From contig NC_019702.1 in the NCBI RefSeq assembly GCF_000317085.1, positions 124,001 to 188,000 of the forward strand: DNA of 64,000 nt, given 5' to 3'. The first letter of the stretch is position 1. Each line of letters begins with the position of its first letter. Source of the stretch: Synechococcus sp. PCC 7502 (lineage in GTDB: Bacteria; Cyanobacteriota; Cyanobacteriia; Pseudanabaenales; Pseudanabaenaceae). Shown here one piece after another: positions 1 through 64,000 of this stretch. The notes under the pieces were generated by a model. It made no database searches and was not told where the DNA came from. It saw nothing but the letters and a program-made list of their open reading frames with translations. The position numbers and the translations under genes are program-made.

Positions 1-320
1 CCCTCTTTCCAATGCTGGTAATCGATGTAATCATCAAACATGATGAAGGCGAAAGCTTCCCCAAAATCAACCGACAATTCAGGGAGAATCCCTTTTTGAG
101 GAACAGTAAGGGGATCACCGAGTTTTTCACGACTTGGAAGCCATCTCGGAGTATCACTTGTTCTCCCATACTCTTCCACGACAGCAAAGGAATTTTCAGG
201 TAAAACAACTATTTTTTTTGAATCTCTTCCATAATAATTTCTTGTCTGAAGCCAATCCTGAAGGCGATCGACACAATCAGACTTCAAAGGAACAAAAATA
301 GCTCCGAATGTTTCCACCAT
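1..320 (-). CDS. hypothetical protein, 3' part cut off by window edge
   Basis: An open frame on the minus strand starts with ATG at 320 and runs without a stop to base 1, giving about 106 residues of a longer protein. It opens MVETFGAIFVPLKSD and is rich in aromatic and acidic residues near the cut (FIMFDDYIDYQHW). No signal peptide, membrane segment or motif that I recognise is visible. The plus-strand frame over the same bases looks like a shadow. Function is unknown, and the C-terminus would be needed to place it. Confidence 0.55.
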   Translation of the reverse strand, partial: MVETFGAIFVPLKSDCVDRLQDWLQTRNYYGRDSKKIVVLPENSFAVVEEYGRTSDTPRWLPSREKLGDPLTVPQKGILPELSVDFGEAFAFIMFDDYIDYQHWKE

Positions 321-547
321 AAGAGTTCTAGTTGCTTAATGCTATAGTCAAGTAGCAAATTTTGATGCTAGCTTATCATCTTTTGTCTGCACCAATGCCC
401 ATTTATGGGTGCTGCTCTTACTCAAGTAGTGTCCTAGCTTCTGTCGCAGCTACTAAGAAGTATTTAACAGATAAGTATGAGCAGAAGTTATGGAGGGTTT
501 ATGGGGAATCCTTTTAGTCCCTCCATGAAAATCATCCAAGATTAACC

Positions 548-1627
548 TTAAGATTTATCCGCAGCAGGTTGGTAGTAAACCGTTTTCTGTCCGTCGGAGA
601 CATAGTGACAATTTTTATAAGCACGCCAGAAGACTTTGAATATAGATTCTTCGGACTTACGGTAATAGCTACCTAGAACGGGTTTAATTGCTTCAGTAGC
701 GGTTAAGAGATTGTAGTGGGGAATGCTCAGAAAAATGTGATGGGCAACGTGGGTACCGATATTGTGGTGAATATCATTGATAAATCCATAGTCATGATCG
801 ATGGTTGATAGTGCGCCTTTAAGAAAATTCCAGTTGCTGCCACTGTACCAAGGAATATTTGTATCGGTATGGTGTAAGAAAGTTACAAAGTCTAGCCACA
901 CCACAAATAAAACGTAGGGAACTAGGTAAAACTTAACTAGCCATAGTGCGCCAAATTGATAGGTAAGAAATCCTAAAAGCGTAATCATTAAACTGCAAGC
1001 AATGGTACTAGTGATTACATCCCATTTTTCCGAAGGTTTAAAAATTGGACTACTGGGTAAAAAGTGGGAGCCAGACTTGCCAGGTGTACGTTTGAATAGG
1101 TAAAGGGGATAGGCAAGCATGGAAATATCAAAGCGAGCAAATTTTTCAATCCACCTCATCTCATTGTACTTGGTTTCTGTGACTGGGTACCAGCTTTCAT
1201 CATTTTCGAGGCTGCCAGTATTTTGGTGATGGGTACGGTGACTGATGCGCCAACCGTGAAAAGGTACCAAGATTGGGGTATGTGCTAGATGTCCAACTAA
1301 ATTATTGAGCCATTTGTACCTAGAGAAGGAACCATGTCCACAGTCATGTCCGACCACAAATAAAGCCCAAAACATAGTGCCTTGAGCTAACCAAAATATA
1401 GGATAAAAGTACCAAGAATCTAACTGAGCAGCGATCGCATACAATCCAGCGATTATAAATAAGTCAAAAAAAAAGTAGTAAAGAGATTTAGTTATAGATG
1501 GCTGAAAACATTCAGGGGGAATAGCGTTTCTAATATCTTGAAGGGTAAATGGTAGTTTTTCGTCTGTATGCAAATTTCTGGAGTCATTTTCTAATGTGTT
1601 TTGTGTCACCTTAAAATCTCTTAACAA
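548..1627 (-). CDS. desB: acyl-lipid omega-3 (delta-15) fatty acid desaturase DesB
   Basis: This 359-residue membrane di-iron desaturase inserts the omega-3 double bond into glycerolipid acyl chains, using ferredoxin as electron donor. The three histidine boxes are visible: HDCGH at 94-98, HRTHH at 130-134 and HVAHH at 293-297. Hydrophobic segments surround them (about 50-66, 75-93 and 205-250). The stretch LPFTLQDIRNAIPPECF near residue 25 and the total length match the cyanobacterial DesB group as I recall it, rather than DesA (omega-6) or DesC (delta-9). In cyanobacteria DesB helps membranes cope with cold. The gene stands alone, with 87 bases to the next minus-strand gene. Assignment to omega-3 rather than omega-6 rests on overall similarity. 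Confidence 0.88.
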   Translation of the reverse strand: MLRDFKVTQNTLENDSRNLHTDEKLPFTLQDIRNAIPPECFQPSITKSLYYFFFDLFIIAGLYAIAAQLDSWYFYPIFWLAQGTMFWALFVVGHDCGHGSFSRYKWLNNLVGHLAHTPILVPFHGWRISHRTHHQNTGSLENDESWYPVTETKYNEMRWIEKFARFDISMLAYPLYLFKRTPGKSGSHFLPSSPIFKPSEKWDVITSTIACSLMITLLGFLTYQFGALWLVKFYLVPYVLFVVWLDFVTFLHHTDTNIPWYSGSNWNFLKGALSTIDHDYGFINDIHHNIGTHVAHHIFLSIPHYNLLTATEAIKPVLGSYYRKSEESIFKVFWRAYKNCHYVSDGQKTVYYQPAADKS

Positions 1628-1714
1628 TAAAAATACCTACATAGCATACAACCTTTTTATCCCCTTGATCCCCGCCTTAGGAACTTGACTCCATATTTTC
1701 CGTCTAGTTTTTAC

Positions 1715-2557
1715 TTAATAACTATCTAATATTTTTTGGCTCAGGTTACATAGCTCCAAATGTTTGTGACCGTTGCTGGCAATAATGTTTCCCCATTGGG
1801 TAATGTCGGGGTTATTGTAGGTGAGGGCAGTACCATCAAAATGAGTTAGTTTTCCGCCTGCTTCTGTTAGGATAATTTCGGGGGCGCAGTAATCCCAATC
1901 TTTAGGGGCAGAGGTACCTGAAACAGAAATGTAGTAGTCCGCAGTGCCAGAGGCGATCGCTCCAAATTTTCCACCAATGCTCCCTACAGAAAGTTCCTGT
2001 GCCTTGGGCAGTTTACTTAAAATTAGCTCTAATTCGGCGGTACGATGACTACGGCTGGCGATCGCAATCATGGAATTAATATCAGTTTTAGCCGAAACTT
2101 GAATTTTAACTTTTTTCCCATTACGTTCTTCTAGGTATGCACCCTGCTCTCTAATTGCTGTATATAAATGATTAGCCATAGGTACAGCCACTAGCCCCAA
2201 AACTGGTCTTTGGCGATAACTTAAGCCAATATGTACTGAAAATTCTCCTGTGCGTTTAATAAAATCACTGGTGCCATCAAGGGGATCAATTGCCCATACC
2301 CAATCGTGGTTTAAGCGATCGCTAGTATCTTCCGTTTCTTCGCTTAAATAGCCAAAGTCCTTGGTACCAAATTCCCTATATAAATTACTTAAAATATATT
2401 CGTTTGCAGCGATATCAGCATCGGTTACATCTCCTTCGTCGGCACTTTTATTCTTAATTTGTAATGTTTCTGGTGATTGATAGTATTTCCATAAAATATC
2501 AGAAGCTCCCCATGCGATCGCCCGACCAATATGCAGGCATTCTTCAAGACTAGGCAT
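1715..2557 (-). CDS. inositol monophosphatase family protein, CysQ-like 3'(2'),5'-bisphosphate nucleotidase
   Basis: This is a 280-residue Mg-dependent phosphatase of the IMPase/FBPase superfamily. The metal-site motifs are present: the acidic pair EE at 73-74, DPLDGT at 91-96, and a C-terminal WDYCAPE motif near residue 222. The family includes inositol-1-phosphatases, histidinol phosphatases and CysQ-type enzymes that recycle 3'-phosphoadenosine 5'-phosphate from sulfate assimilation. The SEET and TSDF context around the two motifs resembles CysQ-like proteins, but the substrate cannot be fixed from sequence. The protein is cytoplasmic, with no signal peptide. It is probably transcribed separately from the permease upstream. 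Confidence 0.75.
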   Translation of the reverse strand: MPSLEECLHIGRAIAWGASDILWKYYQSPETLQIKNKSADEGDVTDADIAANEYILSNLYREFGTKDFGYLSEETEDTSDRLNHDWVWAIDPLDGTSDFIKRTGEFSVHIGLSYRQRPVLGLVAVPMANHLYTAIREQGAYLEERNGKKVKIQVSAKTDINSMIAIASRSHRTAELELILSKLPKAQELSVGSIGGKFGAIASGTADYYISVSGTSAPKDWDYCAPEIILTEAGGKLTHFDGTALTYNNPDITQWGNIIASNGHKHLELCNLSQKILDSY

Positions 2558-2670
2558 TTTGACCTCGGATGACTGATCACGGCAATATTAACTAATGTTA
2601 GGTTAAATCTCAATCACTACCGCAGTCGTTTCGTTAAGTAAACATTAACTAGTAATTAAGTAGATTTTGC

Positions 2671-3576
2671 TCATATCCGATTTGGAAAGGCTATGTTAAC
2701 TAAGTTCATAATTAGAGAAATGCTAAGACTGATGACTAGATAGGTAACTGCTAGTAGCCCTACCACTTCGACTGATCGCCCCGTTTGATTAAAAGTAGTA
2801 GAAGCAATGGCATACATATCTTCGTAAGCGATCGCCGCCCCTAAACTAGAATTCTTAGCAATATTCACATACTGACTGGTCAAGGGTGGAATAATGATGC
2901 GAAAGGCTTGGGGTAATATCACCAACTGTAAAACTTGTAGATTTTTAAATCCCATCGCTCTGGCGGCTTGCCACTGTCCTTGGGAAATTGCCAAAATGCT
3001 TCCTCTTACTACTTCCGCAATAAAACTGGCTTGATAGATTGTTAACCCGATTACTAAAGCTGAGAACTCTGGATAGAAATGCAAACCTAGGAAATTAATT
3101 CCCTCTATATTAATTTGAACCAAACCCCACACAAGCTTTATGGATGCCTTAGGCAAACTCAGAAAAACCGAATACCACAGAAATATTTGGAGTAATAAAG
3201 GCGTATTCCGAATTATCTCCACATAGATCATGCCCAGATTCCGCACTAGCCAATTGCCTGATAAACGGGCAATGCCAATGGTAAATCCTAGGATCGTTGC
3301 TGATCCAATGGCGATCACCATGACCTTAAGGGTATTAATTAGCCCAACTAAAAGCGCACGGCTGTACGTATCCGTAGGCTGATAGGAAATTGGGGTTTCC
3401 CGCAGATTAAAAGACGCTTGGGAGTTCAGAAAATCAAAGCCTAGCCTGATTCCTGTTTGTTCGAGATTACGGTTAATATTTCCCCAAATAACTATGCCTA
3501 AACCAATGACAAGGCTCAAGACCAATATTTGCATTAGGGCGGGTAAAATCCTTTGCCAATTCAAGTGCCTAGGCAT
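2671..3576 (-). CDS. polar amino acid ABC transporter permease (NatG/BztB-like)
   Basis: This 301-residue inner-membrane permease belongs to the HisM/AapQ/BztB family. An N-terminal membrane anchor lies at about 12-32. A periplasmic loop precedes a core with the segment EIIRNTPLLLQ and the EAA-type loop (GQWQAARAMGF...ILPQAFRIIIPPL) that docks on the ATPase. The long loop between the first two membrane segments is typical of the general amino-acid transporter subunit (NatG in Anabaena, BztB in Rhodobacter). No binding protein, second permease or ATPase gene is adjacent, so its partners must be encoded elsewhere. Substrate is not predictable beyond polar or basic amino acids. Confidence 0.82.
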   Translation of the reverse strand: MPRHLNWQRILPALMQILVLSLVIGLGIVIWGNINRNLEQTGIRLGFDFLNSQASFNLRETPISYQPTDTYSRALLVGLINTLKVMVIAIGSATILGFTIGIARLSGNWLVRNLGMIYVEIIRNTPLLLQIFLWYSVFLSLPKASIKLVWGLVQINIEGINFLGLHFYPEFSALVIGLTIYQASFIAEVVRGSILAISQGQWQAARAMGFKNLQVLQLVILPQAFRIIIPPLTSQYVNIAKNSSLGAAIAYEDMYAIASTTFNQTGRSVEVVGLLAVTYLVISLSISLIMNLVNIAFPNRI

Positions 3577-3602
3577 AGTTTTAGTTATTTCTAAAGATAT
3601 TT

Positions 3603-3746
3603 CTAACCTGTTGCTTTAACCGTAGATTTTTTTGGCTTAGTGGCTTTGGCTTTAGCTTTTGTCTTGGTAGTAGTTTTAGCGGTGGACTTAGTTGTGGATT
3701 TAGCTCTAGTCTTAGTTTTCGCTGCGGATTTAGCTGGTTCTTTCAC
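3603..3746 (-). other. lysine/alanine/threonine-rich tail of TopA in a shifted frame
   Basis: Directly beyond the topA stop, a second minus-strand frame is open through 3603. It encodes about 46 residues made almost only of Lys, Ala, Thr and Ser (for example [15 protein letters not shown]). Strongly basic tails of this kind commonly close cyanobacterial topoisomerase I. A one-base shift in the last 50 bases of topA, such as around the HIP1 octamer at about 3757-3764, would join it to the main frame. It could be a real frameshift, a sequence error, or less likely a separate short GTG-started gene (GTG at 3746). Confidence 0.6.
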
Positions 3747-6177
3747 TGACAATAGGGCGATCGCTTGGTTCTTGATCCACAGGATGTAAACCCAAAGTCC
3801 GAATCACTTTAGCTGCCCCTGCTCTTAATGTTTTAGGTTGAGCTAGTAATTCCAAGGCACGTTCTAGGGTTACTGTATAAGGATTGTCATCACCTTTAAG
3901 CGATCGGAAATCATCCTTGCCCTCAGCCCCACCCTTTTTATGAACGACGTAGGGACCAAACCTACCCAGATTCGCTTCGATCTTTTTACCTGTTTCTGGA
4001 TGCACTCCTAGTTCCCTTGGCATTTTAAGTAAATCTACCGCCATAGCTAGGGTTACTTGTTCGGGTGCTACTCCTTTAGGAATAGAGGCTCGTTTAGGTT
4101 TAGGCACGGCATCGGTGGCTTGTCCTAGCTGCACATAAGCTCCGTATTGCCCCATCAGCAAAAAGATTGGCTCTCCAGTTTCAGGATGAATACCAATTTG
4201 ATCGGGACCTTCTAATTTTTGCTTGAGGATAATCTCGATTTTTTCGGGTAGTAAGTCCGCAGGGGTTAAATCTTGAGGGATTGAGGCAGATACCTGTTTT
4301 TCACCTTCATTAACTTGAATATATGCCCAAAATTTGCCAATTTTAACTTTAATATTTTCTAGTCCAACTAGGGTAATTGTGCGAGCAGTATCAGGGTCGA
4401 TCGCCTGTTCTCGATCTTTAACTAAGGTTTCTAGTCCAGCCTTACCCGAATAGAATTTGCGTAAATAGGGCAACCATTCCACACTACCCGTGGAAATATC
4501 ATCAAGAGTCTGTTCCATTTTGGAAGTAAAGCTGGGATCCACTAAGTTGGGGAAATGCTCTTCCAGTAAAGACGTAACCGCAAAGGCAGTAAAGGTCGGG
4601 ATCAGCGTGTTGTGGGTTAATTGGGCATAGCCGCGATCGCAAATGGTACCGATAATACTAGCGTAGGTACTAGGACGACCAATGCCTTCACTTTCTAGGG
4701 TTTTAACCAAGGATGCCTCAGTATAACGGGCAGGTGGTTGAGTTTCATGACCCACGGGTTGTAACTGCTGGCAGACAGGATGATCCCCAATAATTAACTT
4801 AGGCAGTACAATTTCCTGTCCTTCGATCGCTGCGTCTGGATCATCGGAACCTTCCACGTATGCCCTAAAGAACCCTGCAAAATCGATACGTTTGCCTGAA
4901 GAACGAAAAATGGCATCTTCTACCCCTATCTGTACCGAGATCATAGTTTGTCTGGCATCTGCCATTTGGGAGGCAATAGTGCGTTTCCAAATTAAATCGT
5001 AAAGAGAAAACTCTCGACCACTTAAACCCGTTTGTTGGGGGGTACGAAAACTTGCTCCAGCAGGTCTAATTGCCTCGTGCGCCTCTTGAGCTCCTTTAGA
5101 TTTAGTGGCATATTGCCGTGGCTTAGGACTTAAATAATTTTCCCCATACATTTGGCTCACGCAATTTCTAGCTGCGGAGATCGCCTGATCGGATAAATGT
5201 ACCGAATCTGTCCGCATATAGGTAATAAAACCTTGCTCATACAACGCTTGGGCTGTTCGCATTGTGTCCCGTGCGGAAAGGCGCAATTTACGGTTTGCCT
5301 CTTGCTGGAGGGTCGATGTGGTAAAAGGAGGAGAAGGTTTGCGGGTAGTAGGTTTTTCCTCTTGATGGGTGACAGTCCAGACTTTGCCATTTAATCTTTC
5401 CAGTAAAGCGATCGCACTGGGTTCATCTAGTAATAAAACATTTTTACCCTTAGCAATTTTACCTGTGGATTCATCAAAATCCTTACCTGTGGCTAATTGC
5501 CTACCGCCTAAACTAACTAACTGGGCGGGAAATTCATGATCGGGAGCAAACAGGGTAGCCTTCAAATCCCAATAACTACCAGACTTAAACGCCCGCCGTT
5601 CCTGTTCTCGATTTACCAATAACCTCACTGCCACCGACTGCACCCGTCCAGCCGATAAGCCCCAAGCAATTTTTTTCCATAATAATGGCGACAGCGTGTA
5701 ACCTACTAACCGATCTAAAATCCGTCTAGTCTCTTGGGCATGAACTAACTTTTCATCCACATCTCGACAGTTTTGCAAAGCCGCTTTAATCGCTTCGGAG
5801 GTAATTTCATGGAATACCATGCGCTTAATTGGCACTTTGGGACGCAAAATTTCTAGCAAATGCCAAGATATACTCTCACCTTCACGATCTTCGTCCGTCG
5901 CTAGTATCAACTCTGTAGCATCTTTAAGCGCAGCTTTTAGCTCAGAAACAATTTTTTTCTTGTCCTTGGGGATTATATACAATGGCTCAAAATCCGCCTC
6001 TACATTTACCCCTAGCTTTGACCAAGCCTCAGATTTAACACTGGCAGGAATATCACTAGCTGACTGTGGCAAGTCACGCACATGCCCCATAGATGCTTCT
6101 ACTCGATAACCAGAGGGCAAAAAATTACGAATAGTGCGGGCTTTGGTAGGTGACTCGACAATAACAAGGGTTGACAT
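3730..6177 (-). CDS. topA: DNA topoisomerase I
   Basis: This 815-residue type IA topoisomerase relaxes negatively supercoiled DNA by a transient 5'-phosphotyrosine. The TOPRIM domain starts at the N-terminus with the catalytic Glu8 in IVESPTKA and the acidic triad DEDRE at 95-99. The active-site tyrosine is Tyr320 in [10 protein letters not shown]. The C-terminal third carries topoisomerase C-terminal repeats ([27 protein letters not shown]) instead of zinc fingers, as usual in cyanobacteria. The frame ends SERTS at 3730, while a basic K/A/T-rich tail continues in another frame (see 3603-3746), so the annotated C-terminus is probably truncated. It is divergent from sufC across a 428-base gap. 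Confidence 0.96.
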
Positions 6178-6605
6178 GGGTGATGGCAGTTAGAGAGATT
6201 GAACTTTTAAGCTATTAATTTTCAGATAGTCTAGAACTAACATAGCTTATATTCTATGTTTACCAAAATCTCTACCTTTAGATCGCCTCCTTGGGGGCAT
6301 GGTTGGGTAAATATTTATTAATTTGTTTGATTAATTGGTTTGGTGGGCGATCGCCATGGATCAAAATTTTATGACTATTGATAAAATCAATTCAGGCTCT
6401 ATAGATAAAATGGCCAAACCCATCAAGTTAGTGATTTTCGCCCGACTGCTGAAATACAAGAAAGCAAAATTCTGACGAACAAGCCAAAGAACGAATTATT
6501 TTGTCGTAATTGGGTAAAGCCAGATTCATATCAGAGAATTGGGTATTACACCACCTTATGAACCAGACTGTAATACTGTAATAAGATAAAGACAAAAACT
6601 TAAAA
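6178..6605. other. 428-base intergenic region between topA and sufC
   Basis: This gap must hold the divergent promoters of topA and sufC. It is AT-rich on both flanks and contains a HIP1 octamer near 6347. Only very short frames are present, such as a 34-codon ATG frame starting near 6371. None has a convincing ribosome-binding site or recognisable content. I see no trace of sufB or of the sufR repressor gene, which usually precede sufC in cyanobacteria. Confidence 0.5.
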
Positions 6606-7382
6606 ATGATTGTAGAAAATAGTGAAGTCATTCTGTCGGTTAAAAATCTGACGGCAGAAGTAGAAGGTGTGGAAATTTTGAAAGGCGTAAACCTAGAAGT
6701 TAAGTCTGGAGAAGTTCATGCGATCATGGGACCCAATGGCTCAGGTAAAAGTACTTTTTCTAAGGTCTTAGCTGGACATCCCGACTACACAGTTACAGGG
6801 GGAGAGGTTACTTTTCTGGGCAAAAATTTATTAGAGTTGCCACCCGAAGAGCGATCGCGGGCTGGGGTGTTTTTGGCTTTTCAGTATCCCCTTGAAATCC
6901 CTGGTGTCACTAATGCTGATTTTTTAAGACTGGCATACAATACCTTACAAAAACAAAAGGGACTGCCTGAACTGGATTTACTGGATTTTGATGATTTTGT
7001 CCAAGATAAATTAAAAGTTGTAGAAATGAATCCAAGTTTCTTGCGCCGCAGTGTAAATGAAGGTTTTTCTGGTGGCGAAAAAAAGCGCAATGAAATCCTG
7101 CAAATGGCAATTTTAGAGCCAAAATTAGCAGTTTTAGATGAAACCGACTCTGGGCTGGATATTGACGCTCTCCGCATTGTCTCGAATGGGGTTAATCAAT
7201 TGGCTAGTGCCGATAATTGCACAGTGTTAATTACCCACTATCAACGCCTATTAGACTATATTGTGCCAGATTTTATTCATGTGATGGAAAGTGGCAAAAT
7301 TGCCATGACTGGTGGTAAAGAGCTAGCATTGGAGCTAGAAAGCCGAGGTTATGACTGGATTACGGAAGAGGTAGAGGCATGA
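6606..7382 (+). CDS. sufC: Fe-S cluster assembly ATPase SufC
   Basis: This 258-residue ABC-type ATPase of the SUF system powers Fe-S cluster assembly on the SufBCD scaffold in the cytoplasm. The Walker A motif GPNGSGKST is at 42-50. The ABC signature is the SufC-specific SGGEKKRNE near residue 155, followed by the Walker B region [12 protein letters not shown]. The length is normal. Its stop overlaps the sufD start by four bases (ATGA), indicating translational coupling. Cyanobacterial suf operons usually read sufB-C-D-S, but here sufC is the first gene and no sufB precedes it. Confidence 0.97.
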
Positions 7383-8683
7383 TTGATCTATTTGCCCAAG
7401 ACCTGTTATCACAGCAACCAAGTTTTGATCATTCTCCTGCATGGTTAAGAACTTTACGTTCTGAGGCTAGCGATCGCCTGAATTATTTAAAATTTCCAAC
7501 TCCTAAAGATGAAGAATGGCGCAATAATGATTTCTCAGAATTAAGAGATATTGGTTTTGCTTTAGTTAATGCTGTAGATAAATCTGAAGACCCGATTACT
7601 AATCCCATTAATATCCTCGATGCTCATATTTTGCCCGAATCCGCCGAAAGTTTAATTACATTCATTGATGGTAGGTTTTCTATTGAATTTTCTGCCCTTG
7701 AAGGATTACCAACGGGGGTATTTATCGGTAGCCTCAATAACTTTAACCATTTAGGCATAGATTTAACCGCAAGTTTGTCTCCCCATTTGGGTAAGTATGC
7801 GGATGCTGAAGATTTCTTTGTGGCACTAAATACCGCCAGTATCGATGATGTTGCCGTGGTCTATATTCCAAAGAATCTCAACTTTATCCCTACGGTGCAG
7901 TTACTATTTGCCTCCCATCAAAATACGATTTCCCAACCTCGTTGCCTAGTAATTGTCGAGTCTGGCGGCAGCTTAAATTTAGTAGAAACTCATATTGGAC
8001 AGGACTCTCTGCATTTTTGTAATTCTGTGACGGAAATTTATGTAGGTGCAAATGCCCGTATTAATCACACCAAGGTACAAACCGAAAGTGATCAAGCGAT
8101 TTGGATTTCCAATTGTGCGATCGTCCAGCAGCGTTCCAGTGCCTACATTAAAAATTCCATCGTTTTAGGTGCCAAAAAATCCCGCACCAATCTCCATATC
8201 CAGCAGTTAGGTGAGCATACGGAAACTTCCTTAAATGGGTTGACCTTAATTGGCGGAGAGCAAATAGCTGATACTCACTCCCAGATCGCCCATAATTTCC
8301 CCAATGGTACTAGTCAACAGTTGCATAAATGTATTGCCGACGAGCGATCGCATTGTATTTTTAATGGCAAAATTTTGGTATCCCAGGCTGCCCAACTTAC
8401 TAATTCCAAACAACTCAGCCGTAATCTATTGCTTTCTCCCAAAGCTCGCATTGATACTAAACCCCAACTAGAAATTTTTGCGGATAACGTCAAATGCGCC
8501 CACGGAGCTACCATTAGCCAAATTGATGCCGATGAGCTTTTTTATCTCCAAAGTCGTTGCATCGATTTAGAAAGTGCCAAAAAACTCTTGACCTATGCCT
8601 TTGCTGCCGAAGTCATTACTCAAATTCCTGTTGATTCACTGAGGGAAAGTTTAAGTCAGTTAGTACTTGCTAAAACCCATTAG
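7379..8683 (+). CDS. sufD: Fe-S cluster assembly protein SufD
   Basis: This 434-residue SufD is the partner of SufB and SufC in the scaffold complex. The N-terminal part has the typical helix-rich opening with [19 protein letters not shown]. The C-terminal half is the beta-helix core with the conserved segments [15 protein letters not shown] and [23 protein letters not shown]. It is translationally coupled to sufC by the ATGA overlap. No sufS (cysteine desulfurase) follows; the next gene is an unrelated secreted protein after 140 bases. Confidence 0.95.
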
Positions 8684-8823
8684 TATTAAGAGCAATTCTA
8701 ATATTTTTTGTAAAAGAAGTACGCTCAATTGATCGCATTGTAGAGAGCTTAGAAAATCGTTAATTTCTAACTTAGACTAAATATGCAGTCTACATTTTAA
8801 AATATTGCAAAAGGGCATACCTT

Positions 8824-9621
8824 GTGGTAGATTTACGCCAAATCCGCCCTCCATATATTTTGTGTCTTAATTTTATGTCTAGTTTGAAAGATCACATTGC
8901 TGGCATAGGTATTTTACTCGGTGTAGCTACGGGTCAGATGTGCCTAGCTCAAAATGTCTCTTTCCCTGCTGATGTAACCATTCGTAGAAGCACTTATTCA
9001 GCCCCAAAATCTAATCCCACGATTACTAATAGTGATAATGGCAGTCAGTACCTAGTCTATGTCCCAAATACGGATAATCTCCAAAGAGTAAAAACTGTCA
9101 CCCCAGATGCCTTTATTAGCAGCCTAGATTCTGGACAAAGAGTAGTTCAAGTTGGGAGGTTTAGTAACCTTGACTTTGCCCAAAGACAGATTGCAGAGCT
9201 AAAGCGGGCTGGAATAGATGCCCAAGTCCAAACTGTTAGAGTAGCTGCCCCAGTCCCGATCGCTTCATCTTCAGTTACTGCTGTTCCCATTGCTCCGCCA
9301 TTGCCAGATGTTCCCTATACTCCAGGTAATGCCAATACATTAACTATTCCACCTGTTATTACACCTCTGCCTGCTCCGCCTAGTTTATCTGAAGCATCTA
9401 AAATTACCGAAGCGGCTCGCAATCGCTACCTTGTGATCATTCCTTCTACAGCCGAGGTCGTGTTGGTTAAAGCCCGTGCCATTGTGCCTTCAGCCAAGCT
9501 TAGTTCCTCCAATCGTGGTAGCTACATTGAAGTCCAAAGCTATCCCGATCGCTCCAGTGCGGAGACTCTTAATGCTACTATGCGATCGCAGGGTTTAGAT
9601 TCACGGGTAATTTACTTTTAA
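8824..9621 (+). CDS. secreted protein with two SPOR-like repeats
   Basis: This 265-residue protein has an N-terminal signal sequence ending near the LAQ at about residue 43. Two similar segments lie at about 77-140 and 198-265. Each opens YLV(Y/I)(V/I)P and ends with a region like GRFSNLDFAQRQIAELKRAGIDAQ, as in SPOR domains that bind denuded peptidoglycan. A Pro/Ala-rich linker separates them. The GTG start at 8824 has an AAGGG-type site about eight bases upstream. An internal ATG at 8875 would give a more standard signal peptide. A role in envelope or septal wall binding is inferred, and no specific family name is claimed. Confidence 0.65.
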   Translation: MVDLRQIRPPYILCLNFMSSLKDHIAGIGILLGVATGQMCLAQNVSFPADVTIRRSTYSAPKSNPTITNSDNGSQYLVYVPNTDNLQRVKTVTPDAFISSLDSGQRVVQVGRFSNLDFAQRQIAELKRAGIDAQVQTVRVAAPVPIASSSVTAVPIAPPLPDVPYTPGNANTLTIPPVITPLPAPPSLSEASKITEAARNRYLVIIPSTAEVVLVKARAIVPSAKLSSSNRGSYIEVQSYPDRSSAETLNATMRSQGLDSRVIYF

Positions 9622-9689
9622 TAGTTTTGGCTCATAAATTTTTGATTTGATTTTAAGATTTTAGTTTTTAATTTTAGTTTTTAACAAGT

Positions 9690-10598
9690 ATGGTAGCGAC
9701 TCCCAATTTAATGACGGGTTTGGTAAATGGATTGCTGTCGATTAAGCCTCTAGCAAGTTTTGCCAAACAAAAAGCTCGACAAATGATGATTGATCGTGCT
9801 GCTTTAATTGGGTTTTCTTGGCAGGATATGGTGAATAATCTGCGATCGCAAGACCTAGAAGCTAAGCGCACAAAATTAGAAAACCCTCGCCTAGAATATC
9901 CCGACTATTACATTCGTCCCTTCCATGCCTATAGTGACGGGAACTTGGGCTGGGATGCCGCCAGCGAAGTAGAAGTAGCTGCCTATGCTGTGCATTCACG
10001 GGTGTGGGGTGCTACTAATCCTAAAGGTGATGCCCTTTTAAGGCAAAGCTATCACGATCTAGTTAAAGAAAGAGTTCAAGCTCCTAAGGATATTCTGGAT
10101 TTAGGTTGCAGTGTGGGCATGAGTACCTTGGCACTGGCGGCAATTTATCCCGATGCCAAAATTACGGGTTTAGATTTATCTCCTTACTTTTTAGCGATCG
10201 CCGATCATAATATTAGCCATAGCAATAAATCTGAGAATATTAACTTAGTTCACGCTGCGGCTGAATCTACAGGGCTGGCAGATCACTCCTTTGATTTGAT
10301 CTCAATTTTCTTGGTGTGTCATGAACTTCCCCAAGGGGCAACCTTAAATATCTTAAAAGAGGCGAAAAGATTACTGCGTCCCCAAGGACATCTGGCGATT
10401 ATGGATATGAATCCGCAATCAGAAATTTATGCCAAAATGCCACCCTATATATTAACTTTGTTAAAAAGTACCGAGCCTTACTTGGATCAATACTTCAGCC
10501 TAGACTTAGAAAGTGCGATCGCTTCCTGCGGGTTTAAGCATATTACAATCACAGCAAATAGCCCCCGTCATCGTACAGTTATGGCTGAGGCAGATTAA
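9690..10598 (+). CDS. class I SAM-dependent methyltransferase
   Basis: This is a 302-residue cytoplasmic protein. A methyltransferase core starts near residue 135 with motif I ILDLGCSVGMSTLALA, followed by the acidic ITGLDLSPYF (motif II) and the DLISIFLVCHELP segment. The roughly 130-residue N-terminal extension contains RLEYPDYYIRPFHAYSDGNLGWDAASE, a conserved-looking stretch seen in cyanobacterial and plastid methyltransferases of unknown target. The substrate is unknown. It stands 19 bases before the penicillin-binding protein gene, so the two may be cotranscribed. Confidence 0.8.
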   Translation: MVATPNLMTGLVNGLLSIKPLASFAKQKARQMMIDRAALIGFSWQDMVNNLRSQDLEAKRTKLENPRLEYPDYYIRPFHAYSDGNLGWDAASEVEVAAYAVHSRVWGATNPKGDALLRQSYHDLVKERVQAPKDILDLGCSVGMSTLALAAIYPDAKITGLDLSPYFLAIADHNISHSNKSENINLVHAAAESTGLADHSFDLISIFLVCHELPQGATLNILKEAKRLLRPQGHLAIMDMNPQSEIYAKMPPYILTLLKSTEPYLDQYFSLDLESAIASCGFKHITITANSPRHRTVMAEAD

Positions 10599-10617
10599 TT
10601 AAAGCCCAAGCGTAACC

Positions 10618-12417
10618 ATGAAAACCACTGCCGTTAGAACGACAAAACGCAAGACCCAAATACCTGAAGCTCGACCCCAGAGCTTTATGCGGTTAGTTCT
10701 GGTCTGGGTATTTTTAGTTGTGGTAGCGATCGCTCTAATTATTCGGTTCAGCTATTTACAGATCGCCACAAGCCAAGACCTGCAGAGAAAAGCTGCGCTT
10801 CAGCAAGATCGAACCCTAACGCCATTTCTACCACGCCGCCCAATTATTGATCGTCATGGGGCATTTTTGGCTATAGATAAGCCTATTTATGATTTACGAG
10901 CCCATCCCTATCTCTATAAACAATTTGCCCCCAAGGATATTGCTGCCCAGTTAGCTCCAATTTTGAGTGAAGATCCCCAAAAATTAGAGAGCTTACTAGC
11001 CTTAGATGCCACCACGGTCACAATTAAAAAGTGGCTATCTGAATCTATTGCTAATCAGGTTCGTAACATTAGCATTGAGGGAATTAGAGTAGATGGACTG
11101 GAACTAGAAGAGAAAAATCAACGTTTTTATCCCCAACAAAATCTAGCAGCCGAAGTTATTGGCTATGTCAATGGGGAACAAAAAGGACAGGTAGGAGTAG
11201 AACTAACCCAAGAGAAGCATCTACTGCTCCAAACCGATAAAACCATAGATGTCCGTCAGGATGGTAGAGGTAGGCTCATTCCCGCCGATGTGCCAGAAAA
11301 AATAATTCGCAGTGATCGCTCTAAATTACAACTCACGATTGATGAAAATCTACAACGCATAGCTCGACAGGCACTCCAAGCCACAATCCAAAAATATCAT
11401 GCCAAGCGGGGAACGGTAATGGTAATGGATGTCAACAATGGCGAACTACCTGTGTTGGTTACGGAACCCAACTTTGATCCAAACCAGTTTTATAACTACA
11501 GCAAAACCCCTGATGTCCTCAGAAATTGGGCTGTTTCCGATCTTTACGAACCAGGCTCCACCTTTAAGCCTTTAAATGTAGCGATCGCTTTACAAGTGGG
11601 AGCAATTCAACCCGATCAAGTATTTTATGATGAAGGCTCTCTCACCATTGGCGGTTGGCAAGTGGCAAATTTTAACTATGAAACTAATGGTGGTGGTGGG
11701 GCTTTAACGATCAGTCAAATTCTCCAACGCTCTAGTAATGTGGGCATGGTACATATTATTCAACAAATGCGCCCTGCGGTTTACTATAAATGGCTTCAGG
11801 CGATCGGCTTAGGTGATAAATCGGGAATTGACCTATATCCTGAAGAAGCTAGCACCCTTAAATCTAAGGACATTTTCTTAGAACAGGTAATTGAACCTGC
11901 CACCGCCGCCTTTGGACAGGGACTATCGCTCACCCCAATTCAAATGCTGCAGCTACAGGGAATCTTAGCTAGTGGTGGCAAAAGGCTTACTCCCCATGTG
12001 GTTAGAGGTTTAGTTGATGAAAATGGTAAGTTACAAACTATTGATAACTTTAAACCACCCACCCAAATATTTACCCCTGCCGTTACCAAACAAGTGGTGG
12101 ATATGATGACTTCAGTAGTCCAAGAAGGTACAGGTAAGCCCGCCCGTATCCCTGGCTATCGCTTAGGGGGTAAAACTGGAACTGCACAAAAATCTGTCAA
12201 TGGTACCTACGTCCGTGCTAAAATCACCAGCTTTGTGGGCATTTTTCCTGCTGAACAGCCTAAATATGTGATTCTAGCGGTTGTGGATGAACCCGTAGGC
12301 GCAGATGCCTTTGGTTCTACTGTGGCAGCACCCGTGGTTAAATCGGTAATTGAGGGCTTAATTGTCGCTGATAATATTCTGCCGACCCATCCTGAGGAAC
12401 TGATCAAAGCTAAGTAA
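10618..12417 (+). CDS. ftsI: class B penicillin-binding protein FtsI (PBP2/PBP3-like transpeptidase)
   Basis: This 599-residue septal peptidoglycan transpeptidase is anchored by one N-terminal membrane helix (about 24-43). The pedimization domain follows (RPIIDRHGAFLAID near residue 75). The penicillin-binding domain has the three catalytic motifs: STFK with Ser314, SSN at 372-374, and KTGT at 519-522. Its length is normal for FtsI. It acts in the periplasm during division with FtsW, which is not encoded here. There are 19 bases to the upstream methyltransferase gene. It is convergent with thiL. Confidence 0.92.
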   Translation: MKTTAVRTTKRKTQIPEARPQSFMRLVLVWVFLVVVAIALIIRFSYLQIATSQDLQRKAALQQDRTLTPFLPRRPIIDRHGAFLAIDKPIYDLRAHPYLYKQFAPKDIAAQLAPILSEDPQKLESLLALDATTVTIKKWLSESIANQVRNISIEGIRVDGLELEEKNQRFYPQQNLAAEVIGYVNGEQKGQVGVELTQEKHLLLQTDKTIDVRQDGRGRLIPADVPEKIIRSDRSKLQLTIDENLQRIARQALQATIQKYHAKRGTVMVMDVNNGELPVLVTEPNFDPNQFYNYSKTPDVLRNWAVSDLYEPGSTFKPLNVAIALQVGAIQPDQVFYDEGSLTIGGWQVANFNYETNGGGGALTISQILQRSSNVGMVHIIQQMRPAVYYKWLQAIGLGDKSGIDLYPEEASTLKSKDIFLEQVIEPATAAFGQGLSLTPIQMLQLQGILASGGKRLTPHVVRGLVDENGKLQTIDNFKPPTQIFTPAVTKQVVDMMTSVVQEGTGKPARIPGYRLGGKTGTAQKSVNGTYVRAKITSFVGIFPAEQPKYVILAVVDEPVGADAFGSTVAAPVVKSVIEGLIVADNILPTHPEELIKAK

Positions 12418-12473
12418 TTAGAAAAGTTTTAGCTAATTAAAAATTTTGATTAACCTAGTCAACTAGAAATCAA

Positions 12474-13421
12474 CTAGAAATGTTGGAATGATTTACTTAA
12501 ATTGATCCTTTGGGAGTTCTCTTGAGTCTGATCTTTAAGAATAATCTGCCCAATAATTTTAGCTGTGGGTATGGATTTGACCAATTTTTCAGCATGATCT
12601 GGAGCCAAACATAAAACCAACTCAAAATCTTCCCCTCCATATAACACCCAATCGATTGCTGCTACGCCTACTTGATCGGCTACAAGCTTAACCTCCTCAG
12701 GTATGGGGACTTGCATAATTTCGGCATTAACTCCACTGGCATCACAAATCTGGGCGATCGCATCTGCTAACCCGTCACTACTATCCATACCACTAACCCG
12801 ATAACTTAACGGCAGAATATCTAAACGGGGCTGGGGTCTTTGGTGTGCCTGATGTAACTTGGCGATCGCATCTATGGATAAATTTTGCGCTAATTCGGGA
12901 TTAACTAAAATCTCCAGTCCCGCTCTAGATAAACCATGTTCGCCGGTAATTAAGATTAAATCTCCAACCTGGGCTGTATGTCGGTAGATAATTTGATCGG
13001 ACTTTACCTGTCCAAAGGCAGTAACCGCAAGGGTCTTGACTAGTGATCGCACCGTATCCCCCCCCACTAGTTCCGTATTATATGCTTTCAAACAAGCGGT
13101 GAAGCCGCGATAAACGCCTAAAATCCAATTAATATCAGCATCAGCAGGTAAACCCAAGGCTAAAGTCACGCCCCAAGGACTTGCTCCCATGGCTGCTAGA
13201 TCAGATAAATTTGCCGCCGCCGCCCGCCATCCCGTATCTTCAGGTGCTGTAGTTTGAGGACTAAAATGGATACCATCAATCAAAATATCAGTGGTAACCA
13301 CCATCTCGTAGCCTTGAGCTAATTCACCCATGACCGCACCATCATCACCCATGCGATCACTACAAAAAGGCTTGAGAAGTTTTAGTAACCCTTGTTCACC
13401 AATTTCTCGCAGGGACGGCAT
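12474..13421 (-). CDS. thiL: thiamine-monophosphate kinase ThiL
   Basis: This 315-residue cytoplasmic kinase makes thiamine diphosphate from thiamine monophosphate and ATP. Typical motifs are DDGAVM near the N-terminus, TTDILIDGIHF, the AAANLSDLAAMGA helix, ELVGGDT, GMDSSDGLADA and YGGEDFELVL. It follows hemA by 18 bases on the same strand, so the pair probably forms a small cofactor-biosynthesis transcription unit. Length is within the family range. Confidence 0.94.
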   Translation of the reverse strand: MPSLREIGEQGLLKLLKPFCSDRMGDDGAVMGELAQGYEMVVTTDILIDGIHFSPQTTAPEDTGWRAAAANLSDLAAMGASPWGVTLALGLPADADINWILGVYRGFTACLKAYNTELVGGDTVRSLVKTLAVTAFGQVKSDQIIYRHTAQVGDLILITGEHGLSRAGLEILVNPELAQNLSIDAIAKLHQAHQRPQPRLDILPLSYRVSGMDSSDGLADAIAQICDASGVNAEIMQVPIPEEVKLVADQVGVAAIDWVLYGGEDFELVLCLAPDHAEKLVKSIPTAKIIGQIILKDQTQENSQRINLSKSFQHF

Positions 13422-13439
13422 TATCGGTTAAGTAGTTTT

Positions 13440-14735
13440 TTAAATAGTTTGCTTATTACCAGATTCCAGATCAAATAACATTTGCAAGGTTTGCATTGCC
13501 CGTTTTCGAGCCTCTATATCCTGTTGCGCCCGTAATTGCACCATTGGATCATGGAGGATTTTATTAATTATGCCCCTTGTTAAGTTTTCAATTACATCTT
13601 GGTGTTTTTCGGCAAACTCACTACCCAAACGAGATAAAGCTTTTTCTAGCTCCTGTTCCCGAATTACTTCCATTTTTTGGCGTAGTTTATTAATAGTTGG
13701 TACGGTATCTAGCGATCGCCACCAAGCATCAAACTCTAAAAAGGATTCCTCTAAAAGTACCTCAGCCTGTAATGCCATTTGGCGACGACTTTCTTGATTT
13801 TCGGCAACCACAGCCTGTAAATCATCAACATTAAATGCTTTGACATTGGGCAGATCATTAACATCACTATGTACATTTCGAGGCACAGCAATATCGATTA
13901 ACATTAAGCCCGGATGATTAGCGATAAATGGCTCTAAATCCTGCCGAGAAAGTAAAACTTCCGTAGAAGCTGTACTTGTAAATGCTAAATCTGAAACCTC
14001 AATACAGTTACATAAATGCTCAAATCCGTGAATTTGAAAGTCCACACCCTCAGTTTGAAATTCTTGAACTAATTCCTGCGCTCTTTGGGCAGATCGATTG
14101 ACAATGGCGATTTTGTTGGCACCCTTAGAGACTAAATGCTTAACCAACAGCCGCGACATTTTACCCGCACCTAAAATTGTGATCCTTTGATTAGCTAGTC
14201 TATCCAACTTCATTTGTGCTAATTCTACGGCAGCAGAGCTAATTGACACTGCGCCTGTACCAATATCAGTTTTGGTGCGAACGTCCTTACCTGCAGCCAA
14301 CGCCTGCTTAAATAATTGATTAAGAATACGTCCAGAGCCACCATGCTGTTGTGCTAAACGGTGGGTATGTTTCACTTGAGCGAGAATCTGCCCTTCCCCT
14401 AAAACTAAACTATCTAAACCTGCTGCCACTCGTAGTAGGTGCATAACCGCATCTTGACGCAGCAAAACGAATAGGTGACGACGTAAAAACTGTAAAGGTA
14501 ATTGACTAAATTCTGATAAAAATTGGGTGATCTCCCTAATTCCACTTTCTGTCCCTTTAGTCACTATATATAGTTCAAGGCGGTTGCAGGTACTGAGAAT
14601 AGCACATTCTTCAATACTTGGTAGGCTATTTAACTGAGCGATTGCTGACTCAACCCTTGTTTCTGGAATACTCAGTTTTTCCCGAACTTCGACAGTCGCC
14701 GTTTTGTGACTTAAGCCCACAACAGCAATATTCAT
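13440..14735 (-). CDS. hemA: glutamyl-tRNA reductase
   Basis: This 431-residue enzyme makes the committed step of tetrapyrrole synthesis, reducing glutamyl-tRNA to glutamate-1-semialdehyde with NADPH. The catalytic cysteine is Cys50 in [10 protein letters not shown]. The motif [13 protein letters not shown], the NADPH-binding [13 protein letters not shown] and the C-terminal dimerisation helices are all present. In a cyanobacterium it feeds both chlorophyll and phycobilin synthesis. The upstream region (14736 to about 15010) is AT-rich, contains one HIP1 octamer, and otherwise shows nothing I can name. Confidence 0.96.
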
Positions 14736-15014
14736 AAGGTTTTTTATGTAAATAGTTTTTATTTTATATAGGAATCGTAGTTGATTCTGGCAAAGGGTTG
14801 TTAACTTTCAAATAAACTTTACAGAGAATTTACAAATTTAGATATTTACCTTGGATCACTAGAGATTATAAACACCTCCTAAGTATAAAGGGTAATATTC
14901 TACAAAAATTTTAGGCGATCGCATTTTCTCTGCTACTTAGCATGCCATATTTAATCAATACTGAATTCTGTGGCTGAGTTTAATTTGGAGCTTTTTGAGA
15001 GAGTCAAGTAAAAT

Positions 15015-15342
15015 ATGTAAACTCTGAAAGTTAAGCATGCTTCAAACTCAATAGCAAAACGATTGAGGGCAGGTTTCCAATCCTTGATTGACGTCATCGA
15101 CTTCTTGAAGGTGTTTCGTATCGCTAAATAAACCAACTTGATCATCTGCTTCATCGGCGGGAAAAATCTATTGAGATTTAATCATCTTGCATCAAGTGCT
15201 ATTCATGGATTCAATAGCATTGGCGGTGTAAATCGCCTTATGAATTTCTGGGGAGAAAGCAAAGAAGGGAATAATATGTTGCTAATGCGCTCCCCAAGAC
15301 TTGCTAATCGAGAGATAATGCTTATCCCACTTTTTGGGCTGT
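15015..15342 (-). pseudogene. degenerate IS256-family (mutator) transposase, C-terminal part
   Basis: Read on the minus strand from 15342, the frame contains KWDKHYLSISKSW, then FFAFSPEIHKAIYTANAIES, interrupted by in-frame stops. After a frameshift it continues LVYLAIRNTFKKSM...DWKPALNRFAIEFE. The blocks KAIYTxNAIES and (L/V)YLAxRN...W..ALNRFAIxFE are characteristic of the C-terminus of IS256-type transposases. At least three stops or shifts make it non-functional. Its upstream end is cut exactly where the ISKra4-like fragment begins, so one element was probably interrupted by the other. Boundaries are approximate. Confidence 0.7.
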
Positions 15343-15349
15343 CAATTTT

Positions 15350-15628
15350 GTGACTTATTTACACAATTATCATCGTATTCCTAAATATGGGTATTTACAG
15401 AAACAAGGTATCCCCATCGGTTCAGGCGCAGTGGAATCAACGATTAAGCAGATTGGTCATCGGGGCAAGATCTCTGTTACTCAGTGGAATCAAAATAATG
15501 CCGTTCAAGTTTTGAAACATCGCTGGGCTTATCTCAATAGCTATTTTTATTTTACTCAGTATATAACTGCGATGCTCCAAATCATAATTAATAGCAATTG
15601 TGATTGCAAAGATTTCTTCGCTTTTTAA
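15350..15628 (+). pseudogene. ISKra4-like transposase remnant, C-terminal fragment
   Basis: About 92 codons remain of a transposase C-terminus. The block QGIPIGSGAVEST...KQI, followed by QWNQNNAVQVLKHRWAYLN, is typical of the cyanobacterial ISKra4-like transposases I recall. The catalytic N-terminal part is missing: the sequence upstream is the oppositely oriented IS256-like remnant. No terminal inverted repeats could be identified. Family assignment by memory is moderately secure; that it is a transposase fragment is more secure. Confidence 0.62.
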
Positions 15629-15857
15629 TCAACCCATTCAACTCACATTTAAATCAACCATCAAGATATAAAACTAGTGTTCATCAATAGATTATTTCAA
15701 TCGTTAGGTAAATTACTATAATCAGTATCAAAAATGATGTAGGCTCGTTAAATACTTTATTTACGAAGATTAAGAACCTATTTGACCCAAGTTGCTAGTT
15801 TTAAAGATAAAGAAATACTGATACAAAATTAAAAACTAGATTTATAGCAGTAAATAA

Positions 15858-16040
15858 ATGAATGGCAAAATTATAGCCATATATTACTTGCTAAGGTCAC
15901 TACATCACTACAGTAATCCGCAACAAAAAATGAGCGGTGTAGAAGTAATGACTACAGCAATCATCGCAGGAATATATTTTGGTGGAAACATAGAGAAAGC
16001 CAGAGAATTATTAGGTGCCCCGAATTTAGTTATGGGTTAA
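15858..16040 (+). pseudogene. IS982-like transposase remnant, N-terminal fragment
   Basis: This 60-codon frame includes QQKMSGVEVMTTAIIAGIYF followed by GGNIEKAREL. That matches the conserved N-terminal block of IS982-family transposases (SEVxTxxLxAxxFFxGNxEKAR). The frame then stops after GAPNLVMG, and the DDE catalytic domain is absent. The following bases are occupied by the 3' end of the oppositely oriented 170-residue gene. A real ATG start is kept, but the product cannot be an active transposase. Confidence 0.6.
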
Positions 16041-16041
16041 A

Positions 16042-16554
16042 TTATGGATTAACTGGAGGTTTAGACATTGGCGGTTTCCCCACAGGCTGAAGGTTTTGGG
16101 TGCGGACGGATTTAAATACATCCTGCATAAACCTAAAACCAAAGAAAGCAGGAACTGCCATAATTAGGATCAGAAAAATTGTACTAATAAAGTTTGAAAG
16201 TTCCATCCAGTTAGTATAGTAGGTACGGTAAGGATCTATTTTAGCTTCATGGTCGGTTGCCCTATACTTGATTAATCGCCGAAACCTTAAACGGGTATCA
16301 TCTAATTTTTCCAAGAGAATCCATCCTGCCCTTAGCTCTTGCTCACAAACTAGTTTTAATAATTTGCGATTACGAAACCCATCATTACCCGTTCTCAGAA
16401 TTTTAAATTCCCAACCCCTATCATGTTCTTGGTAGTCATGGAGGTCTTCTTCTTGTTTCATACTGGAGTGAGGGGTGCTAACAATTCGATTTATTATTAT
16501 GACTAGCAGACTTACATCTAGGGTAAATATACTCAGAATAAGGGTTTCAAGCAT
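16042..16554 (-). CDS. hypothetical membrane protein
   Basis: This 170-residue protein has two hydrophobic segments, at about 1-25 and 120-142. A hydrophilic middle carries RKLLKLVCEQELRAGW and a basic RLRFRRLIKYRA stretch, and the tail is proline-rich. An internal Met32 would remove the first membrane segment and is an alternative start. I do not recognise the family; similar short cyanobacterial proteins are usually listed as hypothetical. It lies between two transposase remnants and may be an old resident gene that survived in the IS-rich stretch. Confidence 0.5.
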   Translation of the reverse strand: MLETLILSIFTLDVSLLVIIINRIVSTPHSSMKQEEDLHDYQEHDRGWEFKILRTGNDGFRNRKLLKLVCEQELRAGWILLEKLDDTRLRFRRLIKYRATDHEAKIDPYRTYYTNWMELSNFISTIFLILIMAVPAFFGFRFMQDVFKSVRTQNLQPVGKPPMSKPPVNP

Positions 16555-16715
16555 AAATAGCCCATAGTATCAAGTGCAGTATTGATCGAGTTGGAAATTG
16601 ATAATATGATTCTACACGTTAGAAACTGATCCGCTAGTCCTCAAAAAAAATTAACCCAAATAGGCATTGCTTAATAAAGTAGGCATTGGATATATTCATA
16701 ATGATCAAGGAAAAA

Positions 16716-17210
16716 TTAGAGAGGAATTTTAATTTTTGCGCTTGGGGTAAAAAAGCAGTAACTATCACTAACCCAGAAATAGCGTGACCAACTTCTAATC
16801 ATTACCCACAAAACGGTAAAAGTTTCACTACTCCTATCGCCTATTGTCCAAGCTAAAATCCCTTCGCAAAAGTGGTTCACGGCTGTCCATACCCAAGCCT
16901 TATTTCCTTTGCTACCAACAAAGATCTGGAGTTCATCTAGTTCACCTACCTCTGGTATATTCTCAATTTCCTCAGTCTCACGTATTTTTGCTCCCCCAGC
17001 CAATTACGGCATTCATTGTGGCTAACTCCCGTACAACACTTAATTGCTCTGAAGCCCATACCATTACATTTGCCTTCTATCCTTAGAATATGCTCGTTCA
17101 CTATAGAATTCAATAAATTGACGCTTACATTGCTTAGATTGGTAGCATTGTTTCTCGTATAGATGTCCATTTATTACTACATTTTTTCCGTTGCAGTTTG
17201 GGTATTGCAT
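16716..17210 (-). pseudogene. degenerate IS1-family transposase
   Basis: Three frames joined by shifts rebuild an IS1-type transposase on the minus strand. From ATG at 17210 the InsA zinc-finger part reads MQYPNCNGKNVVINGH...CYQSKQCKRQFIEFY. The next frame gives GKCNGMGFRAIKCCTGVSHN (the HTH block). The third frame gives VPEVGELDEL-like IPEVGELDELQIFVGSK and AWVWTAVNHFCEGILAW, ending early. One zinc-binding cysteine and several other positions are altered. Two frameshifts and an in-frame stop mean it is inactive. Confidence 0.75.
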
Positions 17211-17300
17211 TTTCTTAGTAAAGACATGGGGTCATTGATGAGCGAGGCTTTGAACAAAGTTTTTTAACAATAGGCGATCGCCTAGTTCTATAATCTGAAT

Positions 17301-19271
17301 CTATCCCCCTACATGAATTCCTGGACGCTGTTTAGGGTCTTTTTCCACAGTTCGTAATACCTCACGGGTTACGATCGCAATATCCCCTTCACCAAATAAA
17401 ATAAAGCGCATTAAATACTGAATTGGATTACCTTCCGCCCAGCCAAAATAAGCATGGGGTAATTTATGGGTTCTTTCTCTGATCTCTAGCAAAATCGCAG
17501 CGATTGTATTTGGAACAGCGGCACCCTGCGATCGCAAAATTCGATGGTTCCCGACCTGATACCCTTGGATGTTAATCGTACCAGCAAATTCAGAGGGATC
17601 AGAAACCTTAATCTCAAGAAAAATTACAGGATCATCCGCAGGTAAATGATGTTCTTGGCGAGTATCTTGCTCTTTTTGACTATATTCCTGATCATCACCA
17701 CGATTAGGTCTATGGGCAATAATTCTGACGGTGCGATCGGGATTGGTATCAATAAAACTTTGCGCTTGTTGATCAAATTCCACCGTATTTGCCCGTAATT
17801 CCGTAGAACGCCAGACCCGTGACACCAAAGATGTAATCACAATCCCAGCGATAAATGTAGCTGCAATCTTGATCCCTTCAGGTCTTTCAATGATATTAGT
17901 GATCGTGGTGTAGATAAAAACTAGAGTAATTATGCCAAAAGTAACAACTTCCTTACGTTTATGCAGCTTATGGGATGCCAAGGTTACAGCAAATGCCGCC
18001 GAACTCATTAATACTAATACGCCTGTGGCATAGGCACCACCTTGAGCCTCAACATTTGCCTGAAAGATCAAGGTAACAATAAAAGCGATCGCCGTGTAAA
18101 CCAAAACCAAAGGACGCACCGCCAATGTCCAGTTAGGAGCCATGCCATAACGAGGTAAGTAGCGTGGCACAATATTTAGTAAGCCTGCCATGGCTGATGC
18201 CCCTGCAAACCACAGGATCGAGATCGTGCTTAGATCATAAACAGTGCCAAATATATCGCCAAAAAACTGGTGAGCAAGGAAGGCAAGCGCACGACCATTA
18301 GCTTTACCACCTGCCTGAAATTCTGCTACAGGAATTAAAAATGTGGTGACAATGCTACTGGTGAGCAGGAAAAAACTCATAATCCAAGCGGCACTGGTCA
18401 GCATTTTATGGGTGTTTTTAATCCGCCCTGATGGAACTGAGTCTGGATCTTCGCTATATCCCTTCACCAAAGGCATAACCGCCACACCTGTCTCAAATCC
18501 TGATAGTCCTAGTGCTAGTTTGGGAAATACTAAAACCGAAATCCCTAAAAGCATTAATGGACTTTGATGATTAATAAAAATTGCCTTTTCCCAGCTAGCG
18601 ATCGCCTCTGGATGAGTAAAAATCTGCTCTAATCCTACGCCTACGACAATTAAGTTTAAAAATAAATACACAGCCACTAAAATAACGGCAATGCCGATCG
18701 CTTCTCGAAAGCCCTTGAGAAAAACTGCACCCAGCAAAGCCACTAAAATTAAGCTAATTGGGACTACTTGCCCATGAAAAAAAGTTGGGACTAAAGGATT
18801 CTCAATAATGTGGGCAGTGGCATCAGCCGCAGAAAGGGTAATGGTAATAATAAAATCTGTCGCCACAAATCCCAGCAAACAAAGGACTAAAAGTTTTCCT
18901 TGCCACCAAGGTAAAAGGTGTTCTAGCATTGCCAAAGAGCCTTCCCCGTGAGGACTAGCAGTTGCTACCTTTCGATATATGGGTAGTGCGCCAAATAAAG
19001 TTAAAAATAGTAAGATCAACGTGGCGATCGGAGAAAGTGCGCCAGCTGCAAGAGCTGCAATTCCCGGTTGGTAGCCCAGGGTAGAGAAATAGTCGACCCC
19101 TGTTAAGCACATAACTTGCCACCATGGGTGCTTTTCCTGATGTTTATGGGGAGGCTCTTTATTACTTTCGGAATTAATTTCAGGTTTTTGACGATGAGTA
19201 CCTTCTAGCAACCAATGCTTCAGTCGTTGAACTAACTCAGATTCAGTTGAAGAAGAAACAGGTAAAGCCAT
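17301..19271 (-). CDS. APC-superfamily amino acid permease
   Basis: This 656-residue inner-membrane transporter opens with a hydrophilic N-terminus of about 50 residues. The APC signature begins at [23 protein letters not shown]. About a dozen membrane helices follow to roughly residue 485, and a soluble C-terminal domain of about 170 residues completes the protein. This architecture resembles large KUP-like or YcaM-like APC members that cyanobacterial annotations call amino acid transporters. The soluble tail may be regulatory. Substrate is not predictable. There is no close partner on the same strand, and its upstream side abuts the lplA 3'-end copy. Confidence 0.75.
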
Positions 19272-19393
19272 ACAGCAACTTTAATAAATAATAGTGATTA
19301 ATGGTGCTTACTTAGTCTAAGGCAAACCTTGATACCAGTTCCCAAGTTTAGAAATATAAAAGATTTATCTGCCAAATAAAACCTTAATAAAGA

Positions 19394-19544
19394 TTAGTAT
19401 TAAAGACTTTTTCTGCCGATCGCACCAGAGTTTCTATTAATTTTGCGACTAATTTTTCATAGCTTAATTTATCGTCCAATAATTCTTCTAAGCTAGTAAT
19501 TGGCTGATCTTCTATAAAAATTGCTTTTAACAATGGGCGATCGC
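19394..19544 (-). repeat. detached copy of the 3' end of the lipoate-ligase gene (direct repeat, left copy)
   Basis: These 151 bases match 23761-23911 with no gap and about eight mismatches by eye. Read on the minus strand they still encode an intact C-terminus (RPLLKAIFIEDQPITS ... ending NTNLY and a stop). No upstream part of the gene remains. The copy begins exactly at a HIP1 octamer (19537-19544), and the right copy reaches the same octamer. Together the copies bracket the PIN/HsdS/HsdM cassette. Confidence 0.9.
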
Positions 19545-19557
19545 GCAATATCAAGTA

Positions 19558-19971
19558 TCAATTTCTCATCAAAGGCTTATAACCCGCCTGTTCAAAGTGT
19601 TTGTCGTAGGCAAGAGCCTCAGAAATTCCCATATCCTCCATTATTTTGAAAGATACACAATCTGTGTAACTCCATGCTTTGTCTTTTCGTTGTTGATATA
19701 GTCTCAAGCCTTGTTCAAATTGCTCACTAGTTTGGGGAACAATACGGACATTGTGGTTAGAACGCAAGTTTTGAGTTAGCTCTATGGCTAAATCACGGAA
19801 ATACTCACCACGTTTAGAGAAGTCGTTTAAAACTTCGATGAGGACGGCTTCACTGGTGACGATGTAGGCGGGATGCAATGTTTTTGATAGCTGAACAGCT
19901 TTTTTATGCAAATTATCACTAGGGTTAAGTAGGGCAACCCAATAACCTGTATCGGCGAAAACGACTCTCAC
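19558..19971 (-). CDS. PIN-domain ribonuclease (VapC-like)
   Basis: This 137-residue PIN-domain protein carries acidic active-site residues at Asp7 (FADTGYW), Glu46 (LIEVLNDF), Asp104 (YTDCVSF) and Asp123 (AYDKHF), as in VapC toxins that cleave RNA. Its GTG start overlaps the hsdS stop by one base (TAGTG), so it is translationally coupled as the last gene of the restriction-modification operon. No antitoxin-sized frame is adjacent. It may be a VapC whose antitoxin lies elsewhere, or an accessory nuclease of the cassette. Confidence 0.78.
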   Translation of the reverse strand: MRVVFADTGYWVALLNPSDNLHKKAVQLSKTLHPAYIVTSEAVLIEVLNDFSKRGEYFRDLAIELTQNLRSNHNVRIVPQTSEQFEQGLRLYQQRKDKAWSYTDCVSFKIMEDMGISEALAYDKHFEQAGYKPLMRN

Positions 19972-21611
19972 TAACTATCCTGTTGCTGTTGATAATGGTC
20001 AAAGTTTTGGGCTAAGTCTTTTGGCAGTTTTGCCCATTCTTCATTAGGAATTTTGGCAGAAAGTCGCGCGGCTAATTCCCATATTGGTTCTGCATTATAG
20101 TCAAATTTAATATTTGCTAAGGAGAAGCTTTCGATAGGTGTTTGATTATTCATAGGTGTATTTGATTTAGAAGAAATTAGTTTTTCTAATTTAGAAATTG
20201 CTTCTTGTTCGTTACGCCAAGCTTGATCGCGCAGTTGGTTAGCTTTGAGAACTAGATCGCCAATTTCATTTCTAATAGGTAAGTCTGGTAGTGGAATGTG
20301 AACAGAAGCAAGCATAAATCTGTCAAATTCAAGAATCACTGAACCGTAAGCATGACGAGTCATGAGACTGTATCCGTAATCGGAAGCTAACCAAGCATAG
20401 AGATATCCAGCATTAATATCATCTGAAGCTAGCAAACGATTAGCGTGTTGATTAGCTGTCCAGTTTTCCATATACTTAGTAATGATTTGTACTCGCCCAA
20501 TTGTGCCTGAGCAGGTAACAGCAATCATATTTTCTTCGATCTGAATTTCGGGCAGGTCTTTTGTATGTGCGCCTTTTGCTAATTTTTTGACATCAATTGG
20601 ATCGACTTGAAAAAGTTGCTTACTACTTAATAGCGGAATCCCACCTTTTTCGACATAGGTTCGCGCTCGGAATTTTGTAATTGCTCTAACTTCTTTGGTG
20701 ACTCGCCGATCGCCAACTGTAGTAATTTCAACAGGTAATTTGGCTACTTGTTCTTCAGCAGCGATCGCTTCGGGATTATGAAAACTGCCCTCAAAGCGTC
20801 CCATCAATTGCGAGGCTTTGATCGTAGTCGTAAAAGATGCACTACCACGCGGAGCAATATCTTTGAGATAAGGTAAATTTAACCGTTCATGGAGAAGGCG
20901 ATCGGCTTCGTCTAACAAATGATTTGCTTCATCACGCAATTCTCCCGCTTGGCACATCAAACGTCCAATTTCAATTCGGCGAATCGGCGGTAAATCAGGA
21001 ATTTGTACTCTGTTGAGATGTTTAAGTTCAATATGAACAATAACTGAGCCATAGGTAGCTTGAGTAAGCTGAGGACGACCATATCGACTACGCAAAAATG
21101 CTGCAATAAAACCTGCTACATCTTGATTGTCTGCACTTAGACGAATCACATCTTCTGAAATAGCTTTTCCTGTGAAAGCCTCATTTGCTAAAGCTATGTT
21201 ACCTATTGTTCCAGAACGTGAAATTAATACATCCCACTTCTGGACTGATAACATAGCCGAATTTCGAGTGTATTTACGGCTTAGGAAACGATCAGTTTTA
21301 GGGCGTACACTGATAATATCAGAACTGGAAAGAAATGGAATACCATGTTCAGCATTTACATAAATTCGCTTAAAACGAAAAGCGTTATGTGCTTCTTGAC
21401 AAAGCCCACCTTCACCGTAAAGCGGTATGAGCGGTAAACCACTATTTGTCAAAGCTGTAACTGCATTATGAGCCTCAATGCTAAAAGCAGAAGCCTCTAA
21501 GCGCACACCAGCAGCAAATACTTCACTGAGTTTGATCGTCGTTGACAGTTTCTCCGACTCATCATCAGGTATCTCTGGCGTGTAATCAGGTTTAAAAGCG
21601 TAACTTACCAT
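19971..21611 (-). CDS. hsdS: type I restriction-modification DNA specificity subunit HsdS
   Basis: This specificity subunit of about 546 residues has two target-recognition domains, each with the pattern GIP(F/L)LSS ... (V/A)xxSGTIG (WDVLISRSGTIGNIAL and MIAVTCSGTIGRVQII). Each is followed by a conserved helical spacer (EIGRLMCQAGELRDEANHLL and EIGDLVLKANQLRDQAW). A tandem-domain S subunit recognises a bipartite DNA site and positions the methylase. I chose the ATG at 21611, which overlaps the hsdM stop as ATGGTAA and has an AAGGTGG site upstream. An ATG at 21635 is also possible and adds eight residues. Confidence 0.9.
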   Translation of the reverse strand: MVSYAFKPDYTPEIPDDESEKLSTTIKLSEVFAAGVRLEASAFSIEAHNAVTALTNSGLPLIPLYGEGGLCQEAHNAFRFKRIYVNAEHGIPFLSSSDIISVRPKTDRFLSRKYTRNSAMLSVQKWDVLISRSGTIGNIALANEAFTGKAISEDVIRLSADNQDVAGFIAAFLRSRYGRPQLTQATYGSVIVHIELKHLNRVQIPDLPPIRRIEIGRLMCQAGELRDEANHLLDEADRLLHERLNLPYLKDIAPRGSASFTTTIKASQLMGRFEGSFHNPEAIAAEEQVAKLPVEITTVGDRRVTKEVRAITKFRARTYVEKGGIPLLSSKQLFQVDPIDVKKLAKGAHTKDLPEIQIEENMIAVTCSGTIGRVQIITKYMENWTANQHANRLLASDDINAGYLYAWLASDYGYSLMTRHAYGSVILEFDRFMLASVHIPLPDLPIRNEIGDLVLKANQLRDQAWRNEQEAISKLEKLISSKSNTPMNNQTPIESFSLANIKFDYNAEPIWELAARLSAKIPNEEWAKLPKDLAQNFDHYQQQQDS

Positions 21612-23587
21612 CCTAATACCACCTTTTTCTTCCACTCAATAAACTCGGTAGCAATATCCCCAGTATCATCATCCTTTACTTTTTCTTGGGGTATCGGTCT
21701 AACTGTACCGTTGCCTGTCGCTGTTCTTTCCAGCAAGGGAATTGACTCTGGATCGGCTGGCACTAGTATCTCCTCTCCTTCTTCATTGCGTTTGTAAGTT
21801 GTGTTACCTCGTTTATCTTGCCCGATCGCCTTTACCTGCGCCATAAATATTTCATAATCAGGCATTGTCCCTTGATCGATTTCCTTTTCAGTCTTCTTCT
21901 GAAGAATCAAAACCGAAGTTTGCGTCCCATTCCGAGGCTGAAAAGTATCAGGGTGTAGATCAATCGAAGCAACAATTCGGCAATGCTTAATCAACCAATA
22001 ACGCACATAAATCAAACCAGGAGCGCCCAAAATTGCATCAGGTAAAACTATTCCCATCCGTCCTTTGGGCTTCAGAAATTGCCAGCATCTTTCAATAAAT
22101 AGGATTTCGGGAGATGCTGAGCCTTGAAGTTGTTCTGTCGGCTCCCAACCAGACTCAGTTTCTTTCCAAACATGGGCAAGCTGATATTGCTTTAAGGTTT
22201 CTTCGTCCTTAATTGGCAGCTTTGAACCAAAAGGTGGATTTGTTGCAATTAGATCAAAATGACCCAGATCTTTTTCACTGCGTAGAGTTTTGGGGTCGAT
22301 ATCTAAAGCCTTTGCAAATTGCTTGCGAAAACTATCTTCCCATTGATGAGGATGTAACAAAGAATCTTGTCTAAGAATATTTCCAGAGCCATCATTGTTC
22401 ATCACCATATTCATCTTGGTAGCCTTCACAAGATCTGGATTAATATCAATCCCAAAGAAATTAGCTTTAGCTGTTTCTTGAATTTTAGAATTCAGTGCAT
22501 TTTGCATCCAAGGATCTGACTGCTCAGTTACTCCTGCTTGTAGTTTTAACTTTTTAATGACTTCATTCATCGCAATTACCAGAAAGCCACCCGTCCCACA
22601 GGATTGATCGAGAATCCTATCTGTGATTTTTGGCGCAAGCATCCGAATTGTCATATTTTGAACATTCCGAGGTGTGAAAAATTCACCGCGATCGCCCCTT
22701 AAATTTGCGCCAACAAGCTCCTCATAAGCTTTCCCTTTAACATCAATATTCGTACTCAGAAAGCTGTAGCGTTGAAGCTCACCGATGATATAGGCGAGAG
22801 AACGTGGTTGAAGTTTGATCTCATCATTCGCATCAAAAATAGCAGGGTATTGCTTTTTAACTGCACTAAAAATCTTGCTAATACGATTGAAAACAGTTAA
22901 TCGACCATCATTACTCTTTTTCTCCTTTGCTGTTGCATAAAACTCTAAAGGATTAGGAAAATTACGTTCATCATGAATCTTGCAAAAAATAACCTTTAAA
23001 AGCTCAAAAAAGGCAGGCTGTTTTTGTAGTCCATCCGTTACATAAATATGATCGTGGCAAATTTTAAAAGAAAACAGTAAATTGTCCCCAACTGCATTCT
23101 TTAAAGCATCACGAGTTGGGCGATCAACTTCCTCAACATTGCCATTCTTGGAAGGGATATCATTAGGCTCTTCATACTCAATGCCTTCCTCTGTTCTAAT
23201 GCGGCGCAAAACAGTTTTTTTCTTGCCGTTTGTCCACATTCCCCATTCAGAGTTATCACAAGCCGCCATATAAGATCGAAGTTGCTCAATCCCGTCTTTG
23301 CTTGCAGATGGTGATATTGAGTCTTTTTTGCACTCAATGATGATCCAAATATTTTCCTGATTGTGTTGATCCCCCTCACGGAAAATAGCCAGATCGACTC
23401 GAACACTCTTACTACCCTGCTTAATTGGATACTCAACCTCAATCTGTTCTGGCAAATAGCCAAGCTCCAGCACCAAACGACGCTCGATGTTTTGACGAAC
23501 ATACTCTTCGGGCGTATCGTTACGGATTTTCTGATCTATGAAATCACAGACCTTACCATCTGGAAGTGTTGCTAAGAGCTTGGACAT
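21605..23587 (-). CDS. hsdM: N6-adenine DNA methyltransferase HsdM with N-terminal PD-(D/E)XK (HsdR_N-like) domain
   Basis: This 660-residue fusion is the first gene of the cassette. Residues about 25-130 look like the nuclease-fold N-terminus of HsdR: VRVDLAIF with Asp65, then IIIECKK with Glu85 and Lys87, the PD-(D/E)XK triad. The rest is a type I methylase: GEFFTPRNV, motif I DQSCGTGGFLV near 327-337, and motif IV NPPFGSK near 449. The expected activity is adenine methylation guided by HsdS. No HsdR with its helicase translocase follows, so cleavage, if any, would have to come from the fused domain. The domain may instead be inactive. Confidence 0.88.
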   Translation of the reverse strand: MSKLLATLPDGKVCDFIDQKIRNDTPEEYVRQNIERRLVLELGYLPEQIEVEYPIKQGSKSVRVDLAIFREGDQHNQENIWIIIECKKDSISPSASKDGIEQLRSYMAACDNSEWGMWTNGKKKTVLRRIRTEEGIEYEEPNDIPSKNGNVEEVDRPTRDALKNAVGDNLLFSFKICHDHIYVTDGLQKQPAFFELLKVIFCKIHDERNFPNPLEFYATAKEKKSNDGRLTVFNRISKIFSAVKKQYPAIFDANDEIKLQPRSLAYIIGELQRYSFLSTNIDVKGKAYEELVGANLRGDRGEFFTPRNVQNMTIRMLAPKITDRILDQSCGTGGFLVIAMNEVIKKLKLQAGVTEQSDPWMQNALNSKIQETAKANFFGIDINPDLVKATKMNMVMNNDGSGNILRQDSLLHPHQWEDSFRKQFAKALDIDPKTLRSEKDLGHFDLIATNPPFGSKLPIKDEETLKQYQLAHVWKETESGWEPTEQLQGSASPEILFIERCWQFLKPKGRMGIVLPDAILGAPGLIYVRYWLIKHCRIVASIDLHPDTFQPRNGTQTSVLILQKKTEKEIDQGTMPDYEIFMAQVKAIGQDKRGNTTYKRNEEGEEILVPADPESIPLLERTATGNGTVRPIPQEKVKDDDTGDIATEFIEWKKKVVLGW

Positions 23588-23747
23588 TGCCTTTACGTCA
23601 AAACCTCAAGAAAATTTACTTTCTTTACAGTTTTACCAGTAATTGATCATTAATCAAGACTAATAATTGATTTTATAGTTAATAATTTATTTTTTACCCT
23701 GAAATCTAAGCAACATTATCAAGGCATGCCAAGATATTCATATATCA

Positions 23748-24461
23748 CTAAGACAAAAATTTAGTATTAAAGGTTCTTCCAGCCGATCGCACCAGAGTTT
23801 CTATTAATTTTGAGACTAATTTTTCATAACTTAATTTATAGTCCAATAATTCTTCTAAGCTAGTAATTGGCTGATCTTCTATAAAAATTGCTTTTAACAA
23901 TGGGCGATCGCATTGAATTTGAATAGAACCATGCTGAAGCACAGCAGTATGATTAGCACCCCGCCGATAAACTTGAGCACTACCAATTAATTTCAAGCCA
24001 TCCTCTGTAACTAAATCTGCATTTGTAGCTGTAGCAAAACAACTAGGATTATGAATGTATCCCCGTCCTGCACTGCCATAACTGAGGTTTATCCCTAACT
24101 CAGCAAATCCTGCAATTAAAAATTCACAAATATAGATATACATAGCTTGACGGCTGCGATCGCCTAGTTCGGTAATGATGCTATAGGTTAAATCGCCCTT
24201 ATGGACTACAGACCTGCCACCACTGGGACGACGGACAATATCTAAACCTAAATCTTGAGCTATTTCATGCCAGCGATCTGGAATTTTATGCTGATGATGT
24301 CCTAAGGAAATTGCCGCAGGTTCCCAGCTATAGAAGCGTAAGCTAGAAATGGGGTTGCTAGATTGACAATGCTGATCCAGTAGCGATTCATCTTTAGCCA
24401 TGTGTTCGGCTCCAGTTGCTACGGAGTAGGGAATTAACTGCCAAGGGTTAAGACTTAGCAT
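23748..24461 (-). CDS. lipoate--protein ligase family protein
   Basis: This 237-residue protein of the BPL/LplA/LipB fold attaches lipoyl or octanoyl groups to carrier domains. The hallmark RRPSGGRSVVHKGDLTYS lies near residue 80, preceded by the SWEPAAISLGHHQ segment. It may act as ligase or octanoyltransferase (LipM-like); sequence alone does not decide. The last roughly 50 codons (23761-23911) are duplicated at 19394-19544. The two copies differ near the stop (NTKFLS here, NTNLY there), so the C-terminus here may be a replaced one. The gene is intact. Confidence 0.82.
   Translation of the reverse strand: MLSLNPWQLIPYSVATGAEHMAKDESLLDQHCQSSNPISSLRFYSWEPAAISLGHHQHKIPDRWHEIAQDLGLDIVRRPSGGRSVVHKGDLTYSIITELGDRSRQAMYIYICEFLIAGFAELGINLSYGSAGRGYIHNPSCFATATNADLVTEDGLKLIGSAQVYRRGANHTAVLQHGSIQIQCDRPLLKAIFIEDQPITSLEELLDYKLSYEKLVSKLIETLVRSAGRTFNTKFLS
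23761..23911 (-). repeat. 3' end of the lipoate-ligase gene (direct repeat, right copy)
   Basis: This is the right-hand partner of 19394-19544, lying inside the intact lipoate-ligase gene. The same 151 bases end at the HIP1 octamer GCGATCGC (23904-23911), beyond which the two copies diverge at once. On the other side they diverge after the TTAGTATTAA at 23761. The spacing between the copies is about 4.37 kb and contains only the restriction-modification/PIN operon. Confidence 0.9.
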
Positions 24462-24495
24462 GATCTGGGTGATCTAATTACGATTAGAGAAAAAT

Positions 24496-24948
24496 CTAAG
24501 CCTTAAACTCAGCAATTAAAGCCTCATCATTAGTGTCAGCGATCGCCGAGACAATCGTAATTAAACGGGAAATTTCCGCCGCCGATAAATCCTCTACAGA
24601 ACGGGTGGCAATCACAATTACCTGATCATTTTGAATGGCAAAGTGTGCTTCAAAGGTTTCCGAGGCATTTTTTTCTAGGAGTAACTTGGTCAAGCGTGCC
24701 TCATCTTTAACAGGATAGGTCAGCACCGTAGAAAGCACTGTAAAGGTATCTGTCGGCTGATCTCCCGTAATATTCACAATTACTTCGACTGTCCCGTACT
24801 TAAATTTCCATGTATCGTTGGTTTGGTTGACTACGGCAGTCTTGTCAGAGTCCATACCAGAAATCACAGTCTGAATAGTCTCCATAAAGCTAGAACTGGG
24901 TTTGAGTTCATTACTAGCTGCGATCGCTACATCAATTTCAGGGGGCAT
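24496..24948 (-). CDS. YbjN-domain protein
   Basis: This 150-residue cytoplasmic protein has the pattern of YbjN-like domains (type III secretion chaperone-like fold). An N-terminal helix is followed by strands such as WKFKYGTVEVIVNI, the TFTVLSTVLTYPV segment, and a central helix with LTKLLLEKNASETFEAHFA. Similar cyanobacterial proteins are listed as YbjN or hypothetical, with no defined reaction. It is divergent from the esterase gene across 68 bases and follows no obvious partner. Confidence 0.6.
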   Translation of the reverse strand: MPPEIDVAIAASNELKPSSSFMETIQTVISGMDSDKTAVVNQTNDTWKFKYGTVEVIVNITGDQPTDTFTVLSTVLTYPVKDEARLTKLLLEKNASETFEAHFAIQNDQVIVIATRSVEDLSAAEISRLITIVSAIADTNDEALIAEFKA

Positions 24949-25016
24949 AATGTTCTGTGGTAGTTTATTTCTTAACTCTATATTACTAAGCTTCGGATCA
25001 TAAGGTAGGTAAATTA

Positions 25017-25661
25017 TTGGAAACTATTACAATTCAAGCAAATTCCACACCTCAAGGGGTAATTATTGCCCTGCATGGTTGGGGTGCAAATGCCGAAGAT
25101 TTAGCAGAACTAGCACCAATTCTTAATCTACCTAATTATACTAAGTTATTTGTTCAAGCTCCCTTTGACCATCCCAATGTCTATGGCGGCAGAATGTGGT
25201 ATGACTTTCAAAATCCCAATTCTAATCAGTTAGCCGAAAGCCGATCACAGCTTAAAACCTACATTGCCTCAATCGTAACTTCGGAATCTTTCTCCCATCT
25301 ACCTGTATTTTTGTTGGGGTTTTCCCAAGGCGGAGCCATGACTTTGGATGTGGGCTTAGAGCTAAAATTAGCAGGCTTAATTAGCTTAAGTGGCTATCTT
25401 CACTCTGATATTGCGAATAATGCGATCGCCACACCAATTTTTACGCCAATTTTAATTGTGCATGGGGTTCGAGATGCTGTAGTACCAGTTATTGCTGCCC
25501 AAAGTGCCAAGACTACCCTAACTAAACTTGGAGCAAAGGTTAGCTATCACGAATTTGATATGGGGCATGAAATTAACCTAGAGGCGATCGCCACAGTACG
25601 GAATTTTATCTTAGAAAATAGTCCTGAAATTACAACCGAAAATACTGCCAAAATCCCATGA
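25017..25661 (+). CDS. alpha/beta hydrolase, phospholipase/carboxylesterase family
   Basis: This 214-residue serine hydrolase is of the YpfH/EstB carboxylesterase type. The N-terminal oxyanion segment is [15 protein letters not shown]. The nucleophile elbow is GFSQGG near residue 101, with the acid in HGVRDAVVP and the histidine in DMGHEI. The start is TTG at 25017, supported by an AAGGTAGGT site about five bases upstream. It overlaps yidD by four bases (ATGA). The substrate is unknown, probably a short acyl ester. Confidence 0.82.
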
Positions 25662-25912
25662 AACATATCGCCCTATTTCTGATCAAAATCTATCAACTGC
25701 TAATTTCACCCCTGATTGGTGCTAATTGTCGGTATCAGCCCACCTGTTCCCACTATGCGGCGGAGGCGATTGATCGGTTTGGGTTGATCCAAGGGGGATG
25801 GATGGCAATTAAACGAATTTCACGGTGTCATCCTTGGCATGAAGGGGGATACGATCCAGTGCCAGAGGTTAAGCAAGAGAGTAAGTTAAAAGATAAAGCT
25901 AATCAATCCTAG
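25658..25912 (+). CDS. yidD: membrane protein insertion efficiency factor YidD
   Basis: This 84-residue YidD-family protein is defined by [17 protein letters not shown] and by [18 protein letters not shown], which contain its conserved cysteines. The N-terminal amphipathic helix ([15 protein letters not shown]) sits on the inner membrane face. The family helps YidC/Sec insertion of membrane proteins. It usually neighbours rnpA and yidC, but here it is coupled to an esterase gene by an ATGA overlap. Confidence 0.93.
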
Positions 25913-26134
25913 AGTAGAGTTTCATAGATGCAATGGTAGACTAAAAGTTTGAAAGTTCTGATTCTCCACACTAGATTAACGGAAAGGTTAAACTTTCGGT
26001 GGCTTAAACGAACTCAAAGTAATATCTCAAGAATAGATTCACATTTAGTTTGTCTAAGTCAAATAAGTTATTTCTTGCTTAGAAACTAAAGTTATGTTAG
26101 GTTCGCTATACATGTACTTACAAAAAACAAAAGT

Positions 26135-26833
26135 ATGCTAGAGAAACTAAATAACCTTGGCTTTCCTATTTTAGGTACTTTCACTTTCTTTCTGATCGCT
26201 GCTCCAAGTCATGCTGTCACCCTAGGAGTATATGACTTTACAGGTAATACCGCTGCTGCCAGTAGTGTGGCTCCAAATATTTCACTCTCTTCCATAAGTG
26301 CAGGTGCGGGAGTAGGAATTAATCCGCTGTTGAACGTTGGAAGAATCACCAATTTTAATAATACAGGGTCGAATACTTTGGCATCAGCTCAAGGTATCAA
26401 TGAGTTTTTTACATTTACCCTCACTCCTGATGCAGGCTTTTCAGTTAATTTAACTAGTTTTACTTTAGATGTTAGTAGAGGGTTATTGGGTAGAGGACCT
26501 ACTGTTCTATATTTGACATCGAGTCTGGATGGCTTTACTAATTCAGTTAGCTCAGTTAATGTCCCAACTGGTCTAGTCCCTCAAAATACAAGCTTTGTTA
26601 TACCTGGCTTTGGTTTTGATAGCATTACAACTCCTATAACCTTTAACATCTATGGTGCAGGTGCAAGTGGAAATATTGCTGCAATTCGCACTCTTAACCT
26701 AGATAACCTAACACTGGGAGGTGATGTTAGTGCTGTACCTTACGAATTTGAAACTGGATCTGGGGTTTTATTATTCGCTGGTTATTTTGCTGTCAAGAGA
26801 TATTTAAAGAACAAAGCTAAAGCTAAGGCATAG
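26135..26833 (+). CDS. secreted protein with PFE-CTERM-like C-terminal sorting signal
   Basis: This 232-residue exported protein has a signal peptide at 1-27 ending SHA. A beta-rich, Ser/Thr/Asn-rich body of about 175 residues follows, with a DVSRGLLGRGPTVLYLTSS stretch. The C-terminus is a tripartite sorting tail: VPYEFETGSG, a hydrophobic helix (VLLFAGYFAV) and a basic end (KRYLKNKAKAKA). This is the pattern of PEP-CTERM variants in cyanobacteria, where the motif is P(F/Y)E rather than PEP, processed by an exosortase not encoded here. It is probably a surface or extracellular matrix protein. The gene stands alone with its own terminator. Confidence 0.7.
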   Translation: MLEKLNNLGFPILGTFTFFLIAAPSHAVTLGVYDFTGNTAAASSVAPNISLSSISAGAGVGINPLLNVGRITNFNNTGSNTLASAQGINEFFTFTLTPDAGFSVNLTSFTLDVSRGLLGRGPTVLYLTSSLDGFTNSVSSVNVPTGLVPQNTSFVIPGFGFDSITTPITFNIYGAGASGNIAAIRTLNLDNLTLGGDVSAVPYEFETGSGVLLFAGYFAVKRYLKNKAKAKA

Positions 26834-26856
26834 CTATAACTTATAAATTTTTGATG

Positions 26857-26885
26857 GCTCTCTAATTGTTTTTGGGGAGCTTTTT
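26857..26885 (+). terminator. rho-independent terminator after the PFE-CTERM-like gene
   Basis: A six-pair stem GCTCTC/GGGAGC (26857-26862 with 26875-26880, one G-U pair) is followed directly by TTTTTG and a second T-run. It lies 24 bases beyond the stop at 26833. The 12-base loop makes it only moderately strong. Confidence 0.55.
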
Positions 26886-27208
26886 GTTTTTGGAATAGCC
26901 AACCTTATCAAAGTCATAAGCCAAGTACCCTTGAGGAATAATTACATATTGAGTGAATGTCGTTTTGTACAGTAGTTTAGAAATGTCTGAACCATGATGA
27001 TTACATTTATTTTATTGATGCTAATTACCCAATGTGTTTTATAGATATAAGTCCATCACAAATAACTTAAATGAGTATGTACTTTCTCGTTGATTACGAT
27101 TTAGACTATTAATGTTTAATTTTATGTACTTATTAACGCTAATTTTAAAAAGTTAGGCGAAACTTGATTAACCGAGACCATTGATTGAGGCTTAAATTTA
27201 TACCATAG
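26886..27208. other. intergenic region before the ycf35 cluster, no gene seen
   Basis: This AT-rich stretch has stops in all frames and no coding pattern. It should contain the promoter of the DUF2997/ycf35 cluster. I see no clear hairpin, repeat or riboswitch in it. Confidence 0.4.
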
Positions 27209-27421
27209 ATGGAAACATTAGAATTTATCATTTATCCCGATGGTCGGGTGGAAGAGAGAGTTACAGGCATTTCTGGTAGTAGTTGTGCCGATGTCACCGC
27301 AGCGATCGAAGCCAAACTAGGAATAGTTGCCTATCGAGAACTAACGGCAGAAAATTATGAACATCACGTTATAAATTCTGACCAGACCCCACAAAAGCTT
27401 GCTAACTTTTCCCAATGGTAG
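27209..27421 (+). CDS. DUF2997 domain protein
   Basis: This 70-residue protein opens METLEFIIYPDGRVEERVTGISG and continues with CADVTAAIEAKLG. That pattern fits DUF2997, a small family that travels with ycf35 in cyanobacteria. Its function is unknown. It sits 99 bases before ycf35 on the same strand, and the conserved neighbourhood supports a shared role. Confidence 0.8.
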   Translation: METLEFIIYPDGRVEERVTGISGSSCADVTAAIEAKLGIVAYRELTAENYEHHVINSDQTPQKLANFSQW

Positions 27422-27520
27422 ATCGAATCTTAATCAATTCTTCGATTAACTAAGTATATATACTTAAACCTTTTCTCAAACCTCAACTTATTGTAAACAC
27501 TATTATCAAGGAATTTATAT

Positions 27521-27904
27521 ATGTCACATTTCAGCCAAGTTAAAACTCAAATTCGCACCCTTGAACCACTGCAAAAAGCCTTAACTGATTTGGGACTATC
27601 ATGGAAACCTGCGGCATCTGCCAAGAGTGATCGCGGACAAACCGTCACCGCAGAGGTGGTAATTCCCCAAGAAAACGGCTATGACATTGGCTTTAAGTGG
27701 AATGGACAGGAATATGAACTTGTTGCTGATATGCACTATTGGCAACAACCTTGGACTGTCGAAAGTTTTTTAAATAAAGTCTCGCAACGCTATGCTGTTC
27801 AAACCGTGATGACTGAATCCGCACATAAGGGTTTTGCTTTGACTGAGCAACAACAACAACAGGATGGTTCCATTCGACTAGTGCTGCAACGCTGGCATGG
27901 TTAA
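27521..27904 (+). CDS. ycf35: Ycf35 family protein (DUF1257)
   Basis: This 127-residue protein starts MSHFSQVKTQIRTLEPLQKAL and has the WNGQEYELVADMHYWQQPW block, both typical of the plastid/cyanobacterial Ycf35 family. No reaction is established for the family. The start has AAGGAAT about nine bases upstream. The ferredoxin gene follows six bases after the stop, so the two are almost surely cotranscribed. Confidence 0.88.
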   Translation: MSHFSQVKTQIRTLEPLQKALTDLGLSWKPAASAKSDRGQTVTAEVVIPQENGYDIGFKWNGQEYELVADMHYWQQPWTVESFLNKVSQRYAVQTVMTESAHKGFALTEQQQQQDGSIRLVLQRWHG

Positions 27905-27910
27905 TTCGAC

Positions 27911-28267
27911 ATGGACGATGAAGTTTCAGAAATTTCAGGATTTGAGCCAGAATTAGGTGGTGCGCTACGACAAAATGCTGTCTATGTGGATGAAACTGTG
28001 TGTATTGGCTGCGGGCATTGTGCGTATGTTGCTAGATGTACGTTTTGCTTGGAGCCAGACTACGGTAGAGCTAGGGTGATTGCCCAAGATGGGGATACTG
28101 AAGAAATAATTCAAGAGGCGATCGCTACTTGTCCTGTAGATTGTATTGCTTGGGTTAATTACACTGAGCTTTCAGTCTTAGAAGCAGCCCGCCAATATCA
28201 AATTATTGGTAATCTGGGGGTAGTTGGAGATAAAACTTCCCTCATGGCAAAAAAGCATAAATTCTAG
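27911..28267 (+). CDS. 4Fe-4S ferredoxin-like protein
   Basis: This 118-residue cytoplasmic iron-sulfur protein binds one cluster. The ligands are CIGCGHC (CxxCxxC) near residue 32 and the distal CPVDC, the classic pattern of single-cluster bacterial-type ferredoxins. The loop VARCTFCLEPDYGRARV has additional cysteines that could serve a disulfide or alternative ligation. A 30-residue C-terminal tail follows the fold. It is tightly linked to ycf35, a gene order common in cyanobacteria. Its redox partner is unknown. Confidence 0.87.
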   Translation: MDDEVSEISGFEPELGGALRQNAVYVDETVCIGCGHCAYVARCTFCLEPDYGRARVIAQDGDTEEIIQEAIATCPVDCIAWVNYTELSVLEAARQYQIIGNLGVVGDKTSLMAKKHKF

Positions 28268-28270
28268 TTT

Positions 28271-28453
28271 ATGAAAAAAGAAATTCTCTACATCATTATT
28301 GCTGCAATTACAGTGCTTTGTCTACCCGGGCTTTTACCTACCAAATTTATTAAGTCCGATGACAAAACCGTATTCATCTCGGTGATTGCCTTTACGCTTA
28401 TAACTTTGATGGGCTTAGGTGTCCTAACTGTATTTATTCTTAAATATCCCTAA
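28271..28453 (+). CDS. small two-helix membrane protein
   Basis: This 60-residue protein has two hydrophobic segments, at about 4-23 and 34-56, separated by a short charged loop (KFIKSDDKT). It starts three bases after the ferredoxin stop and probably belongs to the same transcript. I do not recognise a family. Membrane location is the only prediction offered. Confidence 0.6.
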   Translation: MKKEILYIIIAAITVLCLPGLLPTKFIKSDDKTVFISVIAFTLITLMGLGVLTVFILKYP

Positions 28454-28460
28454 AATAATT

Positions 28461-28493
28461 TATACTACGATTGGTAGTACTTTAGGTAGTATA
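28461..28493. promoter_or_regulatory. inverted repeat, likely operator of the toxin-antitoxin pair
   Basis: TATACTAC (28461-28468) and its perfect complement GTAGTATA (28486-28493) flank a 17-base spacer that contains a further GTAGTAC. It ends seven bases before the antitoxin start. Ribbon-helix-helix antitoxins usually bind such repeats to repress their own promoter. Confidence 0.6.
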
Positions 28494-28499
28494 AATATT

Positions 28500-28730
28500 A
28501 TGAAGGTATCTATATCTCTTCCTGATGATCTAGTACAGTATGTTGATACTCAAGTGGGCAATCGCAGTCGCTTGATTGAAAATTTACTCCAAAGATGGCG
28601 TAAACAACAAGAACAACAGGCAATGGTTAAAGCTAGTTTATTACTTGACCAATTACTCGACCAATCAAATGATGAGGATACTGAATGGCAGCAAGCAGCA
28701 ATTATGGATTGGGAAGCATCTGGCTCGTAA
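28500..28730 (+). CDS. ribbon-helix-helix antitoxin (MazE-like)
   Basis: This 76-residue protein has an N-terminal ribbon-helix-helix pattern (KVSISLPDDLVQYVDTQ ... RSRLIENLLQRW) that should dimerise and bind the operator just upstream. The acidic C-terminus (DQSNDEDTEWQQ) is the expected toxin-wrapping part. Its end overlaps the MazF-type toxin gene by 46 bases, a usual arrangement for translational coupling. Confidence 0.82.
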   Translation: MKVSISLPDDLVQYVDTQVGNRSRLIENLLQRWRKQQEQQAMVKASLLLDQLLDQSNDEDTEWQQAAIMDWEASGS

Positions 28731-29047
28731 GCTTTGATCCTTCTATTGGTACAGAAATCCGTAAGACCAGACCTGCTGTAATTGTATCTGGCACTATTTT
28801 TAATCAACGCAGTAAAGTAACTGTTTTGCCAATTACCTCTTCTAGCCCTAACGAACGCTTGCTACCAGTCATCCTACCAATTATCCCTGCTCCTAGCAAT
28901 GGCATCAGCATTAAGAGTTTTGTAGTTTGCATAGACCCCATGACTTTTGATAAACGTAGGCTTGTCCAATATTTAGGCAAATTATCATTAAATGAGATTC
29001 AGAGGATTCAGCGAATATTAGCTAATTATTTAGATATTCCCCTGTAA
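28685..29047 (+). CDS. MazF/PemK-family mRNA interferase toxin
   Basis: This 120-residue protein is of the PemK/MazF fold. The conserved N-terminal block is GSIWLVSFDPSIGTEIRKTRPAVIVS, with the catalytic-loop arginine in KTRPAV, followed by VTVLPITSS and the C-terminal LSLNEIQRIQRIL helix. Family members cleave mRNA at short sites unless bound by the antitoxin encoded just upstream. The start overlaps the antitoxin gene, and an internal start a few codons later is possible. Confidence 0.86.
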   Translation: MAASSNYGLGSIWLVSFDPSIGTEIRKTRPAVIVSGTIFNQRSKVTVLPITSSSPNERLLPVILPIIPAPSNGISIKSFVVCIDPMTFDKRRLVQYLGKLSLNEIQRIQRILANYLDIPL

Positions 29048-29102
29048 AAATTAACTTGAATGGGATTGACTGGATGATTCTCCAATTTGATTCTTAATGT
29101 TT

Positions 29103-30902
29103 TTAAGTATTGGCAGTTTTTACAGGAGCTACGGATTTGACATATAATTCCTTAAGCTGAGAATCCTCAACCGCAGACGGGGCATCCGTAAGTAAATCCC
29201 TAGCCTGTTGAGTTTTGGGGAAAGCAATAACTTCACGAATCGAATCTGCACCTGCCAAAAGCATCACCAACCGATCTAGCCCGTAAGCAATGCCACCATG
29301 GGGAGGAGTTCCGTACTCAAATGCCTCTAATAGGAAACCAAATTTATCCTTTGCCTGCTGTTCTGTTAGCCCGATCGCCTGAAATACTTGTTCTTGGACT
29401 TGGCGTTGATAAATGCGGAGAGAACCGCCACCAATTTCGGTACCATTGAGAATAATATCGTATGCCAAGGCTCTAGTTTTGAGGGTAAAGGGTTGCCCTA
29501 GGACAAAATCCTCTGGATTCGGAGCAGTAAAGGGATGATGGATCGCTTCAAATCTTTTTTCATCACCATTCCATTCAAACATGGGAAAATCTGTCACCCA
29601 AAGCAAATTCATTTTATCTGGATCAATTAATCCTAGTTCATGACCTAAAGCTAAGCGCAGACGACTCAAAGACTCATTGACAATGCCTATTTCTCCTGCC
29701 CCAAACAGAATTAGCATCCCTGGTTCAGCCTTGGTAATTCTAAAGAGTTCTTGTTTTAATTCCTCAGTTAAACTATCTTTTAAAGCCCCAATGGTATCAA
29801 TGGCTCCATCTTCACGCACACGCATAAATGCTAAACCTTTGGCTCCATATTGAGCAGCGAGGGTGGCTAAGTCTCCACCGGGTTTAATGCGAGTATTGGA
29901 AATAGCTTTATCCCCATTGGGAATTGGCAGTGCCTTGACTATGCCGCCAGAGGCGATCGCTCCAGAAAATACCTTAAATCCCGAATTAGCAAAAATATGG
30001 GAAACATTAACTAATTCCATGCCAAATCTGGTATCAGGGCGATCGCAGCCATACCGATCCATAGCGTCAGCGTAGGTCATGCGGGGAAAAGGTGGTAACT
30101 CTATGCCCTTAATTTCTCTAAAGATATGCTTTACAAGGTTTTCATTCAGATTAAGAATCTCCTCTTGCGACATAAAGCTCATTTCCATGTCCAGTTGCGT
30201 AAATTCAGGCTGGCGATCTGACCGTAAGTCTTCATCACGGAAACATCGGGCAATTTGATAATAGCGATCGCAACCACCGACCATTAGTAACTGCTTAAAT
30301 AACTGGGGCGATTGGGGTAGCGCATACCATTGACCAGCACTGACCCGACTAGGCACTAAGTAATCTCTAGCACCTTCTGGGGTAGAACGGCAAAGGATGG
30401 GGGTTTCCACTTCCATGAAACCGCACTGATCTTCAAGGAAGCGGCGCATGGCTTTGACCACATTAAATCTGAGTTGCAGATTATTCCGCAGGAGATCGCC
30501 CCGCATATCTAAGTAGCGATATTTTAAACGTAGGTCTTCACGGATGGTGTCAGTTTCTGAGACTAAGAAGGGTAAAGCTTTATGGACAGAATTTAATAAT
30601 TCAATGGACTCAGCATAGATTTCCACTTCCCCCGTTGGGATTTTGGGATTAGTTGATTCGGGAGGACGTTGGGTAACTGTACCTGTGATGCAAACCACAT
30701 ATTCATTCCGCATATCTTGGGCAATGCCATAGGAATCTGGAGTCCGCACGGGGTCACTCACAATTTGGACAATGCCATAGCGATCGCGTAAATCTAAGAA
30801 AATTACCCCACCATGATCTCGATTGCGATCAATCCAGCCATAAAGTCTGACAGATTTGCCAATATGTTGGGCTGTGAGATGACCGCAGTAATGAGTACGC
30901 AT
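29103..30902 (-). CDS. aspS: aspartate--tRNA ligase
   Basis: This 599-residue class II synthetase charges tRNA-Asp. The N-terminal OB-fold anticodon domain includes [23 protein letters not shown]. Class II motif 2 lies around [15 protein letters not shown] with [14 protein letters not shown]. The bacterial GAD insertion domain is in the middle, and motif 3 is [13 protein letters not shown] near the end. Whether it is discriminating or also charges tRNA-Asn cannot be told here. It is convergent with the toxin gene, with 55 bases between stops. Confidence 0.97.
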
Positions 30903-31041
30903 AGATAGGTAAATAAGTGGATTCTAATATTATCAGATGCTTGAGGTGGAATTACTTATCTAAGTTAGCGAAGTTAGCTTGGGTTGATAATACTTTAGGT
31001 GGGCTTGAAAATGTTGAAAAAATATTTAAAGTAATTTATAC

Positions 31042-31578
31042 CTAAACAATTTCCCATCCCCGTAGAGTGATCACTTCCCTAATTTCCTGATGCCATGCTT
31101 GCAAAGAATCCTTAAATTCAGGGTAATGTAAACCCTTGCGCCACATAACTAGTGCATCTTCTTGGGTAATTTCATAGTATTTTGGTCTTTTGCCAATTAC
31201 CGTAAAACCAAATTTTTCATACAGAGCGATCGCCGCCAAATTAGAAGCCCTCACCTCCAAAGTTGCCCATTCTAGCCCTTGACTCCAAGCCTTTTCTAGC
31301 AATCCCCAAACTACATACTTGCCCAATCCTTGTCTCTGATACTCTGGACGCACTGCCAACATCGTAATATGAGCTTCTTCTAAAATTGCCCACAAACACC
31401 CGAAACCTAAAATTACTTTTTCCCTACTCATAACTGAAATTAAGTAACTATTGGGACGCTCAATTTCCTGTAAGTATCCTTCTAAGCTCCAAAATCCCCC
31501 CAGACAAGCCTGATCAATAACCTGAATCTGAGGTAAATCGGCGATCGTAATTTCAACTAGTTTTATCTGCAATTGCAT
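31042..31578 (-). CDS. rimI: ribosomal-protein-alanine N-acetyltransferase RimI
   Basis: This GNAT acetyltransferase of about 178 residues has the acetyl-CoA loop RPEYQRQGLGKYVVWGLL and the C-terminal ASNLAAIALYEKFGFTVIGKRPKYY typical of RimI. I use the ATG at 31578, which overlaps the upstream fghA stop by 26 bases. The longer frame to 31641 adds 21 residues unlike the family and mostly overlaps fghA. RimI acetylates the N-terminus of ribosomal protein S18 in model bacteria. A roughly 30-residue C-terminal extension is present. Confidence 0.82.
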   Translation of the reverse strand: MQLQIKLVEITIADLPQIQVIDQACLGGFWSLEGYLQEIERPNSYLISVMSREKVILGFGCLWAILEEAHITMLAVRPEYQRQGLGKYVVWGLLEKAWSQGLEWATLEVRASNLAAIALYEKFGFTVIGKRPKYYEITQEDALVMWRKGLHYPEFKDSLQAWHQEIREVITLRGWEIV

Positions 31579-32458
31579 ATAACGCCTCAGCGTGGTGACG
31601 GATGTGATCGGCAATAAAAGTTGAGACAAAATAAAATCCATGATCGTAGCCTTCTTGGTAACGGAGGATCAGGGGCTGATTGGCTAGTTCACAGGCTGCT
31701 AGAAAAGCTTCGGTAAATAATTGATTTTTTAAATAAGTATCCGCCGTACCTTGGTCAAATAAGATCGGTCGAGGAAATCCCTGATATTTAACTAGTTCAG
31801 TAGCATCATAGGCTTGCCAAGTTGTCTGATCTTGCCCAAGGTAATTAGTGAAGGCTTTTTGTCCCCAAGGGCATTGGCTCGGAGCAGCGATCGCCGCAAA
31901 TACAGAAACAGATTGATATTGCTCAGGGTTGCGTAAGGCGCAGACCAAAGCCCCATGTCCACCCATAGAATGTCCAAAAATTCCTTGCCGATCAGGTAAA
32001 GTCGGAAAATTTTGATGGATGAAGGTCGGTAATTCGCTAGTAACGTAACTATACATCTGATAATGCGATCGCCAAGGCTCTTGAGTAGCATCCACATAAA
32101 ACCCTGCTCCACTGCCTAAATCCCAATCTTGATTTTCACCGATAATGCCTGTATTCCGAGGACTGGTATCGGGGACAACAAGGATTAAGCCATACTCTGC
32201 TGCTAGTTTTTGCGCTCCTGCTTTTGCCATAAAAACTTCCTCGGTACAGGTTAAACCTGATAGAAAATACAGCACAGGGACGGACTTAGTTTGAGCTTGG
32301 GGAGGGAGATAGATCGAAAAGCGCATCTCATGATGACAAGCTTCAGAAAAATGACTGTAAAAGCCAACCTTACCGCCAAAGGAGAGATGTTCTGATAATA
32401 GTTTAATAGTCATAGATTTGATATGTGTATGGCTTGTTTCAGCATTTACTTTACTCAT
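31553..32458 (-). CDS. fghA: S-formylglutathione hydrolase
   Basis: This esterase-D-type serine hydrolase of about 301 residues hydrolyses S-formylglutathione to formate and glutathione in formaldehyde detoxification. The markers are YFLSGLTCTEEVFMAKAGAQ, the nucleophile elbow GHSMGGHGA, DQGTADTYL and YDHGFYF (catalytic histidine). The ATG at 32458 overlaps the murF stop as TAATG. A later ATG at 32413 (MTIKLLSEH) would fit the family N-terminus equally well. No glutathione-dependent formaldehyde dehydrogenase gene is nearby. It is coupled to murF upstream and rimI downstream. Confidence 0.9.
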   Translation of the reverse strand: MSKVNAETSHTHIKSMTIKLLSEHLSFGGKVGFYSHFSEACHHEMRFSIYLPPQAQTKSVPVLYFLSGLTCTEEVFMAKAGAQKLAAEYGLILVVPDTSPRNTGIIGENQDWDLGSGAGFYVDATQEPWRSHYQMYSYVTSELPTFIHQNFPTLPDRQGIFGHSMGGHGALVCALRNPEQYQSVSVFAAIAAPSQCPWGQKAFTNYLGQDQTTWQAYDATELVKYQGFPRPILFDQGTADTYLKNQLFTEAFLAACELANQPLILRYQEGYDHGFYFVSTFIADHIRHHAEALYAIADKTS

Positions 32459-33900
32459 TAGTGGGATGGATTCTCCCATGCTGCTTGGAATTCTTGAACT
32501 ACCACATTCATGCCCACCGAGTTAGAAGCTTTGAATAGAATTGAGTCTCCAGTTTGGACTTGATTGAGGAGGATTTTAACTAATTCGGAGCGATCGCCAC
32601 ATTTACCCACATACTTAAAATCTTTGCCTACTCCAGTTAGAATTTCATCGGATTCGCCATCACTTAACACCAACAGACAATCGATTTTCAAATCTTTGGC
32701 GGTTTGCCCAACCTGAGCATGGAGCGATGCTGACATAGCCCCTAGTTCTTTCATGGTTCCCAATACTGCCCATCGGCGACCTTGAGTTGGAATTTGAGCT
32801 AATAGATGTAAGGCGGCGATCGCTGCTTCGGGAGAGCAGTTATAGGTTTCATCTAAAATTGTCACATGATCCTGAAGGCTATAAATTTTAGCTCTACCTG
32901 CGGGTAAGTCTAAATTGCCAATATTAGTGCTAATTTTTTGCCAATCTAAACCCAGAGATTTAATCACACCTAAACCTGCTAAAAAGTTCATGGCATTATG
33001 CCGACCCGATAGAGGTAATTTCCACGATCTGCCTTCGACTTGGATGGTTGCATCTGTAGTTAAATTACCCTTCACATCTCCACCATTCAATCCATAGGTT
33101 ATAGCTTTCCCCTGCCATACCTGAGTTGCAGTTTTAAGTAATAGTTGATCCTCTCCATTCAAAACCGCCACACTACTTGTGGGCAAATAGGCTAATAATT
33201 CACACTTCGCCTCGGCGATCGCCTGCTGAGAACCCAATCTCCCAATGTGAGCCGTGCCAATATTGGTAATTACCGCTACATCTGGAGCCGCAACCTGAGA
33301 TAACCGGGCAATTTCCCCTTTTCCCCGCATACCCATCTCTACCACTACAAAATCATGGTGCTGCGGATCAATCCTCAGTAGAGTTTGTGCCACGCCAATG
33401 TCATTATTATGGTTGGCGGCACTTTTATGGACTCTACCGTAGAAACTTAAAAGTTGGCTAATGATCTCTTTAGTTGTAGTTTTACCTGCGGAACCAGTAA
33501 TGGCAATCACGGGTAATTTACATTGAGATCGCCACCAAGTTGCCAAATTTTGATAGGCATTTAAAACATCTTTAACTACTAAAAATGTGCCCTGAGCATT
33601 TTCATTATTACTAGAATTATTAAACCAAGTCTCATTAACTACGGCTGCCACTGCCCCTGAAGAGATCGCTTTTGCCACAAATTTATGTCCATCAAAGCTT
33701 TCCCCTGCTAAAGCGAAAAATAAATCTCCTGTTTCTAGGGTACGGGTGTCTGTACTAATTCCCAAAACTATGGCATTTTGATCTACTCGGATTGGTTCAG
33801 CCTCCATAATAGCTATGGCGATCGCTAAATCCAACCTCAAATCTACTAAATGACCAGCAGATAACTTAATGGACGAGTTCAAATTCACATCAGAAGCCAT
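32458..33900 (-). CDS. murF: UDP-N-acetylmuramoyl-tripeptide--D-alanyl-D-alanine ligase MurF
   Basis: This 480-residue Mur ligase adds D-Ala-D-Ala to UDP-MurNAc-tripeptide in the cytoplasm. The N-terminal substrate domain has the GISTDTRTLETGDLFFALAG block. The ATP loop is AITGSAGKTTTKE. The central domain has NHNNDIGVAQTLL and VEMGMRGKGEIA, and the C-terminal domain starts near LDETYNCSPEA. It heads a compact minus-strand chain, murF-fghA-rimI, with overlapping ends. No other mur genes are near. Confidence 0.95.
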   Translation of the reverse strand: MASDVNLNSSIKLSAGHLVDLRLDLAIAIAIMEAEPIRVDQNAIVLGISTDTRTLETGDLFFALAGESFDGHKFVAKAISSGAVAAVVNETWFNNSSNNENAQGTFLVVKDVLNAYQNLATWWRSQCKLPVIAITGSAGKTTTKEIISQLLSFYGRVHKSAANHNNDIGVAQTLLRIDPQHHDFVVVEMGMRGKGEIARLSQVAAPDVAVITNIGTAHIGRLGSQQAIAEAKCELLAYLPTSSVAVLNGEDQLLLKTATQVWQGKAITYGLNGGDVKGNLTTDATIQVEGRSWKLPLSGRHNAMNFLAGLGVIKSLGLDWQKISTNIGNLDLPAGRAKIYSLQDHVTILDETYNCSPEAAIAALHLLAQIPTQGRRWAVLGTMKELGAMSASLHAQVGQTAKDLKIDCLLVLSDGESDEILTGVGKDFKYVGKCGDRSELVKILLNQVQTGDSILFKASNSVGMNVVVQEFQAAWENPSH

Positions 33901-33938
33901 AAGATTATTTAAATCCGATCAAAACCTGATCAAACACA

Positions 33939-34727
33939 GTGATAGATAGTATAGAAGATCAAGCCATGCTCGAAAGTTCTCCCGAAAAATCTTCCACCCA
34001 AGTTGTAGTTGCCGCTTTTTATCACTTTACCCCCCTACAGGATTATCAACATTTACAAGTAGTTTTATCAGAACTATGTGATGCCCATGAATTAAAAGGC
34101 ACCATTTTATTGGCACCAGAGGGGATTAACTCGACAATGGCAGGTAGTCGCTCTGGAATTGATGCTTTACTAAATTTTTTGCGTGCCGATCCCCGTCTCC
34201 AAACCTTAGAGCATAAGGAATCCTACTGTAAGGAAATGCCATTTCAACGACTAAAGGTTCGACTTAAAACTGAAATTGTCAAACTGGGCTTGCCCGAAAT
34301 TGATCCTAATCAAAGCGTTGGTACTTATATTGATCCCAAAGATTGGAATGCCTTAATTTCTGATCCCAGTGTCATAGTAATTGATACCCGCAATAACTAT
34401 GAAATTGAAGTTGGAACTTTTAATGGGGCAATTAACCCTAATCTCAATACCTTTAGTGAATTTCCGCAGTATGTGGAACAGCATCTCAATCAAAATCCCC
34501 ATCAAAAAATAGCAATGTTTTGTACGGGTGGAATTCGCTGCGAAAAAGCCAGTGCCTATATGCTGTCCCAAGGATTTTCTGAGGTCTATCACCTAAGGGG
34601 CGGGATTCTTAAATATTTAGAAGAAATAGAACCCGAACAAAGTCTCTGGCAAGGTGAATGTTTTGTCTTTGACGATCGCCGCAGTGTTGACCATAAAACC
34701 TTTCAAAATGACATACAGCAATCCTAA
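33939..34727 (+). CDS. trhO: oxygen-dependent tRNA uridine(34) hydroxylase TrhO (rhodanese family)
   Basis: This protein of about 262 residues belongs to the YceA/TrhO family, which makes 5-hydroxyuridine at tRNA position 34. The N-terminal acylphosphatase-like domain opens VVAAFYHFTPLQDYQ and has GTILLAPEGINSTMAG. The rhodanese domain has VIDTRNNYEIEVGTF and the catalytic-cysteine loop FCTGGIRCEKAS. The first start is GTG at 33939; the ATG at 33966 is an alternative that trims nine residues. It is divergent from murF across 38 bases. Confidence 0.9.
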   Translation: MIDSIEDQAMLESSPEKSSTQVVVAAFYHFTPLQDYQHLQVVLSELCDAHELKGTILLAPEGINSTMAGSRSGIDALLNFLRADPRLQTLEHKESYCKEMPFQRLKVRLKTEIVKLGLPEIDPNQSVGTYIDPKDWNALISDPSVIVIDTRNNYEIEVGTFNGAINPNLNTFSEFPQYVEQHLNQNPHQKIAMFCTGGIRCEKASAYMLSQGFSEVYHLRGGILKYLEEIEPEQSLWQGECFVFDDRRSVDHKTFQNDIQQS

Positions 34728-34745
34728 GTAGCAAATACTTTTAAT

Positions 34746-36497
34746 CTAAGCAAACTGAACTTTAGGAATAGCATTAATGAGCTTACGGGTATAATCCTGT
34801 TGAGGACTGGTGCAGATATTTTCAGCCGTATTAATTTCTTCAATTTTGCCTTTATTCATGACCATAATGCGATCGCTCATAAACTTGACCACACTTAAAT
34901 CATGGGAAATAAAAATATAGGTAAGTTCAAACTCGGCTTGGATTTCCTTTAACAAATTCAAAACCTGAGCTTGCACTGATACATCCAAAGCGGATACGGA
35001 TTCATCGGCAATAATTAACTTTGGACTCAAAGCCAAAGCCCTAGCAATACAAATCCGTTGTCGTTGTCCACCTGAAAATTCGTGGGGATAACGTCTGTAG
35101 GCACCTTTATCTAAGCCTACTCGCTCTAATAAATACCCTACCCGTTCTTGCTGTTCCTTACGAGGGTTACGCTGATTACCATAAATATTATGAATTTCTA
35201 AGGGTTCGGCGATCGCATCACCAATACTCATCCGAGGATTAAGTGAACCAAAGGGGTCTTGGAATACAACCTGCATATCACGGCGCAAGCGTTGTCTTTC
35301 TCGGCGATTAAAATTTAAAACATTTTTTCCTTCAAACCAAACTTCACCACTGCTGGGCTTAATTAGTTGCAGAATTGCCCTGCCAGTTGTGGTTTTGCCG
35401 CAGCCCGACTCGCCCACTAGTCCGAGGGTTTCCCCTGCATAAACATCAAAACTAATGTCATTTACCGCCACAACATACCGCTTAGTTTGTCCCCACACGC
35501 CCCGTAGAGGAAACTCCACGCGTAGATTTTTGACCTTGAGTAAGGGTTCTTTGGTTTGTAGTGCCTCTAGTCTTGCTTCAATTTCGGATGCTGCAACTAC
35601 TGTTACAGTGGGGGGTAATTTGGAGATCGCTTCCCCTGTATCTGATATTTCCATAAAATCACCAATTGTGGGTAGCAGTTGTAATCTGTTCTGCATTTGG
35701 GGACGACAGGCAATTAGCCCTTGGGTGTATGGATGTTGGGGGGCTTGGAAAATATTTTTGGTACTACCATATTCAACGATCTGTCCCTTATACATAACCG
35801 CAACTTGATCAGCAATTTGGGCAATTACACCTAAATCATGGGTAATAAACAAAATCGACATCTGCCGTTGGGCTTGCAACTTTTTTAATAGGTCTAAAAT
35901 TTCGGCTTGTATCGTGACATCCAGTGCTGTGGTTGGTTCGTCGGCAATTAAAATTGAGGGGTTACAGGAAATCGCGATCGCAATCATCACCCTTTGTAAC
36001 TGCCCACCTGAAAGCTCATGGGGATAACGATTAAATATTTGAGCAGGCTCTGGTAATAACACTTCACCCAATAGTTCAATTGCCCTAGTTTTTGCCTCTG
36101 GTTCTGTGAGCTTTTGATGCAGTTGGATGGTTTCTACTAATTGATAACCACAGGTAAATAGAGGATTTAAGGATGTCATTGGTTCTTGAAAGATCATGGC
36201 AAGGCGATCGCCCCGATATAACCTAATTTGCTCAGCGTTACATTTCAGTAAATTGACGGGAGCCTTATCATCGAGATTTAGCCAAATTTCGCCGTTTCTG
36301 ACCTTTGCCGTTTGGGATAGTAGCCCCATAATTGCTAATGCTGTAACGGATTTACCCGATCCCGACTCGCCGACTATGCCCAAGGTTCTGCCCTGACGCA
36401 TTTCCAAAGATACATCTTTCACAGCCGTAACTAGACCTTCATCATTTTTGAAGTCCACTTGCAACTGATTAATACTCAAAATTACACGGTCGGGCAT
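34746..36497 (-). CDS. ABC transporter ATPase with two fused nucleotide-binding domains (oligopeptide/DppDF-like)
   Basis: This protein of about 583 residues joins two ATPase domains of the peptide/nickel uptake type. The first has GESGSGKS, LSGGQLQRVMIAIA and ADEPTTALDV. The second has GESGCGKT, FSGGQRQRICIARALAL and ADESVSALDV. The HPYTQGLI and QDYTRKLINAIPK segments are the characteristic C-terminal oligopeptide signatures. It resembles YejF/GsiA-type proteins that serve two permeases and a binding protein, none of which is encoded here. I start at the ATG at 36497; an upstream TTG at 36515 adds six residues. Confidence 0.88.
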   Translation of the reverse strand: MPDRVILSINQLQVDFKNDEGLVTAVKDVSLEMRQGRTLGIVGESGSGKSVTALAIMGLLSQTAKVRNGEIWLNLDDKAPVNLLKCNAEQIRLYRGDRLAMIFQEPMTSLNPLFTCGYQLVETIQLHQKLTEPEAKTRAIELLGEVLLPEPAQIFNRYPHELSGGQLQRVMIAIAISCNPSILIADEPTTALDVTIQAEILDLLKKLQAQRQMSILFITHDLGVIAQIADQVAVMYKGQIVEYGSTKNIFQAPQHPYTQGLIACRPQMQNRLQLLPTIGDFMEISDTGEAISKLPPTVTVVAASEIEARLEALQTKEPLLKVKNLRVEFPLRGVWGQTKRYVVAVNDISFDVYAGETLGLVGESGCGKTTTGRAILQLIKPSSGEVWFEGKNVLNFNRRERQRLRRDMQVVFQDPFGSLNPRMSIGDAIAEPLEIHNIYGNQRNPRKEQQERVGYLLERVGLDKGAYRRYPHEFSGGQRQRICIARALALSPKLIIADESVSALDVSVQAQVLNLLKEIQAEFELTYIFISHDLSVVKFMSDRIMVMNKGKIEEINTAENICTSPQQDYTRKLINAIPKVQFA

Positions 36498-36723
36498 GGT
36501 TAGCAATCCTAGCAATTGATTCCTTTTATTTTAGTAGGCTAATCAAACATTGACTAAGCAATCAGAAAAGCGATCGCAGCAAAAATAACTAAAAATCCAT
36601 AACTCAAGCCTTGAAATAATTTTTTATTGATTTTTTGTTTTCCCCATCACATCTCTTTGCAAACGGGATATGTAATAATTTCTGAGCTTAATTTACAGTA
36701 TGTCGGTTGAGTTATCGTAATTT

Positions 36724-36948
36724 ATGAAAATCCATTCAACCTCAATTCAATTTGTGCAATCTATGTATCTGGTGTGTTTGAACTCTAGTAAAACTTTTGG
36801 TTGGATTCGTCGTCATGCGTTGCACCGTGATCACGATTATCCAACCATTGTGGCAGATTTGAAAAATTGGGTAGAAAGGCATCAACGTCATCAATCACCT
36901 GTTCCCTTCAGACGACCAGCAACGGCGGAAAGATATATGTCTGCTTAA
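36724..36948 (+). CDS. small hypothetical protein
   Basis: This 74-residue, histidine- and arginine-rich frame includes IRRHALHRDHDYPTIVADL and the tail PFRRPATAERYMSA. I see no close family, signal peptide or membrane segment. There is no clear ribosome-binding site before the ATG. It precedes the ssuD stump on the same strand and borders the DarTG island. It could be a genuine small gene or a relic. Confidence 0.35.
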   Translation: MKIHSTSIQFVQSMYLVCLNSSKTFGWIRRHALHRDHDYPTIVADLKNWVERHQRHQSPVPFRRPATAERYMSA

Positions 36949-36980
36949 AAATTTATAAAAAATCTATTTAAAAATAAAAA

Positions 36981-37121
36981 ATGCAAATTCTTTGGTTTTT
37001 CCCTACTAATCGAGACCTGCGTTATCTAAACTCAGATATTGGCTCACGGGCGATGACTCCTGAATATTTACAACAGTTAGCGATCGCCCAGTTAATGATT
37101 TGCAAGGCGATCGTCCAATAG
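36981..37121 (+). pseudogene. 5' stump of an alkanesulfonate monooxygenase (ssuD) gene
   Basis: A 46-codon frame starts at ATG 36981 with MQILWFFPTNRDLRYLNSD and has EYLQQLAIAQL. This corresponds to the opening of SsuD-type FMNH2-dependent monooxygenases (MQIFWFxPTxGDxRYLG ... YLQQIAxAAD). After about 40 matching residues it ends in unrelated residues and a TAG at 37119-37121, one base before the end of darG. The rest of the enzyme is missing, so this is a truncated relic, probably cut by arrival of the neighbouring island. Confidence 0.65.
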
Positions 37122-37122
37122 A

Positions 37123-38190
37123 TCAAAACATCACCCCGTTTAAAGTATTGAATTTTGGTAGCCAACCAGCCTCATGCAATCGCTCCCACGCTACATGAAT
37201 ATGACGGAATTCAAACATCCGTTTTCTCGTATTCCAATCATAGATCTTGGCGACAGCTAATTCTGCGGTTGTCGCTTCTTCTCGCGTGGCAACCCAATGC
37301 ACCGTTGATAGTAATTCCATTCCAAAAGTTGTTTCAAATCCTTTAATCAGATCGGCAACACGATCAAACCTGAGCCTTGTGGACTCATGCTCTGCAAGAA
37401 AGTTTTCGGCTTGCTCAAAAGCATTAGGAATCAATTCTAGAGGCTTGTCTGGTCGATCTTCAGCATCGCCATAGCCACTGATAAAATGCCCTTCAATATA
37501 ACTGAGAACATGGCGTAGATTTTCTGCGTAGGGACCATAGGGAGCCTTTTGGTAATTTAGTCGCAGAGGTTCGCCAGATTCCTGCATGAAGTACATAAGC
37601 TTATGCACTTCTAACAGGGTAACGGTAGGGTCCATAACAGCAGATAAGTAGCGGCGCATCAGTCCTAATAGAGCGGCTCGTCCCACAGTCATATTTGGAA
37701 CTTTACTCTCTTTGACCATTGACTTAGCTTGAGGCGCACCTATAGGCTCAAATAGCAAAACAGCTACTTCTGGTAGGGACTGAAAAGCTTCAATAATTAG
37801 TGGACGCACATCTTCCCAGTTCAGTCCACCTAAACCACAACCTAATGGAGGAATTGCGATCGAGCGAATCTGATGTTGCTTTACCACATTTATTAAATCT
37901 TCTAGCCCAGCCTTAATGTCTTCGATGTGGCTTTTGCCTCTCCAGTGGCGCTTAGTAGGAAAGTTGATGATGAAGCGAGGAGCATATAAACGATTAAGGT
38001 CATATACAAACATTTTGCCTGCTTGTACTTCGTTGGCTTTGCAAGCGGCTTCATAAACTTTGAAATTTTCTGGAAATGCTTTTCGGAATTGTAGTGCAAT
38101 TCCACGTCCCATAACGCCAACACAATTGACGGTGTTAACCAACGCTTCTGTGTCAGCTTTGAGGATGTCGCCTTGGGTTAGCTCAATCAT
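37123..38190 (-). CDS. darG: DarG antitoxin (macro-domain ADP-ribosyl-thymidine hydrolase)
   Basis: This protein of about 355 residues is the antitoxin of the DarTG pair. The N-terminal macro domain has VNTVNCVGVMGRGIALQF and PPLGCGLGGLNW, which bind ADP-ribose and remove it from thymidine in DNA. The C-terminal half (LLGLMRRYLSAVMDPTVTLLE onward) matches the DarG region that contacts and neutralises the toxin. I use the ATG at 38190 (MIELTQGDIL); the longer TTG-started frame to 38220 overlaps darT. It follows darT on the same strand, and its stop lies against an ssuD stump. Confidence 0.9.
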   Translation of the reverse strand: MIELTQGDILKADTEALVNTVNCVGVMGRGIALQFRKAFPENFKVYEAACKANEVQAGKMFVYDLNRLYAPRFIINFPTKRHWRGKSHIEDIKAGLEDLINVVKQHQIRSIAIPPLGCGLGGLNWEDVRPLIIEAFQSLPEVAVLLFEPIGAPQAKSMVKESKVPNMTVGRAALLGLMRRYLSAVMDPTVTLLEVHKLMYFMQESGEPLRLNYQKAPYGPYAENLRHVLSYIEGHFISGYGDAEDRPDKPLELIPNAFEQAENFLAEHESTRLRFDRVADLIKGFETTFGMELLSTVHWVATREEATTAELAVAKIYDWNTRKRMFEFRHIHVAWERLHEAGWLPKFNTLNGVMF

Positions 38191-38207
38191 GAGTTTAGCG
38201 TCTGCGC

Positions 38208-38858
38208 TCAGAAATACCAATTAGGTTCTACGGCTATAACTGGTTTGTGGGCGACATTTGCTAAAGTCGTCTTAACCTTTGTTGCCATCGTACTATTGAT
38301 TATCCCAATTTTTTCGATCAATGTCCACGGAAAGACATTAAACATCAAAAACTCTGCTTGTTTGCCTTCCTTGATTTTAGCATCACGAAAATCTGAAGAA
38401 GAAACAGCGCCCCAGTCAATCTCGTTAAGTTTAGAGGGGTGATTGTAAAAGTTAGTCAAGCGAGAGCCTGCATTACCATTACTAAAAGCCCAATTTACGC
38501 TGTTTGAATTTGCCCAATTAATGACTTTATGGAAGTCGGCTTGTAGATGAACTATCGGTTGTTGACCTCCTTTATAGCTAATATCTGGATGGTTTCCCAT
38601 GTGCAGCATAAAAAGCATTATTGAACGTGGACAGAAATAAAAAGGTACATACTGTCCAACCATTGTTTTGGGATGACATGGGACTTCTATCTCTTTGAGT
38701 CTTCTTTCTTTGATAGTGGACATCCCCACCAATGAGGAAGAAAGACTTCTTGTTATGCGAGTTGCATCTGAAACTAATCCCATATTGGCTGCAATGTTCG
38801 GCAGGTTTTCGATATGGGTAATGTGATAAATCTTGGGACTGGGAGGAACTGATGCCAT
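38208..38858 (-). CDS. darT: DarT toxin (DNA thymidine ADP-ribosyltransferase, DUF4433)
   Basis: This 216-residue toxin is of the DarT family, which transfers ADP-ribose from NAD to thymidine in single-stranded DNA. The N-terminal NAD-binding block is KIYHITHIENLPNIA. The segment VPFYFCPRSIMLFMLH is typical. The catalytic glutamate is Glu169 in GKQAEFLMFN. All key regions look intact, so the toxin should be active and needs DarG. It lies 13 bases after a 475-residue gene of unknown function and 17 bases before darG, suggesting a three-gene operon. Confidence 0.9.
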   Translation of the reverse strand: MASVPPSPKIYHITHIENLPNIAANMGLVSDATRITRSLSSSLVGMSTIKERRLKEIEVPCHPKTMVGQYVPFYFCPRSIMLFMLHMGNHPDISYKGGQQPIVHLQADFHKVINWANSNSVNWAFSNGNAGSRLTNFYNHPSKLNEIDWGAVSSSDFRDAKIKEGKQAEFLMFNVFPWTLIEKIGIINSTMATKVKTTLANVAHKPVIAVEPNWYF

Positions 38859-38871
38859 TTAATTACCCAAA

Positions 38872-40299
38872 TTAGTTTATTGTCTGTCGTACAGGCTTTT
38901 GAAGTGGATACTCTTGATCATGGACACTAAACATATTTATACTTTTTAAGATGCCAAGCTCTTCAGAGATTTCTACTACTCTAGCTGCATCCTCATCAGT
39001 CCAATCTGTTGTATCAATATACATAACATCTTCAGATCGAATGCCATTGTCAAACCCTGTCTCGGTAGCTATTCCAACAATATGTTGAGCATCGGGAAAC
39101 TTAAGTCTCACTGTTTTGCAGTAAATCTCCAAAATATTTCTACGTGTTTCCCTATATTCTTCGTAAGTCATCCAGTCAACTTTTGGAAGTAATAGGAAAA
39201 CGTAGTATGGTTCTTGGGGAGACGAGGAACAAAGACAACGGGTTGCAAGCATATGCCTTGGCGCTAGCTTTATTAGTCCACAAAGAGCTGCTGCAAGATT
39301 TCTACGCCGAAAGCGTGGTTCTCTTGCCAAGAAACGAAGAAGAATTTCATTCGATTTAACGTCAGAATGAGTTGTATAGTATTGAGTCTCTTCCATAAGG
39401 TTCTTATTGAAGCTCTCAATTAAACCATCCCAAGCATAGCTAATTTTATCTGCGAAGACTTGAGCTTGCCGTTCGGGGCTTTGGCTAAATTCTTCCCACA
39501 AACCTTCGTCAAAAACAAGATTAGTTGTTTGTTTATCAAAATTAGGTGGAGCAATAAAATCATGCTCACTCTCCTCATTCATATTTGTGAGGTAATAAGT
39601 CAGCAACTCTTCCTCACCTGCTGCAAAAACAAGTGTATCAGATCTAAGAAATTTCTCTTTTTTAACTAAGTAAGAAACAAAATCTGAAATAGTATCTAAT
39701 GTGCCTAAAACAATATCCAAAGATGTGTCACCAAGAACATGTACAAATGTACGACTTGGATCGATGTCCCCAATAAAGAATGGAACATCATCATTTTCAT
39801 TTACATAATGAGCATCACCTTTAATAGAAGTATTAATCATAAGGCTACCACTACCACCAAGCTCCTGTTGACAGCGACTAGAATTATCATGAGCAACTAC
39901 AATTAGATGGAATTTTGCCGTTGATAAATCAGGTATATCAATAGGAAAAGGTATAGTACATGAGCGATCTAAGAAAAGGCGATTTTGGGTTTTCTTAATC
40001 CATCCTTCAGCACCCCACACTTGATCTGCGGATTTTTGTATTGCTCTTTTAAACCATCGATTCCAATCGAGAGCAAGTCGATCAGTATTTGGGAACTGAC
40101 AATCTTTATCTGAGAAAATAATGATGTGATTCTCGAAAACCACTAGCAGATCACATACTTCTTTCCCCTCAGTTATTCCGCCTGAAATTTGGTCTCTATA
40201 TACCCCTGAATAGCTCCAAAGCGATAAAAATGTCCGATCACAAAGAACCTTTAAGTATCGTTCAGATTCAGTAATACCATCTGCGCGTTTGATAGACAT
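38872..40299 (-). CDS. uncharacterised protein linked to DarTG, possible nuclease-like N-terminus
   Basis: This 475-residue soluble protein is of a family I cannot name. Residues about 40-70 read EGKEVCDLLVVF, then IIIFSDKDCQF, a strand-turn-strand layout like NERD or PD-(D/E)XK folds, but the usual (D/E)xK is replaced by SDK. DLALDW-like LALDWNRWFKRAI follows. A middle part has FIGDIDPSRTFVHVLGD, and the C-terminal part has VFLLLPKVDWMTYEEYRETRR and GIATETGF. There is no signal or membrane segment. It is the first gene of a unit continuing with darT (13 bases) and darG, so a role with the toxin or in phage defence is plausible but unproven. Confidence 0.55.
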   Translation of the reverse strand: MSIKRADGITESERYLKVLCDRTFLSLWSYSGVYRDQISGGITEGKEVCDLLVVFENHIIIFSDKDCQFPNTDRLALDWNRWFKRAIQKSADQVWGAEGWIKKTQNRLFLDRSCTIPFPIDIPDLSTAKFHLIVVAHDNSSRCQQELGGSGSLMINTSIKGDAHYVNENDDVPFFIGDIDPSRTFVHVLGDTSLDIVLGTLDTISDFVSYLVKKEKFLRSDTLVFAAGEEELLTYYLTNMNEESEHDFIAPPNFDKQTTNLVFDEGLWEEFSQSPERQAQVFADKISYAWDGLIESFNKNLMEETQYYTTHSDVKSNEILLRFLAREPRFRRRNLAAALCGLIKLAPRHMLATRCLCSSSPQEPYYVFLLLPKVDWMTYEEYRETRRNILEIYCKTVRLKFPDAQHIVGIATETGFDNGIRSEDVMYIDTTDWTDEDAARVVEISEELGILKSINMFSVHDQEYPLQKPVRQTIN

Positions 40300-40389
40300 A
40301 AATAAATTTGGATATTTACAAGTTTAAAAAAGTGGCTATTATTTGCTTCTCCTCTTAGCTTGGACAAGAATCAGAGAACATTATAAATT

Positions 40390-40737
40390 TCATAAGCCCA
40401 GACAATATTTAACCGTTGTCTCTATCTCTTCCATTTTTTCTGGAGAGAGCATTCCTACTGGCTGATCTAGAAATCGTGAAGCATCAAGCGATCGCAGTTG
40501 AAAGCATAAAAAGACGGTTTCCAGTGGTAAACCACTTTCTGATGGAGAAACTCTAACATTGGTAGGATAATCTCTCGTAATGTTTGCCCCTTTCGTTCCT
40601 ACAACAACAGTCACGACGAGGGGAAGACGATTAATATCATCAATGGAAAGAACTAAAACAGGTCTTGTGCCACTTTGCTCTCTGCCAGCAGTTGGATTGA
40701 GGTTTACAAAGTAGATTTGAGATCGCAATATAGCCAT
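40390..40737 (-). CDS. MazF/PemK-family toxin
   Basis: This 115-residue protein has the PemK-like core QIYFVNLNPTAGREQSGTRPVLVLS, LPLVVTVVVGTK and the C-terminal LSPEKMEEIETTVKYCLGL helix. Family members are ribosome-independent or -dependent mRNA endonucleases. It starts three bases after the stop of the small gene upstream, its likely antitoxin. It differs clearly from the other MazF-like toxin at 28685-29047. Confidence 0.84.
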   Translation of the reverse strand: MAILRSQIYFVNLNPTAGREQSGTRPVLVLSIDDINRLPLVVTVVVGTKGANITRDYPTNVRVSPSESGLPLETVFLCFQLRSLDASRFLDQPVGMLSPEKMEEIETTVKYCLGL

Positions 40738-40740
40738 AAT

Positions 40741-40962
40741 TCAAAGACCATCAAAATCTGTAACAGCAAACTCTTGCTGAATCTGAGAAAGCTCAGCTTG
40801 AATTTGCGGATCTTGTGCCATTGCCGCTAATTCATTCTTAATCCGAATTTGATGCGCTATATGCTCTAAAAGCCATAACTGCTCAGTTAGATTGAGAGCA
40901 TCTATAGATTTAGCAATTACTTTAAGATTACTTGACTTTTCCTTAATCAGCATATTTTCCAC
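40741..40962 (-). CDS. putative antitoxin paired with the MazF-like toxin
   Basis: This 73-residue, mostly helical protein (LNLTEQLWLLEHIAHQIRIKNEL) has an acidic tail ending VTDFDGL. It resembles small cyanobacterial antitoxin-like proteins found before MazF or RelE toxins, but no DNA-binding motif stands out. The GTG at 40962 has GGAG about five bases upstream; an ATG at 40953 is possible. Its start overlaps the end of a broken antitoxin gene (40943-41157). Assignment rests mainly on position before the toxin. Confidence 0.6.
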   Translation of the reverse strand: MENMLIKEKSSNLKVIAKSIDALNLTEQLWLLEHIAHQIRIKNELAAMAQDPQIQAELSQIQQEFAVTDFDGL

Positions 40963-41157
40963 TTAGCTCCGTCCGATTTTCCCACACGCCAATTAACCCA
41001 GAATTCAATAATTGACGCGCAGTAAAATTTTTTTTAGGCTCAGACGAGGCGAAAATGAAACTACTATGTCAACCTGTTGACCTTGAGAAACAGGCAGATC
41101 GCATAGATGAATTTCACTATCTTTTTCTATAGTTCGTTGTAACCGAATTGATTGCAT
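40943..41157 (-). pseudogene. frameshifted small antitoxin gene (VapB-like)
   Basis: From ATG 41157 the frame reads MQSIRLQRTIEKDSEIHL...LPVSQGQQVDIVV, the N-terminus of a common cyanobacterial antitoxin family. At a run of eight A (minus strand, about 41028-41035) the frame goes to an early stop at 41005. With one more A the other frame continues NFTARQLLNSGLIGVW and ENRTELSGKYAD, stopping at 40943, which is the expected C-terminus. No matching VapC-type toxin follows. It is either a dead relic or a length-variable homopolymer. Confidence 0.65.
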
Positions 41158-41232
41158 AGCTTTATATTTCCCGCTTGTGCATACATTCTTAAAGCGTATT
41201 TTTAGATTATAGCTGAATTCAACCTCTTAGTA

Positions 41233-41376
41233 ATTTAGGTGATTAGATAGAAAGTTTTTACCTAATCACCTAAATTTTCATATTAGGATAAATATTTACA
41301 ACTATTCCGTAAGTCCTAAGAACATGCGCTTATTAGAATCAAAAAGTATTCCTTCGTCAACTCATCCGAATTATAT
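41233..41376 (-). repeat. hairpin plus degenerate nrdJ 3'-end copy (left copy)
   Basis: A perfect 15-base inverted repeat (AATTTAGGTGATTAG at 41233-41247 and its complement at 41263-41277) is followed at about 41319-41376 by a decayed copy of the nrdJ C-terminal codons. The blocks GAACATGCGCTTATTAGAATCA and TCAACTCATCCGAATTAT match 41918-41939 and 41963-41980 at a constant offset of about 606 bases. The nrdJ-like part no longer encodes the enzyme tail in frame. Confidence 0.8.
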
Positions 41377-41388
41377 GTTTCATAGCTT

Positions 41389-41742
41389 TTAAGGCACTAG
41401 AAACTGCTCCCAACTCAAAGTACTCCACCCTAACGAGCTAATTGGAGGAATTGGTGGTATTTGAGGAATTGGAGGAATTGGTGATATCGGAGGAATTGGA
41501 GGAATCGGTGGTATTTCTGGTATCGGAGTGATTGGTCCACCAGATGCTCCTTGAATAAAAGCAACTGAGTTTCCATGACGATCGCGAAAGAATCCCTTAT
41601 TGAACCTACCAAGATACTGTCCTTGGTAGGTATAGACAGATTCATCACGAATAAATGCCCGATTTCTGTTGTTTGTATCAAGGATCACTTCATCACGGAG
41701 CCAACCTAATGTGCGTCCATTGCGGTCAAAAATAGGTTCCAT
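41389..41742 (-). CDS. 4-fold beta flower-like protein with proline/isoleucine repeat tail
   Basis: This 117-residue protein has an N-terminal 65 residues consisting of short beta repeats (DRNGRTLGWLRDEVI, GQYLGRFNKGFFRDRHG) that match what I recall as the 4-fold beta flower family, of unknown function. A low-complexity stretch of PPI/IPP repeats follows at about 72-101, written in DNA as repeated GGAATTGG/GGTGGTATT units. The C-terminus LGWSTLSWEQFLVP looks conserved. The gene lies alone between two copies of the nrdJ 3' end and hairpin, so it was probably inserted there as a cassette. Confidence 0.65.
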   Translation of the reverse strand: MEPIFDRNGRTLGWLRDEVILDTNNRNRAFIRDESVYTYQGQYLGRFNKGFFRDRHGNSVAFIQGASGGPITPIPEIPPIPPIPPISPIPPIPQIPPIPPISSLGWSTLSWEQFLVP

Positions 41743-41840
41743 ATTTTTACAATACTCTTCAGGATCACAGCTAATTTAGAGAGCTATAAACAATTAGTTT
41801 TTAGCTAGGAAGTGGGAAATAATAGCTACCTAACATAAAG

Positions 41841-41980
41841 ATTTAGGTAATTAAGTAGAAAATTTCTACCTAATCACCTGAATCATTAAGTTAGAGCGAT
41901 CTATGGCTTCTGTTCAGGGAACATACACTTATCAGAATCACAACCCGCAGGGCCCGCATCCATCAACTCACCCGAATCAT
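41841..41980 (-). repeat. hairpin plus nrdJ 3' end (right copy)
   Basis: This is the right-hand partner of 41233-41376. An imperfect hairpin (ATTTAGGTAATTAAGTAGAAA with TTTCTACCTAATCACCTGAAT, 41841-41884) lies just beyond the nrdJ stop, and the last nrdJ codons follow to about 41980. As the first structure after the stop it may end nrdJ transcription, although no clear T-run follows. Confidence 0.78.
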
Positions 41981-44204
41981 AACGCAACAAACTCGCGTAA
42001 AAATCATCAGACTTGCGACGTTCTAGTACCTCAGCACTGAGCTTCTCATAGGTAGCCTTATCGATTGGCTCAAAAGGCAACCGAGGGAAAGTTTGCAGGT
42101 CATCAAAACGCGCCAACAGCGCCGCCGAGATATAACCCTCATCATCACGAATCGCCTCGTAAATCTTCTTCCCTAAAGGCTCGATTTCATGCTCGCGCAA
42201 TTCTAAAGTTGCAGAAGTATTATGACGAGTGTAATGCTTCTGCACCTGCATATAGAAGTCAAACTGCGCCATTACATTGAACTTGCTAATTTCCACCTGA
42301 TCCGCACCGTCAAGGTCAGCCCAAGACACACTCACAGGAATCTCCACTAACCATTCTGTACATCTCGGATCGAAGGGATCATTGAGCAATTGTCCATTCT
42401 CATCCTTATCCGATTGAGAAGGAATGATGCTATAGCCATAGTCCATGCAAGCCCGCGCCACAGGATCTTCCTTACGGAAAGTAATCCGACGGATAAAGCG
42501 CTGCGCCTTCGGTGGATGCCATCCGGGGGAAGCACCAGTCAGTAAAGATTTTGTGCCTGCTGGCTGAGTTGTCGTACAACGATTCGGGCGGCGTAAGCCA
42601 TGCGCGTCGCAATATTCCCAAACCGTCTGATGTACGATTTCATGCCAGCGATTTAGATAATCAGCTTCTTTCTCTTTGAAGTCTAAACCCTGCACTGTGT
42701 CAGGACGACCTGCTTCCCACCAACGCAACCATTCCACACCAAAGGCATGAACGAAGAAGTCAAATAGTCCTGTAAATGATACGCCCACAATCGGATCGAC
42801 ATTACGGCTAAATTGATAGCGTTCTTCATTGAAGCGATGATTAAGCAACGCAGCAACCGACAAAGCACCTGCTTTAAAGGCTTCTTCCTGTTCTTTCTCA
42901 TTACGAGGATTGAGTTGATTGAGATGCACCTCGGACAAATTGCAATGGAAGTCTGCCCCAGTTATTTCACCACAGGGATTGAGAGCATAGCGCTGTAATC
43001 TATGCTCTAGCTCTCGTTCAGTGACTTCAGGTTGATGCGATCGCAACCATGTTTTGCCTTCTCCTTTCACATAGGCAGCTAAGAAATCACGCTTGAGTTC
43101 AGGAGTTGTAATCAAATCCGCATTAGAACGTGCGATCGCTTCACCCGCCCATTGAATTGCACCTTCACCTGAATAATACTGCTTGCGAACAGCATCAATA
43201 CATTCTTGCTCTGTGGGCTTGCGATGGAATACTCTCGTGTGGTTCGCCATTCTCAAAGCATCACGCTCAGGATCGATGCGCCAGTTACCCGCTTCATCCT
43301 GCTGCCAGAGATTATCCTTTGCCACAGAGCCCAAAGCATCTTCTGAAGAAAATTGGCGCATCCCCGCACTTCTTCGGATGTTACCAGCTACGATACAAAC
43401 GGCGGCTTCATCGATGAGGATGCAGCACTCAACTGAGGTGAGTTGACGACTGATCGCCTTATTTAAAATATTGGCACAGCGATCGTAGAGTGTGGGCAAC
43501 TTGACAGGATTTGCCATACCGCCGAAGCCCTTGAGGGGTTCGCCACTGGGACGAACATCGCTGATATCAACGGTGATTTGGACGGGCTTAGTTGCATCAA
43601 ATTGCTCGTCGCTAGAAAGCTCTAAAACTGTTTGGTAGGAATTAACCCAACCTTGGCGGCTATCACCAACAACAATGTTGACAGTATTGTTAGCATAGTC
43701 AAACTTTACCTCTGTATTGTGGCGACGTTGTTCGACAGGGGTTACGCCGATTGCACCGATCACGCTGACTTGTAACTGGTTGCGAATTGCAGGCAATTTA
43801 CTGATGTACTGAGGCTCTAATACGCCACCAGTACCCGATCCCTGCATGGCGAGATCCATCATCAAGCCAAAGGAGCGCCAGTCGATGACGTTAGTGCTAG
43901 TGCAGTTATAGGAGCCTGAAAAATTTTCGGGGTGATCGACCCAATCCGTACCACCGACCCACAGCCAACGCCCAGAGGTAAGGGACTTGAGCTGCTTTTG
44001 CATTTTGTCGATCAGGTCAGCTTGTTCTTGCGTAAGCTTGCCTAACGTTTTTAAACCTGTAAGTGTGCGATCGCATACCTCCGCCCAACTTTCCCGTTTA
44101 TTCTTGTATTTGCGGCTATAAGTCCTAAAAAATACAGGATAAGCAGCAGGAGCACTTTCGGGGAATCTAACTTCTTTGGAGATGCGTATTAGTTCTTGCA
44201 CCAT
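41901..44204 (-). CDS. nrdJ: adenosylcobalamin-dependent (class II) ribonucleoside-triphosphate reductase
   Basis: This 767-residue monomeric class II reductase makes deoxynucleotides with vitamin B12 and needs no oxygen. Markers are the N-terminal GRWLWVGGTDWVD, the cysteine in SYNCTSTNV, the active-site loop NPCGEI, TTTQPAGTKSLLTGASPGWHPP and the C-terminal redox pair CDSDKC just before the end. Length fits the Lactobacillus-type RTPR. A NrdR-like box lies upstream. Its 3' end is duplicated on the far side of the small gene at 41389-41742. Confidence 0.93.
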   Translation of the reverse strand: MVQELIRISKEVRFPESAPAAYPVFFRTYSRKYKNKRESWAEVCDRTLTGLKTLGKLTQEQADLIDKMQKQLKSLTSGRWLWVGGTDWVDHPENFSGSYNCTSTNVIDWRSFGLMMDLAMQGSGTGGVLEPQYISKLPAIRNQLQVSVIGAIGVTPVEQRRHNTEVKFDYANNTVNIVVGDSRQGWVNSYQTVLELSSDEQFDATKPVQITVDISDVRPSGEPLKGFGGMANPVKLPTLYDRCANILNKAISRQLTSVECCILIDEAAVCIVAGNIRRSAGMRQFSSEDALGSVAKDNLWQQDEAGNWRIDPERDALRMANHTRVFHRKPTEQECIDAVRKQYYSGEGAIQWAGEAIARSNADLITTPELKRDFLAAYVKGEGKTWLRSHQPEVTERELEHRLQRYALNPCGEITGADFHCNLSEVHLNQLNPRNEKEQEEAFKAGALSVAALLNHRFNEERYQFSRNVDPIVGVSFTGLFDFFVHAFGVEWLRWWEAGRPDTVQGLDFKEKEADYLNRWHEIVHQTVWEYCDAHGLRRPNRCTTTQPAGTKSLLTGASPGWHPPKAQRFIRRITFRKEDPVARACMDYGYSIIPSQSDKDENGQLLNDPFDPRCTEWLVEIPVSVSWADLDGADQVEISKFNVMAQFDFYMQVQKHYTRHNTSATLELREHEIEPLGKKIYEAIRDDEGYISAALLARFDDLQTFPRLPFEPIDKATYEKLSAEVLERRKSDDFYASLLRYDSGELMDAGPAGCDSDKCMFPEQKP

Positions 44205-44248
44205 AAATTCAAGTTTTTAGGTTTGTACTATTAGGTGATGAATATAGC

Positions 44249-44264
44249 ACACTGTATATAGTGG
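44249..44264 (-). promoter_or_regulatory. NrdR-box-like palindrome upstream of nrdJ
   Basis: ACACTGTATATAGTGG closely follows the NrdR consensus (ACACWATATAxxGTGT-like 16-mer). It lies 45 bases before the nrdJ start on the minus strand. NrdR represses reductase genes when dATP is plentiful. A second, weaker candidate begins near 44289. No cobalamin riboswitch pattern is visible in the 213-base gap. Confidence 0.5.
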
Positions 44265-44462
44265 TCAAGTAATTTTTTTGAGGGATTTACACACTACGGA
44301 TATATGTATAAGAGTTTACTAAATTTAAGATGAATTTAAGAATAGTAGCGATCGCTTTTGGGTAATCAAGAAAAAATTAAGATCATTAGCTAACCGTTAT
44401 TTTGACTGTGCCGACCCTTGAGATATTATGGTAGTAATCTATATCTCCATATTTCAGAACCA

Positions 44463-44672
44463 ATGACAACTAGACGTGGTGATTCTGCCTTTCCCGTTAG
44501 CTTTAATAAAAATGAAGATGTCCTCGTGGAAGGAATGACAAAACGTGAGTATTTTGCCATTATGCTTATGCAGGGCTATGCTGTGGCTAACTTGCAATTT
44601 GAGGATATTTATCAAAAGGCACGAATGGCGGTCACGGAAGCCGATATCTTAATTGAAATTTTAAATGAGTAG
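44463..44672 (+). CDS. small phage-type protein
   Basis: This protein of about 69 residues opens MTTRRGDSAFPVSF and contains LVEGMTKREYFAIMLMQGYAV and the C-terminal ADILIEILNE. The order DSAFP ... G(L/M)TKREYFA(A/I)M ... DALI..L is common in small proteins of phages and prophages, whose function is unknown. An upstream in-frame ATG at 44418 would add 15 residues but fits the family less. The stop overlaps the def start (ATGAGTAG), so the two may be coupled. No other phage genes are near. Confidence 0.62.
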   Translation: MTTRRGDSAFPVSFNKNEDVLVEGMTKREYFAIMLMQGYAVANLQFEDIYQKARMAVTEADILIEILNE

Positions 44673-45219
44673 TATATTCACCAAAACCCTAGATATTTGC
44701 CAAGTTGGGAATCCAGTTTTACGATTAACTGCGGAGCCGATTGCTGATCCTCAAGCTGAGGTTGTCCAAAAATTAATTGCTGGCTTAATTAAAACCCTGA
44801 AACAGTCTAATGGGGTTGGGATTGCTGCCCCGCAGGTTGGGAGATCGCAGAGGTTATTAGTAATTGCCTCCCATCCTAATGCTCGATACCCCCATGCCCC
44901 AAATATGGAACCCCTGCCATTAATTAATCCAGTAATTCGCTCCCATAGTGAAAATACAGAAAAAGATTGGGAAGGTTGTCTGTCTGTGCCGGGAATTCGA
45001 GGCTTAGTGCCACGGTATGACAGCATAGAAGTTGAATATTGCGATCGCCACGGTAAAACCCAAACTACAACTTTTACAGGATTTGTCGCTAGAATACTTC
45101 AACATGAGTACGATCACTTAGAAGGTAAAGTATTTTTAGATCGAGTGGAAAGTTCACTGGATTTAATTAGTGAAGCAGAGTATTTAAAATTAATACAGCA
45201 AGGGAATAAGTTAAGTTAA
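44665..45219 (+). CDS. def: peptide deformylase
   Basis: This 184-residue metalloenzyme removes the formyl group from nascent N-formylmethionine. All three motifs are present: GVGIAAPQVG near residue 51, EGCLSVPG with the metal cysteine, and QHEYDHLEG with the two metal histidines and catalytic Glu. The start overlaps the small phage-type gene by eight bases. Confidence 0.96.
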   Translation: MSSIFTKTLDICQVGNPVLRLTAEPIADPQAEVVQKLIAGLIKTLKQSNGVGIAAPQVGRSQRLLVIASHPNARYPHAPNMEPLPLINPVIRSHSENTEKDWEGCLSVPGIRGLVPRYDSIEVEYCDRHGKTQTTTFTGFVARILQHEYDHLEGKVFLDRVESSLDLISEAEYLKLIQQGNKLS

Positions 45220-45311
45220 CTGCTAGTTAGAGTAATTAAATTAAATGGTTAAGGCGGGTTAATCAAATAAGCTAGTTAAATTTCTTCAAAAAGTTCTTAA
45301 GAGTTAAGACT

Positions 45312-46259
45312 ATGGCTCGATTTCAAAGCAAACTTTTTAATTGGCTTGATAACTCCCTACCCGTAAAACTAGGACGTAGAGTTAGAAATTGGTATGAAGA
45401 GGTAGGTAACCCAGTCCGCCAAGCAACTGAAACTATTAAGAAAACTACAACCAAGGCTATTCTCTATCCCATTTATATTCTGGCTGCATCTACGAATATT
45501 CAATCTAAATCCAAGCAAATTCCTTTATTACTAAAACCAGTCCAAAGTTTAGTTTTATGGATAGATCGCAATCACATTTTTAGTGTACAGAAGTCCAGCT
45601 ATAAAACCCATCAATCAACCTATAAACCAACTCATAAATCATCCGTAGAAAATTCGCAAATCTCTCGTTATTTGCAATCCAAGAAGTTATTTCTATTTAA
45701 TCAAACTTTTAATCTCACGACAGTAGAAGATAATCCCGAAGCAACCTTAAATAGAATTCAAAAATTAATCAGGGATGCGATCGCCTACTTTTTTGGCAAT
45801 AAACATAATCGGCATAGGTTTAAATCAACCCAGCAATCGTCTAAGCAATTCTCTAATAAGTCCTCCGATCAAAATAATCAACCTTGGCTGGCAATGGCGG
45901 ATGTATTTGATGATGATGCTACAGTTTGGCCCCCTAAATCTCAGGCGATCGCTAATCAGTTAGCCATAGATAAAGGCAATAGATCATCAGTTAATTTGTC
46001 TAATTCGTCGAGTAAAACTGAATCCCATGAGATCACATCTGCTCAAAGAAAGGATTTAGCGGAATCAACACCCCCAAGAGATTCTAGTCGTCCTCTTCAT
46101 GCTTGGATTGATACGCAGTTTACATTTTTAGGCTATGTATATAGTCCTTTTATTCAGATTCTGCATTGGCTAGATTATTTAATTGCTATTATCGAAAAAT
46201 GGATATTTAGGTTATGGCAGTACTTTGCTGGTTTTATGTGTAGGTTATTCAGATTTTAA
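45312..46259 (+). CDS. hypothetical protein
   Basis: This 315-residue protein has a basic N-terminus with LFNWLDNSLPVKLGRRVRNWYEEVGNPV. The middle is long, Ser/Lys/Asn-rich and probably disordered (about 90-250). The C-terminus is hydrophobic and aromatic (FLGYVYSPFIQILHWLDYLIAIIEKWIFRLW) and could lie in or on the membrane. I do not recognise the family, although the layout looks like a conserved cyanobacterial hypothetical. It is convergent with an oxidoreductase gene, 15 bases apart. Confidence 0.6.
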   Translation: MARFQSKLFNWLDNSLPVKLGRRVRNWYEEVGNPVRQATETIKKTTTKAILYPIYILAASTNIQSKSKQIPLLLKPVQSLVLWIDRNHIFSVQKSSYKTHQSTYKPTHKSSVENSQISRYLQSKKLFLFNQTFNLTTVEDNPEATLNRIQKLIRDAIAYFFGNKHNRHRFKSTQQSSKQFSNKSSDQNNQPWLAMADVFDDDATVWPPKSQAIANQLAIDKGNRSSVNLSNSSSKTESHEITSAQRKDLAESTPPRDSSRPLHAWIDTQFTFLGYVYSPFIQILHWLDYLIAIIEKWIFRLWQYFAGFMCRLFRF

Positions 46260-46274
46260 GATATTTAAAAATTA

Positions 46275-47441
46275 CTAAGCAAAATTACTAAACCTATGGG
46301 GCGATAGTTGATTAATTAGTTGATCAGAATTTCCAGCGATCGCTAAAGCAAACCGTTTAGCAAGGGGAGGTACAAATACAAATGGGCTAGTAAATCCTGA
46401 AAAAATATGGATATTTTCCGTAACTGCCCCAACTAAAGGTAGGGAATCTGCACTAAAAGCCACAAGACAACGATGACAGGTTCCTGGAATTGTAGCGATC
46501 GCTGGGATGATATTTTTAACTTGATCCCGAATAGCAATTTCACTCTGTTGCAGATCGCGATCAAGGTAAGGATTAGTATGCGCTAAGCTAATTTGTCCGA
46601 TCCGCAGGTGCTGATTCTTAAACTGAATTGCGCCAACATCAATAGAGGGAGCTAAAACTTCATAATCCTCATCATCCCAACGTTGATCATTACGACTAGC
46701 TTCGGACTCTAGCCTTAACCTATCTGTAATTGCTGGCATTACGATTGTGCGTAAAATCACCTCTGATGGTACGGTTTCGATTACTTCAGCATGGGTAAAG
46801 TAGAGTTTTACAGATACACCAGAGCTTTTCAGAAGTGATCGCCCAATTCCTCCTGCACATACAGCAATATTTTGACCATAGTAACTAGTCTGTAGGGTTT
46901 TTACTCCACTGTTTACTCCAATTTGATTGACCTGTCTTACCTGATCTATAACAATCTCGCCACCGTGACGGAGCAATCCCAACTGATAAGCCTTGACTAA
47001 AAGTTCAGGATTGACATAGGCATGATGGTAGTGCAGAACTCCAGAAATTGCCTCAGGGTTAAGCAAGGGTTCTAGGGTAAGTGCCAGTTTAGGGTCTAAA
47101 AGCTGTGGCTGGACTGCAAAATGCTTAAAACTATCAGCAATTGCTTGGGGATTGGCATTAGCAGCAATGGTAAGTAATAAGTCTATATACTTGAACTCAA
47201 TATCACTTTCTAATTCTGGAGCTAGTTTAGGGTAGCGGTCGATCCCTTCTTGGGCAAGCAGACGGGTTAAATCAGTAGTCCCTGACCAGTAGGGAATCCC
47301 TCCATAACTATACCGAGTCGCTCCTTGCAGATGTTGGTGTTGCTCAATTAAAAGTACTGAAAACCCTGCCACCGAGAGTTCATAACTAAGGGCAGCACCC
47401 GCAATTCCACTACCAATAACTACCCAATCGTAGGTTTTCAT
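46275..47441 (-). CDS. FAD-dependent amino acid oxidoreductase (DAO family)
   Basis: This 388-residue flavoprotein has the N-terminal dinucleotide-binding motif VVIGSGIAGAALSYELSVAG followed by LLIEQ, and the C-terminal FAD segment FSADSLPLVGAV...HIFSGFTSPF. The layout is that of DAO-family enzymes such as glycine oxidase or D-amino acid dehydrogenase. Substrate is unknown. It is not next to thiamine or amino-acid catabolic genes. Confidence 0.75.
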   Translation of the reverse strand: MKTYDWVVIGSGIAGAALSYELSVAGFSVLLIEQHQHLQGATRYSYGGIPYWSGTTDLTRLLAQEGIDRYPKLAPELESDIEFKYIDLLLTIAANANPQAIADSFKHFAVQPQLLDPKLALTLEPLLNPEAISGVLHYHHAYVNPELLVKAYQLGLLRHGGEIVIDQVRQVNQIGVNSGVKTLQTSYYGQNIAVCAGGIGRSLLKSSGVSVKLYFTHAEVIETVPSEVILRTIVMPAITDRLRLESEASRNDQRWDDEDYEVLAPSIDVGAIQFKNQHLRIGQISLAHTNPYLDRDLQQSEIAIRDQVKNIIPAIATIPGTCHRCLVAFSADSLPLVGAVTENIHIFSGFTSPFVFVPPLAKRFALAIAGNSDQLINQLSPHRFSNFA

Positions 47442-47473
47442 AGCTTTTGCAATATGATTTCTATTATTTCTTG

Positions 47474-47674
47474 TTACTCTTTCATAGATGCCTTAGCTAG
47501 TTTTACAGCATGCAGAAATGTCAAAACTGTCAAGGGCAAGCTCCCCACTAAAATTGTCAATGTTAAAGTAGTTCCCCACTGAGGTTCACCCGAAGCAAGT
47601 TCAAATATACAGCCAACGAAGGCGATCGCTGCAATTATGGATATACCAAGAAATAACTGAGCTTTTACATACAT
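47474..47674 (-). CDS. small two-helix membrane protein
   Basis: This 66-residue protein has two hydrophobic segments, at about 6-26 and 36-56, with a short loop GEPQWGTT between them and a lysine-rich end (KLAKASMKE). No family is recognised. It lies 32 bases upstream of the oxidoreductase gene on the same strand and may be cotranscribed. Confidence 0.55.
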   Translation of the reverse strand: MYVKAQLFLGISIIAAIAFVGCIFELASGEPQWGTTLTLTILVGSLPLTVLTFLHAVKLAKASMKE

Positions 47675-47884
47675 CCTGAAAATATATCATGCAGGGGTTT
47701 TGATTTAGCGACATGAATTAACCCAACGACTATTCAGAACCTCAAAAGTACAAGAATAGATTTAAATATTTTTATCAGTATTTTCTGGGTTGGGGTAATG
47801 GCATAATCTGAATGCCTATTTAATTAACCAAGTAAGCAAACCTTCAAATATTCTCAATTACCTCAATCAATTATCTCAATAGTT

Positions 47885-48343
47885 ATGGAAAGAACTTTTC
47901 TAGCAGTTAAACCTGACGGCGTGCAACGTGGACTTGTAGGCAAAATTATCAGTCGCTTTGAATCAAAGGGTTTTAAACTCGTAGCACTCAAAATGCTCAA
48001 AGTCAGCCGAGACTTAGCCGAGAAACACTATGGAGAACATAAGGAAAGGTCTTTCTTCCCTGGGCTAGTTCAGTTCATTACTTCTGATCCAGTAGTGGCA
48101 ATGGTTTGGGAAGGTAAAGGCGTAATTGCAGCCTCCCGTAAAATCATCGGTGTCACCAATCCCCTAAATGCAGACAACGGAACCATTAGAGGTGAGTTTG
48201 GTATTGATGTTGGACGTAATATTATTCATGGCTCCGATGCCCCTGACACCGCCGAACGGGAAATTTCTCTGTGGTTTAGTCATGATGAAATTACTAGCTG
48301 GCAGCCTTCGGTAACATCATGGGTATATGAGCAGCCTGAATAA
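47885..48343 (+). CDS. ndk: nucleoside diphosphate kinase
   Basis: This 152-residue enzyme transfers the gamma phosphate from ATP to nucleoside diphosphates through a phosphohistidine. Motifs are [18 protein letters not shown] at the N-terminus and the active-site histidine in [16 protein letters not shown]. The length is standard. It is a separate unit, followed by psbA with its own promoter 28 bases beyond the stop. Confidence 0.97.
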
Positions 48344-48371
48344 AACCTCAGATCAAACTTTTAGAATAAAC

Positions 48372-48399
48372 TTGACAATTCGTTACAATCTGATACATT
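48372..48399 (+). promoter_or_regulatory. putative sigma-70-type promoter of psbA
   Basis: A consensus -35 TTGACA (48372-48377) and an extended -10 TGATACATT (TACATT at 48394-48399) are spaced by 16 bases. They lie about 60 bases before the psbA ATG. An alternative hexamer TACAAT at 48384 is too close to the -35 to pair with it. Confidence 0.55.
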
Positions 48400-48458
48400 G
48401 ATTCTGTTAGACAAAATACTCTAACAAACAAATCTTTAACCTTAAATTAAGTAGAAAA

Positions 48459-49541
48459 ATGACCACAACAGTACAAAGACGCGAAAGCGCCAGCGTATGG
48501 GAACAATTCTGCCAGTGGGTAACCAGCACCGAGAACCGCCTATACGTAGGCTGGTTTGGAGTACTAATGATTCCATGCTTACTAGCAGCAACCATTTGCT
48601 TCACCATCGCCTTCATCGCCGCCCCTCCCGTAGACATCGACGGCATCCGTGAACCAGTCAGTGGTTCCCTACTATACGGCAACAACATGATTTCCGCCGC
48701 CGTAGTACCAAGTTCCAACGCCATTGGATTGCACTTTTACCCCATTTGGGAAGCCGACAGCCTAGACGAATGGCTCTACAACGGTGGACCATACCAACTC
48801 GTAATCTTCCACTTCATCATCGGCATTTGCTGCTACATGGGAAGAGAATGGGAACTATCCTACCGCCTCGGCATGCGTCCTTGGATTGCAGTAGCATACT
48901 CTGCCCCAGTAGCTGCAGCCCTAGCCGTATTCTTAATCTACCCTATCGGACAAGGTTCATTCTCCGACGGTATGCCCCTAGGCATCTCTGGAACCTTCAA
49001 CTTCATGATCGTATTCCAAGCAGAACATAACATCCTGATGCACCCCTTCCACATGTTGGGCGTAGCAGGCGTGTTCGGCGGAAGCTTATTCAGTGCCATG
49101 CACGGAAGCTTGGTAACCTCCAGCTTAATTCGTGAAACCACCGAAAACGAATCTGCAAACTATGGATACAAATTCGGACAAGAAGAAGAAACCTACAACA
49201 TTGTTGCCGCCCACGGATACTTTGGACGCTTAATCTTCCAATATGCCAGCTTCAACAACAGCCGTAGCTTACACTTCTTCCTAGCACTATGGCCAGTAGT
49301 CGGTATTTGGTTCACTGCATTGGGCGTGAGCACCATGGCATTCAACCTCAACGGATTTAACTTCAACCAATCCATTGCAGACAGCCAAGGGAGAGTAGTA
49401 CCAAGCTGGGCAGATGTGATCAACCGTGCTAACTTGGGTATGGAAGTAATGCATGAAAGAAATGCACATAATTTCCCACTTGACTTAGCTGCTGTAGAAG
49501 TTGCTCCTGTTGCTCTAACTGCTCCTGCGATCAATGGTTAA
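48459..49541 (+). CDS. psbA: photosystem II D1 protein PsbA
   Basis: This 360-residue thylakoid reaction-centre protein binds P680, pheophytin, QB and the Mn4CaO5 cluster. Functional residues are intact: Tyr161, Asp170, Glu189, His190, His198, His332, Glu333, His337, Asp342 and the processing site after Ala344, leaving a 16-residue tail for CtpA. Position 130 is Glu, the form linked to high-light D1 variants. Ala80 replaces the usual Gly, a change known from low-oxygen D1', but Phe158 and Thr286 are the ordinary residues. Codon usage is richer in C-ending codons than in neighbours, as expected for a very highly expressed gene. A strong terminator follows. Confidence 0.98.
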
Positions 49542-49601
49542 TTTCTAATCTAGGAATAGCTAAATAATAACTAATTGAACTGAATTGAATATATTTTTAG
49601 G

Positions 49602-49631
49602 GGAGGGACTTCATGCCTTCCTTTTTTTTTT
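49602..49631 (+). terminator. rho-independent terminator of psbA
   Basis: A six-pair stem GGAGGG/CCTTCC (49602-49607 with 49616-49621, one G-U pair) with an eight-base loop runs straight into ten T. It lies 61 bases after the psbA stop. Confidence 0.8.
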
Positions 49632-49743
49632 ATCAATATGTATCTGATTATTAATTTGACTCACTCTAAAGTTTATATAGCTTCTGGCACTCGATTTTAG
49701 TTAAACTAGAGCTAATGCCAAGGCAAATATAGAAGTTAAAATA

Positions 49744-50982
49744 ATGCAGACTTTATCTATAAATACCCCTCAGATAGATTTGAAGAATAGTACAGAGATC
49801 AATGATCAATATTCAGGAGCAATCACTCGCCGTAAAACTCGCCCTGTAAAAGTAGGCAGCGTTACTATTGGTGGGAATAACCCAGTGGTAGTGCAATCAA
49901 TGATCAATGAAGATACCCTAGATATTAGTGGCTCGATTGCAGGGATTCGACGGTTGCATGAAATTGGTTGTGAAATTGTGCGAGTTACTGTGCCTAGCTT
50001 AGCTCATGCCCATGCTTTAGCTGAAATCCGAGCAGGGTTAATTCGTACCTACCAGAATGTCCCCATAGTTGCTGATGTTCACCATAACGGGATGAAAATT
50101 GCCCTAGAGGTAGCTAAACACGTTGATAAGGTTCGGATCAATCCAGGTTTATATGTGTTTGAGAAACCTAAGCCTAATCGAACTGAATATACAGCATCTG
50201 AATTTCAGGAAATTGGGGATAAAATTGCTGAAACTTTGAGTCCTTTGGTGATTTCCTTACGAGATCAGGGTAAAGCAATGAGAATAGGGGTAAATCATGG
50301 CTCTTTGGCGGAAAGAATGCTATTTACCTATGGGGATACACCTCAAGGGATGGTCGAGTCGGCGATCGAATTTATTCGCATCTGTGAAAGTTTAGATTTT
50401 CGTAATCTTGTCATTTCCCTTAAGGCTTCCCGTGTACCAGTAATGGTTGCAGCCTATAAGCTCATGGTTAAACGCATGGACGAATTAGGTATGGACTATC
50501 CTTTACATTTGGGTGTAACTGAAGCAGGGGATGGCGAATATGGCAGAATTAAGTCCACGGCAGGTATTGCCACTTTGTTATCCCAAGGTATTGGTGATAC
50601 GATTCGGGTCTCCTTAACGGAAGCTCCAGAGAAAGAAATTCCTGTGTGCTATAGCATTCTTCAGGCTTTAGGGCTACGAAAGACGATGGTAGAGTATGTC
50701 GCTTGTCCATCCTGTGGTCGTACTCTGTTTAATCTGGAAGAAGTTTTACATAAGGTTCGAGAAGCTACTAAACACCTCACGGGATTAGATATTGCTGTTA
50801 TGGGGTGTATTGTGAATGGTCCAGGGGAAATGGCAGATGCGGACTATGGCTATGTGGGTAAAACTCCAGGCATGATTTCTCTGTACCGTGGCAAAGAAGA
50901 AATTAAAAAAGTCCCAGAGGTAGATGGAGTATCTGAATTAATCGCATTAATTAAATCTGACGATCGCTGGGTTGATCCTTAG
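49744..50982 (+). CDS. ispG: 4-hydroxy-3-methylbut-2-enyl diphosphate synthase IspG (GcpE)
   Basis: This 412-residue iron-sulfur enzyme of the MEP isoprenoid pathway makes HMBPP, using ferredoxin in cyanobacteria. The barrel domain has [13 protein letters not shown] and [13 protein letters not shown]. The 4Fe-4S site is formed by the CPSC pair in [10 protein letters not shown], with the third ligand in GCIVNGPGE. The length is typical of the cyanobacterial short form. It supplies carotenoid and phytol precursors. It stands alone after psbA. Confidence 0.96.
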
Positions 50983-51019
50983 TTATGGATTGGAGCATGT
51001 GTGATTAATTTTTGAAATT

Positions 51020-52444
51020 TTATAGAGAGCGGAGAAATTGAATTAAAGCTTGGCGATCGCCTTTACTCATATTTATAAAAGCTTGCTTTGATTTTTCCGC
51101 TTCACCACCGTGCCATAAAACTGCTTCTTCTAAGGTACGGGCGCGTCCATCATGCAGGAATCCTGTACCGGGTAATACCGTCTGGGTAAGACCGATCGCC
51201 CACAGGGGAGAAGTCCGCCATTCGGTTCCAGTTGCCAAAAAATCGGGTCGATGATCGGCTAAACCTGCGCCCAGATCATGTAAAAGCAAGTCGGTGTAAG
51301 GATGGATAGTTTGATCAGAAATTGCTGCTAATTCGTGGTTACCAGTTTTTAGGGTGGGAATATGACAACTAGCACACCCACTTTGATTAAACAGGCGATC
51401 GCCCTTCTGGACTTGTTTATCTTTGATTATATTCACAGCACGGGCTGGCACCGTCAGACTTTGTGTATAAAAGGTGGCAGAGACTAACTTGGCTTCATCA
51501 ATATCATTTCTGCTCTTGGAATCGGGAAATAGGGGATTAGTTACCCCCATGTCATTAAAATACGCTGCTGCTGTCTGTTGACGCAGGTTGGGCTGGTTAG
51601 CTTTTAGTCCAAATTTACCTAAGACTGTAGTTTTTTTGGAAACATCCCAAACCATATTGGGCTTCCCAGAAATGTCATCACCATTTTTATCGTTGGGATC
51701 GGCTAAAGCCAGAATGGTTTTGTCTTCCAATGCCTCTAGCAAACCCAAGCCAATGATTGGGGGCGGTAATCGTAGGGATGTTAATACTTCCGAGGGCAAA
51801 GGTTTACCGTCCGGGAGTGTGATTGTAGTTACGGGCGATCGCAATTTATAGCTAGTACCATCAGCATATTTCCCAATGGTTTCTTGCCAATTTAAAGTGA
51901 CATCAGCATTAGGTGTATAGCCAAAAATAGCATGGTCACGGATTTGTGTACCTATATTCGGTACTGGTAACGCCCCACCTGTAACTTCTGTTTTTTCTTG
52001 GGGTAAGCTTACTCTGACTAAAAGTTGAGATTTAAGGGCAGTACTAGAACCAATTATGGGCATACCTCTACCATTCCGCAGATGACAACCATTACAGGAA
52101 GTGTTGTTAAATAGGGGACCTAGTCCGGGGTTTACAGAGGATGGCGCACTGACAAATACATCATTAAAAGTAGTATTAGCTTCACTATGGCGATCCAGTT
52201 CTGCGGGGGTGAGATTGGCGGCAGGATTATCAAAGGCTCTGGAAGTCCGATTAAGAATGGATGTCTGCCCTCCCGAAAAAGGATCAAGATTAACTGGTTC
52301 CGTTATCCAAGTTTGAATAGTAATGGCGGCGATCGCTGCAACCACAAATAAGATTACTACTCCTAAGATATAGGAAGACATTTTTCCATTCTTACTTTTT
52401 TGCTTGCTTTTTTTCTTGCTTATTTTAAAAAGAGAAAATGACAT
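51020..52444 (-). CDS. di-haem oxidoreductase family protein (DUF1111), c-type cytochrome
   Basis: This 474-residue protein has an N-terminal membrane anchor (about 24-45) and a periplasmic body with two haem-binding motifs, CNGCH (near residue 117) and CASCH (near 355). Distal segments such as FLHDGRARTLEEAVLWHGGEA match the DUF1111 thiol-oxidoreductase/peroxidase family. It is the last gene of the FTR1-imelysin operon, where it may oxidise Fe(II) for transport. The basic stretch before the anchor (SKKKSKQKSK) is unusual. Redox partner is unknown. Confidence 0.85.
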   Translation of the reverse strand: MSFSLFKISKKKSKQKSKNGKMSSYILGVVILFVVAAIAAITIQTWITEPVNLDPFSGGQTSILNRTSRAFDNPAANLTPAELDRHSEANTTFNDVFVSAPSSVNPGLGPLFNNTSCNGCHLRNGRGMPIIGSSTALKSQLLVRVSLPQEKTEVTGGALPVPNIGTQIRDHAIFGYTPNADVTLNWQETIGKYADGTSYKLRSPVTTITLPDGKPLPSEVLTSLRLPPPIIGLGLLEALEDKTILALADPNDKNGDDISGKPNMVWDVSKKTTVLGKFGLKANQPNLRQQTAAAYFNDMGVTNPLFPDSKSRNDIDEAKLVSATFYTQSLTVPARAVNIIKDKQVQKGDRLFNQSGCASCHIPTLKTGNHELAAISDQTIHPYTDLLLHDLGAGLADHRPDFLATGTEWRTSPLWAIGLTQTVLPGTGFLHDGRARTLEEAVLWHGGEAEKSKQAFINMSKGDRQALIQFLRSL

Positions 52445-52455
52445 GATTTCAGACT

Positions 52456-53607
52456 TTATGAATTGACAATTAATGGCTTGACTTCCTTTTCAAAAGTTTG
52501 GTTTAAGGTTGCAACCGCATCGATCGCCTGTTTAATTTTAGGAGCAGCCTTCGGATCGGCAATGGCTTGATAAAATGGTGCAGGAATCTTGGCGATCGCT
52601 TCTAACGCAGCCTGAATTTCCCGATCCACACGGGCATCTAGCTGAGGATTAACTGAAGCAACATAGGCACTTAATCCAGATTTACCCAGAATATGCGTTT
52701 CCGTATTACCAAAATAGACATTCTGGACACAGAGAATATTATTCCTAAAATCATTGAGAGGATTAGCGATCGCATACTGAGATTCAATTAGAGAAGTATC
52801 TTTTTTGGCAAAGGGTTCACCAATTTTATTCTCTGCCACTTCTTTTGTACTATCAATAATGCCCTCGATCATTTCCTGTACGGCATCGGTTAAGGATGGA
52901 TAAACAGGATTATCTCCTGCGGTAGCAAAGGAATCTCGATAGGGGGATTTATCATCAACTCCTTTTGTCCATGCGGTTAGGAGTAATTGCCCATCCTGAT
53001 CTAGTACCGTGGCTAATGCCTGTAAGTATTGCAACTCCCTTGGTGTAAAATTTGAGATCGCCTTTTTACCATTGGCACCAAATAGCATAAACTCAATGGC
53101 ATGATAGCCTTTTTGACTCTCCTGCAATTTGTGAACCGTTGCTGGGGTTAGCTGTGTAGAGCTATTCAGAACTTTTTGCATATCACCTTGATCGAGGGGC
53201 CATGTATCAATCGCCGCATCTAAACCAAATGACTTAGCAGGACCGATCGTAAAAGATTCTCCTTGTTCCCAATACACACGAGCAGACATCCACGCCGATT
53301 GGGCAAGCTTTAGGTTATCAGCCGTAGGGGATTTGGCTAGTTTATCTACAGCAATTTTGAGGTCTGTAGTTTTAGCTGTGAATTTTGTATAGGTGGGTAT
53401 GACTACTTGATCTGCAAAGTCAACAGCAACTTGTTTAAATTTTAGCTCTGACTTTTGGTCTATGTATTGATCTATAGATACCCTATTACTCTCAATACCA
53501 GTATTAGAATTATTGGATATGGTTGATGGAGAAGTACAGGCGATCGCTAAGGCACAAACAACTACTCCTAAACCAATCGCCTTAATTATGGCTTTGTTAA
53601 AATTCAT
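52456..53607 (-). CDS. imelysin-family iron-regulated lipoprotein
   Basis: This 383-residue protein starts with a lipoprotein signal (ALAIACTSP, lipobox cysteine near residue 24). The all-helical imelysin domain contains the GxHxxE motif as KGYHAIEFMLFG, the proposed iron-binding site. The family (ICMP/IrpA-like) handles periplasmic iron and is often paired with FTR1 permeases and di-haem cytochromes, as here. It lies 11 bases before the di-haem gene and 18 after FTR1. Confidence 0.88.
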   Translation of the reverse strand: MNFNKAIIKAIGLGVVVCALAIACTSPSTISNNSNTGIESNRVSIDQYIDQKSELKFKQVAVDFADQVVIPTYTKFTAKTTDLKIAVDKLAKSPTADNLKLAQSAWMSARVYWEQGESFTIGPAKSFGLDAAIDTWPLDQGDMQKVLNSSTQLTPATVHKLQESQKGYHAIEFMLFGANGKKAISNFTPRELQYLQALATVLDQDGQLLLTAWTKGVDDKSPYRDSFATAGDNPVYPSLTDAVQEMIEGIIDSTKEVAENKIGEPFAKKDTSLIESQYAIANPLNDFRNNILCVQNVYFGNTETHILGKSGLSAYVASVNPQLDARVDREIQAALEAIAKIPAPFYQAIADPKAAPKIKQAIDAVATLNQTFEKEVKPLIVNS

Positions 53608-53625
53608 AGTTAAAATTTATATTTT

Positions 53626-54573
53626 TTATCTCTGGGTTTTCAAAAAAGGGAACAGATGCTTGCCCGCCAGAGAACGAAAATATAGAGTTCCCATCGTACT
53701 GAGGAACACGCAATATCCCACAATTTGCAGAGAATAGAGCTTATCTGAATAACCAAATAGAGTGGCAAAGATGATGCCGGGAAATTTGTCCGCAGGTAAG
53801 AATGCTGAAGTATCTGTAACCTGACGACCTAGGCTAAACCAGCTCACGATTTTTTGGGGTGGATCAAGGAACTCATAACTTTGAGTGGCTGTATTAAAGA
53901 CTTTATCTACGGTATTCGCCAAGTCAAAAGCTGCCAAGGATGTTATTACTAAACCTGACACAATCAAAATCAGAATAATCCCTAAAACTTGAAAAAAGAC
54001 GCGGATATTTAGCTTTACGCCAAACTTAAACATTGCTAGTCCAACGGCGATCGCTACTAAAATTCCAAATACACAGCCTAAGGCAGGAGCATACTGGGCT
54101 ATACCTGTTTGGGCTTGATCGGGATTAAAGGTACCAGCAATAAATAAAACTGTTTCTGCCCCTTCCCTTAACACCGCCACACAAATCAGGGTAAATATTC
54201 CCCACCCAGCTTGTTGAGCCGCATCGGAGCCTAGAGCTTGTTCACATTGCAACTGTACTTGATGTCTAAGGGTTTTAGCCTGTTGCGTCATCCACAGAAG
54301 CATCCAACTTAACATGACGATTGCCGCCAAGGAAAATACCCCTTTACATAGGTAATAGACCGTACCGCTAAACCCACCAATTAATTTTTGGGCAATTACT
54401 CCCATTACACTACTGATAAATAGTCCTGCTATGGCTCCCAGATATGCCCATCTATTCAAAAATGACTGATTAGCTTTACTCAGATACGCCAGTACAATGC
54501 CTACAACTAAGGTGGCTTCTGTCCCCTCCCTCAGCACAATTAAAAAAGTGGGTAACGCTGCACTAAAATCCAT
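53626..54573 (-). CDS. FTR1-family high-affinity iron permease (EfeU-like)
   Basis: This 315-residue inner-membrane permease of about seven helices carries two REXXE iron-binding motifs, REGTE at 15-19 and REGAE in VAVLREGAETVLF. Iron is taken up as Fe(III) after oxidation, so the di-haem protein of the same operon may provide that step. The family is EfeU/Ftr1. The stop is 18 bases before the imelysin gene and the start 13 bases after the HhH lipoprotein. Confidence 0.92.
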   Translation of the reverse strand: MDFSAALPTFLIVLREGTEATLVVGIVLAYLSKANQSFLNRWAYLGAIAGLFISSVMGVIAQKLIGGFSGTVYYLCKGVFSLAAIVMLSWMLLWMTQQAKTLRHQVQLQCEQALGSDAAQQAGWGIFTLICVAVLREGAETVLFIAGTFNPDQAQTGIAQYAPALGCVFGILVAIAVGLAMFKFGVKLNIRVFFQVLGIILILIVSGLVITSLAAFDLANTVDKVFNTATQSYEFLDPPQKIVSWFSLGRQVTDTSAFLPADKFPGIIFATLFGYSDKLYSLQIVGYCVFLSTMGTLYFRSLAGKHLFPFLKTQR

Positions 54574-54586
54574 AGCCTTATTCCTA

Positions 54587-54952
54587 TTAATCTTCCGTAG
54601 TAATTAAATTTTTGATTAGCCCCAATTCCTCGGCAGAAATTGCCTTTTTGCTCACCAGATCATCAATGGTTTTGTAAGGTCTTGCCCCTTGAATTCGTTC
54701 CGACAGCGATGGTTTAGTCCCAGGTAGTTCTAATTTATCCAGTTCAGCGATCGGAGCTTTATTGACATTTATTTTTGTACTTTTACTAGTTGGATTAGTA
54801 GTTTCAGTTGCTGTACCAGATGTAGCAGAATTAGTTGTAGGTGGGTTAGGAGATTCAGTACAGGCTGTGGTCATGACTAAAATTGAAGCAATCAGGATAA
54901 ATTGACGTTTTAACTGATGCTTTAAAATAGGACGGAAAAAAGACTGGAGCAT
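54587..54952 (-). CDS. lipoprotein with ComEA/PsbU-like helix-hairpin-helix domain
   Basis: This 121-residue protein has an N-terminal lipoprotein signal (LVMTTACTE). A Thr/Ser/Asn-rich linker leads to a C-terminal helix-hairpin-helix domain: INVNKAPIAELDKLELPGT ... SERIQGARPYKTIDDLV. Such domains occur in ComEA and PsbU, but here the gene leads the FTR1-imelysin-di-haem operon. A role in iron uptake is inferred from position only; DNA binding in the periplasm is the alternative. Confidence 0.75.
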   Translation of the reverse strand: MLQSFFRPILKHQLKRQFILIASILVMTTACTESPNPPTTNSATSGTATETTNPTSKSTKINVNKAPIAELDKLELPGTKPSLSERIQGARPYKTIDDLVSKKAISAEELGLIKNLITTED

Positions 54953-54980
54953 TGCAATCTATAAATCTAGTTAAATTTAG

Positions 54981-54999
54981 TAATAATAATTCTCAATTA
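54981..54999 (-). promoter_or_regulatory. possible Fur box of the iron-uptake operon
   Basis: TAATAATAATTCTCAATTA, about 29 bases before the operon start, resembles a degenerate Fur box, with roughly 9 of 15 aligned positions agreeing. The region is AT-rich, so chance resemblance is likely enough to keep this tentative. Confidence 0.3.
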
Positions 55000-55194
55000 G
55001 ATTCGCAGAAAATAAATTTTTTGTCAATGCTTATTAATAATAATATTCAGTAACTAAAAAAGTTAGTAATCCCTAAATTTAGAATATTGACTAATATCTA
55101 CCTGTTAACATAAAGGCAAAAGTATCTGGGTTCAGCCCCATGAGCTTAAAAATCTATCCAAACTAACCATCAATTTCAGGTAAAAAGTAACTAA

Positions 55195-57288
55195 ATGCAG
55201 TCAGAGACTTTAGAACTATTGGAGTGGTCACGTTTATGTCGGCATTTATCTACCTTTGCAGCTACCAAACTAGGGGCGATCGCTGCTTCCCACTTAGTAA
55301 TTCCCCAATCCTATGACCGCAGCCAAGAGCTATTAACCCAGACTAAAGAGGCTTATTACCTTGAAACTAAACTATCAGGGGGACTATCCCTAGAAGGGGT
55401 GCAAGATATATCTGGGGCATTGGCACGGGCAGAAGTTCAAGGAGTTTTATCGCCCTTAGAATTATTTGCGATCGCCACCACCCTTGCGGGAGCTAGAAAC
55501 CTCAGACGCAGTTTAGATAATGCTGAAAATTGCCCAGCTTTACAGGCATTGGTTAGTGATGTGCGTACCTACCCTGATTTAGAAAAAGAAATTTATCACT
55601 GCATTGAAGAAGGTGGCACAGTTTTAGAACGGGCATCGGAAAAATTAGGTAATATTCGCAGAACTTCCCATCAAGTTAGGGAAAAGATTATTAACACCTT
55701 ACAGGGGATTATTCAACGCAAAAATAATGCACTCCAAGAAAATATCATTACCCAACGGGGCGATCGCTATGTATTGTCAGTCAAAGCATCCCATAAAGAT
55801 CAAATTCAAGGTATAGTTCATGACGCATCGGGAAGCGGTTTAACTTTATTAATTGAACCCAGTTCTGTAGTTGCTGGGAATAATGATTTACGCCAATTAG
55901 TGGCGAGGGAACAACGGGAAATTGAAATTATCCTCACCCAACTCAGCGCAAAAGTAACAGCCGTAGCGGAAGACTTATCTCGACTTTTAGCAATTTTAAC
56001 GGAAATTGATCTGGCAATCGCCCGTGCTAGATATGCCTATTGGCTCAAGGCTAACCCTCCAAATTTATCTAAATCACAGCCTCAATCCCTATCTCAAAAT
56101 CCCCAATTAATCACGTTGCGAAATTTACGTCACCCGCTTTTAGTGTGGCAAGAACAGCAGGAAAGTGGCAGAACCGTTGTTCCAGTCGATATATTAATTT
56201 CTCCAGAGATTAAAGTAGTTGTAATTACTGGTCCCAATACTGGCGGCAAAACTGCAACCCTTAAAACTTTTGGATTAGCTGCAATCATGGCAAAAGCTGG
56301 TATGTTTATTCCTGCCCCTGAACCCGTGGAAATTCCGTGGTTTGATTTGATCTTGGCAGATATTGGCGATGAGCAATCCCTACAGCAAAATCTTTCAACG
56401 TTTTCGGGGCATATTCGCCGTATTGGCAGGATTTTAGAATTAATTACTCCCGCTAGTTTGGTGCTTCTCGATGAAGTGGGTGCAGGTACCGATCCCAGTG
56501 AAGGCAGTGCGATCGCTACGGCTTTATTAGAACATTTAGCCAACCATGCCAACTTAACTATTGCTACCACCCACTTTGGCGAATTAAAAACCTTAAAATA
56601 CCAAAATCCGCAATTTGAAAATGCTTCGGTCGAATTTGATGATGTACAACTGGCTCCAACCTACAAACTGCTGTGGGGGATTCCCGGACGTTCCAATGCC
56701 CTAGCGATCGCCCGCCGACTAGGATTGCCTGAGGATATAATTAGTTCTGCTCAAAATCATGTGGGTTATGGTTCTAGTGAAATTAATCTGGTAATTGCTG
56801 AACTAGAAACCCAACGCCGACAACAAACTGAGAAAACCCAAGCTGCCACGATCCTATTAGCTGAAATGGAAAAACTGCATAAAGAAATAAGCGATAAATC
56901 CCAACTGCTGCGATCGCAATACCAAGAACTTAGAGCAAAACAGGAAATAGAAGTTACTGCTGCCATTAATCAAGCTAAAAAAGAAATAGCCCGAGTTATT
57001 CGTAAACTGCAAGCAGGGGATCAATCACCCCAATCCGCCCAACATGCTGACAATAGGATGACACAGATTAGCAAAATGCACCTACCTTCCCAGCAAAAAC
57101 AGCCCCAAGCCAATTTAGAACCAATTAAATATATTCCTAAATTGGGAGATCAGGTCAAAATCATTAAACTCAATAAAATCGGTCAGGTATTATCAACGGG
57201 AACCAATAACTCCAACGAAATTGGCGTAAGGGTAGGGGGAATGAAGATGACAGTAAAAATTGAAGACATAGAAGCAGTAAAAGCCTAA
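55195..57288 (+). CDS. mutS2: MutS2-type ATPase lacking the Smr nuclease domain
   Basis: This 697-residue protein is shorter than the usual 780-820. The core domain leads to the ATPase with Walker A GPNTGGKTATLK (near residue 346), LQQNLSTFSGHI, Walker B LVLLDEVGAGTDPSEGSA and ATTHFGELK. A coiled-coil region (about 525-600) and the KOW-like segment LGDQVKIIKLNKIGQVL follow. The frame then ends at MKMTVKIEDIEAVKA, just where the Smr endonuclease domain normally starts. No Smr remnant is seen in the 128 bases downstream. MutS2 acts in recombination control or ribosome rescue, and loss of Smr should remove its nuclease. Confidence 0.9.
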   Translation: MQSETLELLEWSRLCRHLSTFAATKLGAIAASHLVIPQSYDRSQELLTQTKEAYYLETKLSGGLSLEGVQDISGALARAEVQGVLSPLELFAIATTLAGARNLRRSLDNAENCPALQALVSDVRTYPDLEKEIYHCIEEGGTVLERASEKLGNIRRTSHQVREKIINTLQGIIQRKNNALQENIITQRGDRYVLSVKASHKDQIQGIVHDASGSGLTLLIEPSSVVAGNNDLRQLVAREQREIEIILTQLSAKVTAVAEDLSRLLAILTEIDLAIARARYAYWLKANPPNLSKSQPQSLSQNPQLITLRNLRHPLLVWQEQQESGRTVVPVDILISPEIKVVVITGPNTGGKTATLKTFGLAAIMAKAGMFIPAPEPVEIPWFDLILADIGDEQSLQQNLSTFSGHIRRIGRILELITPASLVLLDEVGAGTDPSEGSAIATALLEHLANHANLTIATTHFGELKTLKYQNPQFENASVEFDDVQLAPTYKLLWGIPGRSNALAIARRLGLPEDIISSAQNHVGYGSSEINLVIAELETQRRQQTEKTQAATILLAEMEKLHKEISDKSQLLRSQYQELRAKQEIEVTAAINQAKKEIARVIRKLQAGDQSPQSAQHADNRMTQISKMHLPSQQKQPQANLEPIKYIPKLGDQVKIIKLNKIGQVLSTGTNNSNEIGVRVGGMKMTVKIEDIEAVKA

Positions 57289-57416
57289 ACAGTTCACCTA
57301 ATAAGTTAATCAAACCTGGGGCTAACTCTTCAGGGGCGAGTGATCGATTTCTAAGGGTTGATCACTAGCATCGACTTCTTCAGGTTCTGCACACATTTAT
57401 TTCTACTTCCCCAGAT

Positions 57417-58037
57417 TTAATTCCCTTCTACCGTCACCACATCTCCTAGTTTTAGCCCAATTTCCTTTGCCAGTCCTGCTCTAATTTCAATTACTTGATC
57501 TGTAACTACGGCATTAGCGGGATAAACCTTACAGGGTAGGCTTTTGCAAGGCTGAGCATTAGCAGAGATCGCCACCACTTTACCTTGATACAAAAACACC
57601 ATATCCAATGGCACTGGCACATCTTTCATCCAAAAACCGATCGCCTGGGGTGGATTAAAGTTAAACAACATCCCTCGATCATCGGGTAGAGTTGGTCTAA
57701 ACATTAAGCCCTTGGATTGTTCGGCAGTGGTTCGAGTCACTTCTAAATTAATTATGCGCCCTGCCATTTTAGCTTTGGCAGCGATTGGGAGATATTGAGC
57801 TTTATCTGTCTGGCTAATTTTCTGGGCAATTGGAGAATTTATCTTTAGATTATTCGGGTTGGCTAGAGTATCAGATATTACGTTTGATGAAGTTAGAGAG
57901 AGAATAAAAGAGCTATGGGCAGAAATTTGCATACAGCCAAAGGTTAAAAAAGTACTTAAACCTAGGGCTGTAGAGCCTAAATAGATACACACTCGCCTGT
58001 AGAATATGTCACAATTCTTAAAAGTTAAGCCAGTCAT
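57417..58037 (-). CDS. DUF192 family exported protein
   Basis: This protein of about 206 residues from the ATG at 58037 (MTGLTFKN) has a hydrophobic signal or anchor at about 14-36 (possible lipobox ending FGC). The DUF192 domain follows: TRTTAEQSKGLMFRPTLPDD, GMLFNF, IGFWMKDVPVPLDMVFL and YPANAVVTDQVIEI. The longer frame to 58145 would overlap the divergent GH57 gene by about 100 bases and is unlikely. Family function is unknown; it is a small periplasmic beta-barrel fold. Confidence 0.82.
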   Translation of the reverse strand: MTGLTFKNCDIFYRRVCIYLGSTALGLSTFLTFGCMQISAHSSFILSLTSSNVISDTLANPNNLKINSPIAQKISQTDKAQYLPIAAKAKMAGRIINLEVTRTTAEQSKGLMFRPTLPDDRGMLFNFNPPQAIGFWMKDVPVPLDMVFLYQGKVVAISANAQPCKSLPCKVYPANAVVTDQVIEIRAGLAKEIGLKLGDVVTVEGN

Positions 58038-58043
58038 AAAATT

Positions 58044-60257
58044 ATGTCTTTCCCTCTGTATGTTGCTTTTGTCTGGCATCAGCATCAACCCCTCTATAAA
58101 AGTCCCATCGCTGGGAAGTATCTTTTGCCGTGGGTGCGACTGCATGGTGTGAAAGATTACCTTGATTTGGTATTAATTTTAGAAAAGTTTCCCAAATTAC
58201 ATCAAACCGTAAATCTTGTGCCGTCACTGATTACTCAGTTGCAGGATTACATTAATGGTAGTGCATTTGATCCCTATCTAGAGCTATCCCTCACCCCAGT
58301 GGGCAGAATGGATAGATTCCAAAAACTGTTCATCATTGAGAGATTTTTTGATGCCTATCATCGTCACATGGTCGAACCCTATCCCCGCTATGCCCAGCTA
58401 TTAGACCAAAAAACTCGACTGGGAGTGATCTGGTGCCTTGAACACTGGCAGGAAAATGACTACAGCGACCTTCTAGCTTGGTATAACTTGACATGGATTG
58501 ATCCGCTATTTCGAGAACGAGACCCCAAAATTCAAGCTTGGTTCCAAAAAGGCAAAAATTTTACTCTTAGTGATCGCCAACTGATCTACTCTAAGCAAAA
58601 GGATATCCTTGCCCAAATTCTGCCTCAGCACCGCAAAATGCAGCAGTCAGGACAACTAGAAATCATTACTAGCCCCTATACTCACCCGATTTTGCCCTTA
58701 ATTGCCGATACCAAAGCTGGCAGGGTCGCAGTTCCAGACATGATGTTACCGGGGATTAGGTTTCGCTGGGAATCGGATATTACTTTGCACTTAGATAAAG
58801 CCAAACAGATTTATAACCATTATTTTGATGCCGAGCCTCGTGGGTTATGGCCCTCAGAGCAGTCGGTTAGTCCCGCTATTCTGCCCTATGTATCTAAACA
58901 GGGATTTCAGTGGCTCTGTTCCGATGAAGGTGTACTAGGGTGGAGTTTGGGTAAATATTTCCATCGTAATGAGCATGGTCATGTTAGCGATCCCCAAGTT
59001 TTATATCAACCCTATCGTTTAGAAACTATTCATGGTGACTTAGCGATCGTATTTCGTGATCACCGCCTTTCAGATTTAATTGGCTTTAGTTATAGTTCTA
59101 TGACTCCAGAGGCGGCGACAAGGGATTTATGTGAACACCTCAAAGCAATTCATACTAAATGGCAAAATAACCCAGATCGCGATCGCCCGTGGCTAGTAAC
59201 GATCGCCCTTGACGGTGAAAATTGCTGGGAATATTACCCCGAAGATGGCAAGGCATTTTTAGAAACCCTTTATAGTCAGTTATCGCAAGAGGAATCGATC
59301 CGTTTAGTTACAGTTTCAGAATTTATTGAGCAGTTCCCACCCGTTGATAAAATCCCGCCACACCAATTGCATAGTGGCTCTTGGATTGACTCTAATTTCA
59401 CTACTTGGATTGGCGACCCAGTTAAAAATCGGGCATGGGATTTGTTGGCAGAAGCTCGACAGGTTTTGGCAAATCATCCCGAAGCTACCCAAGAAAATAA
59501 TCCCGAAGCATGGGAACATCTTTTTGCTGCCGAGGGTTCTGATTGGTTTTGGTGGTTGGGGGCGGGACATAGCTCTAGCCTCGATCACGTCTTTGATCAG
59601 CTATTTCGGGAGCATTTACAGGCACTATACCGAGCATTAAACGAACCAACTCCCACAAGTTTGCTCTATCCCCTAGAACCTCACGATATTCCCACAAATC
59701 AGCGACCAGAGAATTTTATTCATCCCATAATTAATGGCAGAGTTGACTGGCAAGATTGGCAGGGGGCGGGAAGAATTGAGGTTAATGCCCTGCGGGGAAC
59801 AATGCACCAAAGCGGAATTTTCCAAAGATTGTGGTACGGATTAGATCATTTCAACTTTTACCTCCGCCTAGATTTTGCCCTGTTTCATCAGCTTGAGATT
59901 TTACCGATTCTGCACCTTTGTTGGTTTTATCCCGAACAGTCGAATTACAATAGCCCCATAGCGATCGCTGGCTTACCAGATGTTCCTCCATTAAATTATT
60001 TATTCCATCACCATCTGCGAGTTGATATGTCCACCCATGTCATAACTTTAGAGCAGGCAATTCAGGGCTACCGATGGCAAGAAATCCCAACCCATGCCAA
60101 AATGGGGTTAGATGAGTGTTTTGAGCTATCTTTACCTTGGTCTGATTTAATGACTAGTCCCGGTAATTCAGCAAGGTTAGTAATCTTGTTAACTATAGAT
60201 GGCTTATTTCAAGTATCTCTGCCAGAATATACTACTATTCCTATTGATGTGCCTTAA
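58044..60257 (+). CDS. glycoside hydrolase family 57 protein
   Basis: This 737-residue GH57 enzyme of the amylase/4-alpha-glucanotransferase-like group has the N-terminal VAFVWHQHQPLYKSP block and VNLVPSLITQL. The nucleophile-region motif is GLWPSEQSVSP, and the acid region ALDGENCWEYY follows. Catalytic glutamate and aspartate are expected in the last two blocks. Cyanobacterial members are thought to act in glycogen metabolism, but substrate is unproven. It starts six bases from the divergent DUF192 gene and is nine bases upstream of comFB. Confidence 0.9.
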   Translation: MSFPLYVAFVWHQHQPLYKSPIAGKYLLPWVRLHGVKDYLDLVLILEKFPKLHQTVNLVPSLITQLQDYINGSAFDPYLELSLTPVGRMDRFQKLFIIERFFDAYHRHMVEPYPRYAQLLDQKTRLGVIWCLEHWQENDYSDLLAWYNLTWIDPLFRERDPKIQAWFQKGKNFTLSDRQLIYSKQKDILAQILPQHRKMQQSGQLEIITSPYTHPILPLIADTKAGRVAVPDMMLPGIRFRWESDITLHLDKAKQIYNHYFDAEPRGLWPSEQSVSPAILPYVSKQGFQWLCSDEGVLGWSLGKYFHRNEHGHVSDPQVLYQPYRLETIHGDLAIVFRDHRLSDLIGFSYSSMTPEAATRDLCEHLKAIHTKWQNNPDRDRPWLVTIALDGENCWEYYPEDGKAFLETLYSQLSQEESIRLVTVSEFIEQFPPVDKIPPHQLHSGSWIDSNFTTWIGDPVKNRAWDLLAEARQVLANHPEATQENNPEAWEHLFAAEGSDWFWWLGAGHSSSLDHVFDQLFREHLQALYRALNEPTPTSLLYPLEPHDIPTNQRPENFIHPIINGRVDWQDWQGAGRIEVNALRGTMHQSGIFQRLWYGLDHFNFYLRLDFALFHQLEILPILHLCWFYPEQSNYNSPIAIAGLPDVPPLNYLFHHHLRVDMSTHVITLEQAIQGYRWQEIPTHAKMGLDECFELSLPWSDLMTSPGNSARLVILLTIDGLFQVSLPEYTTIPIDVP

Positions 60258-60266
60258 GGAAAATCC

Positions 60267-60821
60267 GTGCAAAAGTCAAGCATAGAAGCAATTGTTGAAC
60301 AAGCTCTCCAAGACGGCTATCTTACCCCAGCCATGGAAGCAGAGGTGGGTCGCATCTGTGACAGTGCCTTTGAGCTTTCCGTAGAAGAATACATGGCATT
60401 AGATCGACTCATGGGTAGTCTGCTCACAGGGGAGGTTGTGGCGGTGCCTCGTAAGCAGTTTATTAATGTCATGGAGGAATTAGTACTAGCTGAGTCTGTG
60501 GCAAGGGTAGCAGAAATTGAATCTGCCACGAATACCGTGCTTGATTTAGGCGATATTGCTGCCTATGCCCTGAATCGTTTACCGCCGCTCTACGCCACTA
60601 CGGAAGAGGGTGCTGCCTATCAAAGAAAGCGGGCTCTAGCAGAATTACAAACCTTGATTACCCAGCAGGTCAAAGAAGCGATCGATCGCAGTTTAGATCG
60701 TCCTAAGTTTTTCCCCGAACGGGCAGGTATTGAACCTAAACCTCAAGAGGGTGTACTTTCTCAACTTAATAATCTGTTGCAAGCCTATGCTCCAGAGTTT
60801 GAGGACAAATCTCACCCCTAG
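60267..60821 (+). CDS. comFB: late competence development ComFB family protein
   Basis: This 184-residue ComFB-domain protein is recognised by FINVMEELVLAESVA and DIAAYALNRLPPLYATTEEGAAYQRKRA. Cyanobacterial ComFB proteins have been described as c-di-GMP receptors. The start is GTG at 60267, with AAGGAAA nine bases before. It is preceded by GH57 on the same strand and followed by DUF4079 after 63 bases, possibly one transcript. Confidence 0.87.
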   Translation: MQKSSIEAIVEQALQDGYLTPAMEAEVGRICDSAFELSVEEYMALDRLMGSLLTGEVVAVPRKQFINVMEELVLAESVARVAEIESATNTVLDLGDIAAYALNRLPPLYATTEEGAAYQRKRALAELQTLITQQVKEAIDRSLDRPKFFPERAGIEPKPQEGVLSQLNNLLQAYAPEFEDKSHP

Positions 60822-60884
60822 AAAAATAAAAAATCATAGAAAGCAGCGCTAGAAAAATTTAGGAAAAAAAATAGAGTCAAGACT

Positions 60885-61361
60885 ATGAACCTAACGGAAA
60901 TTTTAGAACCGATCGCCCAAGTATTCAAAAACTTAGGTGTGCCAGAGCCAGTGGTGCATTGGGGGCATCCATTTTTTATGTCCATTGTTATATTCATGAT
61001 GGGAAGCTTTGTCGGCTTAGCGGGTTGGCGGGGTCGCTTGGTGACAGATACGAATGTTGCCCTCAAAAGTCGAGATGATCATCGCAAATTAGCACCTTTA
61101 ATGACAGCTTTTTTAGCGGCGGGCTATACTGGCGGGCTACTGTCTTTAGTAATGCAGGGTAAGCCTTTACTGGAAAGTCCTCATTTCTTGACTGGTTCGG
61201 CTGTACTAATTTTACTATTTACCAATGCTGCAATTTCCCTATCTGGATTTGGAGGAAATAAACCATTGCTGCGTAATGCACATGCTTATTTAGGAAGTGC
61301 AACGCTAGCTTTATTGTTTTTCCATGCTGCCCTTGGACTTAAGTTAGGCTTGGCAATTTAG
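60885..61361 (+). CDS. DUF4079 membrane protein
   Basis: This 158-residue protein has about four membrane helices and conserved histidines (PVVHWGHPFFMSIVIF, LRNAHAYLG and LLFFHAALGL). That pattern fits DUF4079, a cyanobacterial/plant family related in layout to cytochrome b561-type domains. Haem binding is possible, but function is unknown. A terminator follows about 115 bases downstream. Confidence 0.82.
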   Translation: MNLTEILEPIAQVFKNLGVPEPVVHWGHPFFMSIVIFMMGSFVGLAGWRGRLVTDTNVALKSRDDHRKLAPLMTAFLAAGYTGGLLSLVMQGKPLLESPHFLTGSAVLILLFTNAAISLSGFGGNKPLLRNAHAYLGSATLALLFFHAALGLKLGLAI

Positions 61362-61476
61362 TTAGCTATTTGCTTATTTTTGAGAACATCTTGAGTAGTA
61401 AAACAAAGGATTCTGTTATTTCTTCAAGCTGATAATTTGCGATCTAAAGTCCTTATGGTAGACTACTCATCACAAA

Positions 61477-61505
61477 CCCAACAGTTAGACTGTGGGTAGT
61501 TTTTG
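61477..61505 (+). terminator. rho-independent terminator between DUF4079 and the TPR gene
   Basis: CCCAACAGT and ACTGTGGG form an eight-pair stem with one bulged A and a three-base loop. TAGTTTTTG follows, then a further T-run. Confidence 0.65.
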
Positions 61506-61535
61506 CTTTTAAGTTAATCAAAATTCGCTAATAAT

Positions 61536-63512
61536 ATGTTGCGATCGCTCAAAGTTACTAATGGTTGGCTTAAAAGAGTTAAGCAAGCTCTGAGCCGCTA
61601 TGATTTCTCTAGTCAAAAAGCTTTAGCGGAAGAATTAGAAATTTCACCCCGTAAAACCAGTGACTTTTTTAATGGTAAGTCTGTTGACTATGAAGTCTTT
61701 GTAGCAATATGCGAAAGATTAGGGCTGGAGTGGCAAAAAGTCGCAAAAGTTAGTCCCGACCTGATTAAACCTAAGGAACCAAAGCCAATAAAACCTGAAG
61801 TTGCAACCACAATTTCAAGTTCTATAGATAGCCTGGCAGAGCCACTTCCCCAAAATGATGGTATTCCTAAGTTGGCTTCAAGTTTATTTAGGGCTTTTGA
61901 CACGCAACCACCGATCGCCCAGAAAAAATTTATTAATGTTTCAATTCCTCTAGAACCTGCTAAGGATTTTATTGATTTAGAGCAATCACCAGAGTTATCA
62001 GAAAATTCACCCGTAAATATATCTGAAAATTTAACTGATTTAGGAATTGAAGAAACATCGGAACCTGAATCTAGCTTTGACAATCAAGCTGATCAAATTC
62101 CCGCAGCGATCGCTGAACCATCTGTTCTTCCTGTTGTAGATGAAATACATGAGGTCACTATTGATGAGATTAATAAGAGTCCAAATGACCACATAGAGAC
62201 AATATCAAAAGAAATATCAGAGGAGATAAAAGAAGAGCCAGAAGTTCCAACTGCCGAAGAAGGAAATCAGTTATTAGAAGTGGATTTGGCAATAGATTTA
62301 GAAATTGCTTCCGAGCCAGTTCTCGCTACAACAATTAGCCCCGCCACCATTTCCCAACTCCAAGATTTACTGGGCATAGTTACAGATAAGCAGGAAGAGG
62401 TTAATGAGGTTACGGAAAATTTGAATGCACCGACGCAAGAACTGCAAAAATCTGACCTCCCAGAATCTAATGCCCAAAAAACTGATTTAAGTAATGTAAG
62501 TCCAAAAAATACGGCAAATATCTTAAACTCTGGGTTAACTAACACCGATGATTTAGAGCCAATTCTCACGGCTTTTTATGACTCCTGTAAAGCGCAAAAC
62601 TGGGACTTGGCAGCCGCTATAGTTAATGGCATTAATTTGGCTCACATAAAAAAAACCTCTGATCTCACTTTACTCCTAGACCTATATAATCAATTGCTAC
62701 CTTTGAAATGGCAGGATGGAGCCCAAAAAGTTAGCGATCAACCCAGTCACTGGCAGATTTTATTCAATGCGGGGATGGCAGCTTTATATTTAGAAAAATT
62801 CAATGATGCGGTAACTTATTTAGAAACCAGCTTAGCGATCGCTAATAGTACACTTCTAAAAATTAAAGCCTTAAATGCTCTAGGACTTGTATATCAAGCA
62901 GTTGCCCAGTATCAAAGTGCAATCAAATACTTCCAACAGGCACAATCTTTAGCTCAAGAGGGATCAGAACATTACTTGCAATTACAAGCTCTAAGTAACT
63001 TAGGTAACGCCTATTATAGTTTACGTCAATATCGTACGGCGATCGCCTATTATCTGGAGTTTTTACAGTTGGCAAATGAAGAGGAAGCCAGTGAAGTCGA
63101 GTTCTCCACCATTGGTAATCTTGGCAATGCCTACTACAACTTAGGCGAATATCAAACTGCAATCGTCTATCAACAAAAATATCTGGAAATTGCCCGTGCG
63201 ATCAGTAGTTCTGAAAAAGAAGCAGGTTGTCTCGTCAGCTTAGGTTTTGCCTACTATGCTCTGGGCTTATACCAAACTGCGATCGAACACTACCAAAATG
63301 CTAAGGTGATCGCCGATCAACTGTCCTATAAACGCCTACAAGTATCAATATTTTCTGGTTTAGGTCTCAGCTATCAAGCTCTCAAAAATTCTGCCACTGC
63401 TGTTGCCTGTTTCCATAAATGCTTAGAAATTGCTCGACAACTAGGCGATCGCTCTGCCGAGGTTAAAGCTCTATATAATTTACGCAAAGCCAGCCTTACT
63501 CCAAGTCGCTAA
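61536..63512 (+). CDS. large HTH/TPR-repeat protein
   Basis: In this 658-residue cytoplasmic protein, residues about 13-70 form a helix-turn-helix-like region (SSQKALAEELEISPRKTSDFFNGK ... VAICERLGL). The same region opens many cyanobacterial signalling proteins. A long acidic, probably disordered linker follows (about 75-330). The C-terminus has at least six TPR repeats (for example LSNLGNAYYSLRQYRTAIAYYLEF and LGNAYYNLGEYQTAIVYQQKYL). It may bind a partner through the TPRs and be a regulator or scaffold; DNA binding is unproven. It is monocistronic after a terminator and convergent with the permease at the window end. Confidence 0.7.
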   Translation: MLRSLKVTNGWLKRVKQALSRYDFSSQKALAEELEISPRKTSDFFNGKSVDYEVFVAICERLGLEWQKVAKVSPDLIKPKEPKPIKPEVATTISSSIDSLAEPLPQNDGIPKLASSLFRAFDTQPPIAQKKFINVSIPLEPAKDFIDLEQSPELSENSPVNISENLTDLGIEETSEPESSFDNQADQIPAAIAEPSVLPVVDEIHEVTIDEINKSPNDHIETISKEISEEIKEEPEVPTAEEGNQLLEVDLAIDLEIASEPVLATTISPATISQLQDLLGIVTDKQEEVNEVTENLNAPTQELQKSDLPESNAQKTDLSNVSPKNTANILNSGLTNTDDLEPILTAFYDSCKAQNWDLAAAIVNGINLAHIKKTSDLTLLLDLYNQLLPLKWQDGAQKVSDQPSHWQILFNAGMAALYLEKFNDAVTYLETSLAIANSTLLKIKALNALGLVYQAVAQYQSAIKYFQQAQSLAQEGSEHYLQLQALSNLGNAYYSLRQYRTAIAYYLEFLQLANEEEASEVEFSTIGNLGNAYYNLGEYQTAIVYQQKYLEIARAISSSEKEAGCLVSLGFAYYALGLYQTAIEHYQNAKVIADQLSYKRLQVSIFSGLGLSYQALKNSATAVACFHKCLEIARQLGDRSAEVKALYNLRKASLTPSR

Positions 63513-64000
63513 TCATCAAATCTCTGGTCATCATACTTTTGACCATCAAGTTGCTCCTTATCAAATCTCTGAGTATCAAATTGTGGAAAACCATAGGAGT
63601 TATCCTCAGTTTCTATTTTTCTTTTACGCTCAAAATGATCAAAAATAATCCGACCGACTCCTGCCAATGGTGGTGCAATCAAAGCCCCAACCACACCTAA
63701 TAATTCCGCACCCACAATAATTGACAGCAATAACTCAAAGGGATCAAGATTTAGGTATGGACCCACTAGCCAAGGTTGTAAGATCCAAGCTTCAATTTGC
63801 TGCAATAGAAAGGAAATACCAATCACTAAACCAACTTTAACAAGTCCTAAACTCCATGCGGCAATTACCATAGGAATTAGCCCTAAAATTGGTCCCACAA
63901 ATGGAATTAAATTAGCAACTGCAACTAATAAACTTAATCCTCCCGCAAATTCCACGCCCACAAATATTAAAGCTAAGTAAGTGCAGAACCCTAAAAGTGC
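63509..64000 (-). CDS. AI-2E family transporter/PerM-like permease, N-terminal part beyond window
   Basis: A partial minus-strand frame stays open from the stop at 63509 to base 64000, giving 163 residues of the C-terminal part. It has the family's ANLIPFVGPILGLIPMVIAAW and LLQQIEAWILQPWLVG segments, then a final helix with LLGVVGALIAPPLAG. The cytoplasmic tail is unusual: repeated Q(R/K)(F/Y)D-type units such as DTQRFDKEQLDGQKYDDQRFDD. Its stop overlaps the end of the TPR gene by four bases. Transport substrate is not predictable. Confidence 0.82.
   Translation of the reverse strand, partial: ALLGFCTYLALIFVGVEFAGGLSLLVAVANLIPFVGPILGLIPMVIAAWSLGLVKVGLVIGISFLLQQIEAWILQPWLVGPYLNLDPFELLLSIIVGAELLGVVGALIAPPLAGVGRIIFDHFERKRKIETEDNSYGFPQFDTQRFDKEQLDGQKYDDQRFDD

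Follow-up and report, generated by a model that had tools for sequence, protein, structure and literature searches.

How does a core metabolic gene come to have a decayed copy of its own 3' end lying behind it, with an unrelated small gene in between? The question is raised by the nrdJ locus of the window, the 64,000-nucleotide stretch of DNA analysed here (Table 1). On the minus strand the order is nrdJ, a right hairpin, a gene of 117 codons, a stretch that resembles the end of nrdJ, and a left hairpin. The first-pass annotation had taken this arrangement for a one-gene cassette inserted at the end of nrdJ with duplication of the target end.

Table 1 Features of the nrdJ and lplA loci and of related loci, in window coordinates unless a locus is named.
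Feature	Coordinates	Strand	Details
Functional nrdJ (class II ribonucleotide reductase)	41901..44204	(-)	Uninterrupted; 91% nt identity to genus g5 (G010), 75% aa identity to same-genus G006
Right hairpin, 3' of functional nrdJ	41829..41895	(-)	Extended palindrome; 3' flank looks like the ancestral 5' flank in inverted orientation
4-fold beta-flower gene, 117 codons	41389..41742	(-)	PF21784; eight predicted strands and a proline-rich tail
Decayed nrdJ 3' end (old gene end)	41302..41375	(-)	23/74 substitutions, 7-nt deletion
Left hairpin	41233..41286	(-)	Continuous with ancestral downstream DNA
Ancestral downstream DNA	40968..41232	(-)	86-90% to g5; frameshifted antitoxin-like gene at 41005-41157
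g5-type tract	37079..44207	.	85-96% nt; bounded at 37079 by a HIP1 octamer and at 44207 by 14 bp of identity spanning the nrdJ start codon
Functional lplA (lipoate ligase family)	23748..24461	(-)	Second case
Inserted type I R-M (M, S) and PIN genes	19538..23648	(-)	90% to G010:C2
Duplicated lplA 3' end	19389..19544	(-)	94-95% identity; begins at HIP1 GCGATCGC
Mirror-case loci	L060 6473-7838, L061 13429-14802, L062 3406-4794		Three g5 genomes

The end of nrdJ is present twice

Over 54 nt, the two hairpin copies (41841-41894 and 41233-41286) share 80% identity, and two blocks of the nrdJ tail (41963/41357 and 41919/41320) are collinear. The copies lie 608 bases apart at the hairpin, 606 at the TCAACTCA block and 599 at the GAACAT block. 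The constant offset of about 606 bases first proposed is therefore nearly but not strictly kept, since the left copy carries a 7-nt deletion and about 9 nt of extra sequence. Alignment of the tails alone gave a similarity score of 30, as compared to a mean of 15.7 and a maximum of 28 in 2000 dinucleotide shuffles. As a like-for-like control, the 2.5 kb downstream of nrdJ was searched for similarity to the final 150 nt of the gene at 31 loci (the window and 30 relatives). The window reached z=6.0, and each of the relatives scored 2.3 or less. Hairpin identity, collinear blocks and the control score together bear out the initial observation that the hairpin and the nrdJ end occur twice.

The right copy belongs to an uninterrupted nrdJ and is functional, as had been supposed. 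The left copy was said to have lost its reading frame and indeed has none open, the frame being broken by the 7-nt deletion. Relative to the right copy, 31% of the left tail is substituted (counts of 8/10/5 by codon position), with no third-position bias. Searches for known RNA families at the hairpins returned miRNA models only, far below their cut-offs. Elsewhere in the genome the hairpin pattern occurs at control level only, and BLAST detected no other copy.

Two further features of nrdJ were observed. In many relatives (G007-G033 loci) the gene is interrupted by putative inteins at several positions that recur among them (near residues 279, 411 and 551). Just upstream of nrdJ, at 44230-44270, CACTATATACAGTGTG, which is also present in G006, resembles an NrdR box.

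The left copy is the old gene end

At least seven genomes of genus g5 carry nrdJ, a single hairpin and then the same downstream DNA, and so represent the empty site; these are the relatives with nrdJ and without the small gene that the first-pass annotation suggested looking for. The window aligns with G010 in two parts that overlap on a single hairpin. In the window, it is the left copy that runs into the ancestral downstream DNA. The left copy is thus the old 3' end; what was added is the right copy together with the beta-flower gene. Insertion behind nrdJ with duplication of the target end, as originally read, is supported by the empty sites and by this continuity. Behind the left hairpin, the antitoxin-like gene has a frameshift as compared to its g5 relatives. 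An apparent inverted copy of the ancestral downstream region within the spacer was rejected as not significant (p=0.48).

At four-fold sites of nrdJ, the window and g5 differ by 0.25-0.35. Given this value, the broken frame and the even spread of substitutions over codon positions, decay of the left tail dates back approximately as far as the divergence from the nearest g5 lineages sampled. The long decay proposed for the orphan copy accordingly stands, and the event is old rather than recent. Some of the divergence between left and right tails may already have been present between donor and recipient.

The gene between the copies is a rare beta-flower gene

The single gene expected between the copies is a genuine member of the 4-fold beta-flower family and the sole gene in 41389-41840. 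It matches PF21784 with E=8.6e-39 (133 bits against a gathering cut-off of 25), covering model positions 1-116 of 116. In an AlphaFold2 model built from four sequences (mean pLDDT 81.5), the protein forms eight strands, along with a proline-rich segment and a short terminal helix. No recombinase or transposase is encoded in the 0.6-kb insert. Beta-flower genes over the cut-off occur in 1 of 38 family genomes, the window's own, and are absent from the 37 others searched; they were found in 4 of 386 sampled phylum genomes and 3 of 390 sampled class genomes, two samples that overlap.

The closest relatives by protein are from a Cloacimonadota MAG (55%), an archaeal MAG and a Rhizobiales contig. 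In the latter (L044 974-4342), the beta-flower gene adjoins terminase-like and portal-like genes, named from their ORFs, and by this neighbourhood it may ride in a prophage. No beta-flower gene was found in plasmids, phages or viral contigs, and PDB and viral fold searches gave no match below E=0.001. A possible second copy in the genome, at C3:2682107, proved to be a low-complexity match antisense to a groEL-like tail. The first-pass annotation had also proposed looking for the same gene beside other gene ends or the same hairpin. At the four beta-flower loci examined (L042, L043, L044 and L145), neither a flanking gene-end duplicate nor the nrdJ hairpin is present. The beta-flower protein is a passenger. 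The fold has been described and placed in the tubby clan, with no known function (PMC10584680); a lipid- or envelope-associated role, drawn from the tubby-like clan, is only a guess.

The locus lies within a tract shared with another genus

The genome of the window has been placed in genus g1. The tract around nrdJ is nevertheless 85-96% identical to g5 where aligned, as compared to mostly 65-77% in its flanks, and the nrdJ protein is 96% identical to that of G010 and 75% to that of same-genus G006. On the right, the tract ends in 14 identical bp, TTTATGGTGCAAGA, at the start codon of nrdJ; further upstream the window resembles G006. The left edge falls on AGCGATCGC, common to G010 and G018, and the DNA outside it is unrelated. 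By these identities, the whole nrdJ-to-darG block is a 7.1-kb import from another genus. Behind nrdJ, g5 genomes carry a variable toxin-antitoxin-like run, several ending at darT/darG (most names are from ORFs).

A second displaced gene end, and a mirror case

A scan of gene ends in the window revealed a second case. The final 151-156 nt of lplA are repeated at 19544-19389 with 94-95% identity, and type I R-M and PIN genes lie between. The same R-M/PIN block stands at an unrelated place in G010, with 90% identity. The joint between the block and the lplA duplicate is the 7-bp CGATCGC, the HIP1 core, which G010, the duplicate and lplA all carry. Because the G010 block does not adjoin lplA, an lplA-anchored donor is as yet unseen. 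The first 71 nt of the duplicate equal lplA and the differences cluster at its 3' end, a pattern that fits both two alleles joined by crossover and uneven decay. The lplA duplication is fresher than the nrdJ event.

Three g5 genomes (G032, G013 and G025) show the mirror image: the 5' end of nrdJ is present in decayed form, then come small genes and then functional nrdJ. The nrdJ, lplA and 5' mirror cases have a common form: a functional gene, foreign genes and a displaced old gene end.

Homology-facilitated illegitimate recombination as the probable origin of the locus

We consider it probable, with moderate confidence, that one end of the foreign DNA was joined by homology and the other end illegitimately, displacing the old nrdJ end. 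The incoming fragment would have held an nrdJ 3' end, the hairpin and the beta-flower gene, and the recipient nrdJ locus would have been ordinary. Anchored via homology within nrdJ, the fragment would have been joined at its far side to a site in the recipient's own nrdJ tail. Functional nrdJ would thereafter end in the incoming tail and hairpin, while the old tail, hairpin and downstream DNA would be displaced behind the new gene and the useless tail would decay. The homologous anchor and the donor molecule are parts of this scheme that we infer, as is the action of the same process at nrdJ as in the lplA case.

This explanation is favoured because it directly yields a functional gene, foreign genes and a displaced old end. 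The old flank is kept beside the foreign DNA, and one joint, inside the nrdJ tail, is non-homologous. The lplA case lends support, as a relative holds the R-M block elsewhere and the joint lies on the shared CGATCGC; a second example in the same window also suggests a general way of joining DNA and not an element. We count the interspecies import at the nrdJ locus itself and the 5' mirror case in its favour. Against it, no donor with nrdJ, hairpin and beta-flower gene in a row was found, and gene-end fossils are rare: there is one clear case and no other clean one among 372 ORFs of a 457-kb sample, at a threshold (E<1e-4) that misses the nrdJ fossil itself.

A different and rather unlikely route is template switching at the hairpin, in which copying would stall at the palindrome, fold back, copy foreign beta-flower DNA and re-enter upstream in the nrdJ tail, so that tail and hairpin are recopied. 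It would account for the 3' flank of the right hairpin, where CTAACATAA plus GCT approximates the ancestral 5' flank in inverted form (p about 0.007 if the match may fall at any position in the spacer, and less with a fixed register). However, a donor hairpin of that shape explains the flank equally well, the lplA case has no such hairpin, and the route leaves unsaid how the foreign DNA came to hand.

A small circle bearing the nrdJ tail, hairpin and beta-flower gene could also have integrated by a single crossover (Campbell-type) or site-specifically, in the manner of elements that enter at 3' gene ends and restore the gene; the end state would be the same, with functional gene end, insert and displaced old end. 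With no recombinase in the insert, no such flanking repeats at the beta-flower relatives and no match in plasmids or phages, we find it improbable. Tandem duplication of the whole of nrdJ, with most of the second copy then lost and the beta-flower gene inserted in a separate event, is compatible with the remaining tail, and relatives do hold 5' nrdJ fossils. It too is improbable, as it needs more events and its two-copy intermediate is absent in the 34 family genomes with nrdJ matches.

A mobile hairpin-flanked cassette, integron-like or transposon-like, is suggested by the position of the gene between two hairpins and would make the one-gene cassette of the first-pass annotation a mobile unit, but it is very improbable, since the hairpin is unique in the genome, the insert has no recombinase, the duplicated part is mostly nrdJ coding DNA common to empty sites, and both the 7.1-kb import and the second case in the window argue otherwise.

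HIP1 octamers at the edges of imported DNA

The HIP1 octamer GCGATCGC occurs 86 times in the window, as compared to 0.29 expected, an abundance that would suggest a cyanobacterium. PMC4390886 describes the palindrome as over-represented and notes earlier reports linking it to site-specific and illegitimate recombination. The tract edges at 19538 and 37079, two of the few that are resolved, fall exactly on HIP1, although only 1.6% of positions are no more than 2 bp away from a copy. As these two edges were noticed after the fact, we treat the link as a hypothesis. Tentatively, and at less than even likelihood, HIP1 octamers may be recurrent joints for DNA of other genera, with imported defence and orphan genes piling up behind housekeeping genes and the displaced ends serving as datable scars.

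The nrdJ locus shows that a core metabolic gene can be a landing point for foreign genes and keep its function, and that the history of such an event can be read from the gene end it displaced. If the HIP1 link is true, an octamer of open purpose gains a testable role as a joint for imported DNA.

Comparison with known systems

The window gene resembles the described beta-flower family (PF21784; PMC10584680) in its full-length match, 4-fold type and eight predicted strands, and differs in being rare in its phylum and in sitting behind nrdJ. With regard to the HIP1 literature (PMC4390886), the octamer here marks two edges of DNA common to two genera.

Homology-facilitated illegitimate recombination is reported from competent Acinetobacter, Pseudomonas stutzeri and S. 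pneumoniae, in work cited in PMC5361080 and PMC2884548. The likeness lies in one homologous and one illegitimate joint; the process was seen there in experiments, whereas here it is inferred from old genome scars, with the lplA joint on the HIP1 core. In the orphan immunity arrays of V. cholerae T6SS/Rhs loci, displaced effector 3' ends have been attributed to a proposed mechanism akin to this process (PMC5361080). As at nrdJ, the anchor is a conserved gene part and the old 3' end is pushed downstream. In contrast to those arrays, the anchor here is a core metabolic gene of unchanged function, and the passenger is an unrelated small gene.
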